Positions 1 through 64,000 of a stretch of 64,000 bases of DNA are shown here, one piece after another. Numbering within the stretch: the stretch's first letter is position 1; every line of letters starts with the position of its first letter. A model generated the notes under the pieces. The model was not told the origin of the DNA. It saw only the letters and a program-made list of their open reading frames with translations, and did no database searches. The stretch lies in NCBI RefSeq assembly GCF_008935075.1, contig NZ_CP044545.1, positions 2,793,587 through 2,857,586 on the forward strand, written 5' to 3'. This DNA comes from Pradoshia sp. D12. GTDB lineage: Bacteria > Bacillota > Bacilli > Bacillales > Pradoshiaceae. Both the position numbers and the translations under genes were made by a program.

Positions 1-10
1 AAACAAATAA

Positions 11-58
11 AACCCCTCCCCCCTTACTTACTCATTTTTAATCTGGGAGAGAGAGGTT
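11..58 (-). terminator. Terminator after splB
   Basis: Read on the minus strand, a run AACCTCTCTCTCCC (45-58) pairs through many G-U pairs with GGGGGGAGGGGTT (11-23) and is followed by TTTTATTTG. It folds well only in minus-strand RNA, which fits the end of splB at position 68. Confidence 0.65.
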
Positions 59-67
59 TAGAACACA

Positions 68-1096
68 TTAGGTAAAGTATTGTATTTCTGCATTCGGAAA
101 GAACTCTTTGATTGAGTTTTCTATATGAGTTTTCAAAGCATTCGCTTCTTCATCAGGATAGACATATTTCCCTATACCGTATTTCCCCCATTTATACTTA
201 CGCTTCGTTTCATCCATCTCAAGCTTTGTCTTAGGATATCGTGCTTGAATAACTTTTTTTGCCGGCTTTGTAAAGCGATGCTGGATGAGTTCAAAGCTAA
301 TTTTCATCATGGACAGCTCTTCACCTAACGCATGCCTCAAACGATCAAATAATTCGTAATATCCTTCTTCCCAGCCTTCATGCATATATATCGGAGCGAC
401 TATAAACCCAAGATGATATCCCGCTGCTGCCACTTTTCGAGCAGCCTCCAACCGCTCATCAAACGAAGAGGTTCCTGGCTCAAAATTTTTTATAACATAA
501 CGGGAGTTTATGGAGAAGCGGAAACTGGTTTTTCCATTATGTCTAGCATCAAGCAAATGATCGACATGATGAAATTTAGTTACAAATCGTAATCTTCCAT
601 ATTCAGTACTGCCGATAAAATTAATCGTTTCCTTTAAGGAATGCGTGAGGTGATCAATACCTACTATATCGGAGGTACAAGCCGCCTCAAATCTTGTGAT
701 TTCCGGCGCTCTCTGTTCCATATATTTACTTGCCTGTTCAAAAATCTCTTCTAGATTCACGTACACTCTAATATAGGGCTTACTGCCAAGCGTTGTTTGT
801 AAATAACAATAATGACAATGCCCCATACATCCTGTAGCCAGCGGGATCGCATACTCTGCTGAAGGCTTTGATGTATCAAATTTTAATGTCTTCCGTATTC
901 CAATCACCATCGTGGATTTGGCGATTCGATATTTTTGCAGTTCATTATCACCGGGCAAATCGCGAATCTGATTATGGGATGTGGTTTGCCTAATTTCCAC
1001 TGGCAGGCTCTGAAATTTTTCATATAAAGCCTTTCCTAACGGATATTCCAATGCTTTAGGTTCAAAATAAACTAATTGAGGAATAAATGGTTTCAT
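68..1096 (-). CDS. splB: Spore photoproduct lyase
   Basis: Radical SAM enzyme that repairs the 5-thyminyl-5,6-dihydrothymine lesion in DNA of germinating spores. The protein of 342 residues has the CX3CX2C iron-sulfur motif (GCMGHCHYC, Cys90, 94 and 97) and a further Cys140 in ACTSDIVG that matches the H-atom-donor cysteine region of the family. I chose the ATG at 1096 because AGGTG lies six bases upstream; the in-frame GTG at 1105 overlaps that ribosome binding site. This start gives the length and cysteine numbering remembered for B. subtilis SplB. No splA is seen in the window. It implies a spore former. Confidence 0.95.
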   Translation of the reverse strand: MKPFIPQLVYFEPKALEYPLGKALYEKFQSLPVEIRQTTSHNQIRDLPGDNELQKYRIAKSTMVIGIRKTLKFDTSKPSAEYAIPLATGCMGHCHYCYLQTTLGSKPYIRVYVNLEEIFEQASKYMEQRAPEITRFEAACTSDIVGIDHLTHSLKETINFIGSTEYGRLRFVTKFHHVDHLLDARHNGKTSFRFSINSRYVIKNFEPGTSSFDERLEAARKVAAAGYHLGFIVAPIYMHEGWEEGYYELFDRLRHALGEELSMMKISFELIQHRFTKPAKKVIQARYPKTKLEMDETKRKYKWGKYGIGKYVYPDEEANALKTHIENSIKEFFPNAEIQYFT

Positions 1097-1136
1097 GTTT
1101 TTCACCTACTTAACAGATAGTGTGTTCAGAAATAAA

Positions 1137-1170
1137 AAAAAGGATGGCGTTAATCTTTACCATCCTTTTT
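1137..1170 (-). terminator. Terminator between nrdJ and splB
   Basis: AAAGGATGG (1139-1147) pairs with CCATCCTTT (1160-1168), with T-rich flanks on both sides. It lies 23 bases past the nrdJ stop. Confidence 0.85.
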
Positions 1171-1192
1171 ATCACTTATATCAATTTTTTAT

Positions 1193-3745
1193 TTACAATC
1201 CACATTTAAGCTGAGCACCGCAGTTCGTACATGTATTGCACCCACCAAGTTCCTCCACTTTTCCTTGGCGGCAGACCGGACAAGTATTTCCAACTTCGCT
1301 TCCGATTGTTACGCTTGTTGATTCAAGTGCATCAATTGTGTCGATAAGAACAACATGCTGCTTCGTATGTTGTGGCTGAGTGGATTGATCCGTATCGTTT
1401 TCAGCCTTTAACGTTAATACCTGTGTATCACGGCTTCCATCTACGTATACAGTTCCACCCTTAGCTCCGCCTTTATATAGACGCTCATACACTCGTTCTA
1501 CTTGTTCAACGGAATATCCTTTCGGTGCATTTACCGTTTTACTGATCGAGCTATCAATCCAACGTTGGATAATGCATTGTACATCAGCGTGTTTCTCAGG
1601 AGTTAAATCCATTGCAGAAATAAACCATGAAGGTAGATTATTGCTGTCTGCATTAGGATTGCGACGTAAATACTCTTCTACTATATCAGCTTTCACTTCA
1701 ATAAATTTACCCAAACGTCCGCTTCTGAAATATGTGAATGAGAAGTATGGTTCAAGACCTGTAGAAACACCTACCATTGTACCAGTGCTTCCAGTAGGAG
1801 CAACTGTTAACAAATGTGAGTTACGAATACCATATTTCATGATTCCTTCACGAATATGTTCAGGCATTTTTTTCATATACCCTGTATTAATAAAACGTGT
1901 GCGCAATTCTTTCGTTTCTTCCTCTGATTCACCAACTAAGAATGGGAAGCTGCCTTTTTCTTTCGCGATTTCAATAGATTCCTCATATGCTGCAGTTGCA
2001 ATTGTTTCAAATACAATATCAACCAGCTTATTTCCTTCTTCGGAACCATATTCTTTTTCACAATAAATAAGCATATCATGCAGACCCATTACACCTAGGC
2101 CAACGCGTCTTTCCCCTAGAGCCTGTTTTTTATTGGCTTCAAGGAAGTATGGAGTCGCGTTAATAACATTATCCTGCATGCGCACGCCCACTTTTACCGT
2201 TTGTTTCAGTTTCTCCAAGTCCACTTGTTTGCGATCTTTATCTGTCATTTCAGCCAGATTGACAGCAGCCAAGTTACATACAGAATAAGGAGCCAATGGC
2301 TGTTCCCCACAAGGATTCGTCGCAACTACTTTTTGACCGTACGCTTTAGCGTTTGTCATATCGTTTGCATTATCGATAAAGAAAATGCCCGGCTCCGCAG
2401 AATAAGTCGCACAGATATTGATTAAATTCCATAATTCGCGAGCTTTAATTTTACGATATACACGCACAGCATAACCTAGTTTCTCCCATTCGCGTACATC
2501 ACCGCAATCAGCCCATTTTTCATTATAGGCTTTCATATCTTCTTCATTATAGGACTCAACATCCGGGAATCGAAGTTCATATTCTCCGTCATTTTCTACA
2601 GCTTCCATAAATTCTTTTGTTAAGCACACTGAAATATTGGCACCTGTTAAAAAGTCTGGATTATGAACAGTATCATTTCCACCAGCGGAAAGTTTTTCTT
2701 CTGCTTCCTTAATGATTGCCTCATTAAATCCGCCAAACCCCGAGATGTTTTTATAATTGACTATGCCTTGATACATGGCTTCCTCTTGCATTGTGAGCGG
2801 AGTGAATTTCAATTTTTCAGATGCATGTCTACGAATTACTTCATCCTTGCTGACTTCCATTAAGAAGCGCAAAATTTTAGGATTTTGCATTTTTGAGATG
2901 ATAAATTCTACGATATCCGGATGCCAGTCAGAGAGCATAATCATTTGAGCTCCGCGACGGGAACCACCCTGTTCAACTAAGTGAGTTAATTTTGCAATAT
3001 CATCCAACCAGGATACTGCACCTGAGGATTTTCCGTTTACACCGCGAGCAAGCGTGTTTCTTGGACGTAAAGTGGAACCATTCGTACCGACACCGCCTCC
3101 GCGACTCATAATTTCCATCACATGTTTGCGATGTTCAGAAATCCCTTCACGGCTGTCATTAATAAATGGCATTACATAGCAGTTAAAGTAGGTTACTTCT
3201 GTTTCAGAACCGGCTCCATAGAGCACACGTCCTGCCGGGATAAAATTCGTTTGAACTAATTCATTATAAAATTTATCAAACCATTCCTTGCGTTTCTCTT
3301 CCGTTTTTTCAACTTCAGCCAAACCGCGTGCATTCCGTTTCGCAATCTGTTCATAATAAATTTCAAGTGGTTTTTCAATGACGTCGAGTGATTTACAAAT
3401 CAGACCGGTTTTAATTTCATCATGCTTGTCCAAGGATGAGCGGAATTCTTCTTCAACCAATACATGTGCTTTCTTGGCTTCCCAATCAATATGTTGGATG
3501 TACCCAAGTCCACGGGCAGGAAATTTTGGGTCTTCTTTAATGGTAAGTACAACAAAATCTCCATTACTAAGTGTCATTTTTTCCGTATCTTTGAAGGAAT
3601 AGCGATCTATCATCACAAGCCTTGAAACACCCTTATACGTCTTATTCATGTCTGGAGTAATCGGAAAAACTTGCGGAAATAGGGCTATATCTTTATTTAA
3701 CCTTTCGACATTTATAGACAACTTGCGATTTGTTACAGTAGGCAA
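1193..3745 (-). CDS. nrdJ: Vitamin B12-dependent ribonucleotide reductase, class II
   Basis: Reduces ribonucleotides to deoxyribonucleotides using adenosylcobalamin, so it needs neither oxygen nor a separate radical subunit. The 850-residue protein shows the active-site strand NPCGEQPL, a phosphate-binding APTGSTGT segment, FNCYV with the first redox cysteine, and a C-terminal zinc-ribbon-like tail with CPVC, CNTC and CGAQLKCGL that is expected to carry the re-reducing cysteines. The open frame extends to 3766, but GGAGAG sits six bases before a TTG at 3745, so I use that start. B. subtilis uses the class Ib NrdEF enzyme instead. NrdR-like boxes lie upstream; no cobalamin riboswitch was seen. 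Confidence 0.95.
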   Translation of the reverse strand: MPTVTNRKLSINVERLNKDIALFPQVFPITPDMNKTYKGVSRLVMIDRYSFKDTEKMTLSNGDFVVLTIKEDPKFPARGLGYIQHIDWEAKKAHVLVEEEFRSSLDKHDEIKTGLICKSLDVIEKPLEIYYEQIAKRNARGLAEVEKTEEKRKEWFDKFYNELVQTNFIPAGRVLYGAGSETEVTYFNCYVMPFINDSREGISEHRKHVMEIMSRGGGVGTNGSTLRPRNTLARGVNGKSSGAVSWLDDIAKLTHLVEQGGSRRGAQMIMLSDWHPDIVEFIISKMQNPKILRFLMEVSKDEVIRRHASEKLKFTPLTMQEEAMYQGIVNYKNISGFGGFNEAIIKEAEEKLSAGGNDTVHNPDFLTGANISVCLTKEFMEAVENDGEYELRFPDVESYNEEDMKAYNEKWADCGDVREWEKLGYAVRVYRKIKARELWNLINICATYSAEPGIFFIDNANDMTNAKAYGQKVVATNPCGEQPLAPYSVCNLAAVNLAEMTDKDRKQVDLEKLKQTVKVGVRMQDNVINATPYFLEANKKQALGERRVGLGVMGLHDMLIYCEKEYGSEEGNKLVDIVFETIATAAYEESIEIAKEKGSFPFLVGESEEETKELRTRFINTGYMKKMPEHIREGIMKYGIRNSHLLTVAPTGSTGTMVGVSTGLEPYFSFTYFRSGRLGKFIEVKADIVEEYLRRNPNADSNNLPSWFISAMDLTPEKHADVQCIIQRWIDSSISKTVNAPKGYSVEQVERVYERLYKGGAKGGTVYVDGSRDTQVLTLKAENDTDQSTQPQHTKQHVVLIDTIDALESTSVTIGSEVGNTCPVCRQGKVEELGGCNTCTNCGAQLKCGL

Positions 3746-3845
3746 TTTGATCTCTCCTTCAACCAATAATATTATCTCTTTTTTATTTATCTTTGTTAAG
3801 TTCTTAAATGAATATCTCTACGTTATCATAGGCTACATTTTAATT

Positions 3846-3893
3846 CAACATATAGTATTTGTATTTTTATAATTCATACCACATATAGTGTCT
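3846..3893 (-). promoter_or_regulatory. Paired NrdR-type boxes upstream of nrdJ
   Basis: On the minus strand two sites, ATACTATATGTTGAAT (3844-3859) and ACACTATATGTGGTAT (3877-3892), share the core ACTATATGT and lie 33 bp apart, about three helical turns. From memory the NrdR consensus is ACACWATATATWGTGT; I count about 12 and 13 of 16 matches. NrdR is the ATP/dATP-sensing repressor of ribonucleotide reductase genes, and the sites lie about 100 bp before the nrdJ start, so repression by NrdR is likely. Confidence 0.72.
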
Positions 3894-4312
3894 GGAGCAT
3901 CTTCTGCTAAAATTGTCAATTATTAAAATTTTACAAAAAGTAAAGAAAATCAAAGATATAATCTTCTTTTTAACTATTTTCGAACCAAAATAAACAAAAT
4001 CTCAGCTTGCATATTATGAAGCTTAACTATGCTTCATATAACAGCATTTTTGCATTTTCGACCCAAAATTTTTTTCCTAAAAAATAAATTTTTGTCCATA
4101 ATGCACGATACTTGATTTATAGTGATTTGTAAACTTATTGTCCTTTCTAATAACGCTATATCGATATAACCATTATTTTGAATCCAAAGACAATATGTCT
4201 ACCTTCCTAAATGCAATAATTTTTTATCACAAATTCGTAAACTATTACCAGAAATTTTTTTTGCCAGACAAATATACGAACTGTATAATAGTAAAGTGAA
4301 CAGAAAGAGAAA
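3894..4312. other. AT-rich divergent intergenic region, nrdJ and yqhL
   Basis: No open frame is credible here. The region holds a perfect 8-bp inverted repeat (TATGAAGC, 8-base loop, GCTTCATA) at 4015-4038 and the yqhL promoter at its right end. Two short direct repeats of the form CGAMCCAAAAT occur near 3981 and 4060. I see no cobalamin riboswitch elements. Confidence 0.5.
4261..4289 (+). promoter_or_regulatory. SigA-type promoter of yqhL
   Basis: TTGCCA (4261-4266), a 17-base spacer and TATAAT (4284-4289). It lies 24 bases before the proposed yqhL start. Confidence 0.8.
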
Positions 4313-4708
4313 GTGGGGATTGAATTGCCAACATCATTAATCGTATTAATTGTTCTGGCTGTATTGATCATTGGATATTCCATCTACAGTTGGTTCTCCA
4401 GCAAAAAAATGGTTACGACATTGTCCCAAGAGGACTTTAAAGCTGGCTATCGAAAAGCTCAGTTAATAGATGTTCGTGAGCAAAAAGAGTTTGATGGCGG
4501 ACATATTTTAGGAGCCCGCAACATACCTTCAACACAATTGAAAATGCGTATGAAGGAACTCCGCAAAGATAAACCTGTTTATCTTTATTGTCAAAGCGGA
4601 ATGAGAAGCACACGAGCTGCTCAGATGCTATATAAAAAAGGCTATCGTGAACTTTATCAACTCGAGGGCGGCTTCAAACAATGGAAGGGTAAAATTAAAA
4701 CTAAATAA
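4313..4708 (+). CDS. yqhL: Membrane-anchored rhodanese-like protein
   Basis: Single-domain rhodanese (sulfurtransferase fold) behind one N-terminal membrane helix (about residues 6-25, hydrophobic Ile/Leu/Val-rich). The domain includes LIDVRE, the GGHI segment and the active-site loop CQSGMRS with the catalytic cysteine, and ends with GGFKQWKG. Length 131 is typical of YqhL. The start is uncertain: GTG at 4313 and TTG at 4325 both lack a strong ribosome binding site. It has its own promoter and terminator, so it is monocistronic. In B. subtilis yqhL lies next to gcvPB; here about 11 kb of other genes separates them. The sulfur acceptor is not known from sequence. Confidence 0.9.
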   Translation: MGIELPTSLIVLIVLAVLIIGYSIYSWFSSKKMVTTLSQEDFKAGYRKAQLIDVREQKEFDGGHILGARNIPSTQLKMRMKELRKDKPVYLYCQSGMRSTRAAQMLYKKGYRELYQLEGGFKQWKGKIKTK

Positions 4709-4712
4709 AATC

Positions 4713-4746
4713 AAAGAGCCAATGCAGGGTATGCACTTGGCTCTTT
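4713..4746. terminator. Terminator shared by convergent yqhL and the DUF1836 gene
   Basis: AAAGAGCCAA (4713-4722) pairs with TTGGCTCTTT (4737-4746), with an extra inner TGCA pair. Confidence 0.85.
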
Positions 4747-4765
4747 ATAATTAAACGGATATTTT

Positions 4766-5368
4766 TTATGATTTCGTTTTATTACCACTGTTAAATTCAT
4801 CTACCAGATTCTCTGCTGCTTTTTTATACAGCTGGCTCATATGAGAAAGAGAAGCGATCATTAATAATTTCTCAAAATATTCAACATCGCCATTGAACTC
4901 ATCCAGAGTGCCGCCTAAATGTACCCCTTCTTCTTTTGCCTCAGAGATACTCTCTAGTATGTCTTCTTTAAATTTATGAGCATTGTGATCAGTCAAGCGC
5001 AGAAAGCTGGAATACAGCTCATCAAGCTGTAAGTCTTCCTCTACTATCTTAGTGTTCAAGGGTCCCAGAATCGTTTTAATGTCACTTATAGAGAGTGTCC
5101 CTTTCAACTGATAAATCAGGCTGATTACTATTAAATGCCGCTTAGAATATTTTTTATTTTTAATAGGAAAAAATACTTTACCCTTGGCATAATTGTTAAT
5201 CATCGTTTTAGTTAAAACTTTTTCATCATCATTCCGCTTAGACATTTTGAATTTACTCTCGAATAATTGAATGACTTGATCCATATATAAATCAATATCT
5301 GGTATATCCTCTAATGTGATTTTATCTTGCAATCCCAGTTGATTGATAAGTTCTTCATTGTTTTTCAT
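4766..5368 (-). CDS. DUF1836 family protein
   Basis: A soluble 200-residue protein. The central segment with LTKTMINNYAKG, FFP and KKYSKRH, followed by a helical region, matches what I recall of DUF1836, a family resembling MerR-type DNA-binding proteins in which an HTH selects the promoter. There are no membrane segments. The start ATG has AGAGGT eight bases upstream. It converges on yqhL and is followed by the shared terminator. Its regulon, if it is a regulator, cannot be told from sequence. Confidence 0.75.
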   Translation of the reverse strand: MKNNEELINQLGLQDKITLEDIPDIDLYMDQVIQLFESKFKMSKRNDDEKVLTKTMINNYAKGKVFFPIKNKKYSKRHLIVISLIYQLKGTLSISDIKTILGPLNTKIVEEDLQLDELYSSFLRLTDHNAHKFKEDILESISEAKEEGVHLGGTLDEFNGDVEYFEKLLMIASLSHMSQLYKKAAENLVDEFNSGNKTKS

Positions 5369-5450
5369 TTTGTAACCTCTGTTTACTAATAGTAATTTCT
5401 ATTATACATTAACCATTCAGATTCTGTAAGGATGGTGAACTTTTAGCATT

Positions 5451-6128
5451 TTATAATTTATCGGAATACTTGGCAATTTGCTCTATCTCATAGGAAGCAA
5501 CTTCATTTATACCCTTTTTATCCTGCAGCGCACATATATACATAGCCTCTGCCACCATTTTTCCTTGTACCGGCTTATATTTCTTAAGAGGACCTTTAAA
5601 TACAAACGGGCAAGATTTACTGACTAAAGCTGCCAATCCCTCTCCCAATCTAAATTCTTGCCTATTCCCCAATAAAAGTGATGGTCTAAAAATGGTTAGA
5701 CTGTTTAATTGAAGCTGTTTCAATGCAGTCTCCAGTTGCCCTTTTGTTTTGCTGTAAAACACATGGGATTTTTCATCAGCACCCATTGCAGAAATAATTA
5801 AGAATTGACGAACCTGGTGCTGTTTAGCATTCTCTGCAAGCATCAACGGGTATGTATAATCGACTTTCCTAAACGCTTCCTTTGTCTTCGCTTTCTTAAT
5901 GGTTGTACCCAAACAGCAAAAAATACAATCAACATCACTTGGTAGAGGTTCCTGATCCAATTGTTCAAAATCCGGAAAACTTTCCCTAAGCTTTGAATGT
6001 TGAATACCCGTGCTGGTCCTTACCCATACAATCACTTTCTCAAATTCACGTGAATCCAAAAGCGTTGTCACCAATTCCTTTCCAACTAATCCGGTTGCCC
6101 CAATTACTAACCCTACTTTACCGGTCAT
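5451..6128 (-). CDS. NAD(P)-binding atypical short-chain dehydrogenase
   Basis: A 225-residue Rossmann protein. GATGLVGKEL at residues 10-19 is the atypical dinucleotide-binding motif, CCLGTT follows the fourth strand, and YSKTKGQLE supplies a YxxxK pair. It resembles the HTATIP2/TIP30-like oxidoreductases (B. subtilis YraR-like). GGAGG lies seven bases before the ATG. It sits alone on the minus strand, divergent from the small DUF4023 gene. The substrate is unknown. Confidence 0.8.
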   Translation of the reverse strand: MTGKVGLVIGATGLVGKELVTTLLDSREFEKVIVWVRTSTGIQHSKLRESFPDFEQLDQEPLPSDVDCIFCCLGTTIKKAKTKEAFRKVDYTYPLMLAENAKQHQVRQFLIISAMGADEKSHVFYSKTKGQLETALKQLQLNSLTIFRPSLLLGNRQEFRLGEGLAALVSKSCPFVFKGPLKKYKPVQGKMVAEAMYICALQDKKGINEVASYEIEQIAKYSDKL

Positions 6129-6248
6129 CTATTTTCCTCCATCTACCCTTTATTTTCGTTTCCTCTATTATAATCTATTTTCGTCATGCATGAATTCCAT
6201 TAAAATTGAGAAAATAACTATAAATCCATAAGAGGGAGGATGAAATAT

Positions 6249-6374
6249 ATGAAAGAAGAAAGCACTCATGAATTTGTAGAAAATTTGCATGAAAAGCAAC
6301 AAAAGGCTGAAAAGAACCAAGCTAAACAAGGATATGGACGTCCAAGCAAAAAACTTCCAAATAAACAGCATTAA
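6249..6374 (+). CDS. Small DUF4023-type protein
   Basis: Encodes 41 residues (MKEESTHEFVENLHE at the start, GYGRPSKKLPNKQH at the end). The very polar, Lys/Gln-rich composition and the conserved GRPSKKLPNKQH tail match small DUF4023 proteins of Bacillaceae as I remember them. I chose the ATG at 6249, which has GGGAGG nine bases upstream; the ATG at 6240 touches the ribosome binding site. A strong terminator follows, so this is a complete small transcription unit. Function unknown. Confidence 0.8.
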   Translation: MKEESTHEFVENLHEKQQKAEKNQAKQGYGRPSKKLPNKQH

Positions 6375-6390
6375 TACCTTGTAATCGAAT

Positions 6391-6419
6391 GCCATGAGTT
6401 ATGTTTCTCATGGCTTTTT
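6391..6419 (+). terminator. Terminator after the DUF4023 gene
   Basis: GCCATGAG (6391-6398) and CTCATGGC (6407-6414) followed by TTTTT. Confidence 0.9.
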
Positions 6420-6421
6420 GC

Positions 6422-6509
6422 TTACTTGCCAGCCTTTCTTACGATTAATCCCATAAATAGAGTAACACCTATTAGTAGTACCACTAAAACCCATTACTTC
6501 CATTAACAT
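6422..6509 (-). pseudogene. Frameshifted small single-helix membrane protein
   Basis: On the minus strand AGGGA lies five bases before ATG at 6509, which reads MLMEVMG. After the run GGG near 6490-6492 another frame continues as VLVVLLIGVTLFMGLIVRKAGK and stops at 6422. Together they would make a typical short membrane peptide with a basic C-terminus. The whole spans 88 bases, one more than a multiple of three, so a one-base insertion in the G run would explain the break. It could be a decayed gene, a sequencing error or chance. Confidence 0.35.
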
Positions 6510-6587
6510 AAAATTCCCTGTTAGATAGCATTATTTTATAAAGCCCTCAAAAATTCATAATATTGCTCCTTCTTATATTGCAGGTTA

Positions 6588-6854
6588 GTGGAATCAAACA
6601 ACCTTATATATTCATATCTTAGGAAAAATGATTTGGGTGTGATTAAAGAATATGAAAACAAAACACATAATCAAGTTGTTTTCTATACGATTAGGTGGTC
6701 TACCATTAAAAAATTTTTAGTACTAGATTTTATAACAGGTACAGGTATTTATTATGCATTTAAAATTATTTCATCCAGCGTTTTAGTTGGTGTTTTAGGA
6801 AGTATTATTTGTACCGAAGGGATTAAACGGTTACCTGGCAAACTAATGCGTTGA
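6588..6854 (+). CDS. Hypothetical small membrane protein
   Basis: An 88-codon open frame with a GTG start and only a weak ribosome binding site (AGG three bases upstream). The N-terminal half is polar; residues 43-77 are hydrophobic and glycine-rich (FLVLDFITGTGIYY, then VLVGVLGSIICTEGI), which could be two short membrane segments. I do not recognise the family. No promoter or terminator of its own is clear, and it may be a remnant. Confidence 0.35.
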   Translation: MESNNLIYSYLRKNDLGVIKEYENKTHNQVVFYTIRWSTIKKFLVLDFITGTGIYYAFKIISSSVLVGVLGSIICTEGIKRLPGKLMR

Positions 6855-6975
6855 TTGGAAAGGGTAAGGATTCTAGCTAGTTATTATGTTTGTTAATATG
6901 AAAATAGCCCCACCAAAAAGGAAGTAGCTTATTGGACTAACGCTCTTTCAGTTTAAGTAATTTTTATCACAACAG

Positions 6976-7000
6976 AACCCTCCTATTGACTAGGAGGGTT
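6976..7000 (-). terminator. Terminator after the nuclease gene
   Basis: AACCCTCCTA (6976-6985) pairs with TAGGAGGGTT (6991-7000) with a five-base loop. It lies 24 bases past the stop of the minus-strand gene and may act in both directions. Confidence 0.8.
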
Positions 7001-7024
7001 TTAATATTTCTATAGTCTAGATGC

Positions 7025-8473
7025 CTACTCACCTACCATCCCATCACCATCGTTATCCCGCATATAAGGGTACAACCAGTGGTCACTCGTTATAGGCATA
7101 CTGAAACCTGCATCTTTTGCTTCTTTAATCGTCACCTCACCATTACCGTTCGTATCGACACTAGAAATATTACCGCCTGTATTTGAACTGATTGAGTTTT
7201 CACTTGAACTAGTTGAGTTTTTACTTGAACTGGTTGAGTTAGAAGACTTGCTTTCTGTTAAACCAAGTGATTGGTTTACTTCATCCGGGTTAACATTGTC
7301 AAATTTATCTACAACTTTGTTGCCCTTGATGGTATACGTATACTTATAGCTTGAAGGAACCTGTGTTTTTGTATTCGGATAGGTGATAATTGCTTCAAAA
7401 TTTGTCGCACCACCTGCATCACGAATCACTTTTTCCATATATGCTTGGTCGCCATACCTGTTCAATGTACTTTCTTGTGGGGTAATATTATAAGCATTCG
7501 ATACCCCTCCTAGAGAGTCAGCTATGATATGTCCTTCATCAAAATTATCACTTTCAACACCCGGAACTTTTGCCTCATCAGAGTAATATCTACCAGATGA
7601 TGTTACAGGCTCGCTACTGTCATCTTGTAGAATAATCTCGTCCGCAATGACACGTACTAGTTGCCCGTATTCATTAGTAAACGCCCAATATTTGCGATCC
7701 CCATAGCCGATATCCACGACAACATTGGGTTCACGATAACCAGATAAATCGCCACCATCCACTTTGATAAGTTTGTATCCTGAGAACTGTGTCTCCTCTT
7801 TTTTCTTAGCTTCCGCCTTTGTCTTAGCTTCTGCTTCTGCCTTTGCCTTAGCCTCCGCTTCCGCCTTTGCCTTAGCCTCCGCTTCCGCCTTTGCCTTAGC
7901 CTCCGCTTCTTCCTTTGCCTTAGCCTCCGCTTCCGCCTTTGCCTTAGCCTCCGCTTCCGCCTTTGCCTTAGCCTCCGCTTCTTCCTTCGCCTCAGCCTCC
8001 GCTTCCGCCTTTGCCTTAGCCTCTGCTTCTTCCTTCGCTTTAGTTTTTTCTTCCTCTGCTTTAACCGTACCTACTTCTTGCTGTTGCTCTACCTGTGCGC
8101 TACTATCAGCAGACTCTTCTACTGGAGGAATTATTGAACTTAAAGTAATACATAATATCGCTGCAGCACCAAAAATCATTACTACATGCAACCTTTTGGC
8201 TTCAGGAGCTCTCTTCAAAACAAAGCTCGGTTTAATTAAGCCCACAAATAAAGCTGCGATAGATACTAGAAATAGGATAAGAAGCAAATTATCAATTACT
8301 GAAGGTGACAGTATCCAAATAAAAGATACTGCTATTGCGCCCCCAAAAACCCGCCACACAAATGGCTTATTTCTTTTAGTTTCTGGAAGCCATGAAAGAA
8401 CAACGTTCGGATCATTCAAACCTACGATTAGACCTAGAAAAGATATTAAAAGCAGTCCAACCAACAAAGCCAT
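7025..8473 (-). CDS. Membrane-anchored DNA/RNA non-specific endonuclease with Excalibur-like tail
   Basis: 482 residues in four parts. Residues 1-115 carry about four membrane helices built from two related halves, each with VGLxxPxxVL, PExKR and FGxA. Residues 135-225 are a low-complexity Ala/Glu/Lys linker. Residues 230-400 hold a nuclease domain of the Endonuclea_NS_2 type with DEGHIIADSLGG and YNITPQ, the expected catalytic His and metal-binding Asn region. The C-terminus has an Excalibur-like calcium motif (DTNGNGEVTIKEA, then DNDGDGMVGE). I start at ATG 8473, which follows GGAGG; the frame runs on to 8515 without a better site. The likely job is hydrolysis of nucleic acid outside the cell, in nutrition or competition. 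Confidence 0.85.
   Translation of the reverse strand: MALLVGLLLISFLGLIVGLNDPNVVLSWLPETKRNKPFVWRVFGGAIAVSFIWILSPSVIDNLLLILFLVSIAALFVGLIKPSFVLKRAPEAKRLHVVMIFGAAAILCITLSSIIPPVEESADSSAQVEQQQEVGTVKAEEEKTKAKEEAEAKAKAEAEAEAKEEAEAKAKAEAEAKAKAEAEAKAKEEAEAKAKAEAEAKAKAEAEAKAKAEAEAKTKAEAKKKEETQFSGYKLIKVDGGDLSGYREPNVVVDIGYGDRKYWAFTNEYGQLVRVIADEIILQDDSSEPVTSSGRYYSDEAKVPGVESDNFDEGHIIADSLGGVSNAYNITPQESTLNRYGDQAYMEKVIRDAGGATNFEAIITYPNTKTQVPSSYKYTYTIKGNKVVDKFDNVNPDEVNQSLGLTESKSSNSTSSSKNSTSSSENSISSNTGGNISSVDTNGNGEVTIKEAKDAGFSMPITSDHWLYPYMRDNDGDGMVGE
7807..8040. repeat. 24-bp coding tandem repeat in the nuclease linker
   Basis: Units of the form GCCTTTGCCTTAGCCTCCGC plus TTCC recur about nine times in the plus-strand reading. 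Every third unit or so has TTCTTC in place of TTCCGC, so there is also a 72-bp higher-order period. Each 24-bp unit codes for eight residues of the Ala/Glu/Lys linker, so gain or loss of units keeps the frame. Copy number probably varies between strains. Confidence 0.85.
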
Positions 8474-9175
8474 CTTTCTTCCTCCTTCTATTTTTGTAAT
8501 TAATATGGATAACAAATAGGCTTTTCATAATAGCTCATATTCTTATTTACCACTCGGCAATCCGAACTCAATCTAGATATTATTTCCATATAGTAATAGA
8601 ACGGGAAAATTATGAAGAGACCTCCAGAATCAATCCAAAGGTTTACGTTTTGAGATGCTTTTCTAAAAATACTCTGAAGTAATAACCTTTTTGATATCAT
8701 AAATGGCATAAAGATAAAGAAAACACGCCCCAAAAAACGGCGTGTTTTCTTTATTGTAAATATTACTTCTTCTTTAACTAATCCTCCATTAATTTATTAA
8801 AATGCTATCTACGCCCACAATTGGGTTCGTTCTTTATACTCCTCTGATAGATTCACCAGTCCCCCCTATTTCCTCCAAGTAGTATTATAGCTTCGTTTGT
8901 TATACAAGATCTCAGTCCACCTAGCCTTATATATATTTATACAAGTAGGGGGTGAACAGTTTAGCGGAGGAAATCCATATCAGTCCCACATCCCCGTAAA
9001 TTCTACCCTGGCTACTGATAGAATAAATCCATATAAAAAGTTCAACCAGAAAGTTCTGGCTGAACTATATAATACGAACCATACCAACTTCCCCTTCCAT
9101 ACGAAAGCCACAATCTTTACGAAACAGCCTTTTGTTAAGGTTCTTTATAATGACCCATTACCTTTTTCATAACAA
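8474..9175. other. Gene-poor interval with an orphan hairpin
   Basis: Between the nuclease start and the next terminator I see no well-supported gene. It holds the hairpin at 8719-8749 and an open frame of 91 codons at 8897-9172 with no usable ribosome binding site. The second half of that frame (GGNPYQSH, NPYKKFNQKV) reads like real protein and may be a remnant. Confidence 0.4.
8719..8749. terminator. Strong orphan hairpin, likely bidirectional terminator
   Basis: GAAAACACGCC (8719-8729) pairs perfectly with GGCGTGTTTTC (8739-8749), flanked by T-rich runs on both strands. No intact gene ends next to it, which suggests the gene it served has been lost. Confidence 0.7.
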
Positions 9176-9205
9176 AAAGGAAGGAAACAAAGCTTCCCTT
9201 CCTTT
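9176..9205 (-). terminator. Terminator of the NAD-dependent epimerase-family gene
   Basis: AAAGGAAGG (9176-9184) pairs with CCTTCCTTT (9197-9205); read on the minus strand it ends in TTTTTG. Confidence 0.75.
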
Positions 9206-9230
9206 ATATATATTTTTCTCTCATGTAGAT

Positions 9231-10241
9231 TTATTCAGCTTTCATATCAACTACGGCTTTTTTTCCTTCCAATATATCCAGACTTAACTGAACTGATTCT
9301 CCGATGGCTTTTTCTATATCATCTGGCTGTACACCAAAGTGGTCAACAATTGTCTTTTTATCAATGAAAAGATTTTTAGTAAAGATTTTTGCGAATTCAG
9401 CCGTATCCAATCCCAGTTCTATTCCAGCACTCTTTTGTTTTTCTGCTTTCGCCTTCATCGCTTCAATATAATTAGTGGCAGGAATTGTTATGATTTCTTT
9501 GTCCGGTGTTCCCATGTATTTATGGAAGATGGTCAGCATTTCTTTCCACTCCATATTATAATAGCCAACCGGGTAATTACCTGTCTTCCCATTTATTAAG
9601 GCACCAGCAATGCACTCCCCGATCTGCTTCGCTGTCACCATGGTTGTTCCTCCTTCAGGATACATGACAGCTTCTTTCATATTTTGAATCTGTTCAACAA
9701 GGAATACCCAAACAGGCTTACGTCCCTGCTGGCTTCCAAAGACATATGGAACCTCCAAAACGGCTACACTCATATCATCATCCCCGAAGGATAAAGCCAT
9801 ATTAGCCTGATCTACACGGTTCCTTATATATGGATGGTGCTTCGTCAGTTCATACTCGGGTAGTTCTCTATTAAAATAAGCAAAATACGACCCCAGTACA
9901 ACTGAATGTTTGACACCGCATTCCTTTGCTATTCTTAATAGCCGTTCTAATGGTGTAATATTATATTTTTCAAAAAATGAATAGATTGGTGATGGTGCCT
10001 CTACTCTTTCATCTACACCTGCCGCAAAAACAAATCCGTCACAGCCTGTTAAATATTTACGAATATCATCATCTGTCAATGTTAAATAATTTCCCAGAGT
10101 TATCTCCATTTCTTCAGGAAGGTTACTGCCTTCAGGGATAGGTGGCAGTGACAATGTTGCCACTTCATGCCCTTGTTCAATTAATACCCTTGCGCCTTCA
10201 GCACCTAATAAGCCCGTACCGCCAATCATAAATACTTTCAT
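9231..10241 (-). CDS. NAD-dependent epimerase/dehydratase family protein
   Basis: A 336-residue extended-SDR-like protein. GGTGLLGAEG at residues 7-16 is the NAD-binding glycine motif, VFAAGVDE follows, and YELTK supplies a YxxxK pair. The C-terminal third is polar and helical, as in extended SDRs that act on sugars or other small molecules. I start at ATG 10241, eight bases after AGGAGG; the ATG at 10259 precedes that site. It stands alone with its own terminator. The substrate is not known. Confidence 0.8.
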   Translation of the reverse strand: MKVFMIGGTGLLGAEGARVLIEQGHEVATLSLPPIPEGSNLPEEMEITLGNYLTLTDDDIRKYLTGCDGFVFAAGVDERVEAPSPIYSFFEKYNITPLERLLRIAKECGVKHSVVLGSYFAYFNRELPEYELTKHHPYIRNRVDQANMALSFGDDDMSVAVLEVPYVFGSQQGRKPVWVFLVEQIQNMKEAVMYPEGGTTMVTAKQIGECIAGALINGKTGNYPVGYYNMEWKEMLTIFHKYMGTPDKEIITIPATNYIEAMKAKAEKQKSAGIELGLDTAEFAKIFTKNLFIDKKTIVDHFGVQPDDIEKAIGESVQLSLDILEGKKAVVDMKAE

Positions 10242-10364
10242 GTTGGTTGCCTCCTCCATTTCATTCTCCTAAATTTTATCATCTAAGATAGTGGTATATT
10301 TGACCAAAAATGTATTTTATGTGAAATCTTATACTCACATTTCCCTTTACCTTTAAACGGTAAA

Positions 10365-10395
10365 CAAAAAAGCTCCCAGGTAGAACACCTGCAAG
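10365..10395 (-). terminator. Terminator of the antiporter gene
   Basis: On the minus strand CTTGCAGGT pairs with ACCTGGGAG (one mismatch, one G-U) and is followed by a TTTTTT run. It overlaps the region just past the stop codon. Confidence 0.7.
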
Positions 10396-10396
10396 C

Positions 10397-12433
10397 CTAT
10401 TCCTCAATTTCCTGAAGCATAACACTCTCCACATAATTCACAAATCGACGTAAATCCTGAGCCAGTTCGCGATTTATTTGGCCTTCTTCATACATTCGCT
10501 GAATGTCAGCTCGTTCAGCTTCAATAGCTTTGAAACGTAATTCTTCTTTTTGCTGATCCTTCATACTATTATTTGAACGGGCTTTATTTGGTTGCTTCAG
10601 TTTATCAATAATTCTTCGATACTCATAAATGATGGATGAAACATGTGAATTGTTCGTTTCCTCTACATATTTTTCTAGACTTTCAATGGCAGCTTTTGTC
10701 GCCTGAATCTGAATATCCCGCATATCATTTAACAGGACTGCCGTCTTTTCGTTTTCCTTGGTTATCACACGCTTATATTGCTTATACTTCCTATATAATT
10801 GGCCAAAAAGAGTCGTTATTTTGGACATGAAATTCTCTGTGAGTAAATTTTCTCTTATATCCAAGGACTTCTCGAGTCTTTTCACAATCTCTTCACTTAC
10901 AGAACCATCAGCAGCAGCCTCCTGGATATAATGTCTTTCTGCTCTTAAACCAACTAAGCGAGCCTCAATTCTCTCTTTTTGCGATACCTTAATAAATTCT
11001 AAATCCTTATTTTCATAGCGAATTTGCTCAATCATCTTTTTATATTCACCAATTAACTCGTAACCAGCGGATTGATTCTCCGGCTCTAGTTCTTCTTCAA
11101 TCCGCTTTATGGCAGTCCTCAATATTTTTAATTTCATCTGAGCATCTAAAAACTCTTTCTCTTCATCATTCTCTGGTTCAATGGCTTTTTTACTGATCAG
11201 AGGCAATAGAATAGTCGCAGCTAAAAGAGTAAATAAAATAACACCGCCTGCTATAAATACAATTAGAGAACGTTCAGGAAATAAATCTCCAGTTGCTACA
11301 AAGTATGGCATTGACAATACACCTGCCATCGTAATTGCACCGCGTACGCCGGTCAAGCCGGTTAGAAGGGCCACTTTCCAGCTGGGCTTCGATTGTTCTT
11401 TTCGGTTAGTTATGTAATAACCCATGCTTAAGAAGCAGTAGGACCAAACAATTCGGATAATCATGATAGCCAAACCAATCGCCAGGACATAACCGAGCAC
11501 AAGCCAATTGCTGATTAGAGGATTCTCTACCGTTGCTCTCATAGAAGAAGGCAAACTCAAGCCCAATAATAAAAACACCACTCCATTGAGTACAAACAAG
11601 ATGATCGACCACATATTCTCAGTGACCACCTGTTCCTCAGCACTTTTCATTCCAGTCTTTTCACTTAAACTGGAATGAACAATACCTGCAGCTACTACAG
11701 CAATTACACCAGAGGCGTGCAGGACTTCTTCTGAAACAATATAAACAATAAATGGCGTTACAAATTGCAGCAAAGAATAAAAGGTGACATCCTGTATCCC
11801 TTGTCTTCTTAGTGAATAACGGATTAGGATAGCTAATAATCCGAGGATAATACCAGCAATCGCACCAACAATTACCACATAAACAAAATCGGCTGCTGCC
11901 TCCTGTAATGAAAAATAACCTGTTACAACCGCAGCAACCGCATAATTAAAGGCAATTAAACCAGACGCATCATTAATCAACGATTCGCCTCGAACAAGAC
12001 GTAAAATAATCGTCGGTAAGTAAATCCTTTCGGCAATTCCGTTCACCGCTACTGGATCCGTTGGAGAAAGGATAGCTGCTAAAGCAAAAGCAGCGGCCAA
12101 CGGAATACTGGGAATCAGCCAGTTAATAAAATATCCGCCAATTATAGTCGTTAAAAAAACAAGAATAAATGCATTGGCCAATATTGGCCAGCGCATTTTC
12201 CATAAATCATCGCGTGGAAATCGACGTCCATCATTAAATAATAGTGGTGCAATAAATAAAAGCAAAAACCATTCCGCTTTTAACTCAAATGATAGATCCT
12301 GTATGAATAAAGCAAATAAAATCCCCAAAGCTATTTGAGTTAAAGCGGTGGGGATGGATGGAATATAGTGGCTAATAATATTCGATATTAAAAGCATGAC
12401 TAAAAGCAATATAATTGATAAAAGTAAATCCAT
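10397..12433 (-). CDS. nhaK: CPA1-family Na+/H+ antiporter, NhaK-like
   Basis: A 678-residue cation/proton exchanger of the plasma membrane. The first 420 residues contain about 12 hydrophobic helices with the transport motifs SPTDPVAV and GESLINDASGL, whose aspartates are the ion-binding residues in the CPA1 family, and TGVRGAITMA further on. Residues 420-678 form a long charged, helical cytoplasmic tail, as in B. subtilis NhaK (YvgP). The gene probably exports Na+ or K+ in exchange for protons. A small gene with a strong ribosome binding site lies just upstream on the same strand. Confidence 0.88.
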   Translation of the reverse strand: MDLLLSIILLLVMLLISNIISHYIPSIPTALTQIALGILFALFIQDLSFELKAEWFLLLFIAPLLFNDGRRFPRDDLWKMRWPILANAFILVFLTTIIGGYFINWLIPSIPLAAAFALAAILSPTDPVAVNGIAERIYLPTIILRLVRGESLINDASGLIAFNYAVAAVVTGYFSLQEAAADFVYVVIVGAIAGIILGLLAILIRYSLRRQGIQDVTFYSLLQFVTPFIVYIVSEEVLHASGVIAVVAAGIVHSSLSEKTGMKSAEEQVVTENMWSIILFVLNGVVFLLLGLSLPSSMRATVENPLISNWLVLGYVLAIGLAIMIIRIVWSYCFLSMGYYITNRKEQSKPSWKVALLTGLTGVRGAITMAGVLSMPYFVATGDLFPERSLIVFIAGGVILFTLLAATILLPLISKKAIEPENDEEKEFLDAQMKLKILRTAIKRIEEELEPENQSAGYELIGEYKKMIEQIRYENKDLEFIKVSQKERIEARLVGLRAERHYIQEAAADGSVSEEIVKRLEKSLDIRENLLTENFMSKITTLFGQLYRKYKQYKRVITKENEKTAVLLNDMRDIQIQATKAAIESLEKYVEETNNSHVSSIIYEYRRIIDKLKQPNKARSNNSMKDQQKEELRFKAIEAERADIQRMYEEGQINRELAQDLRRFVNYVESVMLQEIEE

Positions 12434-12495
12434 TATTCTCCCTCTAACTCGATATTAATAATTTTTATATTCTGCCACAAAAGGAGGCTACTTAT

Positions 12496-12615
12496 TAATA
12501 TACCCATTCAGATATGTGGAAAACTTTTCTCTTTAATCGGATTCATTACTGTGTTGTAATCGATCCGCGTTTGAAAAGTGGGTGGCATCTGTTTATAATG
12601 TCTAACAATATCCAC
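12496..12615 (-). CDS. Small hypothetical protein upstream of nhaK
   Basis: A 39-codon frame with GTG start at 12615 and a full AAGGAGG seven bases upstream, which is better than most sites in the window. It begins MDIVRHYKQMPPTFQTR and ends FHISEWVY. It is basic and soluble in appearance. It ends 62 bases before the nhaK start and may be co-transcribed with it. I do not recognise the family, so the main support is the ribosome binding site. Confidence 0.4.
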
Positions 12616-12748
12616 GTAACCGCCTCCTTTGTTTTGCCTTTTCTATAATTATAAAGGAATATATTTCTAAAGGAGATTAAATAACGGAAAAATCAAATTC
12701 TTTTATTTAAGTGAGGACAATCTCAAAGTACAGGAGGCAAGGAAATAC

Positions 12749-13348
12749 TTGGGGAATTATATACAAAATCTAATTAATCAATTACCCGAACTTAAAGTAG
12801 GACAAAGATTTATTCTTGGTATTGATGGCCTCAGTCGTTCTGGGAAGACGACTTTTACCAAAAGAATGAAACAGTCACTTGAGAAACAGAGTCTATCATT
12901 TCACCTTTTTCATATTGATGATTTTATTGTAGATAAAGATAAACGTTATCACACTGGTCACGATGAATGGATTGAATATTACCGACTCCAATGGGACGCG
13001 GAGTGGCTAAGAGCTAATTTTTTCAATCAATTAAAGAAATCAACTGAGTTACTCCTCCCTGCATATGACCCCACCACTGATAAGCAAAAATGGCAAGTAA
13101 TCCAGATTCCAGCAACTTCCCTCATTATCGTTGAAGGTATATTTCTGCAAAGAAAAGAATGGAGAGCATTCTTTGATTTTATGATTTACCTAGATTGTTC
13201 CAGAGTAACTAGATTCAGCCGGGAAAGTAAGACCACACAGGAGAATATCGATAAATTTCAAAATCGATACTGGAAAGCAGAAGAGTATTATATAAAGAAA
13301 GTTACCCCGCTAGAACGAGCTGATTTGGTTATCAAGAATGATGATTAG
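12749..13348 (+). CDS. P-loop kinase of the uridine kinase-like group
   Basis: A 199-residue soluble protein. GIDGLSRSGKTT at residues 24-35 is the Walker A loop, FHIDDFI at about 54-60 supplies the acidic pair seen in uridine/pantothenate-type kinases, and IIVEGIFL with YLDCSRVTRFSRE resembles the lid arginines of that group. It starts with TTG, preceded by AAGGA five bases upstream and AGGAGG further out. The true substrate is unknown. It converges on the helicase gene through a very strong terminator. Confidence 0.78.
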   Translation: MGNYIQNLINQLPELKVGQRFILGIDGLSRSGKTTFTKRMKQSLEKQSLSFHLFHIDDFIVDKDKRYHTGHDEWIEYYRLQWDAEWLRANFFNQLKKSTELLLPAYDPTTDKQKWQVIQIPATSLIIVEGIFLQRKEWRAFFDFMIYLDCSRVTRFSRESKTTQENIDKFQNRYWKAEEYYIKKVTPLERADLVIKNDD

Positions 13349-13370
13349 ATCTTTAGGATGGATCTAATTA

Positions 13371-13405
13371 AAACAGCCCTTCCGAACGATTCGGAAGGGC
13401 TGTTT
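13371..13405. terminator. Very strong bidirectional terminator
   Basis: A perfect 16-bp stem: AAACAGCCCTTCCGAA (13371-13386), a CGA loop, and its complement (13390-13405). It separates the convergent kinase and helicase genes. Confidence 0.9.
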
Positions 13406-13426
13406 AGATCGGTGAGCATCCTATTA

Positions 13427-14869
13427 TTATTCAAATGCCTCATATACCTTTAATTTCTTTCCTTTAACAGTTTTATTCTTCATAGCCTGTAAGACGATTG
13501 GACCTTTATTGTTCAATATTTCAACAAATGTAGCCTGGTCTTGAATTGTGATAATTCCAATGTCTTCAGCAGATATGCCTTCAATTTTTGCAATTGTCCC
13601 CACAAAATCGACAGCTCTCAATTTCTTTTTCTTGCCGCCATTGAAAAACAGCTTCATAATTCCACTGTTTAATTCGGTCGTTTTATCTTCCTTTATCTCA
13701 TTTTCGAACATTTTTGATTCGAAATTCGGCCTGCATTTTTCTACTTCTGCTTCAGTTGGCTCCTCTTTTACCTGAATAGCAAAGCCTATATATTCTTCTG
13801 TCTCTCTCAATAATTCTTCATCAAAAGGAGTTACAAAAGAAATGGCTACTCCCGTATGTCCCGCACGGCCCGTTCTTCCCGTCCTATGTACATAGGATTC
13901 CTTTTCCACTGGAAAATCGTAATTCAAGACATGTGTAATATTTTCAATATCAATTCCGCGCGCAGCGACATCCGTGGCAATTAAATATCGAAACTCACCC
14001 CGTTTAAATTGATTCATAACATCGAAGCGGTCCTCTTGATACATTCCACCATGAATTTTACCGCATGAATACTCCCATTTAACCAATGTATCAAACAGAT
14101 TGTTTACCTGTTCCTGTGTGCGGCAAAAAACGATGCAGCTATCCGCATTCTCTATCGTCGTAACTTTCCTTAGCAGCTCCGCTTTCTTTTCATGCTTGAC
14201 CCTATAATAAGAGTGTTCGATCAACTGAGTCGTCATCTCTTTTTTGTTAATTTCAATAAAGATTGGTTCTTTTAAATATTGATTGGATAGGTTTTGAATA
14301 TCATCCGGCAATGTTGCTGAAAACAGCATGCTGATTCGTTCCTTAGGTAATTCATTTATAATGGCTTCAACCTGATCAATAAAGCCCATATTCAACATTT
14401 CATCTGCTTCATCAATTACCAAATAGCGAAGTTCATCAACATTTAATGTACCTTTTTGAATGTGATCCAACACTCTTCCAGGTGTTCCAACAACAATATG
14501 ATTTTTTTGCTTAAGCTCCAGCTGCTGCTTAGCAAATGATTGCTTTCCATAAACAGCAGCTGCTTTAATCCGCTTAAATCGGCCAATATTCGTTAAATCT
14601 TCCTTCACCTGCGCAGCCAATTCTCTGGTCGGGGTTAGGATAAGTGCCTGAGGCTTATTTTCAATCCACTCTATATGATGGCAAATCGGGATTCCATACG
14701 CAGCTGTTTTCCCACTGCCAGTTTGTGCTTTTACGATAAGATCCTGATTACCAATCGCAATTGGAATCACCTTTTGCTGGACCTCTGTCGGTTGAAAATA
14801 ATTCATTTTACTTAATGCCCGAATAATTTCGGGACTTATGTTAAAATCATTGAAGCTATGTTCAGTCAT
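13427..14869 (-). CDS. dbpA: DEAD-box RNA helicase of the DbpA/YxiN type
   Basis: ATP-dependent RNA helicase expected to act on 23S rRNA during large-subunit assembly. The 480-residue protein has [26 protein letters not shown], and in the second domain [10 protein letters not shown] and [10 protein letters not shown]. The C-terminal 75 residues, starting [21 protein letters not shown], are the RNA-recognition domain that docks YxiN/DbpA on rRNA hairpin 92. I start at ATG 14869, seven bases after GAGG; the frame is open to 14929. Confidence 0.92.
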
Positions 14870-14982
14870 GTATGTTCCTCTTTTTCGGTTACTTAGCTGA
14901 TTCTCCACTTGAGAGATGCTTTTATCCATTATACCTGATTGGCACTGAATAATCGAAATTAGAACGATACTCTAATCTCAGG

Positions 14983-15540
14983 CTACCGTTCTAAAACACT
15001 GTATAATAATGAATCACGCCAGCCTTCTCTCATGATCAAATGGTCGCGAATGATTCCTTCCCTAACCATTCCAACTTTCACCAACACCTTTGCTGAACCT
15101 ATATTTCTTGGGTCACAGGTTGCAAATATACGATGCAGGTTCAGTTCCTTAAATCCAAATTCAATTAACAAAGACGCGACTTCTGTCGCCACTCCTTTTC
15201 CCCAATAATCCGGATTAACAATATAGCCAATTTCTCCAGCTTTATTAGTGAAACTTCGTATAGTAAGCTCTCCAGCCCCAATCATATTTCCATTATAAAT
15301 AATTGCGAAGACAAACCTTGCTCTTGGTTTTTTTGTTGAATCTTCGATTACTTGGCTCACAAATTTTTTCGATTCTTCTTCCGTATTCGGTCCCCAGGGC
15401 TGGTACTGACAAACGATATCTTGTGATGCGTATTTATGTACATCAACCCAATCACTACTAATCATTTCTCTCAGCATGATTCTTTCATTTGAAAGGCAGA
15501 ATATATTTTCGATCGTATTTCCCTCCCTATCCTGAACCAC
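14983..15540 (-). CDS. GNAT N-acetyltransferase, RimJ/RimL type
   Basis: About 160-185 residues. RIMLREMISSDW opens the domain, GEIGYIVNPDYWGKGVATEVASLL carries the acetyl-CoA binding loop, and LHRIFATCDPRNIGSAKVLVKVGM is the typical fourth-strand and NxxS region of RimJ/RimL-like enzymes. It probably acetylates a protein N-terminus or a small amine. The start is unclear: GTG at 15540 has a weak site, whereas AGGGAGG lies inside the frame at about 15515 with no ordinary start codon at the right spacing. Confidence 0.82.
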   Translation of the reverse strand: MVQDREGNTIENIFCLSNERIMLREMISSDWVDVHKYASQDIVCQYQPWGPNTEEESKKFVSQVIEDSTKKPRARFVFAIIYNGNMIGAGELTIRSFTNKAGEIGYIVNPDYWGKGVATEVASLLIEFGFKELNLHRIFATCDPRNIGSAKVLVKVGMVREGIIRDHLIMREGWRDSLLYSVLER

Positions 15541-15555
15541 TTCATTCTTCTAAAA

Positions 15556-15584
15556 AAGCAGCTATCTGGTCATGATAGCTGCTT
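15556..15584 (-). terminator. Terminator of the gcv operon
   Basis: AAGCAGCTATC (15556-15566) pairs with GATAGCTGCTT (15574-15584); the minus-strand product ends in a TTTT run. Confidence 0.88.
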
Positions 15585-15598
15585 AAAATTTATTCTTA

Positions 15599-17056
15599 TT
15601 AATTTTGATATCTCAATACAGGCTTACGAGCAGCCAGTGCCTCATCCAAACGGCTGATTACCGTTGTATGTGGTGCTTCCTGTACAATTTCCGGATTCTC
15701 CTCTGCTTCCCTGGCAATTTGAATCATAGCATCAATAAAGCCATCCAGTGTTTCTTTTGATTCTGTTTCTGTTGGCTCAATCATCATGCATTCTTCCACA
15801 TTCAAAGGGAAATAAATGGTTGGTGGATGATAGCCAAAGTCTAACAATCTCTTGGCAATATCAAGAGCCCGAACACCAAGTTTCTTCTGACGTTTTCCGC
15901 TGATAACAAACTCATGCTTACAGTGCTTATCATATGGGAGATCATAGTACTCTGCCAATCTTCTCATCATATAGTTTGCATTTAAGACAGCATACTCCGT
16001 TACTGCCTTCAATCCGTCTGGTCCCATAGACCGAATATACGTATAGGCACGGACATTGATTCCAAAATTTCCATAGTACGGCTTTACTCTGCCAATTGAT
16101 TGCGGACGATTGTAATCAAGCTGATAGCCATTCTCTTCTTTTACAATAAGCGGTTTTGGTAAGAACGGAATTAACTCCTTCTTAACCCCAACCGGCCCTG
16201 AACCTGGCCCACCGCCGCCATGTGGTCCAGTAAATGTCTTATGCAAGTTAAGATGAACAACGTCAAATCCCATATCACCCGGGCGAGCCTTGGATAGTAC
16301 AGCATTCAGATTGGCACCGTCATAGTATAGTTTTCCACCGGCATCATGAATAATTTCGGCCATCTCGATGATCTGTTCTTCAAAAAGCCCCAGTGTATTC
16401 GGATTTGTAAGCATTAAGGCTGCTGTATCTTTCCCTACAACACTCTTCAAATCTTCCAGATCTACTAAACCATCCGGACCTGACTTCACGGTAACAGTTT
16501 GCAATCCCGCAACTGTGGCTGAGGCAGGATTCGTACCATGCGCAGAATCAGGAACAATTACTTTTACGCGGTCAAAATCACCATTCGCCTCATGATAGGC
16601 ACGAATCATCATTAATCCCGTCCACTCTCCATGCGCTCCCGCAGCCGGTTGCAAAGTGACTTCGTCCATACCTGTGATTTCCTTTAGACTTTGCTGCAAA
16701 TCATACATTAACTCTAAAGAACCCTGTACAGCTTCTGCATCCTGCAGAGGATGAACATGTGCAAATCCATTTAGACGGGCAACATTCTCATTAATTTTCG
16801 GATTATATTTCATGGTACAGGAACCGAGCGGATAGAAACCGGAATCGACGCCATGATTTCTTCTCGAAAGTGCCGTGTAATGACGCATGATATCCAACTC
16901 GGATACTTCAGGCAGCTTTGGTTCCTCTGTGCGAATGAACTCCTCAGGCAAAAGCTCAGTTAATGCTGACTCCGGAACATCCATTTCCGGCAACGAATAG
17001 CCGATACGGCCCGGCTTGGTTTGTTCAAATATTAATGGCTGATCCTGTTTATTCAT
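15599..17056 (-). CDS. gcvPB: Glycine dehydrogenase (decarboxylating) subunit 2
   Basis: Second half of the pyridoxal-phosphate P protein of the glycine cleavage system, which decarboxylates glycine and passes the aminomethyl group to lipoylated GcvH. The 485 residues include [20 protein letters not shown], where the lysine in NLHKTF binds the cofactor. The proper start is ATG 17056, which overlaps the end of gcvPA by eight bases (ATGAATAA), with GGGGGA upstream. The open frame continues to 17089. It is the last gene of the operon. gcvH is not in the window. Confidence 0.95.
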
Positions 17057-18395
17057 GGAAATCCCCCAATTCCTGTGCAAATCTATCAATCTCTTCTTTT
17101 GTACGCAGCTCCGTCACTGCCACAAGCATATGATTGGTTAAGGCAGGATAATCACAAGCTAAATCATAACCACCAATTATGCCTTTTTGTAGGAGCATTT
17201 TATTAGCTGCAGCTACAGAACCATTTAACTTAACAACAAACTCATTGAAAGAAGGTCCTTCAAAGGCAATTTCAAGTCCATTTGCTTTTAATTGCTCCTT
17301 TGCATAATGCGCTTTTTGGAGATTTTGAAGCGCCATCTCCTGCACGCCTTTCTTACCTAACGCAGTCATTGCCACAGAGGCTGCGAGAGCATTTAATGCT
17401 TGGTTAGAGCAAATATTCGAGGTCGCTTTATCGCGACGAATATGCTGTTCCCTCGCCTGCAAGGTTAATACAAACCCACGCTTCCCATCCTCATCAACCG
17501 TTTGGCCAACCAAACGTCCAGGTACTTTTCTTATCAGCTTAGAAGTAACTGCAAAATATCCGCAATGAGGTCCGCCAAATGCAGCCGGGATTCCGAACGG
17601 CTGTGCATCCCCTATGACAATATCTGCACCAAAATCACCCGGCGGTTTCAAGACACCAAGTGAAAGTGGGTTACTTGAAACAATTAACATTCCTTTATGT
17701 TCATGAACAATTTGTTCAATTTCAGCTAAGTTTTCGATTCGGCCAAAGAAGTTTGGATATTGAGTAATAAAACCAGCTACCTCATCAGTCATCATACCCG
17801 CCAATTGTTCTGTATCCGTCACTCCATTTTTACAGGGGACAACTTCAAGCTCAAGATATTGGCCTTTTGCATAAGTGGATAAAACAGCCCGTGATTCCGG
17901 GTGCACTGTCTCTGAAACAAGCAGTTTCTTACGACGTGTATGTCCTGCTGAGAGCATGGCTGCCTCGGCCAGAGCAGTTCCCCCATCATACATGGAGGAG
18001 TTCGCCACATCCATTCCGGTCAGTTCACAAATCATCGTTTGAAATTCAAAAATAGCCTGCAATTCTCCCTGGGAAATCTCCGGTTGATACGGTGTATAAG
18101 CGGTATAAAACTCTGATCTTGAGATAACGTGATCAACGATGACTGGCATGTAATGGTCATATACTCCCGCTCCAAGAAAAGAACTATGGGTCCTGAGATT
18201 GGCATTTTTCTCGGCCAGCTCAGTTAATTCTTTCAGAAGTGCTGATTCAGACTTTGCTTTTTTTAGCTTGTATTCACCCTTAAACCTTACTTTTTCAGGT
18301 ATATCAGAAAATAAGTCATCGATTGATTCTACACCAATCGCTGTTAACATCTGTTCAGTATCCTGCTCTGTCATTGGTAAATAACGATGCTTCAT
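17049..18395 (-). CDS. gcvPA: Glycine dehydrogenase (decarboxylating) subunit 1
   Basis: First half of the split P protein; pairs with GcvPB to form the active decarboxylase, as is normal in Firmicutes. The 448 residues start [17 protein letters not shown] and include the glycine-rich [11 protein letters not shown]-like region ([10 protein letters not shown]) and [11 protein letters not shown]. Length matches the family. Its ATG overlaps the gcvT stop (ATGA), so translation is probably coupled. Confidence 0.95.
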
Positions 18396-19510
18396 TTTTT
18401 TACTCCTCCTGCCTGAGTGCGTTTATAAAATGGAGTACTAACAATTTTCGCCTTTAATCTTTTTCCCCGTATCTCAACCTCGACTACCTCATCAAGGTTA
18501 GCGAATTCTACATTAATCAGGACAAGGCCTACGTTTTTCTTTAAGGTTGGGGATTGTGTTCCAGTGGTCACTTCCCCGATGTTTTCATCCTTAACGAAAA
18601 CCGGGTACCCATGTCTCGGAATACCGCGGTCAATCATTTCGATTCCGACAAGCTTTCTAGGGGCGCTATTTTCCTTCTGTTCCTTTAAAACTTCCTTACC
18701 AATAAAATGTTCTTTATCGGTTTTTACAGCGAACCCAATCCCCGCTTCGATAGGTGTAATCTCTGGAGATAACTCTTGGCCATATAAAGGAAGTTTTGCT
18801 TCAAACCGAAGCGTATCTCTTGCCCCAAGTCCACATGGAACCAATCCCTTATCCTTACCGAATTCTAAAAGATCTTTCCAAAGCTTCACTGTATCTTCGC
18901 TCTTACAGTACAATTCAAATCCATCTTCACCGGTGTAGCCAGTTCTTGAAACAAGTACACTAATGCCATTTATCATGACATCTTCACGAAAAGCAAAGAA
19001 ACCAATGGTATTGAGATCTACTTCCTCTGCAAGGTTCTGTAATATATCAGCTGCAAGCGGTCCCTGTAATGCCAATTGCCCTATTTGTTCCGATATATTT
19101 TTTAGTTCTACATCTTCGCTCGCATGCTTTTTTAACCACTCAAAATCTTTATCAATATTAGATGCGTTCACAACTAACAAATAATCATCTTCACCTTTTT
19201 TATAAATAATCAGGTCATCAACCGTTCCGCCATTCTCATAGCACATAGCAGTATACTGTGCCCGGCCCGTTTTCAGCTTACTGACATCGTTGGTCATCAT
19301 CAGCTGCAAAAATGGTAAAGACCCAGCACCCTTAATCATGAATTCGCCCATATGTGATACATCAAAGAGGCCTGCTTTTGTACGCACTGATTCATGCTCC
19401 TGTTTAATGCCTGAAAATTGGACAGGCAGTTCCCAGCCGCCAAAATCAATTGTTTTTCCTCCATACTCCCTGTACACACTGATCAGCGGAGTCTGCTTTA
19501 ATTCTCCCAT
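18392..19510 (-). CDS. gcvT: Aminomethyltransferase (glycine cleavage T protein)
   Basis: Transfers the methylene group from the lipoyl-bound aminomethyl intermediate to tetrahydrofolate and releases ammonia. The 372-residue protein shows FDVSHMGE near the N-terminus, [14 protein letters not shown] in the folate-binding core and [21 protein letters not shown] use ATG 19510, which follows GGAGGG at seven bases; the frame remains open to 19618 without further support. First gene of gcvT-gcvPA-gcvPB, controlled by the riboswitch upstream. Confidence 0.95.
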
Positions 19511-19652
19511 CCTTACCCTCCTAAAAAATTCGATTCGTTTTATACGGATACTCTTGCTTGTTATGCCATTTAAACGATTGCTTGTTAACTTATTAAGTAA
19601 AACGCCGCTTTTCCACATTTGACCGAAGCGATATATCCTTCAGCGATCCACG

Positions 19653-19866
19653 AAAAAAAGGACAGAAACCTCCCTTATTAGGGGGGCTCTGTCCTGATAC
19701 CTGAAAGTTTACCGCCGGGTAACGTACTTCGGCGTTTCCTCTTGGGTGGCTTCACAATAAAGGAAGCGCTCTCCAGAGATGCGTCCAGCAAGAGTCTCTG
19801 TACCTGAGAGATTCATGGATTCACCATTTGCTCCTTCGGTGCCGCAAATACGGTCTCTCCCCTTGC
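19653..19866 (-). promoter_or_regulatory. Tandem glycine riboswitch with terminator
   Basis: The minus strand reads GGGGAGAGACCG, then GCACCGAAGGAGCAA and CTCTCAGGTA (first aptamer, about 19801-19863), followed by TGGAGAGCG, GCCACCCAAGAGGAAAC and ACTTTCAGGTA (second aptamer, about 19699-19797). These are the conserved elements of the two-aptamer glycine riboswitch. Directly after it GGACAGAGCCCCCC pairs with GGGAGGTTTCTGTCC (19660-19694) and ends in TTTTTTT, an intrinsic terminator. By analogy with B. subtilis, glycine binding should prevent termination and switch the gcv operon on. Confidence 0.95.
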
Positions 19867-20260
19867 CTTCATTCGCTCATATAATTATGTAAATTGGTCA
19901 TACTAAACAAAAAGCAAGAGATAAGCCGTTTTCTAAATAGTCTTACATTTATATCCTACCATCAACAATTATCAGGTGGCAACATTTACGTTATCTCGAT
20001 GAATGATTGGAAACTAAAAAAATATCAGTAACACCTCAGCTTTATTGGGGCAAAAAAATTGTTTAGGCGTCACTTAATAAATTCCTTATAATTTTCTGCC
20101 ATCCGCATAAAGCATTTAATCAGATTTTAGCCGGAGATTAAACTCCTACTATTGTTTAGAAATTAATGACACCACCTATACCTATATAAGGTAAGAGAAT
20201 TCTATTGAATTTAGTTAAATTACAATCAAGCATTTATCTAACTAGCTTAAATAAAGAAAG
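19867..20260. other. Divergent intergenic region, gcv leader and yqhH
   Basis: AT-rich, with no credible open frame. It must contain the promoters of the gcv leader and of yqhH, but I could not pick either with confidence. Confidence 0.5.
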
Positions 20261-21967
20261 TTGGGATTCACATTGAGTTTAACACCAAAGGTCTATTTTG
20301 ATGAAGATTGGGAAAAGGAGCTTGAGGAAAAGATTATGGAGGATGGCCCCTGGTGCAGCTACTCCCTTTTTAAACTCGGATTGGAGGCCGAAAAGCATAA
20401 TCTGATTCCAGATTTCAACGGCCTCCTTGCACCAAAGCATTTATCAGGATTTACACCTTTAACCCATCAGCTCGAAGCTGCTACCGAAGTCATCGAAAGA
20501 ATGAATGGTAAAGCCATATTAGCTGATGAAGTAGGTCTTGGTAAAACAATAGAGGCCGGTCTGATCTTAAAGGAATATATGATTCGGGGCCTGGCAAGCA
20601 AAATACTAATACTAGTCCCAGCCTCTCTCGTATCTCAATGGGCACAGGAGCTTAATCAGAAGTTTCACATACCAGCTGTCATATACAGAAAGGGGTATGG
20701 GTGGGATTCTGAATGTATAATCACTTCCATAGATACTGCTAAACGAGAGCCTCATCGTTCTGCCATACTCGAACAAACCTATGACATTGTCATCATAGAT
20801 GAAGCTCACAAGTTAAAAAACAATAAAACCAAAAACTATGAGTTTGTACAAAAAGTCCAGAGAAAGTTCTGTCTACTGTTAACGGCAACCCCTATTCAAA
20901 ACAAGCTAGAAGAAATTTTTTATCTTGTATCATTGCTTAAGCCAGGGCATTTGGGAAGTTATGCCAAATTTAATGAACGCTTTTCTGCTAAGAAACGTTC
21001 ATTAAAGGATGATGCTTATTTGAAAGAATTGGTTAATATGGTGATGATTCGAAATAAACGTCAGGATACCGGCATTGAATGGACTAAGAGAAAGGTTGAA
21101 ACCATTTTTATAGATTTCACCGAAAAGGAACAGGCTCTATATGATGGGGTTTCTTCATTTAGGAAAGAATTACCGGAGGGTATCGGGAGTACATTTTCTT
21201 CGTTAATCCTTCAGCGTGAGGCATGCAGCAGCAGGGAAGCCGTCTACTTTACGTTAAAAAATATGCTCGATCGAAACCCGGATGCCGGACTAAGCTTTAA
21301 GGAAGCCATACATAACCTTATCAACCTGGTCGAACTGGTTGATTGCAATTCAAAAGCGAAAAAAGCGCTTGAATTGATTCATTCTATAAAAGATAAGGTT
21401 ATCATTTTTACCGAGTATCGAGCCACGCAATTATATTTGCAGTGGTTTCTTAAGCAAAATGGAATCACTTCTGTTCCATTCCGCGGCGGATTTAAACGTA
21501 GTAAGAAGGACTGGATGAAAGAACTGTTCGAAAAACAAGCACAAGTCTTAATTGCTACAGAAGCAGGTGGAGAAGGAATTAACCTGCAGTTTTGCCATCA
21601 TATTATAAACTTTGATTTACCTTGGAATCCGATGCGACTGGAACAAAGAATCGGCCGAATTCACAGACTTGGACAAACAGAAGATGTCCGAATCTATAAT
21701 TTTGCGACCAGGAATACCATTGAGGATCATATTATGAAAATTCTCTACGAAAAAATTCAATTATTTGAACGTGTCGTTGGGGAACTTGATGATATTCTAA
21801 CGAGGCTGGAGGTTAAGAATCTTGAAGAGCATTTAACTGACATCCTCAATAAATCAAAAACAGAGGGTGAGATGAAGGTTAAAATGGATAATCTCACGTC
21901 TTTAATACAGCTTGCTCAAGATCTAAAAAAGGAGATGCCTTCACATGCAGCAACAGGAAATTCTTGA
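20261..21967 (+). CDS. yqhH: SNF2-family DEAD/DEAH-box helicase YqhH
   Basis: About 568 residues, a SWI2/SNF2-type ATPase translocase. Motifs seen: ADEVGLGKTIEAGL (Walker A), VPASLVSQW, IIDEAHKLKN (Walker B), LLTATPIQN, EAGGEGINLQFC, and the arginine finger QRIGRIHRLGQ. Targets are unknown; members of this class remodel nucleic-acid complexes such as stalled RNA polymerase. The start is uncertain between TTG 20261 and TTG 20273, and neither has a strong ribosome binding site. It overlaps yqhG by 23 bases, so the two form an operon. Confidence 0.9.
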   Translation: MGFTLSLTPKVYFDEDWEKELEEKIMEDGPWCSYSLFKLGLEAEKHNLIPDFNGLLAPKHLSGFTPLTHQLEAATEVIERMNGKAILADEVGLGKTIEAGLILKEYMIRGLASKILILVPASLVSQWAQELNQKFHIPAVIYRKGYGWDSECIITSIDTAKREPHRSAILEQTYDIVIIDEAHKLKNNKTKNYEFVQKVQRKFCLLLTATPIQNKLEEIFYLVSLLKPGHLGSYAKFNERFSAKKRSLKDDAYLKELVNMVMIRNKRQDTGIEWTKRKVETIFIDFTEKEQALYDGVSSFRKELPEGIGSTFSSLILQREACSSREAVYFTLKNMLDRNPDAGLSFKEAIHNLINLVELVDCNSKAKKALELIHSIKDKVIIFTEYRATQLYLQWFLKQNGITSVPFRGGFKRSKKDWMKELFEKQAQVLIATEAGGEGINLQFCHHIINFDLPWNPMRLEQRIGRIHRLGQTEDVRIYNFATRNTIEDHIMKILYEKIQLFERVVGELDDILTRLEVKNLEEHLTDILNKSKTEGEMKVKMDNLTSLIQLAQDLKKEMPSHAATGNS

Positions 21968-22739
21968 GTTTCTCGTTCAATTTTTCACAGCCAATCAATG
22001 CGAAATCATCAATCAAGGGCCAGGTCATCTAACTGTGCAGTTGACAATTGATATGGATAAAGAACTGATGAACCGACCTTTTTATTGGCATTATCTCGAG
22101 AAAGTTGGCGGAGTGCCTAATCCGATGAGCTTAACGTTTATCCTCGACAAAGAGGCAGCTCCTCCTGATTTAAAAGGGGAATTCATACATTTCGGATCCC
22201 CTCGCCTGCACCAAATATTCGCAGCTGCCCAAAGACTATCGAAGCATATCCGCTTATTTGAGGAGATTAAAGTGACTAGTGGTCAGATGCCTTTATTTCC
22301 TTGGTTAGGTGTAAATGTTAATATCTCCTATGAATGCGACCGAAAAAAGGATTTATTCTTTTCAATAGGATTGAACCTGATTAACGGTCTTTTCGTTGAA
22401 AATTTCATTGATTCAGCTGATAAACTGTCGCTTACACCTAAAATATCTGATTATACATTTACCCTTACACCAATTATTCGGTATCAAAGCGGATTGCATC
22501 GTATCAAAACTTATATCCAAAATAAAATTAATCAGGATGACCATGGGTGGGCTGATGAGGCTCTCGTGCGCTGGAATAAAGATTTGAGTTTACTGAACCA
22601 TTTTTATGAGGATAAAAAAGAAGAGGAAACTCACATGTATGACCTTGAAAAAGAAGCATTACGAATGCAATATGAACCCAGAATCCGTGTCAGCTTCATA
22701 AATGGCGGCCTTTTTTATCTTAGCGGTCAGGCTATCTAA
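21945..22739 (+). CDS. yqhG: YqhG family protein
   Basis: A 264-residue soluble protein of unknown biochemical role, always paired with yqhH in relatives as far as I recall. Conserved-looking blocks are ELMNRPFYWHYLEK, IHFGSPRLHQIF, ISYECDRKKD and the end INGGLFYL. The ATG lies inside the yqhH 3' end after AAGGAGATG, so translation is coupled. A coding remnant in another frame follows at 22778. Confidence 0.88.
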   Translation: MQQQEILEFLVQFFTANQCEIINQGPGHLTVQLTIDMDKELMNRPFYWHYLEKVGGVPNPMSLTFILDKEAAPPDLKGEFIHFGSPRLHQIFAAAQRLSKHIRLFEEIKVTSGQMPLFPWLGVNVNISYECDRKKDLFFSIGLNLINGLFVENFIDSADKLSLTPKISDYTFTLTPIIRYQSGLHRIKTYIQNKINQDDHGWADEALVRWNKDLSLLNHFYEDKKEEETHMYDLEKEALRMQYEPRIRVSFINGGLFYLSGQAI

Positions 22740-22777
22740 AGAGGATCTCTAAAGTTACAGGCTGAATATCCGTATAA

Positions 22778-22975
22778 CCAAAACAAGTAGAGTATCAATA
22801 TAAAAAACTAATAAGTGATTCTGTCCAAAAGGAATTACTAGGTAAAGCTTCTGAAATGCATAAAATACGACAAGATGGTATTGAACAGCTCAAGAACAAA
22901 AAAGAAGAAGAATTAAAGGACATTCAGGAGGATTATCAGAAACAAATAGATGAATGGAAAAAACAATGGGAGTAA
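22778..22975 (+). pseudogene. Orphan coiled-coil coding remnant without a start
   Basis: An open frame of 65 codons, closed upstream by TAA at 22775 and ending TAA at 22973. It has no start codon near its beginning. The product is charged and helical (ISDSVQKELLGKASEMHKIR, then KKEEELKDIQEDYQKQ), very unlike random translation of AT-rich DNA. It could be a C-terminal extension once fused to yqhG (a different frame, two intervening stops) or the tail of a deleted gene. In B. subtilis this spot holds the sin and tapA-tasA genes. Confidence 0.5.
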
Positions 22976-23013
22976 TCGCCTATATATAATAGTCAATTAA
23001 TTAATAATGGGTT

Positions 23014-23046
23014 AAGCCATACATTACTTGTGTGGCTTTCTTTTTG
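23014..23046 (+). terminator. Terminator of yqhH-yqhG
   Basis: AAGCCATACA (23014-23023) pairs with TGTGTGGCTT (23029-23038), followed by TCTTTTTG. Confidence 0.85.
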
Positions 23047-23104
23047 TTTGAATGGCATGAATATGACGTAATCTTAGATGAGGATAAAATGAATATACAA
23101 AAAA

Positions 23105-23137
23105 CAGTGGATTCAGCAAAAAATCCACTGCTTTTTA
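23105..23137. terminator. Terminator after yqzE
   Basis: CAGTGGATT (23105-23113) pairs with AATCCACTG (23122-23130), with T runs on both strands. It would end minus-strand transcripts from comG, aroK and yqzE. Confidence 0.85.
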
Positions 23138-23152
23138 AACAAACACTATTTA

Positions 23153-23332
23153 TTACGCCTTACGTTTAAAGAGCATTTCAATCGATAAAGGAATGATTCC
23201 GAACCAATGGTTCATTAATGGCGGCCGATCATCTCTATGATTACGGCGTTGCTCTTTACGTACTTCCTTTGGCTGCTTCATATACACTAACCACTGAATT
23301 GTTAAAAATTTTATATAGTCATTTGTTTTCAT
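23153..23332 (-). CDS. yqzE: YqzE family protein
   Basis: A 59-residue basic protein (MKTNDYIKFLTIQWLVYMKQP, then RKEQRRNHRDDRPPL) that matches YqzE. B. subtilis yqzE lies next to comGG and belongs to the competence regulon. The start at 23332 has GGTGA six bases upstream; the frame has another ATG at 23338 overlapping it. Role unknown. Confidence 0.85.
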   Translation of the reverse strand: MKTNDYIKFLTIQWLVYMKQPKEVRKEQRRNHRDDRPPLMNHWFGIIPLSIEMLFKRKA

Positions 23333-23400
23333 CGACATTCACCCATCAGAAGTATCTCCATTTATCATGGATGTTATTCATTAATTTCTAAATAAGATGG

Positions 23401-23904
23401 CTAGTTTATGGTGATTTTCATTAATATCTCTTCTGTAATCTCCATTTTTGTTTTTCTGTCCGTATGAATCTGTAAATCAGCAGCTAGCTTATATAGGTCA
23501 ACCCTCTTTTGATAAAGCTGCACTATTTGTTCCTCTTTATTTCCAGACAATAAAGGGCGTGATGAGTCAGTCTCAAGCCTTTTTATGATTTCTGTCGGAT
23601 TGGCATGGAGCCAAATAACGGTTCCCTTTCCCTTCATATATTTCCGGTTGTCTTCCCTAAGAATGATACCCCCGCCTGTCGCGATGATACAATTTTCGAT
23701 AGGCAATGATTGCAATGCCTGCTGTTCTAGGTCCCTGAATCCATCTTCACCTACTTCATCAAAGAGCTGTGGAATCGACCTTCCTGTACGTTCAACCACC
23801 GTCTGATCACTATCATAAAAGGGACACTGCATTTTTTCGGCGAGAGCCCTACCCACAGTCGTTTTCCCAGCTCCCATAAATCCAATTAAATAAATGGCTT
23901 TCAT
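23401..23904 (-). CDS. aroK: Shikimate kinase
   Basis: Phosphorylates shikimate at the 3-hydroxyl in aromatic amino-acid synthesis. The 167-residue protein has GFMGAGKTT at residues 8-16 (Walker A), YDSD at 30-33 with the substrate-binding aspartate, FRDLE with the shikimate-binding arginine, ATGGG, and RPLL in the lid. It lies 17 bases after comGG on the same strand, and yqzE follows, so it can be read from the competence promoter as well as, perhaps, its own. Confidence 0.93.
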   Translation of the reverse strand: MKAIYLIGFMGAGKTTVGRALAEKMQCPFYDSDQTVVERTGRSIPQLFDEVGEDGFRDLEQQALQSLPIENCIIATGGGIILREDNRKYMKGKGTVIWLHANPTEIIKRLETDSSRPLLSGNKEEQIVQLYQKRVDLYKLAADLQIHTDRKTKMEITEEILMKITIN

Positions 23905-23921
23905 CTCGTTCCCCCTAACTC

Positions 23922-24335
23922 CTAACTATCTATCCATTTCACTACTTTCTTTGCTTCAGTTGAGTACGTAATCGTCTCCCGTCTCACCTTATGATCCGTC
24001 TGAATATCCAGTGAGATCTCATAGAACCCTCTCTCAAGCGGTTTTATATGATAGGCTATTCTTCCATTATAATAAATCCATTCCCCTTTTGTCTCAGGAA
24101 CACTATCATCATCAAGCATTAAGATTGCAGCATGTGTACCCGTATCACCCAGATAGGTGGTAATTAACCATTCGGTTTGATACTTATGATAATTCACTTC
24201 CTGAGCCATATTTCCTATCGAATACATACAAATGATAAAAATAACCGAAAAAAACAATAAAGCAACAGGCATAAATATCCCACGTTCATTTTTAAGAAGG
24301 TTCAAATTTATATCTTTTGAACAATCGTTTTTCAT
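23922..24335 (-). CDS. comGG: Competence protein ComGG
   Basis: About 137 residues, the last product of the comG operon and a minor component of the competence pseudopilus. After a short polar N-terminus, ERGIFMPVALLFFSVIFIIC forms the single membrane helix typical of the pilin-like Com proteins. I start at ATG 24335, five bases after GGTGA, so it overlaps the end of comGF. Sequence conservation in ComGG is low, so the call rests mainly on position and topology. Confidence 0.85.
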   Translation of the reverse strand: MKNDCSKDINLNLLKNERGIFMPVALLFFSVIFIICMYSIGNMAQEVNYHKYQTEWLITTYLGDTGTHAAILMLDDDSVPETKGEWIYYNGRIAYHIKPLERGFYEISLDIQTDHKVRRETITYSTEAKKVVKWIDS

Positions 24336-24738
24336 ACTTATCACCATTTATAAGAGTCACAGATATTAGCAGTGACTCTCCTTCTTTTTTAACATGAAAG
24401 CTCTTAATATCTTGAAGGACCATTTCATGCCCAGCGCCATCCACTCGCCTTCTTACCATATTGTTATAGACTTCATATGTTATTTCTTCTCCACTTTTAT
24501 CAAGTAAAAGGACATTGCTTTTAGGTACTCCAAAGTCTTTTGTCTTTTGAAATTCTCGTTCCAATTGACGTATAAAGATATTCCATTCCATCCTTGTATT
24601 TGTGTTCGTATCCCTGACATGCCAGTCTGTTATACTGGCAAGTGCACTCGTCATAAAGACACTTAATAACGAAAATAAACCAAGAGCAAATAATATCTCT
24701 ACCAAAGTAAAGCCATCATCTTTCAGGCAGCTTTTCAT
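24292..24738 (-). CDS. comGF: Competence protein ComGF
   Basis: About 148 residues. DDGFTLVEILFALGLFSLLSV is a type IV prepilin leader and helix: cleavage before Phe with Glu at +5. Downstream, VYNNMVRRRVDGAGHEMVL matches the conserved RKRVDGKGH-like block of ComGF. I start at ATG 24738, which overlaps comGE by 23 bases and follows AGAAAG. The frame is open to 24825, inside comGE, but an earlier start would put a long tail before the leader. Confidence 0.88.
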   Translation of the reverse strand: MKSCLKDDGFTLVEILFALGLFSLLSVFMTSALASITDWHVRDTNTNTRMEWNIFIRQLEREFQKTKDFGVPKSNVLLLDKSGEEITYEVYNNMVRRRVDGAGHEMVLQDIKSFHVKKEGESLLISVTLINGDKYEKRLFKRYKFEPS

Positions 24739-25045
24739 ACACTTTCTGTAATTTATCCTTTGAGTTGCTATACTCTGCATAATAAACGTTCCCTTCAAGA
24801 TAAAAAGTATAGGCTTTCCCCTCAATCTCTGCTTGTCCAGTAAACAGTGGACGGCCGTTTATCTGATATTCATTTAAATTTTCAAACAATCTATTAAGAG
24901 CGGCTTCCTCCATTCTTAAGTCATTCTTTAGCGTAATGCTTTCCATATATGCCGGAAGCAATAAACAGCAGCATAAGATAAGTATTCCAAACGAAATCAG
25001 CAGGTCCAAGATAGCATATCCATGCTCTTTATACTTTTGATATAT
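24716..25045 (-). CDS. comGE: Competence pseudopilin ComGE, unusual start
   Basis: A minor pseudopilin of the DNA-uptake apparatus. The frame reads KEHGYAILDLLISFGILILCC, a prepilin leader with cleavage expected after the glycine. The only ordinary start in the frame is TTG 25009, which would remove that leader. The frame is open up to a TAG at 25061-25063, contains no ATG, GTG or TTG before 25009, and has the strong site GGAGGGGGA at 25052-25060. ATA at 25045 is at the right distance and is the best candidate. The gene overlaps comGD by 17 bases. The coding call is firm; the start is inferred. Confidence 0.75.
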   Translation of the reverse strand: MYQKYKEHGYAILDLLISFGILILCCCLLLPAYMESITLKNDLRMEEAALNRLFENLNEYQINGRPLFTGQAEIEGKAYTFYLEGNVYYAEYSNSKDKLQKVYEKLPER

Positions 25046-25472
25046 AAAATCTCCCCCTCCCTAATTGAAAGACAAGCTTGTATATCGTTTTACCATTTTT
25101 ATCGGTTAAATAGATTGTTGTTGGATTTTGGATATTTCCTGCTGGAATATAGGTAATTGGCACATTGCCAACTTTTTTAAACTTGATTGATTCGGCCTTC
25201 TGAGTCGAAATAATATGACTGTTTGTTTTGTATGAGTAAGCTGAATATTCATTTTGGTCAGTTACAAATCTTAGTAAGACATACGTGTTATTTTCCATTG
25301 CATAGACCTGAGCATAGTAAATATCCTTCTCCAGTTGATTTAAAAATGCTTGCTGTTCATATGTTTCAAACATTTTACTTGTAACCGCACTTGCTATAGT
25401 CAGCATTAACGTCAGACATCCAAGTACAATCAACACCTCTACTAACGTAAACCCTTCTTCGTTCTTTTCCAT
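25029..25472 (-). CDS. comGD: Competence pseudopilin ComGD
   Basis: A 147-residue type IV pilin-like protein. EEGFTLVEVLIVLGCLTLML is a classic prepilin signal, cleaved by ComC between Gly and Phe with Glu at +5. The rest is a polar globular domain. It begins two bases after the comGC stop. Confidence 0.92.
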   Translation of the reverse strand: MEKNEEGFTLVEVLIVLGCLTLMLTIASAVTSKMFETYEQQAFLNQLEKDIYYAQVYAMENNTYVLLRFVTDQNEYSAYSYKTNSHIISTQKAESIKFKKVGNVPITYIPAGNIQNPTTIYLTDKNGKTIYKLVFQLGRGRFYISKV

Positions 25473-25474
25473 TT

Positions 25475-25783
25475 TTATTGTCCCTGAAGAGTTACAGTCC
25501 CATCATCCGAAATCACCGCGGTTTTTCCTTCCGGACATTTAACATCCTCTTTTAAAAAACCAGAAGAGATAAGCTTCTCCATCGTCGGAAGCGTACCTTC
25601 CTTTAATTTATAGGCTTGTACCTGTCCCTCAACCATCTTTACGAATGCCTCGCATCCCTTACTATTAACTGCTTCCTGGTTTTTCATTACATTGGGTACT
25701 GTAATAATCAATAGAACTGATATAACCAGCATGACAATCAACATCTCAATCAAGGTAAAACCTTGTTCATTTTTGTATTTCAT
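25475..25783 (-). CDS. comGC: Major competence pseudopilin ComGC
   Basis: A 102-residue major pseudopilin of the competence pilus that carries transforming DNA across the wall. EQGFTLIEMLIVMLVISVLL is the prepilin leader and helix, with ComC cleavage at GlyPhe. Two cysteines (SKGCEAF and DVKCPEG) fit the intramolecular disulfide described for ComGC. I use ATG 25783, six bases after AAGGTG; GTG 25792 overlaps that site. Confidence 0.94.
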   Translation of the reverse strand: MKYKNEQGFTLIEMLIVMLVISVLLIITVPNVMKNQEAVNSKGCEAFVKMVEGQVQAYKLKEGTLPTMEKLISSGFLKEDVKCPEGKTAVISDDGTVTLQGQ

Positions 25784-25796
25784 CAAAAACACCTTC

Positions 25797-26837
25797 CTAT
25801 ATCGTATTCATCAATGAAATCATTGGCATTAATATTGCCAAATACAGAAGGATCACTAAAATGGCAACAAGGCCAAACATTAATGGTTGAACCACCTTTA
25901 TATATTTTTCAGTCTGCATCTCCATCTCATTTAACAGATATCTGCTGTAGTAAAGAAGTTCTTCTCCTAATAAACTATTTTTTTGCCCATGGCTGATTAC
26001 TCGCTCAAAATCATTCATAAAAATTGTGAGATTCCCACTAATGCTTTCTAATGAATCTCCCTCCTGAAGACTTTTAATCATGTGATGGGTTATTTCCTTA
26101 ACTAAACTTTTTGGATCCTGCTGACTCATAATCGTTAACGCATCAATAATTGAAATACCACCCTTTAATAATGAGCCCAGCTGCATAGAAAAATAATACG
26201 TTGTGGAAAGCTTTCTAAAAGAACGCAGGAACGGAATTTTATTCATCAGTAATTCCTGTTTTATTTTGGATAGTTTTTTTAAATAATAGTGGTATATAAA
26301 CAAATGCATGGTTAGGAGCACAATGATAAAAAATGGAAGATTGTTAACGAGGGTTGCCAGTAAAACGGATAACTTTAAGAATATGTTTGATTCCTGCCCT
26401 GCGCCCTGATACATACTTGAGAATTTTGGCAACAAATAATTTGTAAATACTTGCAGCAAGGTAAATGTAAAAACAAGTAGGAAGACTGGGTAATACAATA
26501 AATTTTTTAGTTTTGCGCGATCCTCACTTTTCTTAAGCCATATTTCGCCTCCATTCTGCAAGGATTTGGATAGCTGTCCGTGTTTTTCACCGTAGGATAC
26601 TAAACCAACGAGCTCTTGTTCAAAATCGAGCCATTCTAAAAAGTCCCTAAAAGTATGGCCATCTTTCAATAGTTCCAATGCATCCTTAATTTCTTCTCGA
26701 TACTTCTTTTTTCCATGAATAAGAGAAAATTCAATACCCTCATAAAGAGTAAAGCCATTCTCCAATAAATCGCCCAATTCCTGAAGAAATCTCGCCTGAT
26801 CCCTGCAAGACCATCGGGACTTTAGATTACTCCTCAT
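25797..26837 (-). CDS. comGB: Competence inner-membrane platform protein ComGB
   Basis: A 346-residue GspF/PilC-like platform protein that anchors the pseudopilus motor. It has two homologous halves with GEKHGQLSKSL and QEGDSLESISG-like blocks and three membrane segments near residues 110-140, 155-185 and 320-345. I choose ATG 26837, after GAGAGGTGG, which overlaps comGA by 11 bases. Confidence 0.92.
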   Translation of the reverse strand: MRSNLKSRWSCRDQARFLQELGDLLENGFTLYEGIEFSLIHGKKKYREEIKDALELLKDGHTFRDFLEWLDFEQELVGLVSYGEKHGQLSKSLQNGGEIWLKKSEDRAKLKNLLYYPVFLLVFTFTLLQVFTNYLLPKFSSMYQGAGQESNIFLKLSVLLATLVNNLPFFIIVLLTMHLFIYHYYLKKLSKIKQELLMNKIPFLRSFRKLSTTYYFSMQLGSLLKGGISIIDALTIMSQQDPKSLVKEITHHMIKSLQEGDSLESISGNLTIFMNDFERVISHGQKNSLLGEELLYYSRYLLNEMEMQTEKYIKVVQPLMFGLVAILVILLYLAILMPMISLMNTI

Positions 26838-27888
26838 GCACCCACCTCTCATACTCTTTTTGATTCACAAATCCATAGGCAACAGCCTTGCTGATGAGAG
26901 AAGATAATTCCGGATAATGAAAGTTCACATCATCTCCCTCCATCTCTGCCCAAACCTTCGCCAATTCATTGCCATAAATCATTTCATGCACACTTACCCG
27001 CCCTCTGCTCTTTTCCATAAGGCAGTACGGTGAGCATTCACCCTTACAAAAAGGACAGTGCAATTCCAATAATCTTTGGGAGGTTACACCTAAAAGAGTT
27101 TGCTTTGCCTCCTCCTTGTCTATCCCAAATTCCAAAAGCCTTCTAACTGCACCCAATACATCACTGGCATGCATCGTAGTTAAGATTAAGTGGCCTGTTA
27201 AAGCGGCGCGCACCGCTATTCTGGCCGTTTCAGCATCCCTGATTTCTCCAATCATGATAATATCGGGATCGTGGCGCAGGGCAGCTTTCAAGCCTACTGA
27301 ATAACTGATACCGGCTTTTTCATTAATCTGGACTTGAATGGCATCATCGGACTGATGTTCAACAGGATCTTCCAGTGTAATAATATTTCGGTTAACGGTA
27401 TTTTTGGCATGATGGAGCATGGAATATAAAGTTGTAGTTTTACCACTTCCAGTCGGTCCACAGATGATCATTAATCCATGGGAATGTTTAAGCATGGAAA
27501 TTAACGTAGTTGACATTTTTGGAAATAAGGAGATTTCTTCGATTGGGAGAGTTTGTAAACTTGGAATAATACGAATGACGAGAGATTCAGAGTATGGGGT
27601 AGGCAAGGTGGATAATCGGAGACCAATCCATTTATTTGAAACAAACATCGTTAAGGCCCCTGACTGAGGACGTCTTTTTTCTCCTATATCCATGCCGGCC
27701 ATAAATTTAAAATGAGAGATGAGTCGTTGGGCCCTGTCTCTTTGGTAACTGCCTTCTGAAAATAAGCGATTGTGAATCCGATAGTAAAGATGGGTTTTCT
27801 TGCGTTGGGGAACAATGTGGATATCTGAGGCTTTGAATTTTACTGCTTCTGTTACAACTTTTTCAGCTAACTTATCGATGGTGAGCAA
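26827..27888 (-). CDS. comGA: Competence traffic ATPase ComGA
   Basis: A GspE/PilB-type ATPase that drives pseudopilus assembly. Of 353 residues, GPTGSGKTTTLYS is Walker A, LEDPVEHQ the Asp box, IGEIRDAETA Walker B, and ALTGHLILTTMHA the His box; a CPFC...CSPYC tetracysteine segment follows. AAGGAGGTGA directly abuts GTG 27900, so that codon cannot be the start; TTG 27888 is eleven bases from GGAGG and gives exactly the N-terminal length remembered for B. subtilis ComGA. First gene of comGA-comGB-comGC-comGD-comGE-comGF-comGG. I found no clear AAAAN5TTTT pair for ComK. Confidence 0.93.
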   Translation of the reverse strand: MLTIDKLAEKVVTEAVKFKASDIHIVPQRKKTHLYYRIHNRLFSEGSYQRDRAQRLISHFKFMAGMDIGEKRRPQSGALTMFVSNKWIGLRLSTLPTPYSESLVIRIIPSLQTLPIEEISLFPKMSTTLISMLKHSHGLMIICGPTGSGKTTTLYSMLHHAKNTVNRNIITLEDPVEHQSDDAIQVQINEKAGISYSVGLKAALRHDPDIIMIGEIRDAETARIAVRAALTGHLILTTMHASDVLGAVRRLLEFGIDKEEAKQTLLGVTSQRLLELHCPFCKGECSPYCLMEKSRGRVSVHEMIYGNELAKVWAEMEGDDVNFHYPELSSLISKAVAYGFVNQKEYERWVHEE

Positions 27889-28017
27889 TTCTCGTTTCAC
27901 CTCCTTATATGTTACTCTCTTATGTTATTAGACATTAATTTTTCAATCCCTGCTGGCATAACGAAAGTTTCAAAATCTGTCACAATTCGTCGTTAATTTG
28001 GGTAATTTTTCATAATC

Positions 28018-28031
28018 ATGAAATATTTCAT
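28018..28031. repeat. 14-bp perfect palindrome between comGA and a regulator gene
   Basis: ATGAAATATTTCAT lies in the 340-bp divergent interval. It could be an operator for either gene, but nothing else supports that. Confidence 0.35.
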
Positions 28032-28229
28032 CCCTTTTATTCTGTTAACATATTTACAGATTAATTTTAAAATTAAGATAGTAATATATACATGTTAAAT
28101 ATTGATTTATCAAAATGTGGCTAAATTACAACATATGTTTCCAAAGAGTCAGAATAGCCAAGAACAGCATATCAATGCTTGATTGACTGTATTATAATGG
28201 AACTATTAAGGAGCGCGAGGTGGACCACA

Positions 28230-28937
28230 ATGGACCAAACATTAAAAATTACCAATGTATTATCAGATCCGACCAGATACTATATTTATCAGCATATAGC
28301 TAAAAGGCACAGCGAGGTGACGGTACAGGAAATTGCGGATATATTTGAGATTCACCCCAATGTTGCGCGTTTACATTTAACAAAGCTCGAAGATGTAAAT
28401 ATGCTTGTTTCTGAAACTAAGAAAACAGGAAAAGGTGGAAGACCAAGCAGATTATATAGATTATCAGATGATGTCATACAATTAAACTTCCCTTACCGCG
28501 ATTACCAACTGCTTGCAAAAATAGCCCTTCAGACAATGTTCTCACTGGGAGAAGCAGGTAAGGAAGCGTTATTCAATACCGGAAGATTATTTGGGAAAGA
28601 TTTGGCTGAACAGCATATGAAAGGAATTGGAGAAAGTCAGGACAGCCTGTCTTTCGACCACAAACTCTCTATCATAAAAGATGCATCGACTACTGCTGGA
28701 TTCTATCCGGAATTCATAACAGCTGAGGATCATTCAACCATTTTCTTTAGAATACACAACTGTCCTTTTAAAGAAATTGCCTTTGAGCAAAAAGAAGCCG
28801 TATGCGGAATGCATTATGAGTTTTTACGCGGTATGTTCAGCGTCCTTTTTGATTCAATCGAATTAATAGAAGAGGAAAATATGTTTGATCATGCAGGTTG
28901 CCAAGCTTGCACATACAAGATGCTTGCCGGAAATTAA
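28230..28937 (+). CDS. Winged-helix transcriptional regulator with C-terminal cysteines
   Basis: 235 residues. The N-terminal 75 form an ArsR/DeoR-like winged helix (LSDPTRYYIYQHIA, HPNVARLHLTKLE, GRPSRLYRL). The C-terminal domain carries Cys in NCPF, Cys in VCGM 14 residues later, and GCQAC near the end, an arrangement that recalls SufR-type regulators binding iron-sulfur or metal. I use ATG 28230, six bases after AGGTGG; the frame is open to 28179. It lies divergent from comG. What it senses and controls is unknown. Confidence 0.8.
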   Translation: MDQTLKITNVLSDPTRYYIYQHIAKRHSEVTVQEIADIFEIHPNVARLHLTKLEDVNMLVSETKKTGKGGRPSRLYRLSDDVIQLNFPYRDYQLLAKIALQTMFSLGEAGKEALFNTGRLFGKDLAEQHMKGIGESQDSLSFDHKLSIIKDASTTAGFYPEFITAEDHSTIFFRIHNCPFKEIAFEQKEAVCGMHYEFLRGMFSVLFDSIELIEEENMFDHAGCQACTYKMLAGN

Positions 28938-28969
28938 TCACACAATTCAGTCATCCTATTTTAAGATAG

Positions 28970-28998
28970 TTTACATTCTTTAACAATATCCTTATAAT
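28970..28998 (+). promoter_or_regulatory. SigA-type promoter of yqgY
   Basis: TTTACA (28970-28975), a 17-base spacer and TATAAT (28993-28998), 40 bases before the ATG. Confidence 0.8.
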
Positions 28999-29038
28999 AG
29001 TAGTGATGGAATTATAAGGGGATAAGGGAGGTTAAGGA

Positions 29039-29281
29039 ATGGACAGAATGTTCAGAGTATGTGGTTTCTGGACTGGAATTATGGCAGTCATGTTCTTTGT
29101 TGGCGGTATGCATACTACATCACTCATCTTTTTCGGTCAAACTGGTTTCTTTGTTATTTTAAGCTATTTAAAATTGTCTGAAAGAATGTACTTATATGTT
29201 TTCGGTGCTTATTTAACAGTTTTCTTTGCAGGGTTCACCTATTGGACAACGTTCATGATGACTCCTGGAGCGGGACATTAA
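29039..29281 (+). CDS. yqgY: DUF2626 membrane protein YqgY
   Basis: An 80-residue protein with two or three membrane helices (GFWTGIMAVMFFVGGMH, LIFFGQTGFFVILSYL, YLYVFGAYLTVFFAGF). It matches YqgY in size and neighbourhood. GGGAGG lies seven bases before the ATG. It is a single-gene unit with its own promoter and terminator. Function unknown. Confidence 0.88.
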   Translation: MDRMFRVCGFWTGIMAVMFFVGGMHTTSLIFFGQTGFFVILSYLKLSERMYLYVFGAYLTVFFAGFTYWTTFMMTPGAGH

Positions 29282-29292
29282 TTTACAGTAAA

Positions 29293-29326
29293 ACCTTGAT
29301 TGAGCTGGAGCAATCAAGGTTTTTTT
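29293..29326. terminator. Terminator between convergent yqgY and the MidA-like gene
   Basis: ACCTTGATTG (29293-29302) pairs with CAATCAAGGT (29311-29320), followed by a run of T on the plus strand. It overlaps the stop of the minus-strand gene. Confidence 0.88.
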
Positions 29327-30390
29327 ATATTCTTAGATTGAACTAAAACACTGAAACTATCACTAATCCAGTCTCCCAGAACTAACTGTTTGATTTGTCT
29401 GTTGCGCCTGGCGACAGGAGAAAAAGGATCTGCATCCGCATGTGGAACCAGCTCATCCAATATCCCTTCCTCTAATAAAAATGACTGTTGTCCTCCCCAG
29501 TACTCTAGATCAAGCCCTCTTCTCTTCCCTTCACATTTAAGCAATGAAAAATTGACGGTACTCGTTATATCTGTTTCTCCTGGATTTTCGAGAATTGAGC
29601 CGATTAATTGATGGTCCTTAAATCCTCTTAAGGTACCATTTTTACGGGCAGGTATATACAAATCCTCCGCATCCATTCCATAATCTATCGTCATGAGATA
29701 TCCACTCTTCATTTTATCGACAATTTGCTCGTAGGCAACCATCATTGGGCATGGCACCTCTATACGATAAATAAACTCCGGGATATTCAACTTCTCTATA
29801 ACGGCTAAAATCATCTGATTATTGAGATCTCTGGTCGTTTCAAATAGCTCTCCATTCTTTACTGTGACGCCCGCTTCTTTCCACTGATTCTTATCTTTAA
29901 TCAAAACATGAACTGGAAAAGCATCAAAAAATTCATTTGAAAAAATGAAACCTTCTATTAGTGGCATATCCTTGATAGAATCTAACAAACGAATTCTATC
30001 ATCCTTTGCCGCCGTATCTAAAATCAATTCTCGATGATAGGAACTGGATTCAACAATATAATAAATTGCATTAGATGCCAGCTCTGGGTTGTACAGTTCC
30101 AATCCTCTCAAAAAATCACATGCCATCTTCCCGGTGCCGCCGCCAAGCTCACATATAGCGGGAGGCAGGTCAGATTCAATTAGCTTCCTTCCTGCCCATT
30201 TACCTATAAATTCACCAAAGACAGGGGACATACTCACCGAAGTATAGAAATCACCGCTACTTCCAATTTTATCTTTTCTCCGTTGGTAATAGCCATATTC
30301 AGGATGATACAATGCCAACTCTATATATTTGTCATACGGTAAAAATAAATCTTCTGTTTCCTCAATGGACCGAATGATTATGTCTTTCAT
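29314..30390 (-). CDS. SAM-dependent methyltransferase, MidA/NDUFAF7 family
   Basis: 358 residues. ALYHPEYGYY and GDFYTSVSMSPVFGE near the N-terminus, then CELGGGTGKMACDFL (SAM-binding loop), SNEFFDAFPVH and MTIDYGMDAEDLY, are the signature of the MidA family. In mitochondria the relative NDUFAF7 dimethylates an arginine of complex I; the bacterial target is not known. I use ATG 30390, with AGGTGG four bases upstream; the frame is open to 30438. Confidence 0.88.
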   Translation of the reverse strand: MKDIIIRSIEETEDLFLPYDKYIELALYHPEYGYYQRRKDKIGSSGDFYTSVSMSPVFGEFIGKWAGRKLIESDLPPAICELGGGTGKMACDFLRGLELYNPELASNAIYYIVESSSYHRELILDTAAKDDRIRLLDSIKDMPLIEGFIFSNEFFDAFPVHVLIKDKNQWKEAGVTVKNGELFETTRDLNNQMILAVIEKLNIPEFIYRIEVPCPMMVAYEQIVDKMKSGYLMTIDYGMDAEDLYIPARKNGTLRGFKDHQLIGSILENPGETDITSTVNFSLLKCEGKRRGLDLEYWGGQQSFLLEEGILDELVPHADADPFSPVARRNRQIKQLVLGDWISDSFSVLVQSKNIKKP

Positions 30391-30506
30391 AAATCCACCT
30401 AATTTTATAAATATTTCCACAATAGGCGTTGACATCACATTATCCCTATTGTAAATTTATGGTATAGATTAAAATGGCCCCTCCCATTTTATAGGAAATA
30501 CCCCCT

Positions 30507-30537
30507 GACCCTCCTTATCTAATTGTTAAGGAGGGTC
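30507..30537. repeat. Perfect inverted repeat between yqgX and the MidA-like gene
   Basis: GACCCTCCTTA (30507-30517) and TAAGGAGGGTC (30527-30537). Neither strand has a good T run after it, so it may not be an intrinsic terminator. Confidence 0.6.
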
Positions 30538-30554
30538 TACAATTAGTACACCTC

Positions 30555-31187
30555 TTACCTTAAAAATGGATTATGATTCATCTCATCTTCAATGATGGTT
30601 TCCGGCCCATGTCCAGATAAACAAAGCGTATCTTTTGGAAGAGTTAATAATTTTTTATGAAGACTATCCATTAGCTGTTGATGATTTCCACCAGGTAAAT
30701 CGGTCCGGCCTATACTCATATGAAATAATGCATCTCCTGAAAATACAATCGCCTCGTCCTTATCATAATAAGAAACACTTCCTGGTGAATGTCCAGGTGT
30801 AAACAGTACATTAAAGGTGAAATCCCCGATTTTTAGAATACCTTCCTCTGAAATCACATTTTCTGCGGGAGCAGCCTTAATCTCACCAAGTTGGAAAAAT
30901 CGCGAACCGTTCAAAGCTGGGTTTGTTAACCATTCTGTTTCTTTTTTGTGCACATAAACCGGGATACTAAAGACTTCCCGTACCCTGTCCACTGCCCCTA
31001 TATGATCAAAATGAGCGTGAGTTAAAAGAACTGCAATTGGTTTCCATTTCTTTTCACGAATGATTTGAATCAGCTTTTCTGCTTCCTCGCCCGGGTCGAT
31101 GATTAAACATTCACCGTCCTGCTTGGCATATAAATAACAATTTGTTTGCAAAGGTCCTAAAGGAACTCTTTTCCATGTTTTTTTCAT
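30555..31187 (-). CDS. yqgX: Metallo-beta-lactamase-fold hydrolase YqgX
   Basis: A 210-residue glyoxalase II-like enzyme. THAHFDHIG at residues 56-64 is the dinuclear metal-binding motif, TPGHSPGS supplies a further histidine, SGDALF the bridging aspartate, and LSGHGPET the last histidine. It probably hydrolyses a thioester or a related bacillithiol or glutathione-type adduct. The ATG follows AGGAGGAAAGAC. Confidence 0.9.
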   Translation of the reverse strand: MKKTWKRVPLGPLQTNCYLYAKQDGECLIIDPGEEAEKLIQIIREKKWKPIAVLLTHAHFDHIGAVDRVREVFSIPVYVHKKETEWLTNPALNGSRFFQLGEIKAAPAENVISEEGILKIGDFTFNVLFTPGHSPGSVSYYDKDEAIVFSGDALFHMSIGRTDLPGGNHQQLMDSLHKKLLTLPKDTLCLSGHGPETIIEDEMNHNPFLR

Positions 31188-31407
31188 GTCTTTCCTCCTG
31201 AAGTCTCAGTTTAGTTTCTTTTATTTTACACAAGTGATGGTTTTGTATAAAGAGTCTTATACTGTATTGTTCCTATTCCTTCCAAATTGCCTATAATATC
31301 TCGACAAATAATCTGAAAAGAATTAAAATACTATTGAATGCATTTATTTTACAATTTAATGATTTATTGGGTTTTATTACTTAATAATTCCAGGGGAGGT
31401 AAATGAA

Positions 31408-31581
31408 ATGGGATTGGTAATTATTTTTGGTTTAGTTGCCATTTTGGCTATTTTCGCATTAATCAGCGCCTTTAAAAACAAAAATTTCCTTGGTCTAGTA
31501 TTCGCTTTGGGTACTGCCGTTGTATTTGGCTGGTTCGCCATCATGACCTTCATTAGAGATGGCTATCCTGCTGTACATTAA
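31408..31581 (+). CDS. yqgW: Small DUF2759-type membrane protein YqgW
   Basis: 57 residues with two hydrophobic helices (GLVIIFGLVAILAIFALIS and LVFALGTAVVFGWFAIM) and the end RDGYPAVH. It matches YqgW in size, topology and position beside yqgX. The start is ATG 31408, after GGGAGG; the ATG five bases earlier is out of frame and stops at once. Function unknown. Confidence 0.85.
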   Translation: MGLVIIFGLVAILAIFALISAFKNKNFLGLVFALGTAVVFGWFAIMTFIRDGYPAVH

Positions 31582-31604
31582 TTAATTGTATACGTCATAC
31601 ATCT

Positions 31605-31646
31605 GAAAAAGAGGAATCCTTTAAACAGGATTCCTCTTTTTCGTTC
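31605..31646. terminator. Terminator between convergent yqgW and yqgT
   Basis: GAAAAAGAGGAATCCT (31605-31620) pairs with its complement at 31627-31642, with T-rich sides. Confidence 0.9.
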
Positions 31647-31661
31647 ACCAGCTCCTGTCTT

Positions 31662-32828
31662 CTATAAATAAAGACAAGCATTTAAAATTGGTTTTGTATC
31701 CCGATAAATTTGTTCAAATTGTGATAAAGGAAGTGGATTGATTCCTTTACCCAGCTCTAATGTAAATCCAGGCTTCTTGAACTGATCAATAAACCAATCC
31801 TTAAAGCCTGCATGGCTATCAATATAGCGAACGGCCTTGTAGCCAGATCTTGCGGTAAATTCCATAGCCATAACAGAGGTGATTTCCGGCTCTTTTTTCT
31901 CATATCCCCAGTAAAATTCTTCTCCCTGGGTGTGCAGAGAAACTACACGATCGAACCCTTCCTTCAGCACAAGTGCAACCAGTGATTTCACTTCACTTTC
32001 TGTTAATGGCTCGATTCCAGGAAAATCTCTTGCTGCTGGTTTTTTCGGCCGTTTTCTCTTTTTCTCAATCTCCCAGTTTGCCGGAAATTGATTATTTAAG
32101 TCAACTCCTCTAATATTCGCTTTCCAGCCTAAAAATTCTTTTCTTCCATCATTCATCCTAATTAAATCTTTTTTCATTTTTTCAGATGGACCATTTACTA
32201 CTAAATCTACACCATCAGGATTCACCATCATAACAAGTGACAAATCACACTCCAGGAATAGCTCCAATGCTGAACATTCTCCTAAATTTGTCCCCGTTGT
32301 TAATGCCAGTAAATAATCATTCAGCCACTTCATTAAAACCAAGCTAGTAATCCATTCATTCGCATGCATCGAGGCATTCATATGGACTTTTTTCGGACCA
32401 ATACCAATTCGCAGTTCCCAAATATCCTGGCCAAGTTCAGATTTCCCGATAGATTTCATCTGCAGGAAAGGATAGATGGTTGTAAGTATTTCCATGTCAT
32501 TCATGCATTTACTTGATGAGTATGGACAAGTCTGATCCACAATACTATGTTGAATTTTCACAGGCAATCTAACAGATTGCTTCGGATTCTCTTCCATACT
32601 CTCCATTGAATTAGCTACCTGAATTCTTTCACGTTCTACAGGGTGTGTGATATCCAAGGACGATAACCTTTCCTCCCTTGTCCAATATCCAGGTATATGA
32701 ACCATATCGCCAACAGATAGCTCATTATTACTAATATGTAAATTACATTCCCGTAAAAGTGCGAACGGTATAGAATACAAAACGGCCAATCTCGATAATA
32801 AGTCAGGCTTCTTTATGATGACTTCCAT
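31662..32828 (-). CDS. yqgT: M14-family peptidase YqgT (gamma-D-glutamyl-meso-diaminopimelate peptidase type)
   Basis: 388 residues. An N-terminal LysM-like segment (LLSRLAVLYSIPFALLREC, then SVGDMVHIPGY) is followed by a zinc carboxypeptidase domain with NASMHANEW (HxxE zinc site), NPDGVDLV, RGVDLNNQFPANW, SLHTQGEEFYW and GFTLELGKG with the catalytic glutamate. It resembles the enzyme that trims cell-wall peptides at the gamma-D-Glu-meso-DAP bond, and should act on peptidoglycan or its fragments. I use ATG 32828 after AAGGATGTG. Confidence 0.88.
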   Translation of the reverse strand: MEVIIKKPDLLSRLAVLYSIPFALLRECNLHISNNELSVGDMVHIPGYWTREERLSSLDITHPVERERIQVANSMESMEENPKQSVRLPVKIQHSIVDQTCPYSSSKCMNDMEILTTIYPFLQMKSIGKSELGQDIWELRIGIGPKKVHMNASMHANEWITSLVLMKWLNDYLLALTTGTNLGECSALELFLECDLSLVMMVNPDGVDLVVNGPSEKMKKDLIRMNDGRKEFLGWKANIRGVDLNNQFPANWEIEKKRKRPKKPAARDFPGIEPLTESEVKSLVALVLKEGFDRVVSLHTQGEEFYWGYEKKEPEITSVMAMEFTARSGYKAVRYIDSHAGFKDWFIDQFKKPGFTLELGKGINPLPLSQFEQIYRDTKPILNACLYL

Positions 32829-33007
32829 AGAATCACATCCTTTTCTACTCATTTTATGAATACTCCGATCAAAAAATACAGAAGCTAACAGATATTATGT
32901 ATAGATTCGTAAAAAACAGCTTGATTATAGTTGCCTTTAACTGTATAAGCCTTTTTAGTATGCCATTTAGCGGGGTATGGGCTGGGGAAAGGCAGGGTGT
33001 AGATGGG

Positions 33008-33430
33008 GCATAGGTGTTTCATAGGTGGGGCATAGCTGCTTTCCTACACACTTCACCCACCTTTCAGGCACTTTTACCCCGGTATAGCTGGAGCATAGGT
33101 GTTTCATAGGTGGGGCATAGCTGCTTTCCTACACACTTCAACCACCTTTCAGGCACCTTTACCCCGGTATAGCTGGAGCATAGGTGTTTCATAGGTGGGC
33201 ATAGCTGCTTTCCTACACACTTCAACCACCTTTCAGGCACCTTTACCCCGGTATAGCTGGAGCATAGGTGTTTCATAGGTGGGGCATAGCTGCTTTCCTA
33301 CACACTTCAACCACCTTTCAGGCACTTTTACCCCGGTATAGCTGGAGCATAGGTACTTCATAGGTGGGGCATAGCTGCTTTCCTACATACTTCACCCACC
33401 TTTCAGGCACCTTTACTACCCCGGCATATG
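33008..33430. repeat. 85-bp tandem repeat array, five copies
   Basis: Units begin at 33008, 33093, 33178, 33262 and 33347, so the period is 85, 85, 84 and 85; the short step is one missing G. Copies are nearly identical. Each unit contains GCATAGGT, AGGTGGGGCATAGCTGC, TTCCTACACACTTCA, CCACCTTTCAGGCAC and TTTACCCCGGTATAGCTGG. Read on the minus strand, about half the unit is four 11-bp steps: AGCTATGCCCC, ACCTATGAAAC, ACCTATGCTCC, AGCTATACCGG. AGGTGGG and CCCACCT could form a stem in copies 1 and 5. GC content is well above the flanks. Degenerate pieces continue to the left (about 32970-33007). Confidence 0.95.
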
Positions 33431-33523
33431 GTTTGGTGCGGCTATCTCTGTCCTTTGACAAGTACCTCCTACATCCTCACTCAACTATCCAATTCAAACC
33501 GAATGAAAAACAGTTGGGTCAAC

Positions 33524-33561
33524 GAAAAAAAAAAGGCATTAACCCGTATTGGATTAATACC
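33524..33561 (-). terminator. Terminator downstream of the DUF2332 gene
   Basis: On the minus strand GGTATTAA (33554-33561) pairs with TTAATGCC (33535-33542, one G-U) and is followed by ten T residues. Confidence 0.75.
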
Positions 33562-33628
33562 TAATTAATTGATTTAGTTAAAAATATCCCGTCAAAGAAA
33601 ACAAATTCAAAAGGGCGAATTTCATTTC

Positions 33629-34676
33629 CTACTGACTAATTGTCCGCTCACTCTCCCATAACCATTTAAACCATCTGCCGTGCCCGTCGGTTTCTGCAAT
33701 CGTATTTTTGTTCAGAATGCCATCCAAATAATAATCCAGATGCAAATATCTATCTTGAATATTATTATAAATATGAAATACCTCCTCTCATCTTCCCAAT
33801 ATCCTTGATGGTTTCCAACAGATGCTTTTTCACATCCATTGGCATTTGGTTAGCAACATGTGTATGAAAAATACAAACAGCATGATTCTCTGGGATATCC
33901 TGTATACAGTCAGGTAATAGATCAGCGCCATCACCATTTATCAATCTTAAGGAACTCCCCTTCACATAGGCTGCAGCTTTTTCAAACATAGACAGCCGCT
34001 CCGCATGCTCGGGCCATATTAAGGATTTAAGCCACAATTTTTCGTCCTCAACATTTAAATCAACCGTATGTAAATCCAAGCCAATCCTAATTGAAACTGG
34101 CGGCGGCATGAAGGGAAGGTTTGGTACATTTTCTCCTTTTATTTCTGCTGAAATTGTAAGTTTAGATTCTGAATTTCCATAGGTACTTTCTTGCCCATAT
34201 GTATATGAATAGTGATCCCAAAGAAGCTGTAATCCTGCACTTGTTCCAATTTCAATAAGTGCCAAGGGTTTCTTTGCTATCTCATGAACAGTACAAAAGG
34301 CGGGGTACAGGTATGCACATCTTCGCACTTCATTGGTTTGAACCCGTCTCGATCTAAGAATAAATTCAATCTCTTCTCGATAAGTAAAGCAAAAATCCCT
34401 AAAAGGTCCATAAGATTCCATATATGCTTTCGGATACTCAACCAAACTAGGATAATACTCTTTCAGTGAATGTTCTTTACCCTTTAACAGAAGATAGTGG
34501 ACAGCACCGAATAAGAGATTTGGTACTGGCTGACCCTCCCTCGCATTCATACATATCTCTAAAAGCGCTTCATCTCCAGAAATTTTTATAGATAAGTGCT
34601 CGTATAGCCTGCTGGAGCCTATACATTCTCTTTCAGCAAAATTTATAAAGGTTTGAGACAGAACACTATTAAACAA
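33629..34676 (-). pseudogene. DUF2332 family protein, frameshifted near the 3' end
   Basis: The main frame (34676 to about 33777) reads a DUF2332 protein: FINFAERECIGSSRLYEHLS, PFRDFCFTYREEIEF, YLYPAFCTV, LIEIGTSAGLQLLWD and CIFHTHVANQ. It then runs into a premature TAA at 33765. The neighbouring frame continues seamlessly as EVFHIYNNIQDRYLHLDYY and ends WFKWLWESERTISQ at 33629, the expected C-terminus. One extra G in AGAGGAGGTA at about 33776 explains it; the total length is one base over a multiple of three. The proper start is TTG 34676, seven bases after AAAGGGGG. Function of the family unknown. Confidence 0.82.
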
Positions 34677-34734
34677 ATGGAAACCCCCTTTTAAAACTAA
34701 ATAAATGACACCCGCTGTTTGATTTTGATTGGCT

Positions 34735-35175
34735 TCATTCACCTATAGCTCCCTCACGATACTTACCATTAAATTCTACATAAAACGGCTGAATGCTTTC
34801 GTCCAGACAATACTCGATTCTTTGTCTAAAATTATTCCAGGTTACCATTTCCAATGCCTCTGCTATGGGATAAAAACCTACCTCTAAACTTTCAGGGCTG
34901 GTAGTGGGAGTACCTCCAATCGCCTTACCCAAGAATAAGGTGTTACAAATAGAATGGTCTATATTTTGAAAAACACCACAAAATTTAGTTACTACGATAT
35001 CAATCCCCGATTCCTCTTTTGTTTCTCTTATCGCAGCATCTTTGAGTGACTCGCCTTCCTCGACTTGTCCTCCAGGCATTTCCCACCCCCGGTGCGGACC
35101 CCTAATCAACAAAATTTCCCCAGCATCGTTTAATACAACCGTTGCTGCAGATACAATATGCTTCGGCACCCTCAT
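34735..35175 (-). CDS. NUDIX hydrolase
   Basis: 146 residues. GGQVEEGESLKDAAIRETKEES at about residues 36-57 fits the Nudix box GX5EX7REUXEEXGU. The enzyme should hydrolyse a nucleoside diphosphate linked to another moiety, such as an oxidised nucleotide or ADP-sugar; the substrate is not predictable. It starts at ATG 35175 after GAGGG. It lies just upstream of the broken DUF2332 gene on the same strand. Confidence 0.88.
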   Translation of the reverse strand: MRVPKHIVSAATVVLNDAGEILLIRGPHRGWEMPGGQVEEGESLKDAAIRETKEESGIDIVVTKFCGVFQNIDHSICNTLFLGKAIGGTPTTSPESLEVGFYPIAEALEMVTWNNFRQRIEYCLDESIQPFYVEFNGKYREGAIGE

Positions 35176-35269
35176 CCCCCAAACCCTCTATCATCGGATT
35201 TTCATGTTATACTCATCAAATTAATTTCGACATATGGTTTTTATTTTCCTTTATAAAAACTTTTGCAAA

Positions 35270-35305
35270 TAAAAAAGCACTTCAACAAAATACATTGAAA
35301 TGCTT
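35270..35305 (-). terminator. Terminator after glcK
   Basis: AAGCACTTCAA (35275-35285) pairs with TTGAAATGCTT (35295-35305) with one mismatch; the minus-strand product ends in TTTTTT. Confidence 0.72.
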
Positions 35306-35360
35306 CCAAAATTAATTAAATTCTACTAAGTAATTAACGTTTACCTCAGCACGTGGACTC

Positions 35361-36335
35361 TTAAATCTCTTGTCCTAGTTGCTGCATGATTAAGCCCGCT
35401 GCGCCTATAACACCCGCATCATTACCAAGAGATGCAACTTTGATTTCAGTTGATTCCGCAACCCGCGGAAAGGCAAATTGCTTAAAGTATTTCTCAATTG
35501 GTTTTAAAATAATGTCCCCAGCTTTTGAAACACCACCACCGATTACGATGATGTCGGGGTTAATCATATTGCCCACATTGGCAGCTGCAAGTCCAAGGTA
35601 TTTAGCTACCTCATCAAGGACATCCTGACTTGCCTGGTCTCCGCCTATAGCACAATCAACTACGTCTTTAGAAGTGATCAACCCATTTTCGTTAAAAACA
35701 ATCGAGAGGTCCGAATCTGGTTTCTCTTTAATCTTCTCTAACGCCAGCCTTACGATACCGGTAGCTGAGGCGATCGTTTCAACACAGCCTGTTTTCCCAC
35801 AGTTACAAGGAGCTCCACCCTCTGGCTGAACCGTTATGTGACCGAGCTCACCAGCTGCCCCACTAATTCCATGCACCAAATGCTTATTAGTGATTACACC
35901 GCCACCCACACCAGTTCCGAGAGTGATACAGACTAAATCATTTGTACCTTTTCCTGCTCCCTTCCAAAACTCACCGAAGGATGCTACATTCGCATCGTTA
36001 TCAACCACTGCAGGAATTCCTAATTCTTTTTCCAGCAACTCCTTTAAAGGAAAATCTCTCCAACCGATATTCACGGCCACATAGATTGAACCGTTCTCAA
36101 AATTAACTGGACCAGGAGCACCCATTCCGACACCTACTAAATTACCATCCTGCCATTCTTCCAATTTTGCCCTGACAGATTTGCCGATGTCAGAAACAAT
36201 ATGCAGACCATTTTCTTCCGTTCTCGTTATGATTTCCCATTTATGTACAATGGTCCCTTCTTTATCTATAAAAGCAAGCTTAATCGTTGTACCGCCAATA
36301 TCAATTCCCAGTAACCAATCTTGTTTCCCCAGCAT
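35361..36335 (-). CDS. glcK: Glucokinase (ROK family)
   Basis: ATP-dependent glucose kinase of 324 residues. GIDIGGTTIKLAF is the phosphate-binding loop, VDNDANVASFGEFWKGAG contains the catalytic aspartate, ITLGTGVGGGVI the ATP site, GELGHITV the sugar-binding glutamate and histidine, and CNCGKTGCVE the ROK zinc motif. yqgQ lies six bases upstream, as in B. subtilis yqgQ-glcK. Confidence 0.94.
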   Translation of the reverse strand: MLGKQDWLLGIDIGGTTIKLAFIDKEGTIVHKWEIITRTEENGLHIVSDIGKSVRAKLEEWQDGNLVGVGMGAPGPVNFENGSIYVAVNIGWRDFPLKELLEKELGIPAVVDNDANVASFGEFWKGAGKGTNDLVCITLGTGVGGGVITNKHLVHGISGAAGELGHITVQPEGGAPCNCGKTGCVETIASATGIVRLALEKIKEKPDSDLSIVFNENGLITSKDVVDCAIGGDQASQDVLDEVAKYLGLAAANVGNMINPDIIVIGGGVSKAGDIILKPIEKYFKQFAFPRVAESTEIKVASLGNDAGVIGAAGLIMQQLGQEI

Positions 36336-36341
36336 ATTGAT

Positions 36342-36569
36342 TCACCTTTTCGATTGTTTTTGTTTTAGCTGTTGCTTTTCCTTCTCATACTCTATTTCTT
36401 GTTTCAAGATTAAAATTGCCGTTTGATAATCTCTGATTTCAATCAATTGAGAGTGAAATAGCTCTCTTAATTCTCCTGCCATCATCTCTAGATCAGCTAA
36501 TCGATCACCCATGTATATGATGGTTCCAAACCTCTTTAAATATTGTTGAATTTCATATACGGATTTCAT
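36342..36569 (-). CDS. yqgQ: YqgQ family protein
   Basis: 75 residues of helical, charged protein: MKSVYEIQQYLKRFGTIIYM, DRLADLEMMAGELRELF. It matches the small YqgQ family (about 70 residues). AAGGA precedes the ATG at 36569; the frame is open to 36671 but without support. It is co-transcribed with glcK. Role unknown. Confidence 0.88.
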   Translation of the reverse strand: MKSVYEIQQYLKRFGTIIYMGDRLADLEMMAGELRELFHSQLIEIRDYQTAILILKQEIEYEKEKQQLKQKQSKR

Positions 36570-36732
36570 TTTTGTCACATTCCTTCCTGCTTCTTTAGTA
36601 TATCTGAATTTAGTTGTTCTCCTCAAGATACTTTCTTTCTGTATTCCGTCAATTGTGACATTTATAAACAAAGCATATGTATTTAGAGTTACACATATAT
36701 TGCTTAGGACAAAGCATCCGTCTATTTATCAT

Positions 36733-36761
36733 TTGACATCCATTTAAGAATATATACATAA
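36733..36761 (+). promoter_or_regulatory. Probable promoter of the 36793 gene
   Basis: TTGACA at 36733-36738, with TACATAA at 16-17 bases spacing. The -10 is imperfect. Confidence 0.4.
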
Positions 36762-36792
36762 GGCAATAATCTAAAGTGAGGAGAGAATCCTT

Positions 36793-37668
36793 TTGAAAAA
36801 ATATATTGGTTACCTAATAGTCGGTTTAGTACTCATATTTACCTTTATGTGGTGGAAACAGCTTTATATACAAAGGGATATAGCTGTTATTAAATATTTT
36901 CCACTTAATCAAAAGGCTGCGTTTATTAAAACAACCTCTTCCCTTGTCATGCCTAAGCAGGAAAAAGATACAGAACAGTACGATGTTGCGTTATCGACTG
37001 AATCTATTTTAAATCAAACAAGTTATCTCAGACAGGATTTCTCACTTCTTTTTCAAAACGGTCGTTTAAAAGAGTTTACAAAGAAATGGGAGCAGAATAC
37101 AGATCGAATATCCCAAAAGACAACCGTAAAAGCTCATGAATCTTCTTTATTTCAAGTGGTTACCATTCATTATGCTGAGATTCATACGGAAAACGACAAG
37201 ATTACCAGCTCATTTAAATTAACTGATAGTAATCTGTTTGTCATTGCTTCACGTTATGGACCAACCAAATCATTTCATTCTCCTGAAACCGAGGAACAAA
37301 AGGAATGGGCCTTTACCCTGTCTTCTGTAAGTAATTCCAGGCTGACTAAAGTGCTCAATCGCTATACAGATAACAAAAAGATTGATATTACAAGGTATCA
37401 CGTAGTTCCCCTGACACAGTTTTCGACTGAAGAAAAAAGATTATTAGCCGGATATTCAGAGCAAAAGCGTCTGGAGATTACGGAAAAGCTATGGGAAGCT
37501 TTTTATTCCATTTATGTTTCAGGAATAAAAAAACAGGATGGTACAGTCATAAATCCGATAGACAGTACCATCCCCTTGATTTTGCGTAAACAAGACTCAA
37601 ACAAACTAATTATTCTTATTCAGGATAAATCAGGCAATATACATGAATATTATCAGCAGCTGCCTTAA
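36793..37668 (+). CDS. Hypothetical membrane-anchored protein
   Basis: 291 residues. One N-terminal membrane helix (KKYIGYLIVGLVLIFTFMWW) and an exported polar domain with no cysteines, no repeats and no motif that I know. It starts with TTG after GAGGAGA. It lies alone on the plus strand between yqgQ and gluP, and converges on gluP with only ten bases between stops. I do not recognise the family. Confidence 0.75.
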   Translation: MKKYIGYLIVGLVLIFTFMWWKQLYIQRDIAVIKYFPLNQKAAFIKTTSSLVMPKQEKDTEQYDVALSTESILNQTSYLRQDFSLLFQNGRLKEFTKKWEQNTDRISQKTTVKAHESSLFQVVTIHYAEIHTENDKITSSFKLTDSNLFVIASRYGPTKSFHSPETEEQKEWAFTLSSVSNSRLTKVLNRYTDNKKIDITRYHVVPLTQFSTEEKRLLAGYSEQKRLEITEKLWEAFYSIYVSGIKKQDGTVINPIDSTIPLILRKQDSNKLIILIQDKSGNIHEYYQQLP

Positions 37669-37678
37669 AGTAAGATAA

Positions 37679-39214
37679 CTATTCGGAATCAAGCTCATTC
37701 AGCGTTGTTTTATAATCTTCATTATTCGGTTCCTGATAAACTGCTATTTGGATATAATCTTTAGCTTTATCGATTTGTCCCAGTTGCCAGTAGAGCAGTC
37801 CAATATCATAATATGCTTCTGGAAACACTTCTTGCTGTTCAATGGCTTTTAGAAAATACGTCTCAGCCGCTTTCAGATCATATTGATGATACTTTATATA
37901 TCCTGCTAAAAAATATGCTTCTGGAGCGTCTTCTTCCTTTAGATAGCCTTCGATAAGCTCATAGGCTTTGGCATATTCCTTAGAATTCACATATTCATGA
38001 GCAAGAGTGACATCATTATGATATTTATGGTCAGATTCATTTGATGAATACCCATATACTAAAGCTCCTATTGTTAACAAAACGGTCAGGAGCAGCGCAC
38101 CCATTTGCACGGCAAGCTTAGGATTTTTCGGCAATCTGACAATCGTTGCTGCGAGGAATCCACCTATTAAACCGCCGATATGGCCGGCACTATCTATAGC
38201 ATCTGCAGAGAATGTAATAACCAGGTTGATGGCCAAAATTACAATCACATTCCATCCCATTGTTCTGAAAAAGAGATTGGGGTGGAGTATACCAAACAAT
38301 AGCAAGGCACCGAGTAAGCCAAATATCGCACCACTGGCACCGGCTGATAGATTGGGCATCAAAATAAAACTTGCTACCGAACCAATAAAGCCTGCAAAAA
38401 AGTAAATAACCAGAAATCTTAAGCTTCCATAAATACGCTCAACAATAACTCCGACAAAATACAAACTTAAGGTGTTCAGAATCAAGTGTGTAAATCCAAT
38501 ATGAAGAAAGATGGGTGTGAAGAATCTCCACCATTCCCCTTCCATAATCAATGGGTTATACTTTGCACCAAATTGGATGAGGGTTTCAGTGTTTGTACTT
38601 CCGCCACGCATCTCGAGTAAAATAAACACAAGAACTTGGATGGCCATTAACAAGTATGTAAAGATTGGTTTGCCATGGCTAAAGATTTGTTCATCTTGTT
38701 TCTGCTTTTGGTAAGAAGCAGCCAAAGCATCTTCTTTAAGATGGTTAATTTCATTTTCTTCTATAAACTCATAATCCCTGTTGACCACTTCCAACGGAAA
38801 CCCCAGAAAGCTTTCCAATTCCGTCAAAGATTCTTCCATAGCCTCTGTTTGAAAAATCATGGTATCAATCGTAATTTTTGCACGACTTTCGTTTGAGTAT
38901 CTTCCAAGGACATCCGAATAATCATCAACCGGAGCATATTGACTAACATAAATGGTTTTAACAGTTAGTTCCTTCCTGGAAAGAAACCTACGAATCTTCT
39001 CTGCATTCTGCAGTACAAGATTTCGGTCACGCTTCATATTATTGGACCAATCCAAATCTTCTCTTTTTATACGGATTAGGGGATCTATCCGACTCGACTG
39101 ATTTTCAAGCCATATTTCTTGCTGATCAGTGGATGCAGATATAAATCGATACCCTTTTTTCGTAATCAATTGATTGATAAAGGACCAATAGATATATTCT
39201 TCTTTAAAACTCAC
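37679..39214 (-). CDS. gluP: Rhomboid intramembrane protease with TPR tail (YqgP/GluP)
   Basis: 511 residues. A cytosolic N-terminal domain (1-180) is followed by seven membrane helices with GASGAIFG (catalytic Ser294) and AGHIGG (catalytic His345), the same 51-residue spacing as in B. subtilis YqgP. The C-terminus holds tetratricopeptide repeats (EAYFLAGYIKYHQYDLKAAE and EAYYDIGLLYWQLGQIDKAK). In B. subtilis it cooperates with FtsH in turnover of the magnesium transporter MgtE; that role here is inferred. Confidence 0.94.
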   Translation of the reverse strand: MSFKEEYIYWSFINQLITKKGYRFISASTDQQEIWLENQSSRIDPLIRIKREDLDWSNNMKRDRNLVLQNAEKIRRFLSRKELTVKTIYVSQYAPVDDYSDVLGRYSNESRAKITIDTMIFQTEAMEESLTELESFLGFPLEVVNRDYEFIEENEINHLKEDALAASYQKQKQDEQIFSHGKPIFTYLLMAIQVLVFILLEMRGGSTNTETLIQFGAKYNPLIMEGEWWRFFTPIFLHIGFTHLILNTLSLYFVGVIVERIYGSLRFLVIYFFAGFIGSVASFILMPNLSAGASGAIFGLLGALLLFGILHPNLFFRTMGWNVIVILAINLVITFSADAIDSAGHIGGLIGGFLAATIVRLPKNPKLAVQMGALLLTVLLTIGALVYGYSSNESDHKYHNDVTLAHEYVNSKEYAKAYELIEGYLKEEDAPEAYFLAGYIKYHQYDLKAAETYFLKAIEQQEVFPEAYYDIGLLYWQLGQIDKAKDYIQIAVYQEPNNEDYKTTLNELDSE

Positions 39215-39298
39215 GGATTCCCCTACTTTCTCTCCCTAAAAAGTTTCTATATCTATTTTATCATTACGTAAGAGGAACAGAAATAATTCCTCTGGTCA

Positions 39299-39454
39299 TT
39301 ATGTTTGATCTTGCACAGTTTTAAATATTGGCAATTCCATTAGAACGGCTATAAGGATGTTGCGCAGTACTTGATTCTTCATAATGGAAGACCTCTTTTG
39401 AAACACTATATACCCTATTATGCCAGATACGAAAATAATTAAGAATTTATTCAT
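39299..39454 (-). CDS. yqgO: Small membrane protein in the yqgO position
   Basis: 51 residues starting MNKFLIIFVSGIIGYIVFQKR, a single membrane helix, then a basic amphipathic part. Position between gluP and ldh fits yqgO, but I recall that sequence only roughly, so the symbol is tentative. AGGAGGG lies eight bases before the ATG and forms one arm of the hairpin that ends ldh (39457-39506). Confidence 0.65.
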   Translation of the reverse strand: MNKFLIIFVSGIIGYIVFQKRSSIMKNQVLRNILIAVLMELPIFKTVQDQT

Positions 39455-39456
39455 GT

Positions 39457-39506
39457 AAAAATCCCTCCTGTATTACCATATAGTTTGGTGAACAGGAGGG
39501 ATTTTT
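39457..39506 (-). terminator. ldh terminator whose stem contains a ribosome binding site
   Basis: A perfect 14-bp stem: AAAAATCCCTCCTG and CAGGAGGGATTTTT with a 22-base loop, just after the ldh stop. The second arm is also the ribosome binding site of the small gene at 39454, so read-through transcripts would hide that site. Confidence 0.8.
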
Positions 39507-39513
39507 ATTCTAC

Positions 39514-41301
<1,788 letters not shown>

Positions 41302-41309
<8 letters not shown>

Positions 41310-41865
41310 AATTTATTACCCCTTGTTCTGTGAATAGATAGTCGACAGGGATGTCGAACTCTTCTGTATGGATATCATCTCTTATTTGCATCATAAACGC
41401 CAGCGAAAGTTTGATTCCATAAAATGATGCCAAATAACGATCATAATAGCCGCCACCAAATCCAATCCGATATCCAGTTGTTGAGAATAGGAGTCCCGGA
41501 ACTACCATTATATCGATTTGGTCGGATTCTATCTTTTGTGTTTTATCCGGTCTGGGCTCTTTTAAACCACTATAAACTGACTCAAGTATCGTATTTGGAC
41601 GATAGTCATAAAATTCCATATGCTTTGTGTGTGGATAGCATTTTGGAATCACGATATTCTTTTTCTCTTTCCACGCTCTCTCGATAATCTCTTTCGTTTC
41701 AATCTCAGGATGCCGAGAAATTGTGATTCCGATTGTCTTTGCATTCTTCCATATGTCATGACTAAATAAGTATTCAACAATTTTAGATGTATATGTATCC
41801 CGCTCGTATGACGGAAATTCCGCTAATAAACTCCGATAAGTCGATCTTAATTCTCCCTTTAACAT
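41302..41865 (-). CDS. yqgN: 5-formyltetrahydrofolate cyclo-ligase
   Basis: Converts 5-formyl-THF to 5,10-methenyl-THF with ATP. 187 residues: the N-terminal LKGELRSTYRSLL carries the basic ATP-binding residues, VVPGLLFSTTGYRIGFGGGYYDR is the C-terminal phosphate and folate-binding block. It precedes the DUF92 gene in an overlapping pair. It links functionally to the folate-using glycine cleavage system elsewhere in the window. Confidence 0.92.
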
Positions 41866-41897
41866 TGCGTTAAATCCCCTTAAATTCTATATAATCC

Positions 41898-41932
41898 CAA
41901 AAAAAAACAACAGGAGAGAACCTCCTGTTGTT
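41898..41932 (-). terminator. Terminator after rpmG
   Basis: AACAACAGGAG (41906-41916) pairs with CTCCTGTTGTT (41922-41932); the minus-strand product ends in a T run. It begins at the rpmG stop codon. Confidence 0.88.
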
Positions 41933-42082
41933 TTATTTTGTTTCGCGGTGTGCAGTTGTACGCTTCTCTCTTGGGCAATATTTTTTAAGCTCAAGACGAT
42001 CAGGATTATTACGTTTATTTTTTGTGCTGATATAATTACGCTCACCGCACTCTGTGCAAGCTAAAGTAATGTTTACACGCAT
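41933..42082 (-). CDS. rpmG: 50S ribosomal protein L33
   Basis: 49 residues: [20 protein letters not shown] with a CxxC pair, and [17 protein letters not shown]. The second CxxC of zinc-binding paralogues is reduced to one Cys (YCPRE), so compare with both L33 types. GGAGGG precedes the ATG. It matches rpmGA in position next to yqgN. Confidence 0.93.
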
Positions 42083-42145
42083 GTGAGTCCCTCCAGTTCA
42101 TTCAAAACTTCATTTTATACGACTTTTCTATAATATCACCTTTCA

Positions 42146-42715
42146 CTAATAAATGCTAGTCTGATTTTTGACCAAGTAATCAAACAGCATGACTTCCTCT
42201 TTATTCTTGCCTGTAATTATCCAATTAGAAACCCCCATTTTCACTCCGGGCTCCACTAGAAGCTTGTACATCGTTGTACAGACAACTAGACCTCTGGCTA
42301 AAGGAGAGTGGATAATTTGGCCATTTTCCATTAATTCGTACACCGCTTTTTTATGTTTTCGTTCCATTATCGATATAGATGCACAATCATTTCCATTTAA
42401 TAAGCTTATCGTATTCTTACCATATAAATAGATTAAAGAATCCGCAGGACTATAAAAACTTGCTGATACTTCACTAAAGGCCTCATGAACAAAAAATATC
42501 TTAATTTCAAGTGGTCGATCCCCATCATTTTTGCAGACTACATCTACTCTATCGAAATAATCATTATTTGTTAACTGTACTGCAGCAGATATCCCCTCTT
42601 GATCTTGATCGTTTTTGCACCAAAGATAGGGTACGATTAATCCGGATTTATCATCAACAAGCCTTTTACAGCTGGCTTTTTTAGTACTTTTATTTAAAGA
42701 GTCTAACTGGTCCAT
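42146..42715 (-). CDS. Hypothetical protein with a T-box-like start region
   Basis: 189 residues, soluble, with beta-strand-rich composition (IKIFFVHEAF, SASFYSPADSLIYLYG, LLVEPGVKMGVSNWIITG). Five cysteines are spread along it. I do not recognise the family. GGGGTGG lies six bases before the ATG and is part of a sequence that resembles the T-box core. No partner genes on the same strand lie close by; rpmG follows after 63 bases. Confidence 0.7.
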   Translation of the reverse strand: MDQLDSLNKSTKKASCKRLVDDKSGLIVPYLWCKNDQDQEGISAAVQLTNNDYFDRVDVVCKNDGDRPLEIKIFFVHEAFSEVSASFYSPADSLIYLYGKNTISLLNGNDCASISIMERKHKKAVYELMENGQIIHSPLARGLVVCTTMYKLLVEPGVKMGVSNWIITGKNKEEVMLFDYLVKNQTSIY

Positions 42716-42731
42716 GCGGTACCACCCCTTT
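42716..42731 (-). promoter_or_regulatory. T-box-like core sequence at a translation start
   Basis: The minus strand reads AAAGGGGTGGTACCGC directly before the ATG, close to the conserved T-box AAnnGGGTGGNACCGCG. The 223-bp intergenic region would be long enough for a leader. But I find no clear specifier stem elements and no downstream terminator, so this may be a coincidence of a ribosome binding site with GGTACC. Confidence 0.3.
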
Positions 42732-42938
42732 CATTTATCTTACCTGCTTTAGCGAGCCACTAATATCTTCCATTAAATCCTAACACTCCCTGAACTAGAT
42801 GACAATGAACGCATATTGTCGAAGAACCACTACCTACTTCCAAATTATGAGCAATACTTCCTTTTTCATATATTTTTACCAAAATCCAGTGAAAATTGTT
42901 GTACAATAGGGATTGTAATTTAATTTGGGAGGGTATTC

Positions 42939-43301
42939 ATGATAATCATTTTGATTTGTTTATTTTCTCTATCTGTCTTACTGTTCTTACTATCGTTATT
43001 TTATAAAGGACAGGAAACTAAAGTAGAAAAAGAGATTGAACAGCTTTCATTAGAGCATGTACAAGAAATGTATATAATTAAAAAACGAATTCGTGCACTT
43101 GAGGAGGAAATCCTGCACGAGGAATCGTTTTCGGAGGTATCTTTTTTAACTAATTCCTCGCCCATACACGAGGTTATTCAAAATCAGGTCATTCATTTGT
43201 ACAAACAAGGATTATCGATTGAACAAATTTCCAGGCAATCTGCATTATCAAACAATGAGGTAATTAGGATCCTTGAAAGTCAGGGAGGCGATCTTCATTG
43301 A
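42939..43301 (+). CDS. Membrane-anchored protein with coiled coil and HTH-like end
   Basis: 120 residues. IILICLFSLSVLLFLLSLFY is a membrane helix; residues 28-65 are a charged coiled coil; the end (HLYKQGLSIEQISRQSALSNNEVIRIL) reads like a helix-turn-helix. It may be the yqzD equivalent next to yqzC, by position only. GGGAGG precedes the ATG. Its stop overlaps the next start (TTGA), so translation is coupled. Confidence 0.75.
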   Translation: MIIILICLFSLSVLLFLLSLFYKGQETKVEKEIEQLSLEHVQEMYIIKKRIRALEEEILHEESFSEVSFLTNSSPIHEVIQNQVIHLYKQGLSIEQISRQSALSNNEVIRILESQGGDLH

Positions 43302-43759
43302 ACCGACTATACATATCTGGAGCAGCTGCAGGTATTTTTTTAGCCACAAGCGTATTTACGGCATATTATCTTGCCACAGATGAATCAGCAGCTAAAAAGG
43401 TGCCCCTTTCAAGCGAGGACGCTCAAAAAACTCTACAGGAGGATGGTTATCATGTTTTATCAAAAAGTGAGTGGGATGACTATCAAAAGAACCTTCAATC
43501 TATTAATCAACTAAAAACAGAAAATCAACAAAGTAATAAAGAAGAAACTGTAGCCATTAGATTATCGATTAAGCCTGGAATGGCTTCCGACGAGATTATC
43601 AGCCTATTAAAAGAGGAGCGCGTGATTGAAGATACTGATAAGTTTTCTACCTACTTGAATAATCGGGATCTCACAAAAAAGATTCAGACTGGGACCTATA
43701 CAGTTTATAAAAACATGGACTATGCTGCCTTATCTGCTATTTTAACGAAGGGTAAATAG
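43298..43759 (+). CDS. yqzC: Exported protein with MltG-like fragment (YqzC-like)
   Basis: 153 residues. One N-terminal membrane helix (LYISGAAAGIFLATSVFTAYYL), a polar linker, and a C-terminal segment IRLSIKPGMASDEIISLLKEE ... TGTYTVYKNMDYAALSAILTKGK that resembles the N-terminal LysM-like part of the transglycosylase MltG without its catalytic domain. It starts with TTG, nine bases after GGGAGG. The symbol is a positional inference from yqzC near the pst operon of B. subtilis. Confidence 0.7.
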   Translation: MNRLYISGAAAGIFLATSVFTAYYLATDESAAKKVPLSSEDAQKTLQEDGYHVLSKSEWDDYQKNLQSINQLKTENQQSNKEETVAIRLSIKPGMASDEIISLLKEERVIEDTDKFSTYLNNRDLTKKIQTGTYTVYKNMDYAALSAILTKGK

Positions 43760-43778
43760 TGCATCAAAGTGGCAGCTT

Positions 43779-44171
43779 TTAAACTGGGATGACCTTTGCA
43801 ATAACATCCCAGATTTTTCTGTTTTGATCAATACTCTCTTCCCCTGAATCGATAATATCGGCCTTTTCAATTAAATTATTCATCGCATGATCAACAAAGC
43901 CGGGTAAAGGCAGTTCTTTTATAGCTTTGGCCATTTTTTCTGGATAAATATGACCATAGATTTCAATAGCCATAGAGAGCTCAGATACCGATAATTCCCT
44001 TCCGTATTTCTTTTGATAGTTTGCTTTCAGTTTCCTTGCCAGCTTAATGGCTGTTTTAGGGTTTGGGATGATGGATTCCAATTCTTTATTATTGTCTATA
44101 TGAACAGCTTTTTCACTCAGAAAATAGGTTATAGGTACTCCGTCCACTTCTACTGTCTCTTTTTCCTTCAT
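43779..44171 (-). CDS. Hypothetical protein
   Basis: 130 residues, soluble, mostly helical. A short N-terminal strand region (VEVDGVPITYFLSEK) precedes helices such as KTAIKLARKLKANYQKKYGREL and LSMAIEIYGHIYPEKMAKAI. There are no cysteines or membrane segments. GGGGG lies eight bases before the ATG. I do not recognise the family. Its neighbours point away or converge, so it is monocistronic. Confidence 0.7.
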   Translation of the reverse strand: MKEKETVEVDGVPITYFLSEKAVHIDNNKELESIIPNPKTAIKLARKLKANYQKKYGRELSVSELSMAIEIYGHIYPEKMAKAIKELPLPGFVDHAMNNLIEKADIIDSGEESIDQNRKIWDVIAKVIPV

Positions 44172-44380
44172 TCTCTAATCCCCCTTTTATTAATAAATGT
44201 TATTTTCTTATATCCAAGTCACCAATTTATAAACCTCTTTAAGGATTGTCCGTTAGTCGGATAAAGCTAGAATTTTAATTAAACGCTTTTTACAACCTCA
44301 ATAAAACTGTTATACATACTTATCCACTTTTCTTCATAATATGTACAAGTTACTAATACATAAGAAGATGGAGTGAAAGC

Positions 44381-45013
44381 GTGAGCGGACATATTATGTT
44401 TAGTTATTTTTTGTTAGGAATAACATTGGCGGCACCCATTGGTCCGGTTAACTCAGCCCGAATTGATAAGGGGATCAAAAACGGTTTTTTACACGCCTGG
44501 GTAGTAGGCGCAGGATCTATGATTGCGGATGGAATATTCATGTTATTGGTCTATTTGGGTTTTGTACAATTTATTACGATTCCATATGTCCAGATTTTCC
44601 TTTGGCTCTTTGGAGGATTTGTTCTTATTTATACCGGAATTGAAAGCATTTTGAGGGTCCATACACTTTCATTGGAAGATTATCGTACGAAAGACTCGTT
44701 ATCGAAATCTTTTTTAACTGGATTTATAATGTCCATTACAAGTCCATTATCCATCCTCTTTTGGATAGGAATATATGGGTCGGTTCTCGCTAAAACAGTT
44801 ACTTCGTACGGTACAAGCTCTCTTCTCGTGTACAGCTTGATGATTTTTCTCGGGCTAACTTTTTGGGACATTACCGTTGCCTTTCTAACAACTGGGTTCA
44901 GAAGATTTCTGAATGACACTAGCTTGAAAGCTATTTCAGCCTTTTCTGGAATTTCTCTGGTCGGTTTTGGAGTATATTTTGGTTTTCAGGGCATAAAGAC
45001 ATTATTTTTTTAA
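44381..45013 (+). CDS. LysE/RhtB-type amino-acid exporter
   Basis: 210 residues and six membrane helices. LAAPIGPVNSARIDKGIKNG near the N-terminus is the LysE-family signature with the conserved GP(V/I) motif, and SITSPLSILFWIGI is the second conserved stretch. It probably exports an amino acid or analogue with proton exchange. It starts with GTG after GGAG. No regulator is adjacent. Confidence 0.87.
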   Translation: MSGHIMFSYFLLGITLAAPIGPVNSARIDKGIKNGFLHAWVVGAGSMIADGIFMLLVYLGFVQFITIPYVQIFLWLFGGFVLIYTGIESILRVHTLSLEDYRTKDSLSKSFLTGFIMSITSPLSILFWIGIYGSVLAKTVTSYGTSSLLVYSLMIFLGLTFWDITVAFLTTGFRRFLNDTSLKAISAFSGISLVGFGVYFGFQGIKTLFF

Positions 45014-45034
45014 GCATTAAAAATAGGCACAAGA

Positions 45035-45070
45035 AAAAATGGAGTTCCCTATATGGGAATCTCCATTTTT
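45035..45070. terminator. Terminator between convergent exporter gene and phoU
   Basis: AAAAATGGAG-TTCCC (45035-45049) pairs with GGGAA-CTCCATTTTT (45055-45070, one bulge); T runs occur on both strands. It ends the pst operon. Confidence 0.85.
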
Positions 45071-45082
45071 ATTATCACAATT

Positions 45083-45742
45083 CTATTCATTTAAATGATA
45101 GTGTCTTCCTTTAATCATATAAAGGGTTTCTTCCGCCATATTAGTTATATGATCGCCTATTCTTTCATAGTGGCGGACAATAAACAATAACTGAGAATTT
45201 TCGTTAACCGTAGCAGACTCAGGATGCTTCATTTCAAGTATTTTACGGATTTCCTGTCCATATAAATCATCCACTGTATCATCGAGCTCTGCAAGTTCCT
45301 TAGAAAGGACAATATTTTCCTCCATAAAGGATTTATTGAACATATCAAGCATTTTCATACAAGTAGCGTGCATTTCGCCTACAGCCTCATTAACAAAGGG
45401 CTTTTCTTCCTTTGATAATCTAATCGCAGTTTTGGCAACATTCTTTGCATAATCACCAACCCGTTCAATTTCAGAACCGATTTTAATAGCTGAAACAATA
45501 TGCCTTAAATCCGTTGCAACAGGCTGCTGCTTTGCAATCATCAAGATAGCCAGTTCATCAAGCTCTTCTTCCATTTTATCAAGCTTTTTATCATCCTCTA
45601 TAACAGAAAGTGCTAGCTCTACATCATTTTTCAGCAATGCTTGGTACGATTTATTCAAGGCAGATGAAGCAAAACGTTCCATATCTATTACTTTAAGCTT
45701 TAATTCCTTTAGCTCGCTCTCGAATTTTTCTCTTAAAACCAT
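45083..45742 (-). CDS. phoU: Phosphate transport regulator PhoU
   Basis: 219 residues of two homologous three-helix bundles, each with an acidic metal motif (VIEDDKKLDKMEEELDE and ELDDTVDDLYGQEI) and IERVGDYAKN / YERIGDHITN. PhoU damps Pst uptake and phosphate signalling. It is the last gene of pstS-pstC-pstA-pstB-phoU. The B. subtilis pst operon has no phoU but two pstB genes, so the organisation differs here. Confidence 0.93.
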   Translation of the reverse strand: MVLREKFESELKELKLKVIDMERFASSALNKSYQALLKNDVELALSVIEDDKKLDKMEEELDELAILMIAKQQPVATDLRHIVSAIKIGSEIERVGDYAKNVAKTAIRLSKEEKPFVNEAVGEMHATCMKMLDMFNKSFMEENIVLSKELAELDDTVDDLYGQEIRKILEMKHPESATVNENSQLLFIVRHYERIGDHITNMAEETLYMIKGRHYHLNE

Positions 45743-45771
45743 TTTTTATTCTCCCTTCAAAATGATCTGGC

Positions 45772-46572
45772 TTATCCGAAACGTCCTGTTATATAATCTT
45801 CTGTTCTCTTATCATATGGGTTTGAGAAAATCTTATCTGTCTTGTCATATTCAATGACTTCACCATTCAAGAAGAAGGCAGTTTTGTCAGATATACGAGC
45901 TGCTTGCTGCATATTATGCGTAACGATAATAATACTGAATTTCTCTTTCAACTCTTGTACGAGTTCTTCAACCTTTAATGTTGAAATTGGATCTAATGCG
46001 GAAGTCGGTTCATCCATTAATATCACATCAGGAGAAACGGCAAGGCATCGTGCCAAACAAATACGTTGCTGCTGTCCGCCTGATAGTCCGTTGGCGTTTG
46101 TATGCAATCGATCCTTAACTTCGTCCCAGATTGCTGCACCACGCAAGCTTTTTTCTACAATTTCATCCAATTCTTTTTTGTTTTTAATACCATGTATTTT
46201 AGGTCCGTATGCTACATTTTCATAAATAGACTTTGGAAAAGGATTTGGCTTCTGAAATACCATTCCAACTTTTGTCCGTAATTCTTCCACTTGAAAATCT
46301 TTATCAAAGATATTCTGTCCCCGGTAAAATATATCACCAGAAGTACGAACACTTGGAATAAGTTCAATCATTCTATTTAATACTTTAATATAAGTAGATT
46401 TCCCACATCCAGATGGGCCAATAATGGCTGTAACCTCATTTTCATTAATGGCAAGATTAATATCCTTTAAAGCATGGTGATCACCATACCACAAATCCAA
46501 ACCCTGTGTATCGTAAACAAGTTTACTAGACTTTTCCGTTTTAGCCGGGTTGGCTTCTTTTAATTCTATCAT
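45772..46572 (-). CDS. pstB: Phosphate ABC transporter ATP-binding protein
   Basis: 266 residues. [17 protein letters not shown] (Walker A), [16 protein letters not shown] (signature), [12 protein letters not shown] (Walker B) and [13 protein letters not shown] (switch histidine). It energises phosphate import through PstCA. Confidence 0.95.
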
Positions 46573-46604
46573 CTCAATTTCCCCCTTGGTAATGGTGATT
46601 TCAC

Positions 46605-47519
46605 TTAAGACACAGATGCCTTTTGTTTTGTTTTACTTTTGCCGCCTTCAAAATGTTTTTGGATAATTTTTGAGAATAAACGTGCAAGGAGATTAAAGAT
46701 TAATACCATTATAATCAATACTGCTGCTGATTTAGTCGCGATTGCCGTTGCATCCGGAACAATTCCTTCAGAATTTAATTTCCAAATATGAACAGCCAAT
46801 GTCTCTGCAGGTCTGAATATATTAAAAGGATTAACCGGACTTGTTAGATCGGCTGCTGTATTCAAGATTGGTGTTGTCAATCCTGCTGTAAAAATTAACG
46901 CTGCTGCTTCACCAAAAATACGACCAGCTGCCAGGATAACTCCCGTTATAATTTGAGGCATTGCTGTAGGAAGAGCAATTTTTACAATTGTCTGCCATTT
47001 GGTAGCCCCAAGTCCCAGACTGGCTTCTTTAACACCGGCTGATACCTCTGTAATTGCCGCTTCACTGACACGTGTTAAACTCGGTAAATTCAGAATCGTA
47101 ATTGCTAGTGCCCCTCCGATAATGGTGTACCCCCAACCTGTAGCTGTGACAAATACCAATAAACCAAATAAACCAACTACAATGGACGGGAGAGAGGCCA
47201 TCGTATCAATGCATAATCGGATAAACGTTAATAACTTTCCGGGTTTGGCATACTCCGCCAAATAAATACCTGCGCCTAAGCCAAGCGGTACAGAGATTAT
47301 CAGAGTAATAATTAACATATAGAAAGAGTTAAATAGCTGATATCCGATTCCCCCACCAGCATCCATATTGCTAGAACGACCAGTCAGAAAAGATGGGTCC
47401 CAGAAACCCCAGCCCTTTTTGAGTATTTCAAATACTAAATAACTCAATAAAATAATGACAAAAATAGCAACGATATAGAAAATACCCGTCCAGATTTTAT
47501 TTACTGTTCTAGCGCTCAT
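46605..47519 (-). CDS. pstA: Phosphate ABC transporter permease PstA
   Basis: 304 residues, six membrane helices, with the permease loop [20 protein letters not shown] that contacts PstB. Its start overlaps the pstC stop by four bases (ATGA). Confidence 0.95.
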
Positions 47520-48403
47520 TTCTGTGCCCCCCTATTCCCGATAAAACGAATAATCATGATGAATAAGAATGACATGATTAAAAGTATTAGCGCGAGGCTC
47601 CATAATGCATTATTCCATGCAGTTCCATTCATTGTATTAGACATGTCCATCGTTAAAATTCCAGTTAACGTTGCCGTGGGATCATTTAAGCCAGTCGGCA
47701 ATTTAACCGTATTTCCGATAACCATCTGAACGGCAAGTGCTTCACCAAAAGCACGTGCAAGCCCCATAACGATTCCTGTAAAGATGCCATTCTTTGCGGC
47801 AGGAATGATTACTCGGCTGATTGCCTGCCATCTCGTGGAACCGAGCCCATAGGAGGCTTCCAGAAGCTGTGGCGGGACATTTTTTAACGCATCTGTTGCC
47901 AAGCTTGCAATAGTCGGTAATATCATGATACTAAGTACAATTATCCCGGCTGTTAAACTGAATCCTACTCCGCCGAATGTGTTTCTAAGTAGGGGAACTA
48001 ATAAAGTCACACCTAGCAAACCATAAACAACGGATGGAATACCAACCAGCAATTCCAAAACCGGCTGCAAGACCTTTTTTCCGAATTTCGGGGAAATAAA
48101 GTTCGTAAATATTGCTAGAGCTATTGCAATAGGTGCACTGATAACAATGGCACCAATTGATACAAGTATAGAACCGATGATAAATATCAAAGCTCCATAT
48201 TCCCCATCATTGGGACTCCAGTTTGTTGAGGTCAACATCTCCACTATAGAGATATTACTGTTTGTAAATGACTGAATACCCTTTCCTGTAATAAAAACGA
48301 TAATAGCCAAAGTTGTTACAACGATTAATAGTCCACATAATGTAACAAGAATCCGTCCGATATATTCACTTTTCCAATAGTTGATTGGTTTATGATCATT
48401 CAA
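47516..48403 (-). CDS. pstC: Phosphate ABC transporter permease PstC
   Basis: 295 residues, six membrane helices, with EASYGLGSTRWQAISRVIIP as the coupling loop. It pairs with PstA to form the channel. It lies 71 bases after pstS, a gap without a clear hairpin. Confidence 0.95.
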   Translation of the reverse strand: MNDHKPINYWKSEYIGRILVTLCGLLIVVTTLAIIVFITGKGIQSFTNSNISIVEMLTSTNWSPNDGEYGALIFIIGSILVSIGAIVISAPIAIALAIFTNFISPKFGKKVLQPVLELLVGIPSVVYGLLGVTLLVPLLRNTFGGVGFSLTAGIIVLSIMILPTIASLATDALKNVPPQLLEASYGLGSTRWQAISRVIIPAAKNGIFTGIVMGLARAFGEALAVQMVIGNTVKLPTGLNDPTATLTGILTMDMSNTMNGTAWNNALWSLALILLIMSFLFIMIIRFIGNRGAQK

Positions 48404-48474
48404 GCCTTTTCGCTCCTTCCGGCAAACAGATGATAACCAGGCTGTTTGACTTCCTGTTTACTTCATCCTTGGAA

Positions 48475-49371
48475 TTATTCTTTATTTTCTAGCTCTAACA
48501 TTGGAATGTATCCCATTTTCGTAACGGTTTCGGCAAACTCATCACTCCTAATGAAATCCATATAACCTTTAACAGCTCCGCCTATTTCGCCTTTCGTTAC
48601 CATATATTCATAGGACCAAAAAGAGTAGCTGCCATTTACCACATTCTCAATTGTGGGTTCAGCCCCATTAATAGTTACCGGTTTTAAGGATGAGCCTTTC
48701 CCCTCAGCGAGGTAGCTCATAGCCAGATAACTAATAGAACCAGGTGTGGAATTAATCGAGTTTTCTACAGCACCGTTAGAATCCTGAGTTGTTCCAACCC
48801 CTGTATTCATGCTGACATCCTTCATGATTGTTTTTTCAAAGGCATATCGGGTACCTGATGATTCTGGTCTGTTCACGACATTTATTTCTGAATCAGCTCC
48901 GCCAACCTCTTTCCAGTTTTTAATTTTTCCGGAGAAGATTCCTTGGATTTGTTCAATTGTTAAATTATCTACATTGGCATCATCATTCACCACTATGCCA
49001 AACGCAATACCGGCTACTTTATAATCGACCAGTTCTTCTGCTAATTTCTCATCTTCAATTTTATCTGCTGAAGGTAGATCAGAGTTTCCGATATTGACTG
49101 CACCACTCGCCACTTGATTTATACCTGTTCCGCTTCCACCGCCTTGAACAGTAACCGATACATTTGGATTTTTCGCCATAAATTCAGTTGCTGCTTCATC
49201 TGCCAATGGTAGTAAAGCTGTAGAACCAGCTGCATTTATGATTCCTGTGTATCCTTCTTCTTCAGAGCCGCTTCCCGCCTTTGCTCCTCCTCCATTATTA
49301 CTGGTACAAGCTGCCAGCAATCCGATTATAAGTATCAAAGTAATCATAAATGCTGTTTTCCTTCTACGCAT
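48475..49371 (-). CDS. pstS: Phosphate-binding lipoprotein PstS
   Basis: 298 residues. A lipoprotein signal (MRRRKTAFMITLILIIGLLA, cleavage before Cys in LLAAC) is followed by NAAGSTALLPL, VQGGGSGTGI and RPESSGTRYAFEKTI, which bind phosphate in this family. ATG 49371 lies seven bases after GGAGG. First gene of the operon, behind a PhoP-type promoter. Confidence 0.95.
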   Translation of the reverse strand: MRRRKTAFMITLILIIGLLAACTSNNGGGAKAGSGSEEEGYTGIINAAGSTALLPLADEAATEFMAKNPNVSVTVQGGGSGTGINQVASGAVNIGNSDLPSADKIEDEKLAEELVDYKVAGIAFGIVVNDDANVDNLTIEQIQGIFSGKIKNWKEVGGADSEINVVNRPESSGTRYAFEKTIMKDVSMNTGVGTTQDSNGAVENSINSTPGSISYLAMSYLAEGKGSSLKPVTINGAEPTIENVVNGSYSFWSYEYMVTKGEIGGAVKGYMDFIRSDEFAETVTKMGYIPMLELENKE

Positions 49372-49434
49372 TTCCAATCCTCCCATATACTTTGGCTATT
49401 TATTTGTAATTTTTAATTTTCACCCTTTACATTT

Positions 49435-49491
49435 TCTATAGTAAAGATAAAGTTTAAATACTGTGTTAAAGAATTGTAAACGTAGTGTAAA
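49435..49491 (-). promoter_or_regulatory. PhoP-controlled promoter of the pst operon
   Basis: Read on the minus strand: TTTACA, five bases, TTTACA, five bases, TTAACA, five bases, TTTAAA (49491 down to 49453), that is four hexamers with an exact 11-bp period. Twelve bases further is TATAGA (49440-49435), a fair -10. This is the direct-repeat PhoP site of phosphate-starvation promoters in Bacillus. Confidence 0.92.
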
Positions 49492-49600
49492 AAATCAAAA
49501 GTTTATTGTAAAGATGACTGCAAAATCCTAGAAACCGCACTATTTATTTGTAATAATAATCCAAAAGAATGATACTTACCTAAATTATGCTGGCAGTAAA

Positions 49601-49634
49601 TAAAAAAGGTCTGCCCCATAAATCAAGGCAGACC
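49601..49634 (-). terminator. Terminator after pbpA
   Basis: GGTCTGCC (49608-49615) pairs with GGCAGACC (49627-49634), and the minus-strand product ends in TTTTTTA. Confidence 0.88.
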
Positions 49635-49652
49635 CAATTTTCTATTAATCTT

Positions 49653-51746
49653 TTATTTTTGTTTAGCTCGTTCTTCTTTTAATTCATAATATTTTTCATA
49701 AACTTCTTTTGCGATTTCGAGGTTCATTTTATGTCCTGACGAATTTTGGTAAGCCCATGGTACTACTACACTCATGGCAATTTCCGGGTTATCGGCAGGA
49801 GCATAGGTAACAAAGGTTATATTATAGGTTTCTGGCTGTACAGTACCCTTTTCCCATTTAGGTCCATCATAAAAGGCTTCCGCTGTACCTGTTTTACCTG
49901 CTGGTTTATAGTCAGCATTTCCAAAATAAGAGTAGGCGGTTCCTCCGGTGGATTGGGTAACTTGTCTAAATCCTTCCTGGACACGTTCAATCCATTCAGT
50001 TTTCATTGGAAGAGTATTCATCACTTCTGTTTTAACCTCTTTAATAACCGGTCCAAGCGTATTATCTTCATCATCATCCACTGGCTCACGGACTTGTTTT
50101 AAAACATGCGGTTTTATACGGTTACCTCCATTTGCAATGGTAGAAACATATTGAGCCAACTGCAATGGAGTATACGTATCGTATTGGCCAATGGAAAAGT
50201 CCATTAATAATCCGGCACCCTGCGAGGATCCTTTATAGCCGATTTGTTCACCAGGTAAGTCTATACCTGTTTTAACACCTAAGCCAAATTGACTGTAATA
50301 ATTCCTCATTGTGCTGAATGCTGAGTTATTAACTTTCAGAGAGCCTCCCGGAACATAGTTTCCTTTACCAAGAGCAATCGCTGTTTTAAACATGTAGACA
50401 TTGGAGGATACTTTCAGTGCTTCAATGTCACTAATATTCCCAAAATTCTTCCATGATTTTTTAATTGGCGTGGCTTTAATCTTCATTGGTCCATCATAAA
50501 TGACTTGTCCAGGTTTTATTGCACCGGTCTGGTATCCCGTTAAAATAGTTGCTCCTTTAACTGAAGAGCCCATGGCATAGGATGAAGTAAAAGTTCCCAA
50601 TGCCATATCATTCATTTGCATTTTTCCATTATCATCGGCTGCATATTGTTTACCAGCCAGAGTTAGGAGTTCACCAGTATTAGGATTCGTTACAACAACA
50701 AAAGCACGATCGAGATATTTTGTATTCCCGCTTGCTTTCTTTTCCTTCAATTGCTTTTCAATAATTTCTTCTGTGGCTATTTGAAGATCCATATCAACTG
50801 TTAATACAAGATCCTTACCTCTTTGTCCTTCAGAAATAACCTCCGTGCTGACAATATCGCCGGATGTATTAGTTACATTTCTAATTTTCTCCTGTTGACC
50901 GCGTAATAAATCTTCATATTGCTGTTCTAAGTAGGAGGTTCCAACTCTATCATTTCGACTGTAGCCCCGAGCTAAATAATAACTTGTTTTATCAGAGGGC
51001 AATCCTTCGCTGGCACTTGATACTTTACCTAAAACAGATTTAAGCGTATCGCCATACGCATATTTACGTTCCCAATCTGTTGTTGTATCAACGCCTGGAA
51101 GAGATTCAATCTGCTCATTAACTCTCGCTACCTCTTCATATGTCGTTCCTTTATTTTTCACAATTTGCGGAGTTAAATAGTAACCGGCAATAAACTTGCT
51201 ATAGATCGCCAGCACTTCCAACTCACTTTGACTGTAATCTATTTCTTTTTCAGTAATTCGCTCAAGCTGTAATTTGTATATATCATCATCTGTCAGCTTT
51301 CCATCACTTAATTGCTGATATTCTTTTTCTGTTACTTTCTTTTTAGCAGCTTCTGGGTTATTTAAAATCCAAAAGTCTTTCATATCCCTTTCACGAACTT
51401 TATCAGTATCAACCTCAATTAGCTTGGAAAGTTTTTCAGCAGTTTCAAGCATCTCTTTGCTTGAGGTTTTTTGTGTACGTGTGTAAGTTATCGCATATAA
51501 AGGTTGATTATCAACGATGATTTTTCCATTTCGATCATATATTTTTCCCCTCGGCACAGAATTGCTCACAGTTACATCCTCTGTCCGCTCTATTTCACGC
51601 TTATAGTCATCTCCATATACAATCTGAACAATTCCTAAACGGAGTATTAATGCAGAAAACATTACAAATACTGCAAAAAACAGTAGATTCAGGCGAACAG
51701 GTACATGTTTTTTCTTTTTCTTTTTTCTGACTTTCACTGTCCCCAT
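49653..51746 (-). CDS. pbpA: Penicillin-binding protein 2A (transpeptidase)
   Basis: 697-residue class B PBP for rod-shape peptidoglycan synthesis. A basic N-terminus and one membrane helix (LNLLFFAVFVMFSALILRLG) are followed by the PBP dimerisation domain and the transpeptidase with SSVKG (active-site SxxK), VSSNVYM (SxN) and AGKTGTAE (KTG). The same gene sits between pst and yqgE in B. subtilis. Confidence 0.94.
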   Translation of the reverse strand: MGTVKVRKKKKKKHVPVRLNLLFFAVFVMFSALILRLGIVQIVYGDDYKREIERTEDVTVSNSVPRGKIYDRNGKIIVDNQPLYAITYTRTQKTSSKEMLETAEKLSKLIEVDTDKVRERDMKDFWILNNPEAAKKKVTEKEYQQLSDGKLTDDDIYKLQLERITEKEIDYSQSELEVLAIYSKFIAGYYLTPQIVKNKGTTYEEVARVNEQIESLPGVDTTTDWERKYAYGDTLKSVLGKVSSASEGLPSDKTSYYLARGYSRNDRVGTSYLEQQYEDLLRGQQEKIRNVTNTSGDIVSTEVISEGQRGKDLVLTVDMDLQIATEEIIEKQLKEKKASGNTKYLDRAFVVVTNPNTGELLTLAGKQYAADDNGKMQMNDMALGTFTSSYAMGSSVKGATILTGYQTGAIKPGQVIYDGPMKIKATPIKKSWKNFGNISDIEALKVSSNVYMFKTAIALGKGNYVPGGSLKVNNSAFSTMRNYYSQFGLGVKTGIDLPGEQIGYKGSSQGAGLLMDFSIGQYDTYTPLQLAQYVSTIANGGNRIKPHVLKQVREPVDDDEDNTLGPVIKEVKTEVMNTLPMKTEWIERVQEGFRQVTQSTGGTAYSYFGNADYKPAGKTGTAEAFYDGPKWEKGTVQPETYNITFVTYAPADNPEIAMSVVVPWAYQNSSGHKMNLEIAKEVYEKYYELKEERAKQK

Positions 51747-51830
51747 CCCTTCTAATACACATTTCTTATCATTTTATTATCAATTTTTAAAGATTAACAG
51801 AAGTAAAAGATTCCAGCAACTTTTAGTTTC

Positions 51831-53039
51831 TTACATCTTGATGTCTTTTACAAAATAATAAACAAACAGATGTCCGGACCCTAATAATAATAGCAATATT
51901 TTGATGCCGGTACTCTCCGGCAAAATTTTAATGAACAATATAAACATAAGAATCGATGCGGCTCTTCCCATATTTAAAAATAATTCCCGGATTACCACAT
52001 ATTCGATACGATGTTCCCCCGCTTCCCAGGATCGTCCTATTACATCATACGTGACAGACATATAGGGGACAAGCAATAAGGGATAAGCTACTGCAAGAAT
52101 AGACGCATATGTAAGCAGTTTAGTGAATGACACTTGATATATCAGAAAAAAGATTGAACCATAAAGGAAAATGGCCCCCACCAGCATCGACCATTTTCGG
52201 TAACGAACCTTTATATATCTGCTGACTAAAAAATAAGCAATAAATGATACTCCTGAACTAATTAATCCATATGTACCTAAAGCCATTTCGCTACCCGTTT
52301 CGACAAATACAAAAACGGAAACAACAAAGAGAAACGTCCCTTCCCTTAGCCCCTGCGAAAAATTAGCATACGTAATTCTTCTCCAATCTTTATTATTTTT
52401 TCTTTCATCAAGAATACGCTTCAGCATATACTTCCCATTAGCTGCTCTGCTTTTTAATAAGAAACTGACAAGTACTGCCACGATAAACAAACACAGGGAA
52501 ACTCCAAAAATGAACAGATAACCATTGTTATCAGTCAAAACCGTAATAATATATCCCGCAAAAAAAGGACCAATCATTCCGCCGATAGACCCAGTTATCC
52601 CTTGGAGCCCATTAAATGTATCTCTAGTTTCAGGTTCGGTAATTTCGAATGTCATGAGATTATATGCAAGCCAATAGAATCCATATCCTATTCCAAGTAA
52701 ACCACCAATCAGAACAAGATAAAGGTGAGAGGTAGAACTGAATGTCAGGACCGCTATATAAAATGCAGCTAAAAACAAGATTCCAATCCTCAGTACAATA
52801 ATACGATCTATGCGTTTAGCCAATTTCCCAGCTAAAATAAAGGTAACTCCCTGTAGGATTACAACGGACAGATTATAAATCCCCAGATTGATCAATGCCT
52901 CAGACTGTTTCCATAAATAGATATTGACAAAAGTATTGGAAAGAGCCGTACTCAATGAATAAAGTGCTCCAATTAACAAAAGGATATAAAGTTCTTTATT
53001 TGTTTTTATTTTATTGACAAATTGATTATCCATTTTCAT
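51831..53039 (-). CDS. yqgE: Major facilitator superfamily transporter YqgE
   Basis: 402 residues with about 12 membrane helices. LGIGYGFYWLAYNLMTFEIT and GGMIGPFFAGYII are typical MFS segments. Substrate unknown. AGGGGAG lies five bases before the ATG. The position between pbpA and sodA matches B. subtilis yqgE. Confidence 0.88.
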   Translation of the reverse strand: MKMDNQFVNKIKTNKELYILLLIGALYSLSTALSNTFVNIYLWKQSEALINLGIYNLSVVILQGVTFILAGKLAKRIDRIIVLRIGILFLAAFYIAVLTFSSTSHLYLVLIGGLLGIGYGFYWLAYNLMTFEITEPETRDTFNGLQGITGSIGGMIGPFFAGYIITVLTDNNGYLFIFGVSLCLFIVAVLVSFLLKSRAANGKYMLKRILDERKNNKDWRRITYANFSQGLREGTFLFVVSVFVFVETGSEMALGTYGLISSGVSFIAYFLVSRYIKVRYRKWSMLVGAIFLYGSIFFLIYQVSFTKLLTYASILAVAYPLLLVPYMSVTYDVIGRSWEAGEHRIEYVVIRELFLNMGRAASILMFILFIKILPESTGIKILLLLLGSGHLFVYYFVKDIKM

Positions 53040-53143
53040 AAAAACTCCCCTTCACTTCCGGTTAGTTTTCCTGTAGATAATCCTCTTATGTAGAATTAAA
53101 TCATTTGGTATTTGTTAACAGCACAATCCTTTATTTTTTGCAC

Positions 53144-53183
53144 AAAAAAAGATACAGGAAACGAATCGGATTCATTTCCTGTA
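53144..53183 (-). terminator. Terminator after sodA
   Basis: TACAGGAAACGAATC (53153-53167) pairs with GATTCATTTCCTGTA (53169-53183) with one mismatch; the minus-strand product ends in TTTTTTT. Confidence 0.85.
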
Positions 53184-53201
53184 CCCACACTTATTATACG
53201 A

Positions 53202-53810
53202 TTATTTTGCTGCTGCGTAGCGCTTAGAAACTTCATCCCAATTTACAACATTCCAGAAAGAATTAATGTATTCAGGACGACGGTTTTGGTAGTTTAAGTA
53301 GTATGCATGCTCCCAAACATCAAGACCTAGGATTGGTGTTTTACCTTCCATTAATGGAGAATCCTGATTAGCAGTGCTGGAAAGTTCTAACTCACCATCT
53401 TTAACAGTAAGCCAAGCCCAACCGGAACCAAAACGAGTTGTAGCAGCTTTCGCAAACTCTTCTTTAAAGTTTTCAAAGCTTCCAAATTTAGCTGTTAGTG
53501 CATCAGCTAATTCACCTTCTGGTTGTCCGCCCCCATTAGGAGATAGAATATTCCAGAATAATGTGTGGTTAGCATGTCCACCGCCATTGTTTCTAACAGC
53601 AGTACGAATGCTTTCAGGTACAGAGTCGATGTCAGCTAAAAGATCTTCCAAGCTTTTTGCTGCCAATGTTTCCTGTCCTTCTAAAGCATTGTTTAAGTTA
53701 GTCACATACGTGTTATGATGTTTTGTGTGATGAATATTCATTGTTTCTTTGTCGATATGAGGCTCCAACGCATCATACTCATACGGTAATTGTGGTAAAG
53801 AATAAGTCAT
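53202..53810 (-). CDS. sodA: Superoxide dismutase (Mn type)
   Basis: 202 residues. Metal ligands are His27 (IHHTKHH), His in [10 protein letters not shown], and Asp and His in [18 protein letters not shown] and the QDSPLMEG region favour the manganese type. It removes superoxide in the cytoplasm. AGGAGGAGAG precedes the ATG. The leader contains a 7-bp inverted repeat (ACTTTCG / CGAAAGT, 53844-53882), role unknown. Confidence 0.95.
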
Positions 53811-53934
53811 AATTCTCTCCTCCTAATAATTGTAAGAATAAGTACTTTCGGGCAATTCTGTAAGTTCGTGTGTTACGAAAGTCTTTATCTTTAGATTAGC
53901 AATTGAAACCGTTTATTTCAACCTTTATGCCTTA

Positions 53935-54417
53935 TCAAAGCACTCGGATAAAGAAATACACAATCATAATGGTCTGAATGATAAATTTGGTTATCACACT
54001 GCCGACAAATCCAACGACAGAACCCATACCAATTTTCACTGCATTTTTTAGCGACTGTTTATGTACCAACAATTCAGCTATGACTGCACCTAAAAACGGC
54101 CCCAGTATAATACCAAGAAAAGGAATAACAAACGGTCCAATCAGCAATCCTATCGTACTACCCCAAACACCTGCTTTTGAACCCCCAAATTTCTTAACAC
54201 CAAAAAGATTAACCAAATAATCTGCACCAAACAAAAGTAAAACAAACATTCCCTGTACAATCCAAAAAAACCACGAAAACGGTTCAAATGAAAAGAATAC
54301 CCCATATAAAAGCATTCCACCTACTATAAATAGAACGCTTGGAATAATAGGATATATCAATCCTACAAACCCAATAATAAATACCAGCCAAATAATAAGC
54401 CAATTCATCCAATCCAT
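53935..54417 (-). CDS. yqgC: DUF456 family membrane protein YqgC
   Basis: 160 residues with about five membrane helices and glycine/proline-rich loops ([38 protein letters not shown]), the DUF456 pattern. I use ATG 54417 after GAGGAG; the frame is open to 54456. Function unknown. Confidence 0.88.
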
Positions 54418-54562
54418 CTTCGACACTCCTCTCAAATACCCTAATTCAATACACACTTAACACTTTTTCGATTTGTTTCGCTATAATAAGCAGAACTTTC
54501 TTGTCTTATCGACATAAGCCAGATAGAATAAAGAATGAATTTAAAAAAAGGTGTTGTAGCCC

Positions 54563-55354
54563 ATGAATATATTCTCACAATTTATTAAAAGTCTATACTC
54601 GCCAAAGCATATTGCGTCCTTTCGCTTTCAGGGTATAGGGAAAGCCATCCTCTATGCTTTTTTATTATCTCTAATAACTATTTTACCATCATCGATCTAT
54701 CTTACAAATGCAATCCTAGATGGGGCAGATCATATGGCAAAAACATTAACAACAGATTTTCCTGAATTTGAAATTAAAGATGGCAGACTTCATTCAGATG
54801 AATCATTACCTGTCATTATTAATGATGATGTAGCTACGTTCCATTTTGACAGCACCGGTAGTTTGAATGCAAATGATATCACCAGCCCTACCGGAGTAGA
54901 CTTTGGAATTCTACAGGATGAATTTGTCATTGCTGCAGACGGGGAATCACAAACAATTCCTTATTCTATGATACCCGGTCTTGAATTAACCAATGAAAAG
55001 GCCAGCGATTATATTAAATCTGCAAAAACATCTTTATACATAATAATCGGTCTATGTATGTTAGTCATGTATCTATTTACAACAGCAATATTCTTCTTGG
55101 AGATTACACTTCTAGCCTACCTTACCGGCTTATTTGTAACTTCCATGAACAGAAAAGCTACTTTTGGACAGCAGTGGAGGATAGCCACTTACAGCTTTAC
55201 ATTAGCCGTAACGTTCTTTACGTTTATGAATTTTATTCAGGTTCCTGTAATAGGTGATGTTTATGTCAAATGGTTTATTACACTAATGATGATCTACCTG
55301 ACTATTAAAGAAATGCCTATTCCAAAAAGTAAACAAAAGACCATACAATCATAA
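54563..55354 (+). CDS. yqgB: DUF1189 family membrane protein YqgB
   Basis: 263 residues. An N-terminal amphipathic part and helix, an exported domain (residues 50-150), then four membrane helices. The N-terminus FIKSLYSPKHIASFRFQGIG is typical of DUF1189. AAAGGTG precedes the ATG. Function unknown. Confidence 0.87.
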   Translation: MNIFSQFIKSLYSPKHIASFRFQGIGKAILYAFLLSLITILPSSIYLTNAILDGADHMAKTLTTDFPEFEIKDGRLHSDESLPVIINDDVATFHFDSTGSLNANDITSPTGVDFGILQDEFVIAADGESQTIPYSMIPGLELTNEKASDYIKSAKTSLYIIIGLCMLVMYLFTTAIFFLEITLLAYLTGLFVTSMNRKATFGQQWRIATYSFTLAVTFFTFMNFIQVPVIGDVYVKWFITLMMIYLTIKEMPIPKSKQKTIQS

Positions 55355-55361
55355 AGTGTAG

Positions 55362-55390
55362 CCCTTCCGAATTTCTGCGGAAGGGTTTAT
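55362..55390 (+). terminator. Terminator after yqgB
   Basis: CCCTTCCG (55362-55369) and CGGAAGGG (55378-55385) followed by TTTATCTTT. Confidence 0.8.
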
Positions 55391-55550
55391 CTTTAGCCTC
55401 TAGTATTAAATGCGGGTCATCCAGGTCAACATTTCCTCTATTCCTCTATTCTATCTAAACGTTAGCTCTAAAAAAATCCTTCAAAATCAATTCTATTATC
55501 TCTACTAACTTCATATACTCTAGTAAAAGATGGAGGGAGTGCTAAAAGAG

Positions 55551-55844
55551 ATGAAAAGAATAATCCTGTTTATCGGCTTTTGTATAGTAGCTTACTCGAT
55601 ATATTTTGATATAAGTGTAGGCACCCTTCCTGCCTACTCCTCCGAGAATATGGATAAAATGAATGAAAACTACTATAATATAAAAGTAGAGCCGGGAGAT
55701 ACCGTTCTTTCTATAATAGAGAAAAATGAAGGTACTATCCCAGTACCGATTGATCAAATGATTGAAGACTTTTCTTTATTAAATAACGGAATGAAACCGG
55801 AAGAAATAGAAATCGGACAAACTTACCGATTTAAAAATTACTAA
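55551..55844 (+). CDS. yqfZ: LysM-like exported protein YqfZ
   Basis: 97 residues. A signal or anchor helix (MKRIILFIGFCIVAYSIYF), then a LysM-like domain: YYNIKVEPGDTVLSIIEKNEG ... SLLNNGMKPEEIEIGQTYRF. It sits directly upstream of ispG as yqfZ does in B. subtilis. GGAGGGAG precedes ATG 55551; the ATG at 55530 overlaps that site. It probably binds the cell wall. Confidence 0.85.
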   Translation: MKRIILFIGFCIVAYSIYFDISVGTLPAYSSENMDKMNENYYNIKVEPGDTVLSIIEKNEGTIPVPIDQMIEDFSLLNNGMKPEEIEIGQTYRFKNY

Positions 55845-55958
55845 AGCCAATTCATAATCAACTTTATTGTTATTTTAGCTAAAACGCTGATACAATAATT
55901 TAGAAGATAATATATTTATTGGTATTGAGGCAAACAGCCTAAAAGGAGAGAATGACCA

Positions 55959-57074
55959 GTGAGTGAACTAATACATCGTACAAAAACCCGCCCCGTAAAA
56001 GTGGGACCACTGACTATCGGTGGCAACGATGAAGTTATAATACAAAGTATGACGACAACGAAGACACATGATGTAGAAGCAACAGTCGCGGAAATAAATC
56101 GTTTAGAAGAAGCTGGCTGCCAAATTGTACGTGTAGCTTGTCCTGATGAACGGGCTGCTCATGCAATTTCTGAAATTAAAAAACGTATTAATATACCTTT
56201 AGTAGTTGATATTCACTTTGACTATCGTCTGGCTTTAATCGCGATTGAAGGCGGAGCTGATAAAATCCGTATTAACCCGGGCAATATCGGCAGACGCGAA
56301 AAAGTGGAAGCTGTTGTAAAAGCAGCTAAAGCGAAAGGGATTCCAATTCGTATCGGGGTCAACGCAGGATCTTTAGAACGTAAAATCCTTGAAAAATACG
56401 GTTACCCAACTGCAGACGGTATGGTTGAGAGTGCTTTACATCATATAAAAATTCTAGAAGACTTAGACTTCCATGACATCATTGTATCAATGAAAGCATC
56501 TGATGTACGCTTGGCAATTGAAGCCTATGAAAAGGCAGCACAGGCCTTTGATTATCCACTTCACCTTGGAATCACAGAATCCGGCACGTTATTTTCAGGA
56601 ACGATTAAGAGTTCTGCCGGTATTGGTGCCTTATTAAGTAAAGGTATTGGGAATACTTTGCGCATTTCTTTAAGTGCTGATCCGGTTGAAGAAGTCAAAG
56701 TAGCCAGAGAGCTGTTAAAAGTATTTGGTCTATCAGCCAATTCAGCTACCTTAATATCATGTCCGACATGCGGACGTATAGAGATTGATTTAATTTCCAT
56801 TGCTAACGAAGTGGATGAATATATTCAAAAAATTAAAGCTCCAATTAAAGTGGCAGTATTAGGATGTGCCGTTAACGGACCTGGCGAAGCAAGAGAAGCA
56901 GATATCGGCATTGCTGGTGCTCGCGGAGAAGGTCTATTGTTCCGCAAGGGTAAAATCGTTCGTAAAGTGCCAGAAGAAATAATGGTTGAGGAACTAAAAA
57001 AAGAAATCGATATTCTTGCTGAAGAGTATTACGAAAAACAAAGAATTGAAAAAGAAAAAGCAAGCCTGTCTTAA
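55959..57074 (+). CDS. ispG: 4-hydroxy-3-methylbut-2-en-1-yl diphosphate synthase
   Basis: Iron-sulfur enzyme of the MEP isoprenoid pathway. 371 residues with an N-terminal TIM barrel ([35 protein letters not shown]) and a C-terminal 4Fe-4S domain with [11 protein letters not shown] and [13 protein letters not shown] start eight bases after AAGGAGAG. Single-gene unit closed by a very strong terminator. Confidence 0.95.
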
Positions 57075-57160
57075 ATTAAGCAGAAGAAATTCAGGTTCGA
57101 ACCAGAGACTTTAAATTAATTAAAGGTATGAGAATTTATTCTTTTGCCTAGTATATGTAA

Positions 57161-57206
57161 ACAAAGAACTTCAAAATAATAATTATTTTGAAGTTCTTTG
57201 TTTTAT
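57161..57206. terminator. Very strong terminator between ispG and yqfX
   Basis: A 20-bp perfect stem (57161-57180 with 57182-57201) rich in A/T with GAACTTC in the middle, followed by TTTTATAT. It also faces the yqfX end on the other strand. Confidence 0.88.
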
Positions 57207-57299
57207 ATCTGTTATTTATGATTGGAGGGATTGGATAAAAATCCAATCCCTAAACTATTTGAGATTTGAAAGCCCATAAACGATAGCAGGCCTACTGTA

Positions 57300-57671
57300 T
57301 TAGAAAAAGGGATATACCAAAAGACCAGCAACAACAGAAAATACACCAATTACTATTGCTGCTATCCCCATCATACGCGATTCAGTTTTCATCGCAAAAA
57401 TCCCTGCGACAATGCCAATTGTTCCAAAAATCACCGGCATAAAAAATAGAGAGGCAATTGACAAGGCTAACGCCACTATACCAAAGCTGCTAGCTTTAGA
57501 AGTGGTCTTATTATTATTTCCTGTTTGACTATGACGTCTGTATTCAGCAGAATCCATAAATTCTGCTCCGGTCTCCTCATGATAATTTAGCTTTTGACAC
57601 ACGACTTCATTTTTAAATTTATCTCTTTTATTTCTTGCATTCCAATGTCTTTTTGAGGCTGACAATAGCAT
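57300..57671 (-). CDS. yqfX: Membrane protein YqfX, DUF4190-like
   Basis: The clear part is the last 65 residues: two membrane helices with alanine and glycine (FGIVALALSIASLFFMPVIF, GIVAGIFAM, GIAAIVIGVFSVVAGLLVY). The start is uncertain. ATG 57671 follows AAGGTAGGG and gives 123 residues; ATG 57557 follows GGAG and gives 85. The position between ispG and yqfW fits yqfX. Function unknown. Confidence 0.78.
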   Translation of the reverse strand: MLLSASKRHWNARNKRDKFKNEVVCQKLNYHEETGAEFMDSAEYRRHSQTGNNNKTTSKASSFGIVALALSIASLFFMPVIFGTIGIVAGIFAMKTESRMMGIAAIVIGVFSVVAGLLVYPFF

Positions 57672-57824
57672 TCCCTACCTTCCTTTATTGAAGCCTTCCT
57701 AGTTTGCTCCATAAAAGGCTTACTCATAAGCAGAGATTGTTGCATGAATCTACAAAATTTAGAAAAGCAATTTGTCGCATTTTGATGTAAACTACATACA
57801 AACATATTTTGGAGGAAATGCTTC

Positions 57825-58403
57825 ATGTCAAAACCTAAACGTTTTGGAATAGATATTGATGGTACCATCACTACACAGGATTCCATGCTTCCTTATATCA
57901 ACAAAGCCTTTCGCTTACAATTAACATTAGAGGATATTAACCAATATGAATTTTATCCGTTTGTAAATGTTCCAGAGCATGAATTTGATCTTTGGTTTCA
58001 AAAACACGAACCCATCATCTATTCTGAATCACCTATGGCAAAGGATGCCAAACGAGTTTTACAGGAATGGAAAGAAATATATGAACTGTTTTTCATCAGT
58101 GCCAGAAATCAAACTTTATTGCCGGTTACAAAGGAGTGGTTCAGTAAAAACGATTTACTGTATCACCACATCGAATTAATCGGTACGCATAATAAAATTT
58201 CAACGGTTAAAAAACACGAAATCGATCTTTTCTTTGAGGATAAGCACGATAACGCTGTTGCAATTGCTGAAGAATGTGAAATTCCAGTCATCTTATTTGA
58301 CGCACCTTATAATCGAATGGCTATCCCAAACAATGTGATCAGGGTGGAAAATTGGGCAGAAGCCTATCAGTGGGTAAACCATTGGACTAAGGAAAATCGG
58401 TAA
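57825..58403 (+). CDS. yqfW: HAD-type putative nucleotidase YqfW
   Basis: 192 residues. FGIDIDGTIT at residues 7-16 is HAD motif I with the nucleophilic aspartate, FFISARN motif II, and DLFFEDKHDNA motif IV; the helical cap is short, as in the 5'-nucleotidase (NT5C) type. TTGGAGG lies seven bases before the ATG. Substrate not shown. Confidence 0.87.
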   Translation: MSKPKRFGIDIDGTITTQDSMLPYINKAFRLQLTLEDINQYEFYPFVNVPEHEFDLWFQKHEPIIYSESPMAKDAKRVLQEWKEIYELFFISARNQTLLPVTKEWFSKNDLLYHHIELIGTHNKISTVKKHEIDLFFEDKHDNAVAIAEECEIPVILFDAPYNRMAIPNNVIRVENWAEAYQWVNHWTKENR

Positions 58404-58406
58404 TAA

Positions 58407-58444
58407 AAAGGAGCCACTCTCCAATCGCAGAATGGCTCCTTTCT
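58407..58444. terminator. Terminator between yqfW and zur
   Basis: AAAGGAGCCA (58407-58416) pairs with TGGCTCCTTT (58433-58442). It serves both convergent genes and overlaps the zur stop. Confidence 0.85.
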
Positions 58445-58877
58445 AGTTACTTTGTTGTATATTCTCCTGCAAACAATCTGGACATCTTCCGTATATTTCA
58501 AATTTATGTCCTGAAATATCATATCCTTTAAAATCCTCTGTTATTTTTTCCATTGGACATAACTCTACATTACGAGTTTTTCCGCATTCCATACAAATGA
58601 AATGATGATGATGATGATTTCCAACACAAGCAAATCGGAATCTTTTTTCACCAGATAACTCAGTGGTTTCTAGAATCCCTAAGTTTGCATACAAGGATAA
58701 ATTTCGGTATATCGTGTCATAGCTCATACCTGGGTACGAACTTTTCAATTTTTCAAGGACTTCTTTGGCTGTTAAATAACGATTGCTCTTCGAAAAAAGT
58801 TCAAGCATGTCTTCACGCTTCTCAGTGTATTTGTAGCCCTTATCTTTCAAGAGTTGTATTGCTTCTTTAACATCCAT
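58443..58877 (-). CDS. zur: Zinc uptake regulator, Fur family
   Basis: 144 residues. A winged helix ([32 protein letters not shown]) precedes a metal domain with [14 protein letters not shown] and GRCPDC, giving a His-rich sensor site and a Cys4 structural zinc site. With Zn bound it should repress znuCB from the box at 60512. ATG 58877 follows GGAGG; the frame is open to 58910. It is the third gene of znuC-znuB-zur, so it represses its own operon. Confidence 0.92.
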
Positions 58878-58891
58878 CTTCAGATACCTCC

Positions 58892-59725
58892 TTACGCAGT
58901 CATTCTCCATTTCTTGATAAAAATTGTGATTAAAAGAATGATAATTGCCAATACAACGATTGTACCACCCGGAGCAAGATTTAAGTAATAGGATGTGAAT
59001 AATCCGCCTATTACAGCCAATTCTCCAAATAGAATGGAAATAAAAATGGTTTGTTTAAACCCCTTCGCTACTTTTAAGGCAGCCGCTACCGGTAAAGTCA
59101 TTAATGAAGAAACAAGCAGGACACCCACAATTCTCATAGAAATGGCAATGACCAAAGCAACGAGCACGATAAAGATAAAGTGAATCGCTTTAGCCGGTAT
59201 TCCGGAAGTTTTAGCATGCTCCTCATCAAAGGATAAAAGGAATAATTCTTTATATAAGAATATAACAATTGCGATAACAGCAATACTGATTGCCAAAACA
59301 ATCCATAAGTCTGTCCGACTTACCGCACTGACACTCCCAAATAAATATCCAAATAAATCAGTCGTGAAGCCATTAGCGAGCGAGATAAAAATCGCTCCCA
59401 ACCCTACTCCTCCGGAAAGAATGATTGGAATGGCAAGTTCCTGATAATGTTTATAGACGGAACGCAGTCGCTCTATAAAAAGCGATCCCGTTACCGAGAA
59501 GGCCATCCCCATATATAAAGGGTTGATAGGACCCAGTGCAGGCACTTCCTTACTTAGTAACAAACTGAATGCAATTCCAGTCAGGGTTACATGGCTAAGG
59601 GCATCTGCAATTAAGGAGAGTTTTCGAACTACAATAAATACACCCAACAGCGGAGCAATAATACCAATCACAATCCCCGCTAGAAAGGCATTTTGTAGAA
59701 ATTCATACTGAAACATTGATAACAT
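58892..59725 (-). CDS. znuB: Zinc ABC transporter permease
   Basis: 277 residues and about eight membrane helices of the ABC-3 family. [19 protein letters not shown] and [13 protein letters not shown] are conserved blocks. ATG follows GGAGG by seven bases. It starts 15 bases after znuC. No binding protein (znuA) gene is in this operon, so it must be encoded elsewhere. Confidence 0.92.
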
Positions 59726-59740
59726 ACTACTTCCTCCAAA

Positions 59741-60496
59741 TTAATGATCATGTGTTAATGTATAAACATCATGGCCATAAAAAGCTGACATATCCTTATC
59801 ATCTAAATGTTCATATTCACATGTATTCCCGTGAAAATGCAATTGTTTATTTAGACATGCAATATGAGTGACCTTTTCTGTAATGGTACCAGTATCGTGA
59901 GTAACCAAAATAAGTGTCAATCCAAGGTTACGGTTTAAATCGTAAAGCAGGTCATAAAAATTAGTAACATTCTTTACATCTACACCAACTGTAGGTTCAT
60001 CCAGTATTAACATAGCAGGATCGCTGACCAGTGCTCTTGCAATGAATACCCGTTGTTGCTGACCGCCCGATAATTCTCCAATTGGTCTTTTGATGAAATC
60101 CTGCATTCCTACTTCTTTGAGCGCTTTCACCACTTTTTGGCGATGAGTTTTATTATAGAAACGAAAAAGTCCTATTTTCTTCGTTAATCCGCTTGCTACA
60201 ACTTCTTCCACTGTAGCTGGGAAACCACTGTTAAAGGAATTGGCCTTTTGTGATACATAGCCAATTTTCTCCCAATGTTTAAATTTGTTTATTTTCTCAC
60301 CGAATAAGAAAATTTCTCCTTGCTGTACTTTATTTAATCCAAGCATCAGCTTCAGCAATGTTGATTTGCCAGAACCATTCGGTCCGACAATAGCGAGGAA
60401 ATCTCCATCCTTGACGGATAAATTAATATCTTCCAGAACGTTTTCTCTCTCATATTTATAAGTAACATGTTCAATTTTAATTAAGTCATTATTCAT
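59741..60496 (-). CDS. znuC: Zinc ABC transporter ATP-binding protein
   Basis: 251 residues. GPNGSGKSTLLKLMLGL (Walker A), [16 protein letters not shown] (signature), LILDEPTVGVD (Walker B), VTHDTG (switch). The end is rich in histidine (FYGHDVYTLTHDH). First gene of the operon, with the Zur box directly upstream. Confidence 0.92.
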   Translation of the reverse strand: MNNDLIKIEHVTYKYERENVLEDINLSVKDGDFLAIVGPNGSGKSTLLKLMLGLNKVQQGEIFLFGEKINKFKHWEKIGYVSQKANSFNSGFPATVEEVVASGLTKKIGLFRFYNKTHRQKVVKALKEVGMQDFIKRPIGELSGGQQQRVFIARALVSDPAMLILDEPTVGVDVKNVTNFYDLLYDLNRNLGLTLILVTHDTGTITEKVTHIACLNKQLHFHGNTCEYEHLDDKDMSAFYGHDVYTLTHDH

Positions 60497-60511
60497 AATC
60501 GGCCACCTGTT

Positions 60512-60532
60512 AATAAGAATGATTACGATTTA
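60512..60532 (-). promoter_or_regulatory. Zur box of znuC-znuB-zur
   Basis: Minus strand AAATCGTAATCATTCTTATT matches the Bacillus Zur consensus, an inverted repeat of TCGTAAT around one base, with a clear left half and a weaker right half. It lies 16 bases before the znuC ATG and just after the -10, where a repressor would block transcription. Confidence 0.88.
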
Positions 60533-60540
60533 CCTCAAGT

Positions 60541-60569
60541 AGTATACAGGACAATTTCAGTAAAGTAAA
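60541..60569 (-). promoter_or_regulatory. Promoter of znuC
   Basis: TTTACT, 17 bases, TATACT on the minus strand (60569 to 60541). The -35 is also one arm of the inverted repeat AGTAAA-CACA-TTTACT (60564-60579). Confidence 0.65.
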
Positions 60570-60643
60570 CACATTTACTTAATATTGTATAATTTAGTTC
60601 ATTTTTTTCTGTCCTTTTCATATGGTAAACATGGGGTGGTAAT

Positions 60644-60901
60644 TTGAAGCTATTTGAAAGCATTGTTAACTTAAAAATCAATCGTATCACTGCCAGTGAA
60701 TTGCTTGATTTTGCCGGGCAGAATGGTTTAACTTTAACAAAAACGGAAGCTGAGGAAATAACCAAACTAATCCGGGGGAAATCCGTTAATATTTTTGATC
60801 AGACTGAACGAAAACAGCTTTTAAAAAATATCGAGAAAATTACCGGTGCTGAGAAAGCGCAGAAAATCGAGAAAATATTTTATAGCATGATCGGAATTTA
60901 A
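60644..60901 (+). CDS. yqfT: DUF2624 family protein YqfT
   Basis: 85 residues, helical and basic (LFESIVNLKINRITASELL, LTKTEAEEITKLIRGK). It matches YqfT in size and position between znuC and nfo. TTG start with GGGGTGG four bases upstream. TATAAT at 60588-60593 may be its -10. Function unknown. Confidence 0.85.
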   Translation: MKLFESIVNLKINRITASELLDFAGQNGLTLTKTEAEEITKLIRGKSVNIFDQTERKQLLKNIEKITGAEKAQKIEKIFYSMIGI

Positions 60902-60926
60902 AAAGGAAGCAGTACATCTGTACTGC
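60902..60926 (-). terminator. Terminator after nfo
   Basis: GCAGTACA (60909-60916) pairs with TGTACTGC (60919-60926); the minus strand continues TTCCTTTTT. Confidence 0.75.
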
Positions 60927-60937
60927 TCCCCTTCTCT

Positions 60938-61834
60938 TTATACCGTTTGTCCAAGCATGGAAGCTTGAAAATCTACCCAAGCTCCATCTCTTAGCATATC
61001 AATTTCATGTTTATACGGTGCTTTTTTGTTTGTTTTATCCGTACCTACAAATGGAGTCTCCAATATTTTTGGTACAGAGCTTAATTGTGGATGATGGACA
61101 ATGTAATGAAGTGGCTGAAAACCAATCTTTCCATACCCGATATTTTCATGTCGGTCTTTTCTCATTCCACATTCATTTTTACTGTCATTAATATGCAGCA
61201 CTTTAATACGATCTACACCGACAGTTTTATCAAAATGATTTAAAACGCCATCAAAATCATTCACAATATCATAACCCGCATCATGCGTATGACAAGTATC
61301 AAAGCAAACACTCAGCTTATCATTGTGTGTAACTCCATCGATAATCATCGCTAATTCTTCAAAACTTCTTCCACACTCTGAGCCCTTGCCGGCCATCGTT
61401 TCTAATGCGATTTGGACTTTTTGATCAGGGGTAATGACTTCATTTAATCCCTCGATGATCTTTTTAATACCTACTTCTGAACCTTCTCCGACATGAGCAC
61501 CTGGATGCAATACAATTTGGTAGGCCCCCAGAGCTTCCGTCCGTTCGATTTCCGAACGAAGAAAATCAACACCCAATTGGAAAGTAGCGGGATTTACTGC
61601 GTTACCGATATTGATAATATAAGGAGCATGGACAACGATATCGCTCATTCCATTTTCCTCCATATGCAATAGACCTGCTGCAATATTTAAATCCTCGATT
61701 TTCTTTCTTCTTGTGTTTTGAGGAGCGCCTGTATAAATCATAAATGTATTGGCACCATAAGAAGTTGCTTCTTCACTTGCGCCTAAAAGCATTTTCTTTC
61801 CGCTCATGGAAACATGTGATCCAATTTTAAGCAT
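60938..61834 (-). CDS. nfo: Endonuclease IV (AP endonuclease)
   Basis: 298-residue TIM-barrel enzyme that cuts 5' of abasic sites. Zinc ligands lie in [37 protein letters not shown] and RHENIG. In B. subtilis Nfo acts in spores, which fits the splB gene in this window. It starts 14 bases after cshB ends and is probably co-transcribed. Confidence 0.94.
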
Positions 61835-61848
61835 CCATTTGCCCCCTT

Positions 61849-63159
61849 TTATCTTTTCTTTAAGCGTCTTTCTCTCTTTTTGATTTTTTCTACTTCTGCT
61901 TTAACTTTCTTTTTATAGCCAGGCTTTACTTTACGTAAATGCTTAGAGAATTTACCATAATTCTTTACCTCACCGGCTGCTTTAGGTGAATTTTTACGTT
62001 TTTTACGCTTATTGCGGTCATCAATTTCAACCCATTCACCTTTTACTACGTCACGGTTGCTGAATGTTACACCCATGGATTCGAGTTTATTCAGAGCTTG
62101 ATCATCCTTCTCTTCATAAAGGGTAACAGCGACTCCGGACATACCTGCGCGCGCTGTACGGCCACAGCGATGGATATAGAAATCCAAGTCCTGAGGAAGT
62201 TCATAGTTAATCACATGACTTACACCTTCAATATCAATACCTCTTGCTGCTAGGTCTGTCGCTACAACATATTGATATTTAAGAGCATTAATCTCTTTCA
62301 TAACCCTTTTTCTTTCTCTTGCCGGTAAGTTACCGTGTAGTCTTCCTACCTGCAATCCCTTTTCAAGGAGGGCATCTGCCAGCTCATCTGCGTTTTGCTT
62401 TGTGTTAGCAAAAATAAGCACAAGGAAAGGATTTTGAAGTTCAATAATTGACTTAACCAATTGAACCTTGTCTCGGTGTCTAACAGGAACGAGAATGTGC
62501 TCCAATTTTTCTACAGACACTTTTGTCGGATCCACATGGATATGTTTCGGATTGTTCATATACTTTTTCAAGAATGGCTGTAGCTTTTCTGGAATTGTCG
62601 CAGAAAATACTAGCATTTGCAGCTTAGGAGCCATCCTTGAAGCGATTTTATCCACATCTTCCATAAATCCTAAATCAATCATTAAATCAGCTTCATCAAC
62701 TACTAAAATATCGGCAGAAAAAACACTCAACGCATTTTCTTCCGATAAATCTTTAATACGACCAGGTGTACCGATCACAAGCTGTGGTTGAACGGTGAGC
62801 TTGTCAATTGAACGTTGTTTATCTGTTCCACCTACATAGCTTTTTATATGAATTTGTTTATCTTCAGGAAATTTCTCATTCAAAGAAACAGCAGCTTTAT
62901 AAATTTGGGCCGCTAATTCTCTCGTCGGTGCCGTAATTACAGCCTGTACTTCCATCTTTTCCTGATTGATTTTAGCCATGATCGGCAATAGAAAAGAATG
63001 GGTTTTTCCAGTGCCAGTTTGTGACTGCCCTATAATACTCTTACCGCTAAATACAGCTGGAATGACTCTTTCCTGTATGATTGTCGGCTCCTTAAATCCT
63101 ACCTTCTCAACAGCTTCCAATACATATTCGGGTAACTTAAACATTTTAAATGAACTCAT
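61849..63159 (-). CDS. cshB: DEAD-box RNA helicase CshB
   Basis: 436 residues. [47 protein letters not shown] and [10 protein letters not shown] are the helicase motifs; the last 60 residues are Lys/Arg-rich ([20 protein letters not shown]), as in CshB. It unwinds RNA in ribosome assembly or cold growth. Only a weak ribosome binding site precedes the ATG. Confidence 0.92.
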
Positions 63160-63354
63160 TTTTTACCAACTTTCTGACATGCTTACAAGCTTTTTAGCAA
63201 CTATCCTTCTCATATTACCTTATGTGAAGGACTAATAACAAGTTTTTGTAGATTAAAAGCCTATTCTTTCATATATTCGCACTTTACCGTCCCTAACTGA
63301 CATATTCTATTATGGGAACTTAAGTAAAATATTGAATAGAAAGGAGGGTTAAAT

Positions 63355-63963
63355 ATGCCGCCTATGAGACCACCCATTTTCGGCCCGCCACGAGGACCAG
63401 GCTTTATCAGAGGTTCTGCCCCACCACAATTTAATACAAGAGGATTATTCGGTCCACCTATGCCAAGGAGAGGAATTCCTTTTGGAGCAGCAAGTGCTCC
63501 CAAGCAAGGAGGAGGATTTCTGGCTTCTTTGTTTGGCAGAGGAGGAGGTTCCGGCTTGGCACAGGGTGCCGGTACAGCTGCTAAAGCTGCCGGAGGAGGT
63601 TCCACTTTAACAAATTTTATGAACAGTACGCAAAAGGTGTTAGCAGCAGGGGAACGTGTGGTACCAATGGTTCGCCAAGTTCAGCAATATGGACCTTTAA
63701 TTAAAAATTTACCATCCATGTGGAAAATTTATCGGGGATTAAATGCAACTACAGCAGAAGATCAAGAAGAAGCTATCGATCAGGTCGACTCAAACATTTT
63801 GGAGTCATCCAACCATATAGAATCTTCAGCTTCTCTTAAAAGCTCTAAAAAGGAAAAGAATGATTCTAGCGAAATAGACTATTCACACGAGCTTCCTGGA
63901 AGCACAATAATAAAATCGAAACCTCAAAATGTGAAACCATCCCTGCCAAAGCTTTTCATCTAA
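63355..63963 (+). CDS. yqfQ: YqfQ/VrrA-type protein
   Basis: 202 residues. The N-terminal third is Pro/Gly/Phe-rich (MPPMRPPIFGPPRGPGF, FGPPMPRRGIPF), followed by glycine-rich segments and a helical middle (VVPMVRQVQQYGPLIKNLPS), then a polar Ser/Lys-rich tail. This is the YqfQ (VrrA-like) family, next to cshB as in B. subtilis. AAGGAGGG precedes the ATG. Function unknown; likely associated with the sporulating cell or spore. Confidence 0.88.
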   Translation: MPPMRPPIFGPPRGPGFIRGSAPPQFNTRGLFGPPMPRRGIPFGAASAPKQGGGFLASLFGRGGGSGLAQGAGTAAKAAGGGSTLTNFMNSTQKVLAAGERVVPMVRQVQQYGPLIKNLPSMWKIYRGLNATTAEDQEEAIDQVDSNILESSNHIESSASLKSSKKEKNDSSEIDYSHELPGSTIIKSKPQNVKPSLPKLFI

Positions 63964-63969
63964 CTATAC

Positions 63970-63994
63970 AGCGCCCCTAAAAGGAGCGCTTTTC
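63970..63994 (+). terminator. Terminator after yqfQ
   Basis: AGCGCCCC (63970-63977) pairs with GGAGCGCT (63983-63990) with one mismatch, then TTTT. Confidence 0.75.
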
Positions 63995-64000
63995 TACATA

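Follow-up and report, generated by a model that had tools for sequence, protein, structure and literature searches.

What is a GC-richer tandem array doing in the spacer between two genes of a Pradoshia chromosome, and is it anything more than an accident of that spacer? The window analysed here is a 64,000-nucleotide stretch of the chromosome of Pradoshia sp. D12 (3.93 Mb, hereafter G000), which was compared with two congeners (G001 and G002). In this window, TRF detects a tandem array at 32996..33416 (C1:2826594-2827016 in genome coordinates) with a period of 85 bp, 5.0 copies, one of them of 84 bp, and 96% matches; from the position of dnaA and the skew, it is assigned to the minus strand, which is G-rich and corresponds to the leading strand. 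The five units of about 85 bp described in the original prediction are recovered in this way, and its steps of 85, 85, 84 and 85 bp hold when its own anchor is used, as does the higher GC content (51% in the unit vs 38% in the whole window). Judging from its sequence and its 11-bp self-match, a representative unit (33084..33168, minus strand) is made of about eight 11-bp steps, one half being inverse to the other, in such a way that the plus strand shows four CATAGSTGNNN steps and then inverse CACCTTTNNNN steps. The proposed 11-bp period, and with it the phased core, proved real, since lag 11 is the top self-match lag inside the unit consensuses of all three species (0.503, 0.502 and 0.513, with the next-best lag at 0.39 or less), but the steps per unit are about eight and not four. 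The inverse half-unit had been missed, as had the genome-wide family, the replication polarity, the place after terminators and a neighbouring gene for a REP-associated tyrosine transposase (RAYT). Two further candidates, a coding array and a CRISPR array, were rejected in line with that prediction: a period of 85 is not divisible by 3 and a single base is deleted in one unit, and it is the entire 85-bp unit that repeats at 96%, vs the identical repeats with unique spacers of a CRISPR.

Read in the leading sense, the array is preceded by a DUF2332 ORF (33765..34742, minus strand) whose 3' end is apparently broken and by a terminator-like hairpin with a T-run (33525..33561, minus strand; script scan of the sequence), the T-run being 118 nt upstream of the array, and it is followed by a zinc carboxypeptidase gene (31662..32852, minus strand; Peptidase_M14, PF00246; the yqgT of the original prediction). 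The DNA similarity to the DUF2332 locus of a congener extends to about 33660, beyond the end of the ORF, which is in keeping with the 3' truncation suspected originally.

Is the array confined to this spacer? A BLAST search of the same chromosome for more copies of the unit matched 12 places including the array itself, and 11 further places are more than chance would give. Seven array units were used to build a sequence-only model, which recovers the same 12 places, and two weak ones lie outside them (294k, E 0.005, and 3540k, E 0.015), both in the expected orientation. Seven of the 12 are tandem arrays of 85-bp units according to TRF, and the remaining five (32k, 338k, 1710k, 2229k and 3404k) are short or degenerate pieces in which TRF finds no repeat. 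Units from different arrays are 65-87% alike and those within one array match at 89-96%, and the recent expansion or conversion upkeep that had been suggested is supported. A sample of G000 (20 x 20 kb, 10%) contained three larger tandem repeats (period of at least 30, TRF score of at least 150), and there was no further family member among them. The members at 243k, 338k and 32k stand directly past 5S rRNA terminators and have common flanking sequence, as if they had been duplicated together with the rRNA operon.

Regarding the relatives, the model of the G000 unit gives weak clustered matches in both congeners, where TRF finds arrays of the same plan, i.e., purine-rich 11-bp steps followed by inverse steps, built on a different motif, AAAGGTGGGNN and its inverse. 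From 53 loci given to TRF, nine of which had no tandem repeat, 44 arrays with periods of 45-120 were kept for the three species; four G001 arrays split by an insertion sequence (IS) count as two halves each for length and identity, a fifth split G001 pair (C12/C4end) counts as one array for unit length, and L142 (G002 3160k) was excluded, as TRF found no array there. The unit is 63, 74 or 85 bp long (11n-3) in 41 of these 44 arrays and 62, 62 and 75 bp long in the other three, with a copy number of about 2-18 per array. Using BLAST, the G000 unit was found in none of 60 other genomes, congeners included, and a model of the congener unit (R2) had matches in two of 397 genomes from 135 genera of the order, which were both congeners; this search applied strict filters, scored 12 candidates per genome and missed G000 itself, so that more distant versions may have escaped it as well. 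Neither of two exact patterns had a match in a genome-contig database (its own and very near records being possibly excluded), and there was no family match in the plasmids or phages searched, nor any description of this array family in the literature searched, with partial coverage. A degenerate 16-base pattern was also tried as a probe for the genus and turned out to be uninformative in G001 and G002, with counts near those of the reversed control. According to the original prediction, a lack of copies in the genome and in relatives would have pointed to a neutral minisatellite; that plain version fails, because copies are abundant in G000 and arrays of the same plan exist in both congeners. 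As a description, a genus-wide, replication-polar and fast-rewritten satellite family is near certain, and the window array is best read as belonging to a family of REP-like satellites specific to the genus. On the practical side, such arrays break short-read assemblies, G001 contigs ending in them, and they would serve as fast strain markers.

The polarity of the family can be seen from the position of dnaA (0.4 kb for G000; 4.09 Mb on a 4.15-Mb contig for G002) and from the GC skew of the G000 sample, which changes from positive to negative between 1.88 and 1.94 Mb. At the seven G000 places up to 1.71 Mb the plus strand is G-rich and at the five from 2.23 Mb the minus strand, so that the G-rich strand is the leading strand at 12 of 12 places (7/7 for the tandem arrays alone), although 1710k is weak evidence for it because its two strands score 30 vs 25 bits. 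It is also the leading strand in 16 of 16 G002 arrays among the matches listed, where the GC skew of the flanks has the expected sign in every case among those listed (at 3713k, with a mixed motif, 14 vs 11, the orientation was taken from the model). On contig C1 of G001, seven of the eight arrays among the matches listed agree in orientation and the one at 589k is opposite; this exception (C1:588959-589179, L151) is placed between two ORFs, without an adjacent terminator.

Do the arrays simply follow the genes? Leading-strand genes amount to 276 of 356 in the G000 sample plus the window, and the chance of an orientation of 28/28 would be about 8e-4 if the arrays followed genes and about 4e-9 if it were random. 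Moreover, two G002 loci have lagging-strand genes on either side of the array, both genes being conserved in G001, and yet keep the array in the leading sense: at 84k these genes encode a cell wall hydrolase and a chlorite-dismutase family protein, and at 3172k a class V aminotransferase, presumably serC-like, and a HIT protein (Pfam). On the basis of these two loci, array orientation tracks replication rather than transcription.

This is the ground on which the main rival, a neutral satellite with replication-dependent polarity, has to be judged. Here, neutral or selfish minisatellites would grow and be homogenised by slippage or unequal exchange, would spread through occasional recombination and would last in post-terminator spacers, an account that suits the spacer location of the arrays and that we regard as possible but rather doubtful. 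Their polarity would come from replication-dependent stability together with the purine-rich bias of the leading strand, and the RAYT neighbour would be coincidental. The GC and AT skews of G000 do point the same way as the arrays; however, a bias in composition is not enough by itself to orient a motif at 28/28 places, and gene-following would do so only with the low chance given above. Replication-dependent stability in the form of hairpin avoidance on the lagging template was rejected as the cause of orientation, since the trend is the opposite: the leading-sense strand, exposed as lagging template, folds more strongly or equally in 36 of 44 arrays.

The same polarity could be accommodated by phased arrays that bind a protein of chromosome organisation or segregation, displaying one motif per helical turn from origin to terminus and with motif and protein co-evolving. 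This alternative would make sense of the 11-bp phasing and of the 11n-3 units, whose lengths are near 6, 7 and 8 turns, but no such protein is known and there is no terminus enrichment, the terminus-proximal third holding 3/12 G000 places and about 3/16 listed G002 arrays, with 7/12 and 6/16, respectively, in the origin-proximal third; it is regarded as unlikely. Selection on helical phase is not pressed from the unit lengths. Indels are rare inside arrays (25 vs 1239 substitutions, leaving out 19 one-base indels of G2_375k, a consensus artefact), and therefore 11n-3 lengths need no selection, which is in favour of the neutral account.

With respect to their immediate surroundings, the arrays are intergenic and mostly located directly past a transcription terminator. 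Applying a home-made rule, with the other flank as control, a terminator-like hairpin with a T-run is found within 200 nt upstream and in the same direction at 30 of 46 arrays, compared with 3 of 46 downstream; the terminator of a facing gene lies downstream at 14 of 46. Such a place would suit a transcribed structured element at gene 3' ends, and folding of the window unit as RNA, a check of the structured RNA proposed originally, gave a z of about -2 on both strands. Nevertheless, the covariation that a conserved RNA structure would leave was absent: the covariation term is unfavourable (+1.34) for the G000 units, and the congener units have neither two-sided stem changes nor any excess over shuffles. 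There is no credible Rfam match for the array either, and at the two G002 loci above it is antisense to both neighbours, so that structured RNA was rejected and a 3'-end element of this type is considered very improbable. The longest perfect stems measure 6.9, 7.9 and 7.6 in the three species vs 5.4, 5.0 and 4.9 in shuffled units, and the congener units have one conserved 7-bp stem with no compensatory change. G-quadruplexes were also rejected as a common feature, because the G000 arrays (2508 bases) have none on either strand, those of G001 have 20 and 0 on the two strands, and those of G002 have 15 and 13.

How stable are these sites, and how stable is what they contain? On the evidence of the flanking genes, 13 of the 16 G002 sites with listed arrays are array sites in G001 as well, with their relative orientation unchanged, and this sharing counts for binding arrays and against neutral minisatellites. 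The mean identity of the units at shared sites is 0.768 (17 pairs, one of them with G000 and split arrays taken as halves) vs 0.764 in the 320 other G001-G002 pairs, and five of the 13 shared sites have units that are 11 or 12 bp longer in one species than in the other (1267k, 1302k, 3172k, 3616k and 3887k). Sites persist between the sister species, whereas their unit sequence is mostly replaced; at 375k, 1948k and 2700k the closest unit is still to be found at the corresponding site, with 94% at 1948k. Between G000 and G002 the turnover of sites is high, which speaks against phased binding: only one of the 12 G000 places (201k) has a same-site array in the congeners, the rRNA-operon loci having one unusable flank. 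A 41-bp remnant, the weak match at G000 3540k, sits where G002 has its 375k array. In the interval between two genes that we take to be mbl and flhO, the match spacing is about 830 bp in G000, where an array is present, and 135 and 175 bp in the congeners.

The place at 201k deserves separate attention. It is the only site at which arrays were found in each of the three species (G000 201k, G002 3887k and G001 C19/C20), and one gene precedes the array there by 114, 97 and 48 bp, in that order. Its product contains PF01797 (IS200-like) in G000 and G001 and corresponds to the REP-associated tyrosine transposase model NF047646, with 85.6 bits in G000 and 97.2 in G002 (curated cut-off 80); the G001 piece, the start codon of which is not established, scores 77.5 bits and is under that cut-off. 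The HFH and YIHxNP motifs are kept in all three species and match the class 2 signature given in the accessible text of PMC6006769, which, for its part, reports no REP-like sequences near subclass 2.1 RAYT genes. The chance that a given gene adjoins one of the places is below 1% by a rough calculation (assuming about 3,900 genes and counting two neighbours for every one of the 12 places), and this adjacency is found at G000 201k, G002 3887k and G001 C19. There was no other RAYT copy in the fetched loci or in the 10% G000 sample, no array-like piece on the 5' side of the gene and no PDB match for the protein. Concerning the tag tetranucleotides, GTAG is unconserved in the leading-sense units (5/7 in G000, 4/21 in G001 and 1/16 in G002, with counts below the shuffled mean in the two congeners), and CGTC occurs in 0/7, 5/21 and 8/16, respectively.

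The best mechanism for the family is, tentatively, the upkeep of REP-like satellite arrays by the RAYT. This HuH/Y1 single-strand DNA enzyme would recognise the hairpin of the repeat in a single orientation, at the time when lagging-strand synthesis exposes the G-rich strand as template, and would cut and join there, seeding or rewriting arrays in trans; unit length and copy number would then be set by slippage and unequal exchange, in steps of 11 bp or of a whole unit. Action on the lagging-strand template would give a fixed polarity, many sites and turnover of content, and a repeat read there in one orientation would point in a single direction within a replichore, which agrees with the arrays observed. 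In the accessible parts of the respective sources, IS200/IS605 enzymes use the lagging-strand template (PMC6006769), and the E. coli TnpAREP cuts REP and not inverted REP (PMC8266576). The shared plan of the family, its polarity, the kept sites with replaced content, the RAYT at the three-species site, the stems longer than in shuffled units and the IS insertions into G001 arrays, which have a precedent in REPs, argue for RAYT upkeep and make it quite possible. Against it are the link through a single locus, the unconserved GTAG, the lack of an array piece on the 5' side and of compensatory stem changes, which keep it just short of an even balance. The G001 RAYT under the cut-off, the reversed array at C1 589k and the same-site best matches at 375k, 1948k and 2700k weigh in the same direction, and our preference stays guarded. 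A RAYT step in the spreading or rewriting of arrays is inferred, at about that strength. The stricter version, in which a resident RAYT reads lagging-template hairpins and rewrites arrays in trans at fixed post-terminator stations that outlast speciation while their sequence is replaced, is possible, on the doubtful side.

Among known systems, the REP/BIME elements are the nearest working model, by analogy. As partial accounts of REP, REPIN and BIME systems with their RAYTs have it, these share with the arrays an intergenic, dispersed location, inverse halves (which in the arrays may form hairpins), clustering in tandem, a sequence particular to the species, an adjacent RAYT (at one array here) and ISs landing inside. 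Unlike them, the Pradoshia family has a net orientation that follows replication and consists of long, homogeneous arrays whose units of 63-85 bp are phased at 11 bp, with GTAG unconserved. Because the tag is not conserved, REP/BIME membership is not claimed. Repeats of the REP/BIME-RAYT kind are not reported for this bacterial group in the literature searched, as far as its accessible text goes. Also comparable, within the accessible text of PMC3532100, are the STAR elements of Staphylococcus, whose function is given there as unknown: they are GC-rich intergenic direct repeats that expand and contract, stable in their loci, with loci that differ by species; they have, however, a 14-bp motif, TNTGTTGNGGCCCN, with spacers, mostly as single motifs per locus, and neither replication polarity nor a RAYT is mentioned in that text. 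By eye, the motif TNTGTTGNGGCCCN is absent from the window array and the unit consensuses inspected. The leading-strand bias of the arrays (12/12 in G000, 16/16 of those listed in G002) resembles that of AIMS/KOPS, which are single octamers rising towards the terminus (PMC5993296, accessible part), whereas the arrays are long and have no such rise. Borg tandem repeats are likewise fast-evolving arrays with strand-biased composition on replichores, but they are described, in the part of PMC9879509 available, as A-rich, error-free, nearly unique units, about half of them in genes, on archaeal extrachromosomal elements.

If the stricter version of RAYT upkeep were true, directionality would be the hallmark of what could be called a Bacillus-type RAYT-repeat system. 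The combination of polarity, kept stations and overwritten content makes a testable case for single-strand transposases shaping chromosomes. The abstract of PMC8266576 describes the spread of REP elements as poorly understood, and array orientation across the chromosome would be a read-out of a lagging-strand route for repeat spread.

In G001 the arrays also contain insertions of another element. An IS with a Mutator-family transposase (PF00872; L177:299-1465 for a G002 copy) is present in G001 (L176, L178, L180, L182, L184 and L186) and in G002 (L177, L179, L181, L183 and L185), and one of its ends lies inside arrays in six of six G001 copies and in none of the five G002 copies, with G001 contigs ending 77 bp into the IS. 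This parallels ISPpu9, which inserts in the REPs of P. putida (PMC8450116, accessible part). Another short dispersed repeat, TTTCGCCCTTAAAC / TTTCGCCCATAC, with irregular spacing, lies beside two of the G002 IS copies (L181 and L183). Within the window itself, a 24-bp tandem repeat at 7809-8043 has 9.8 copies and a length divisible by three.
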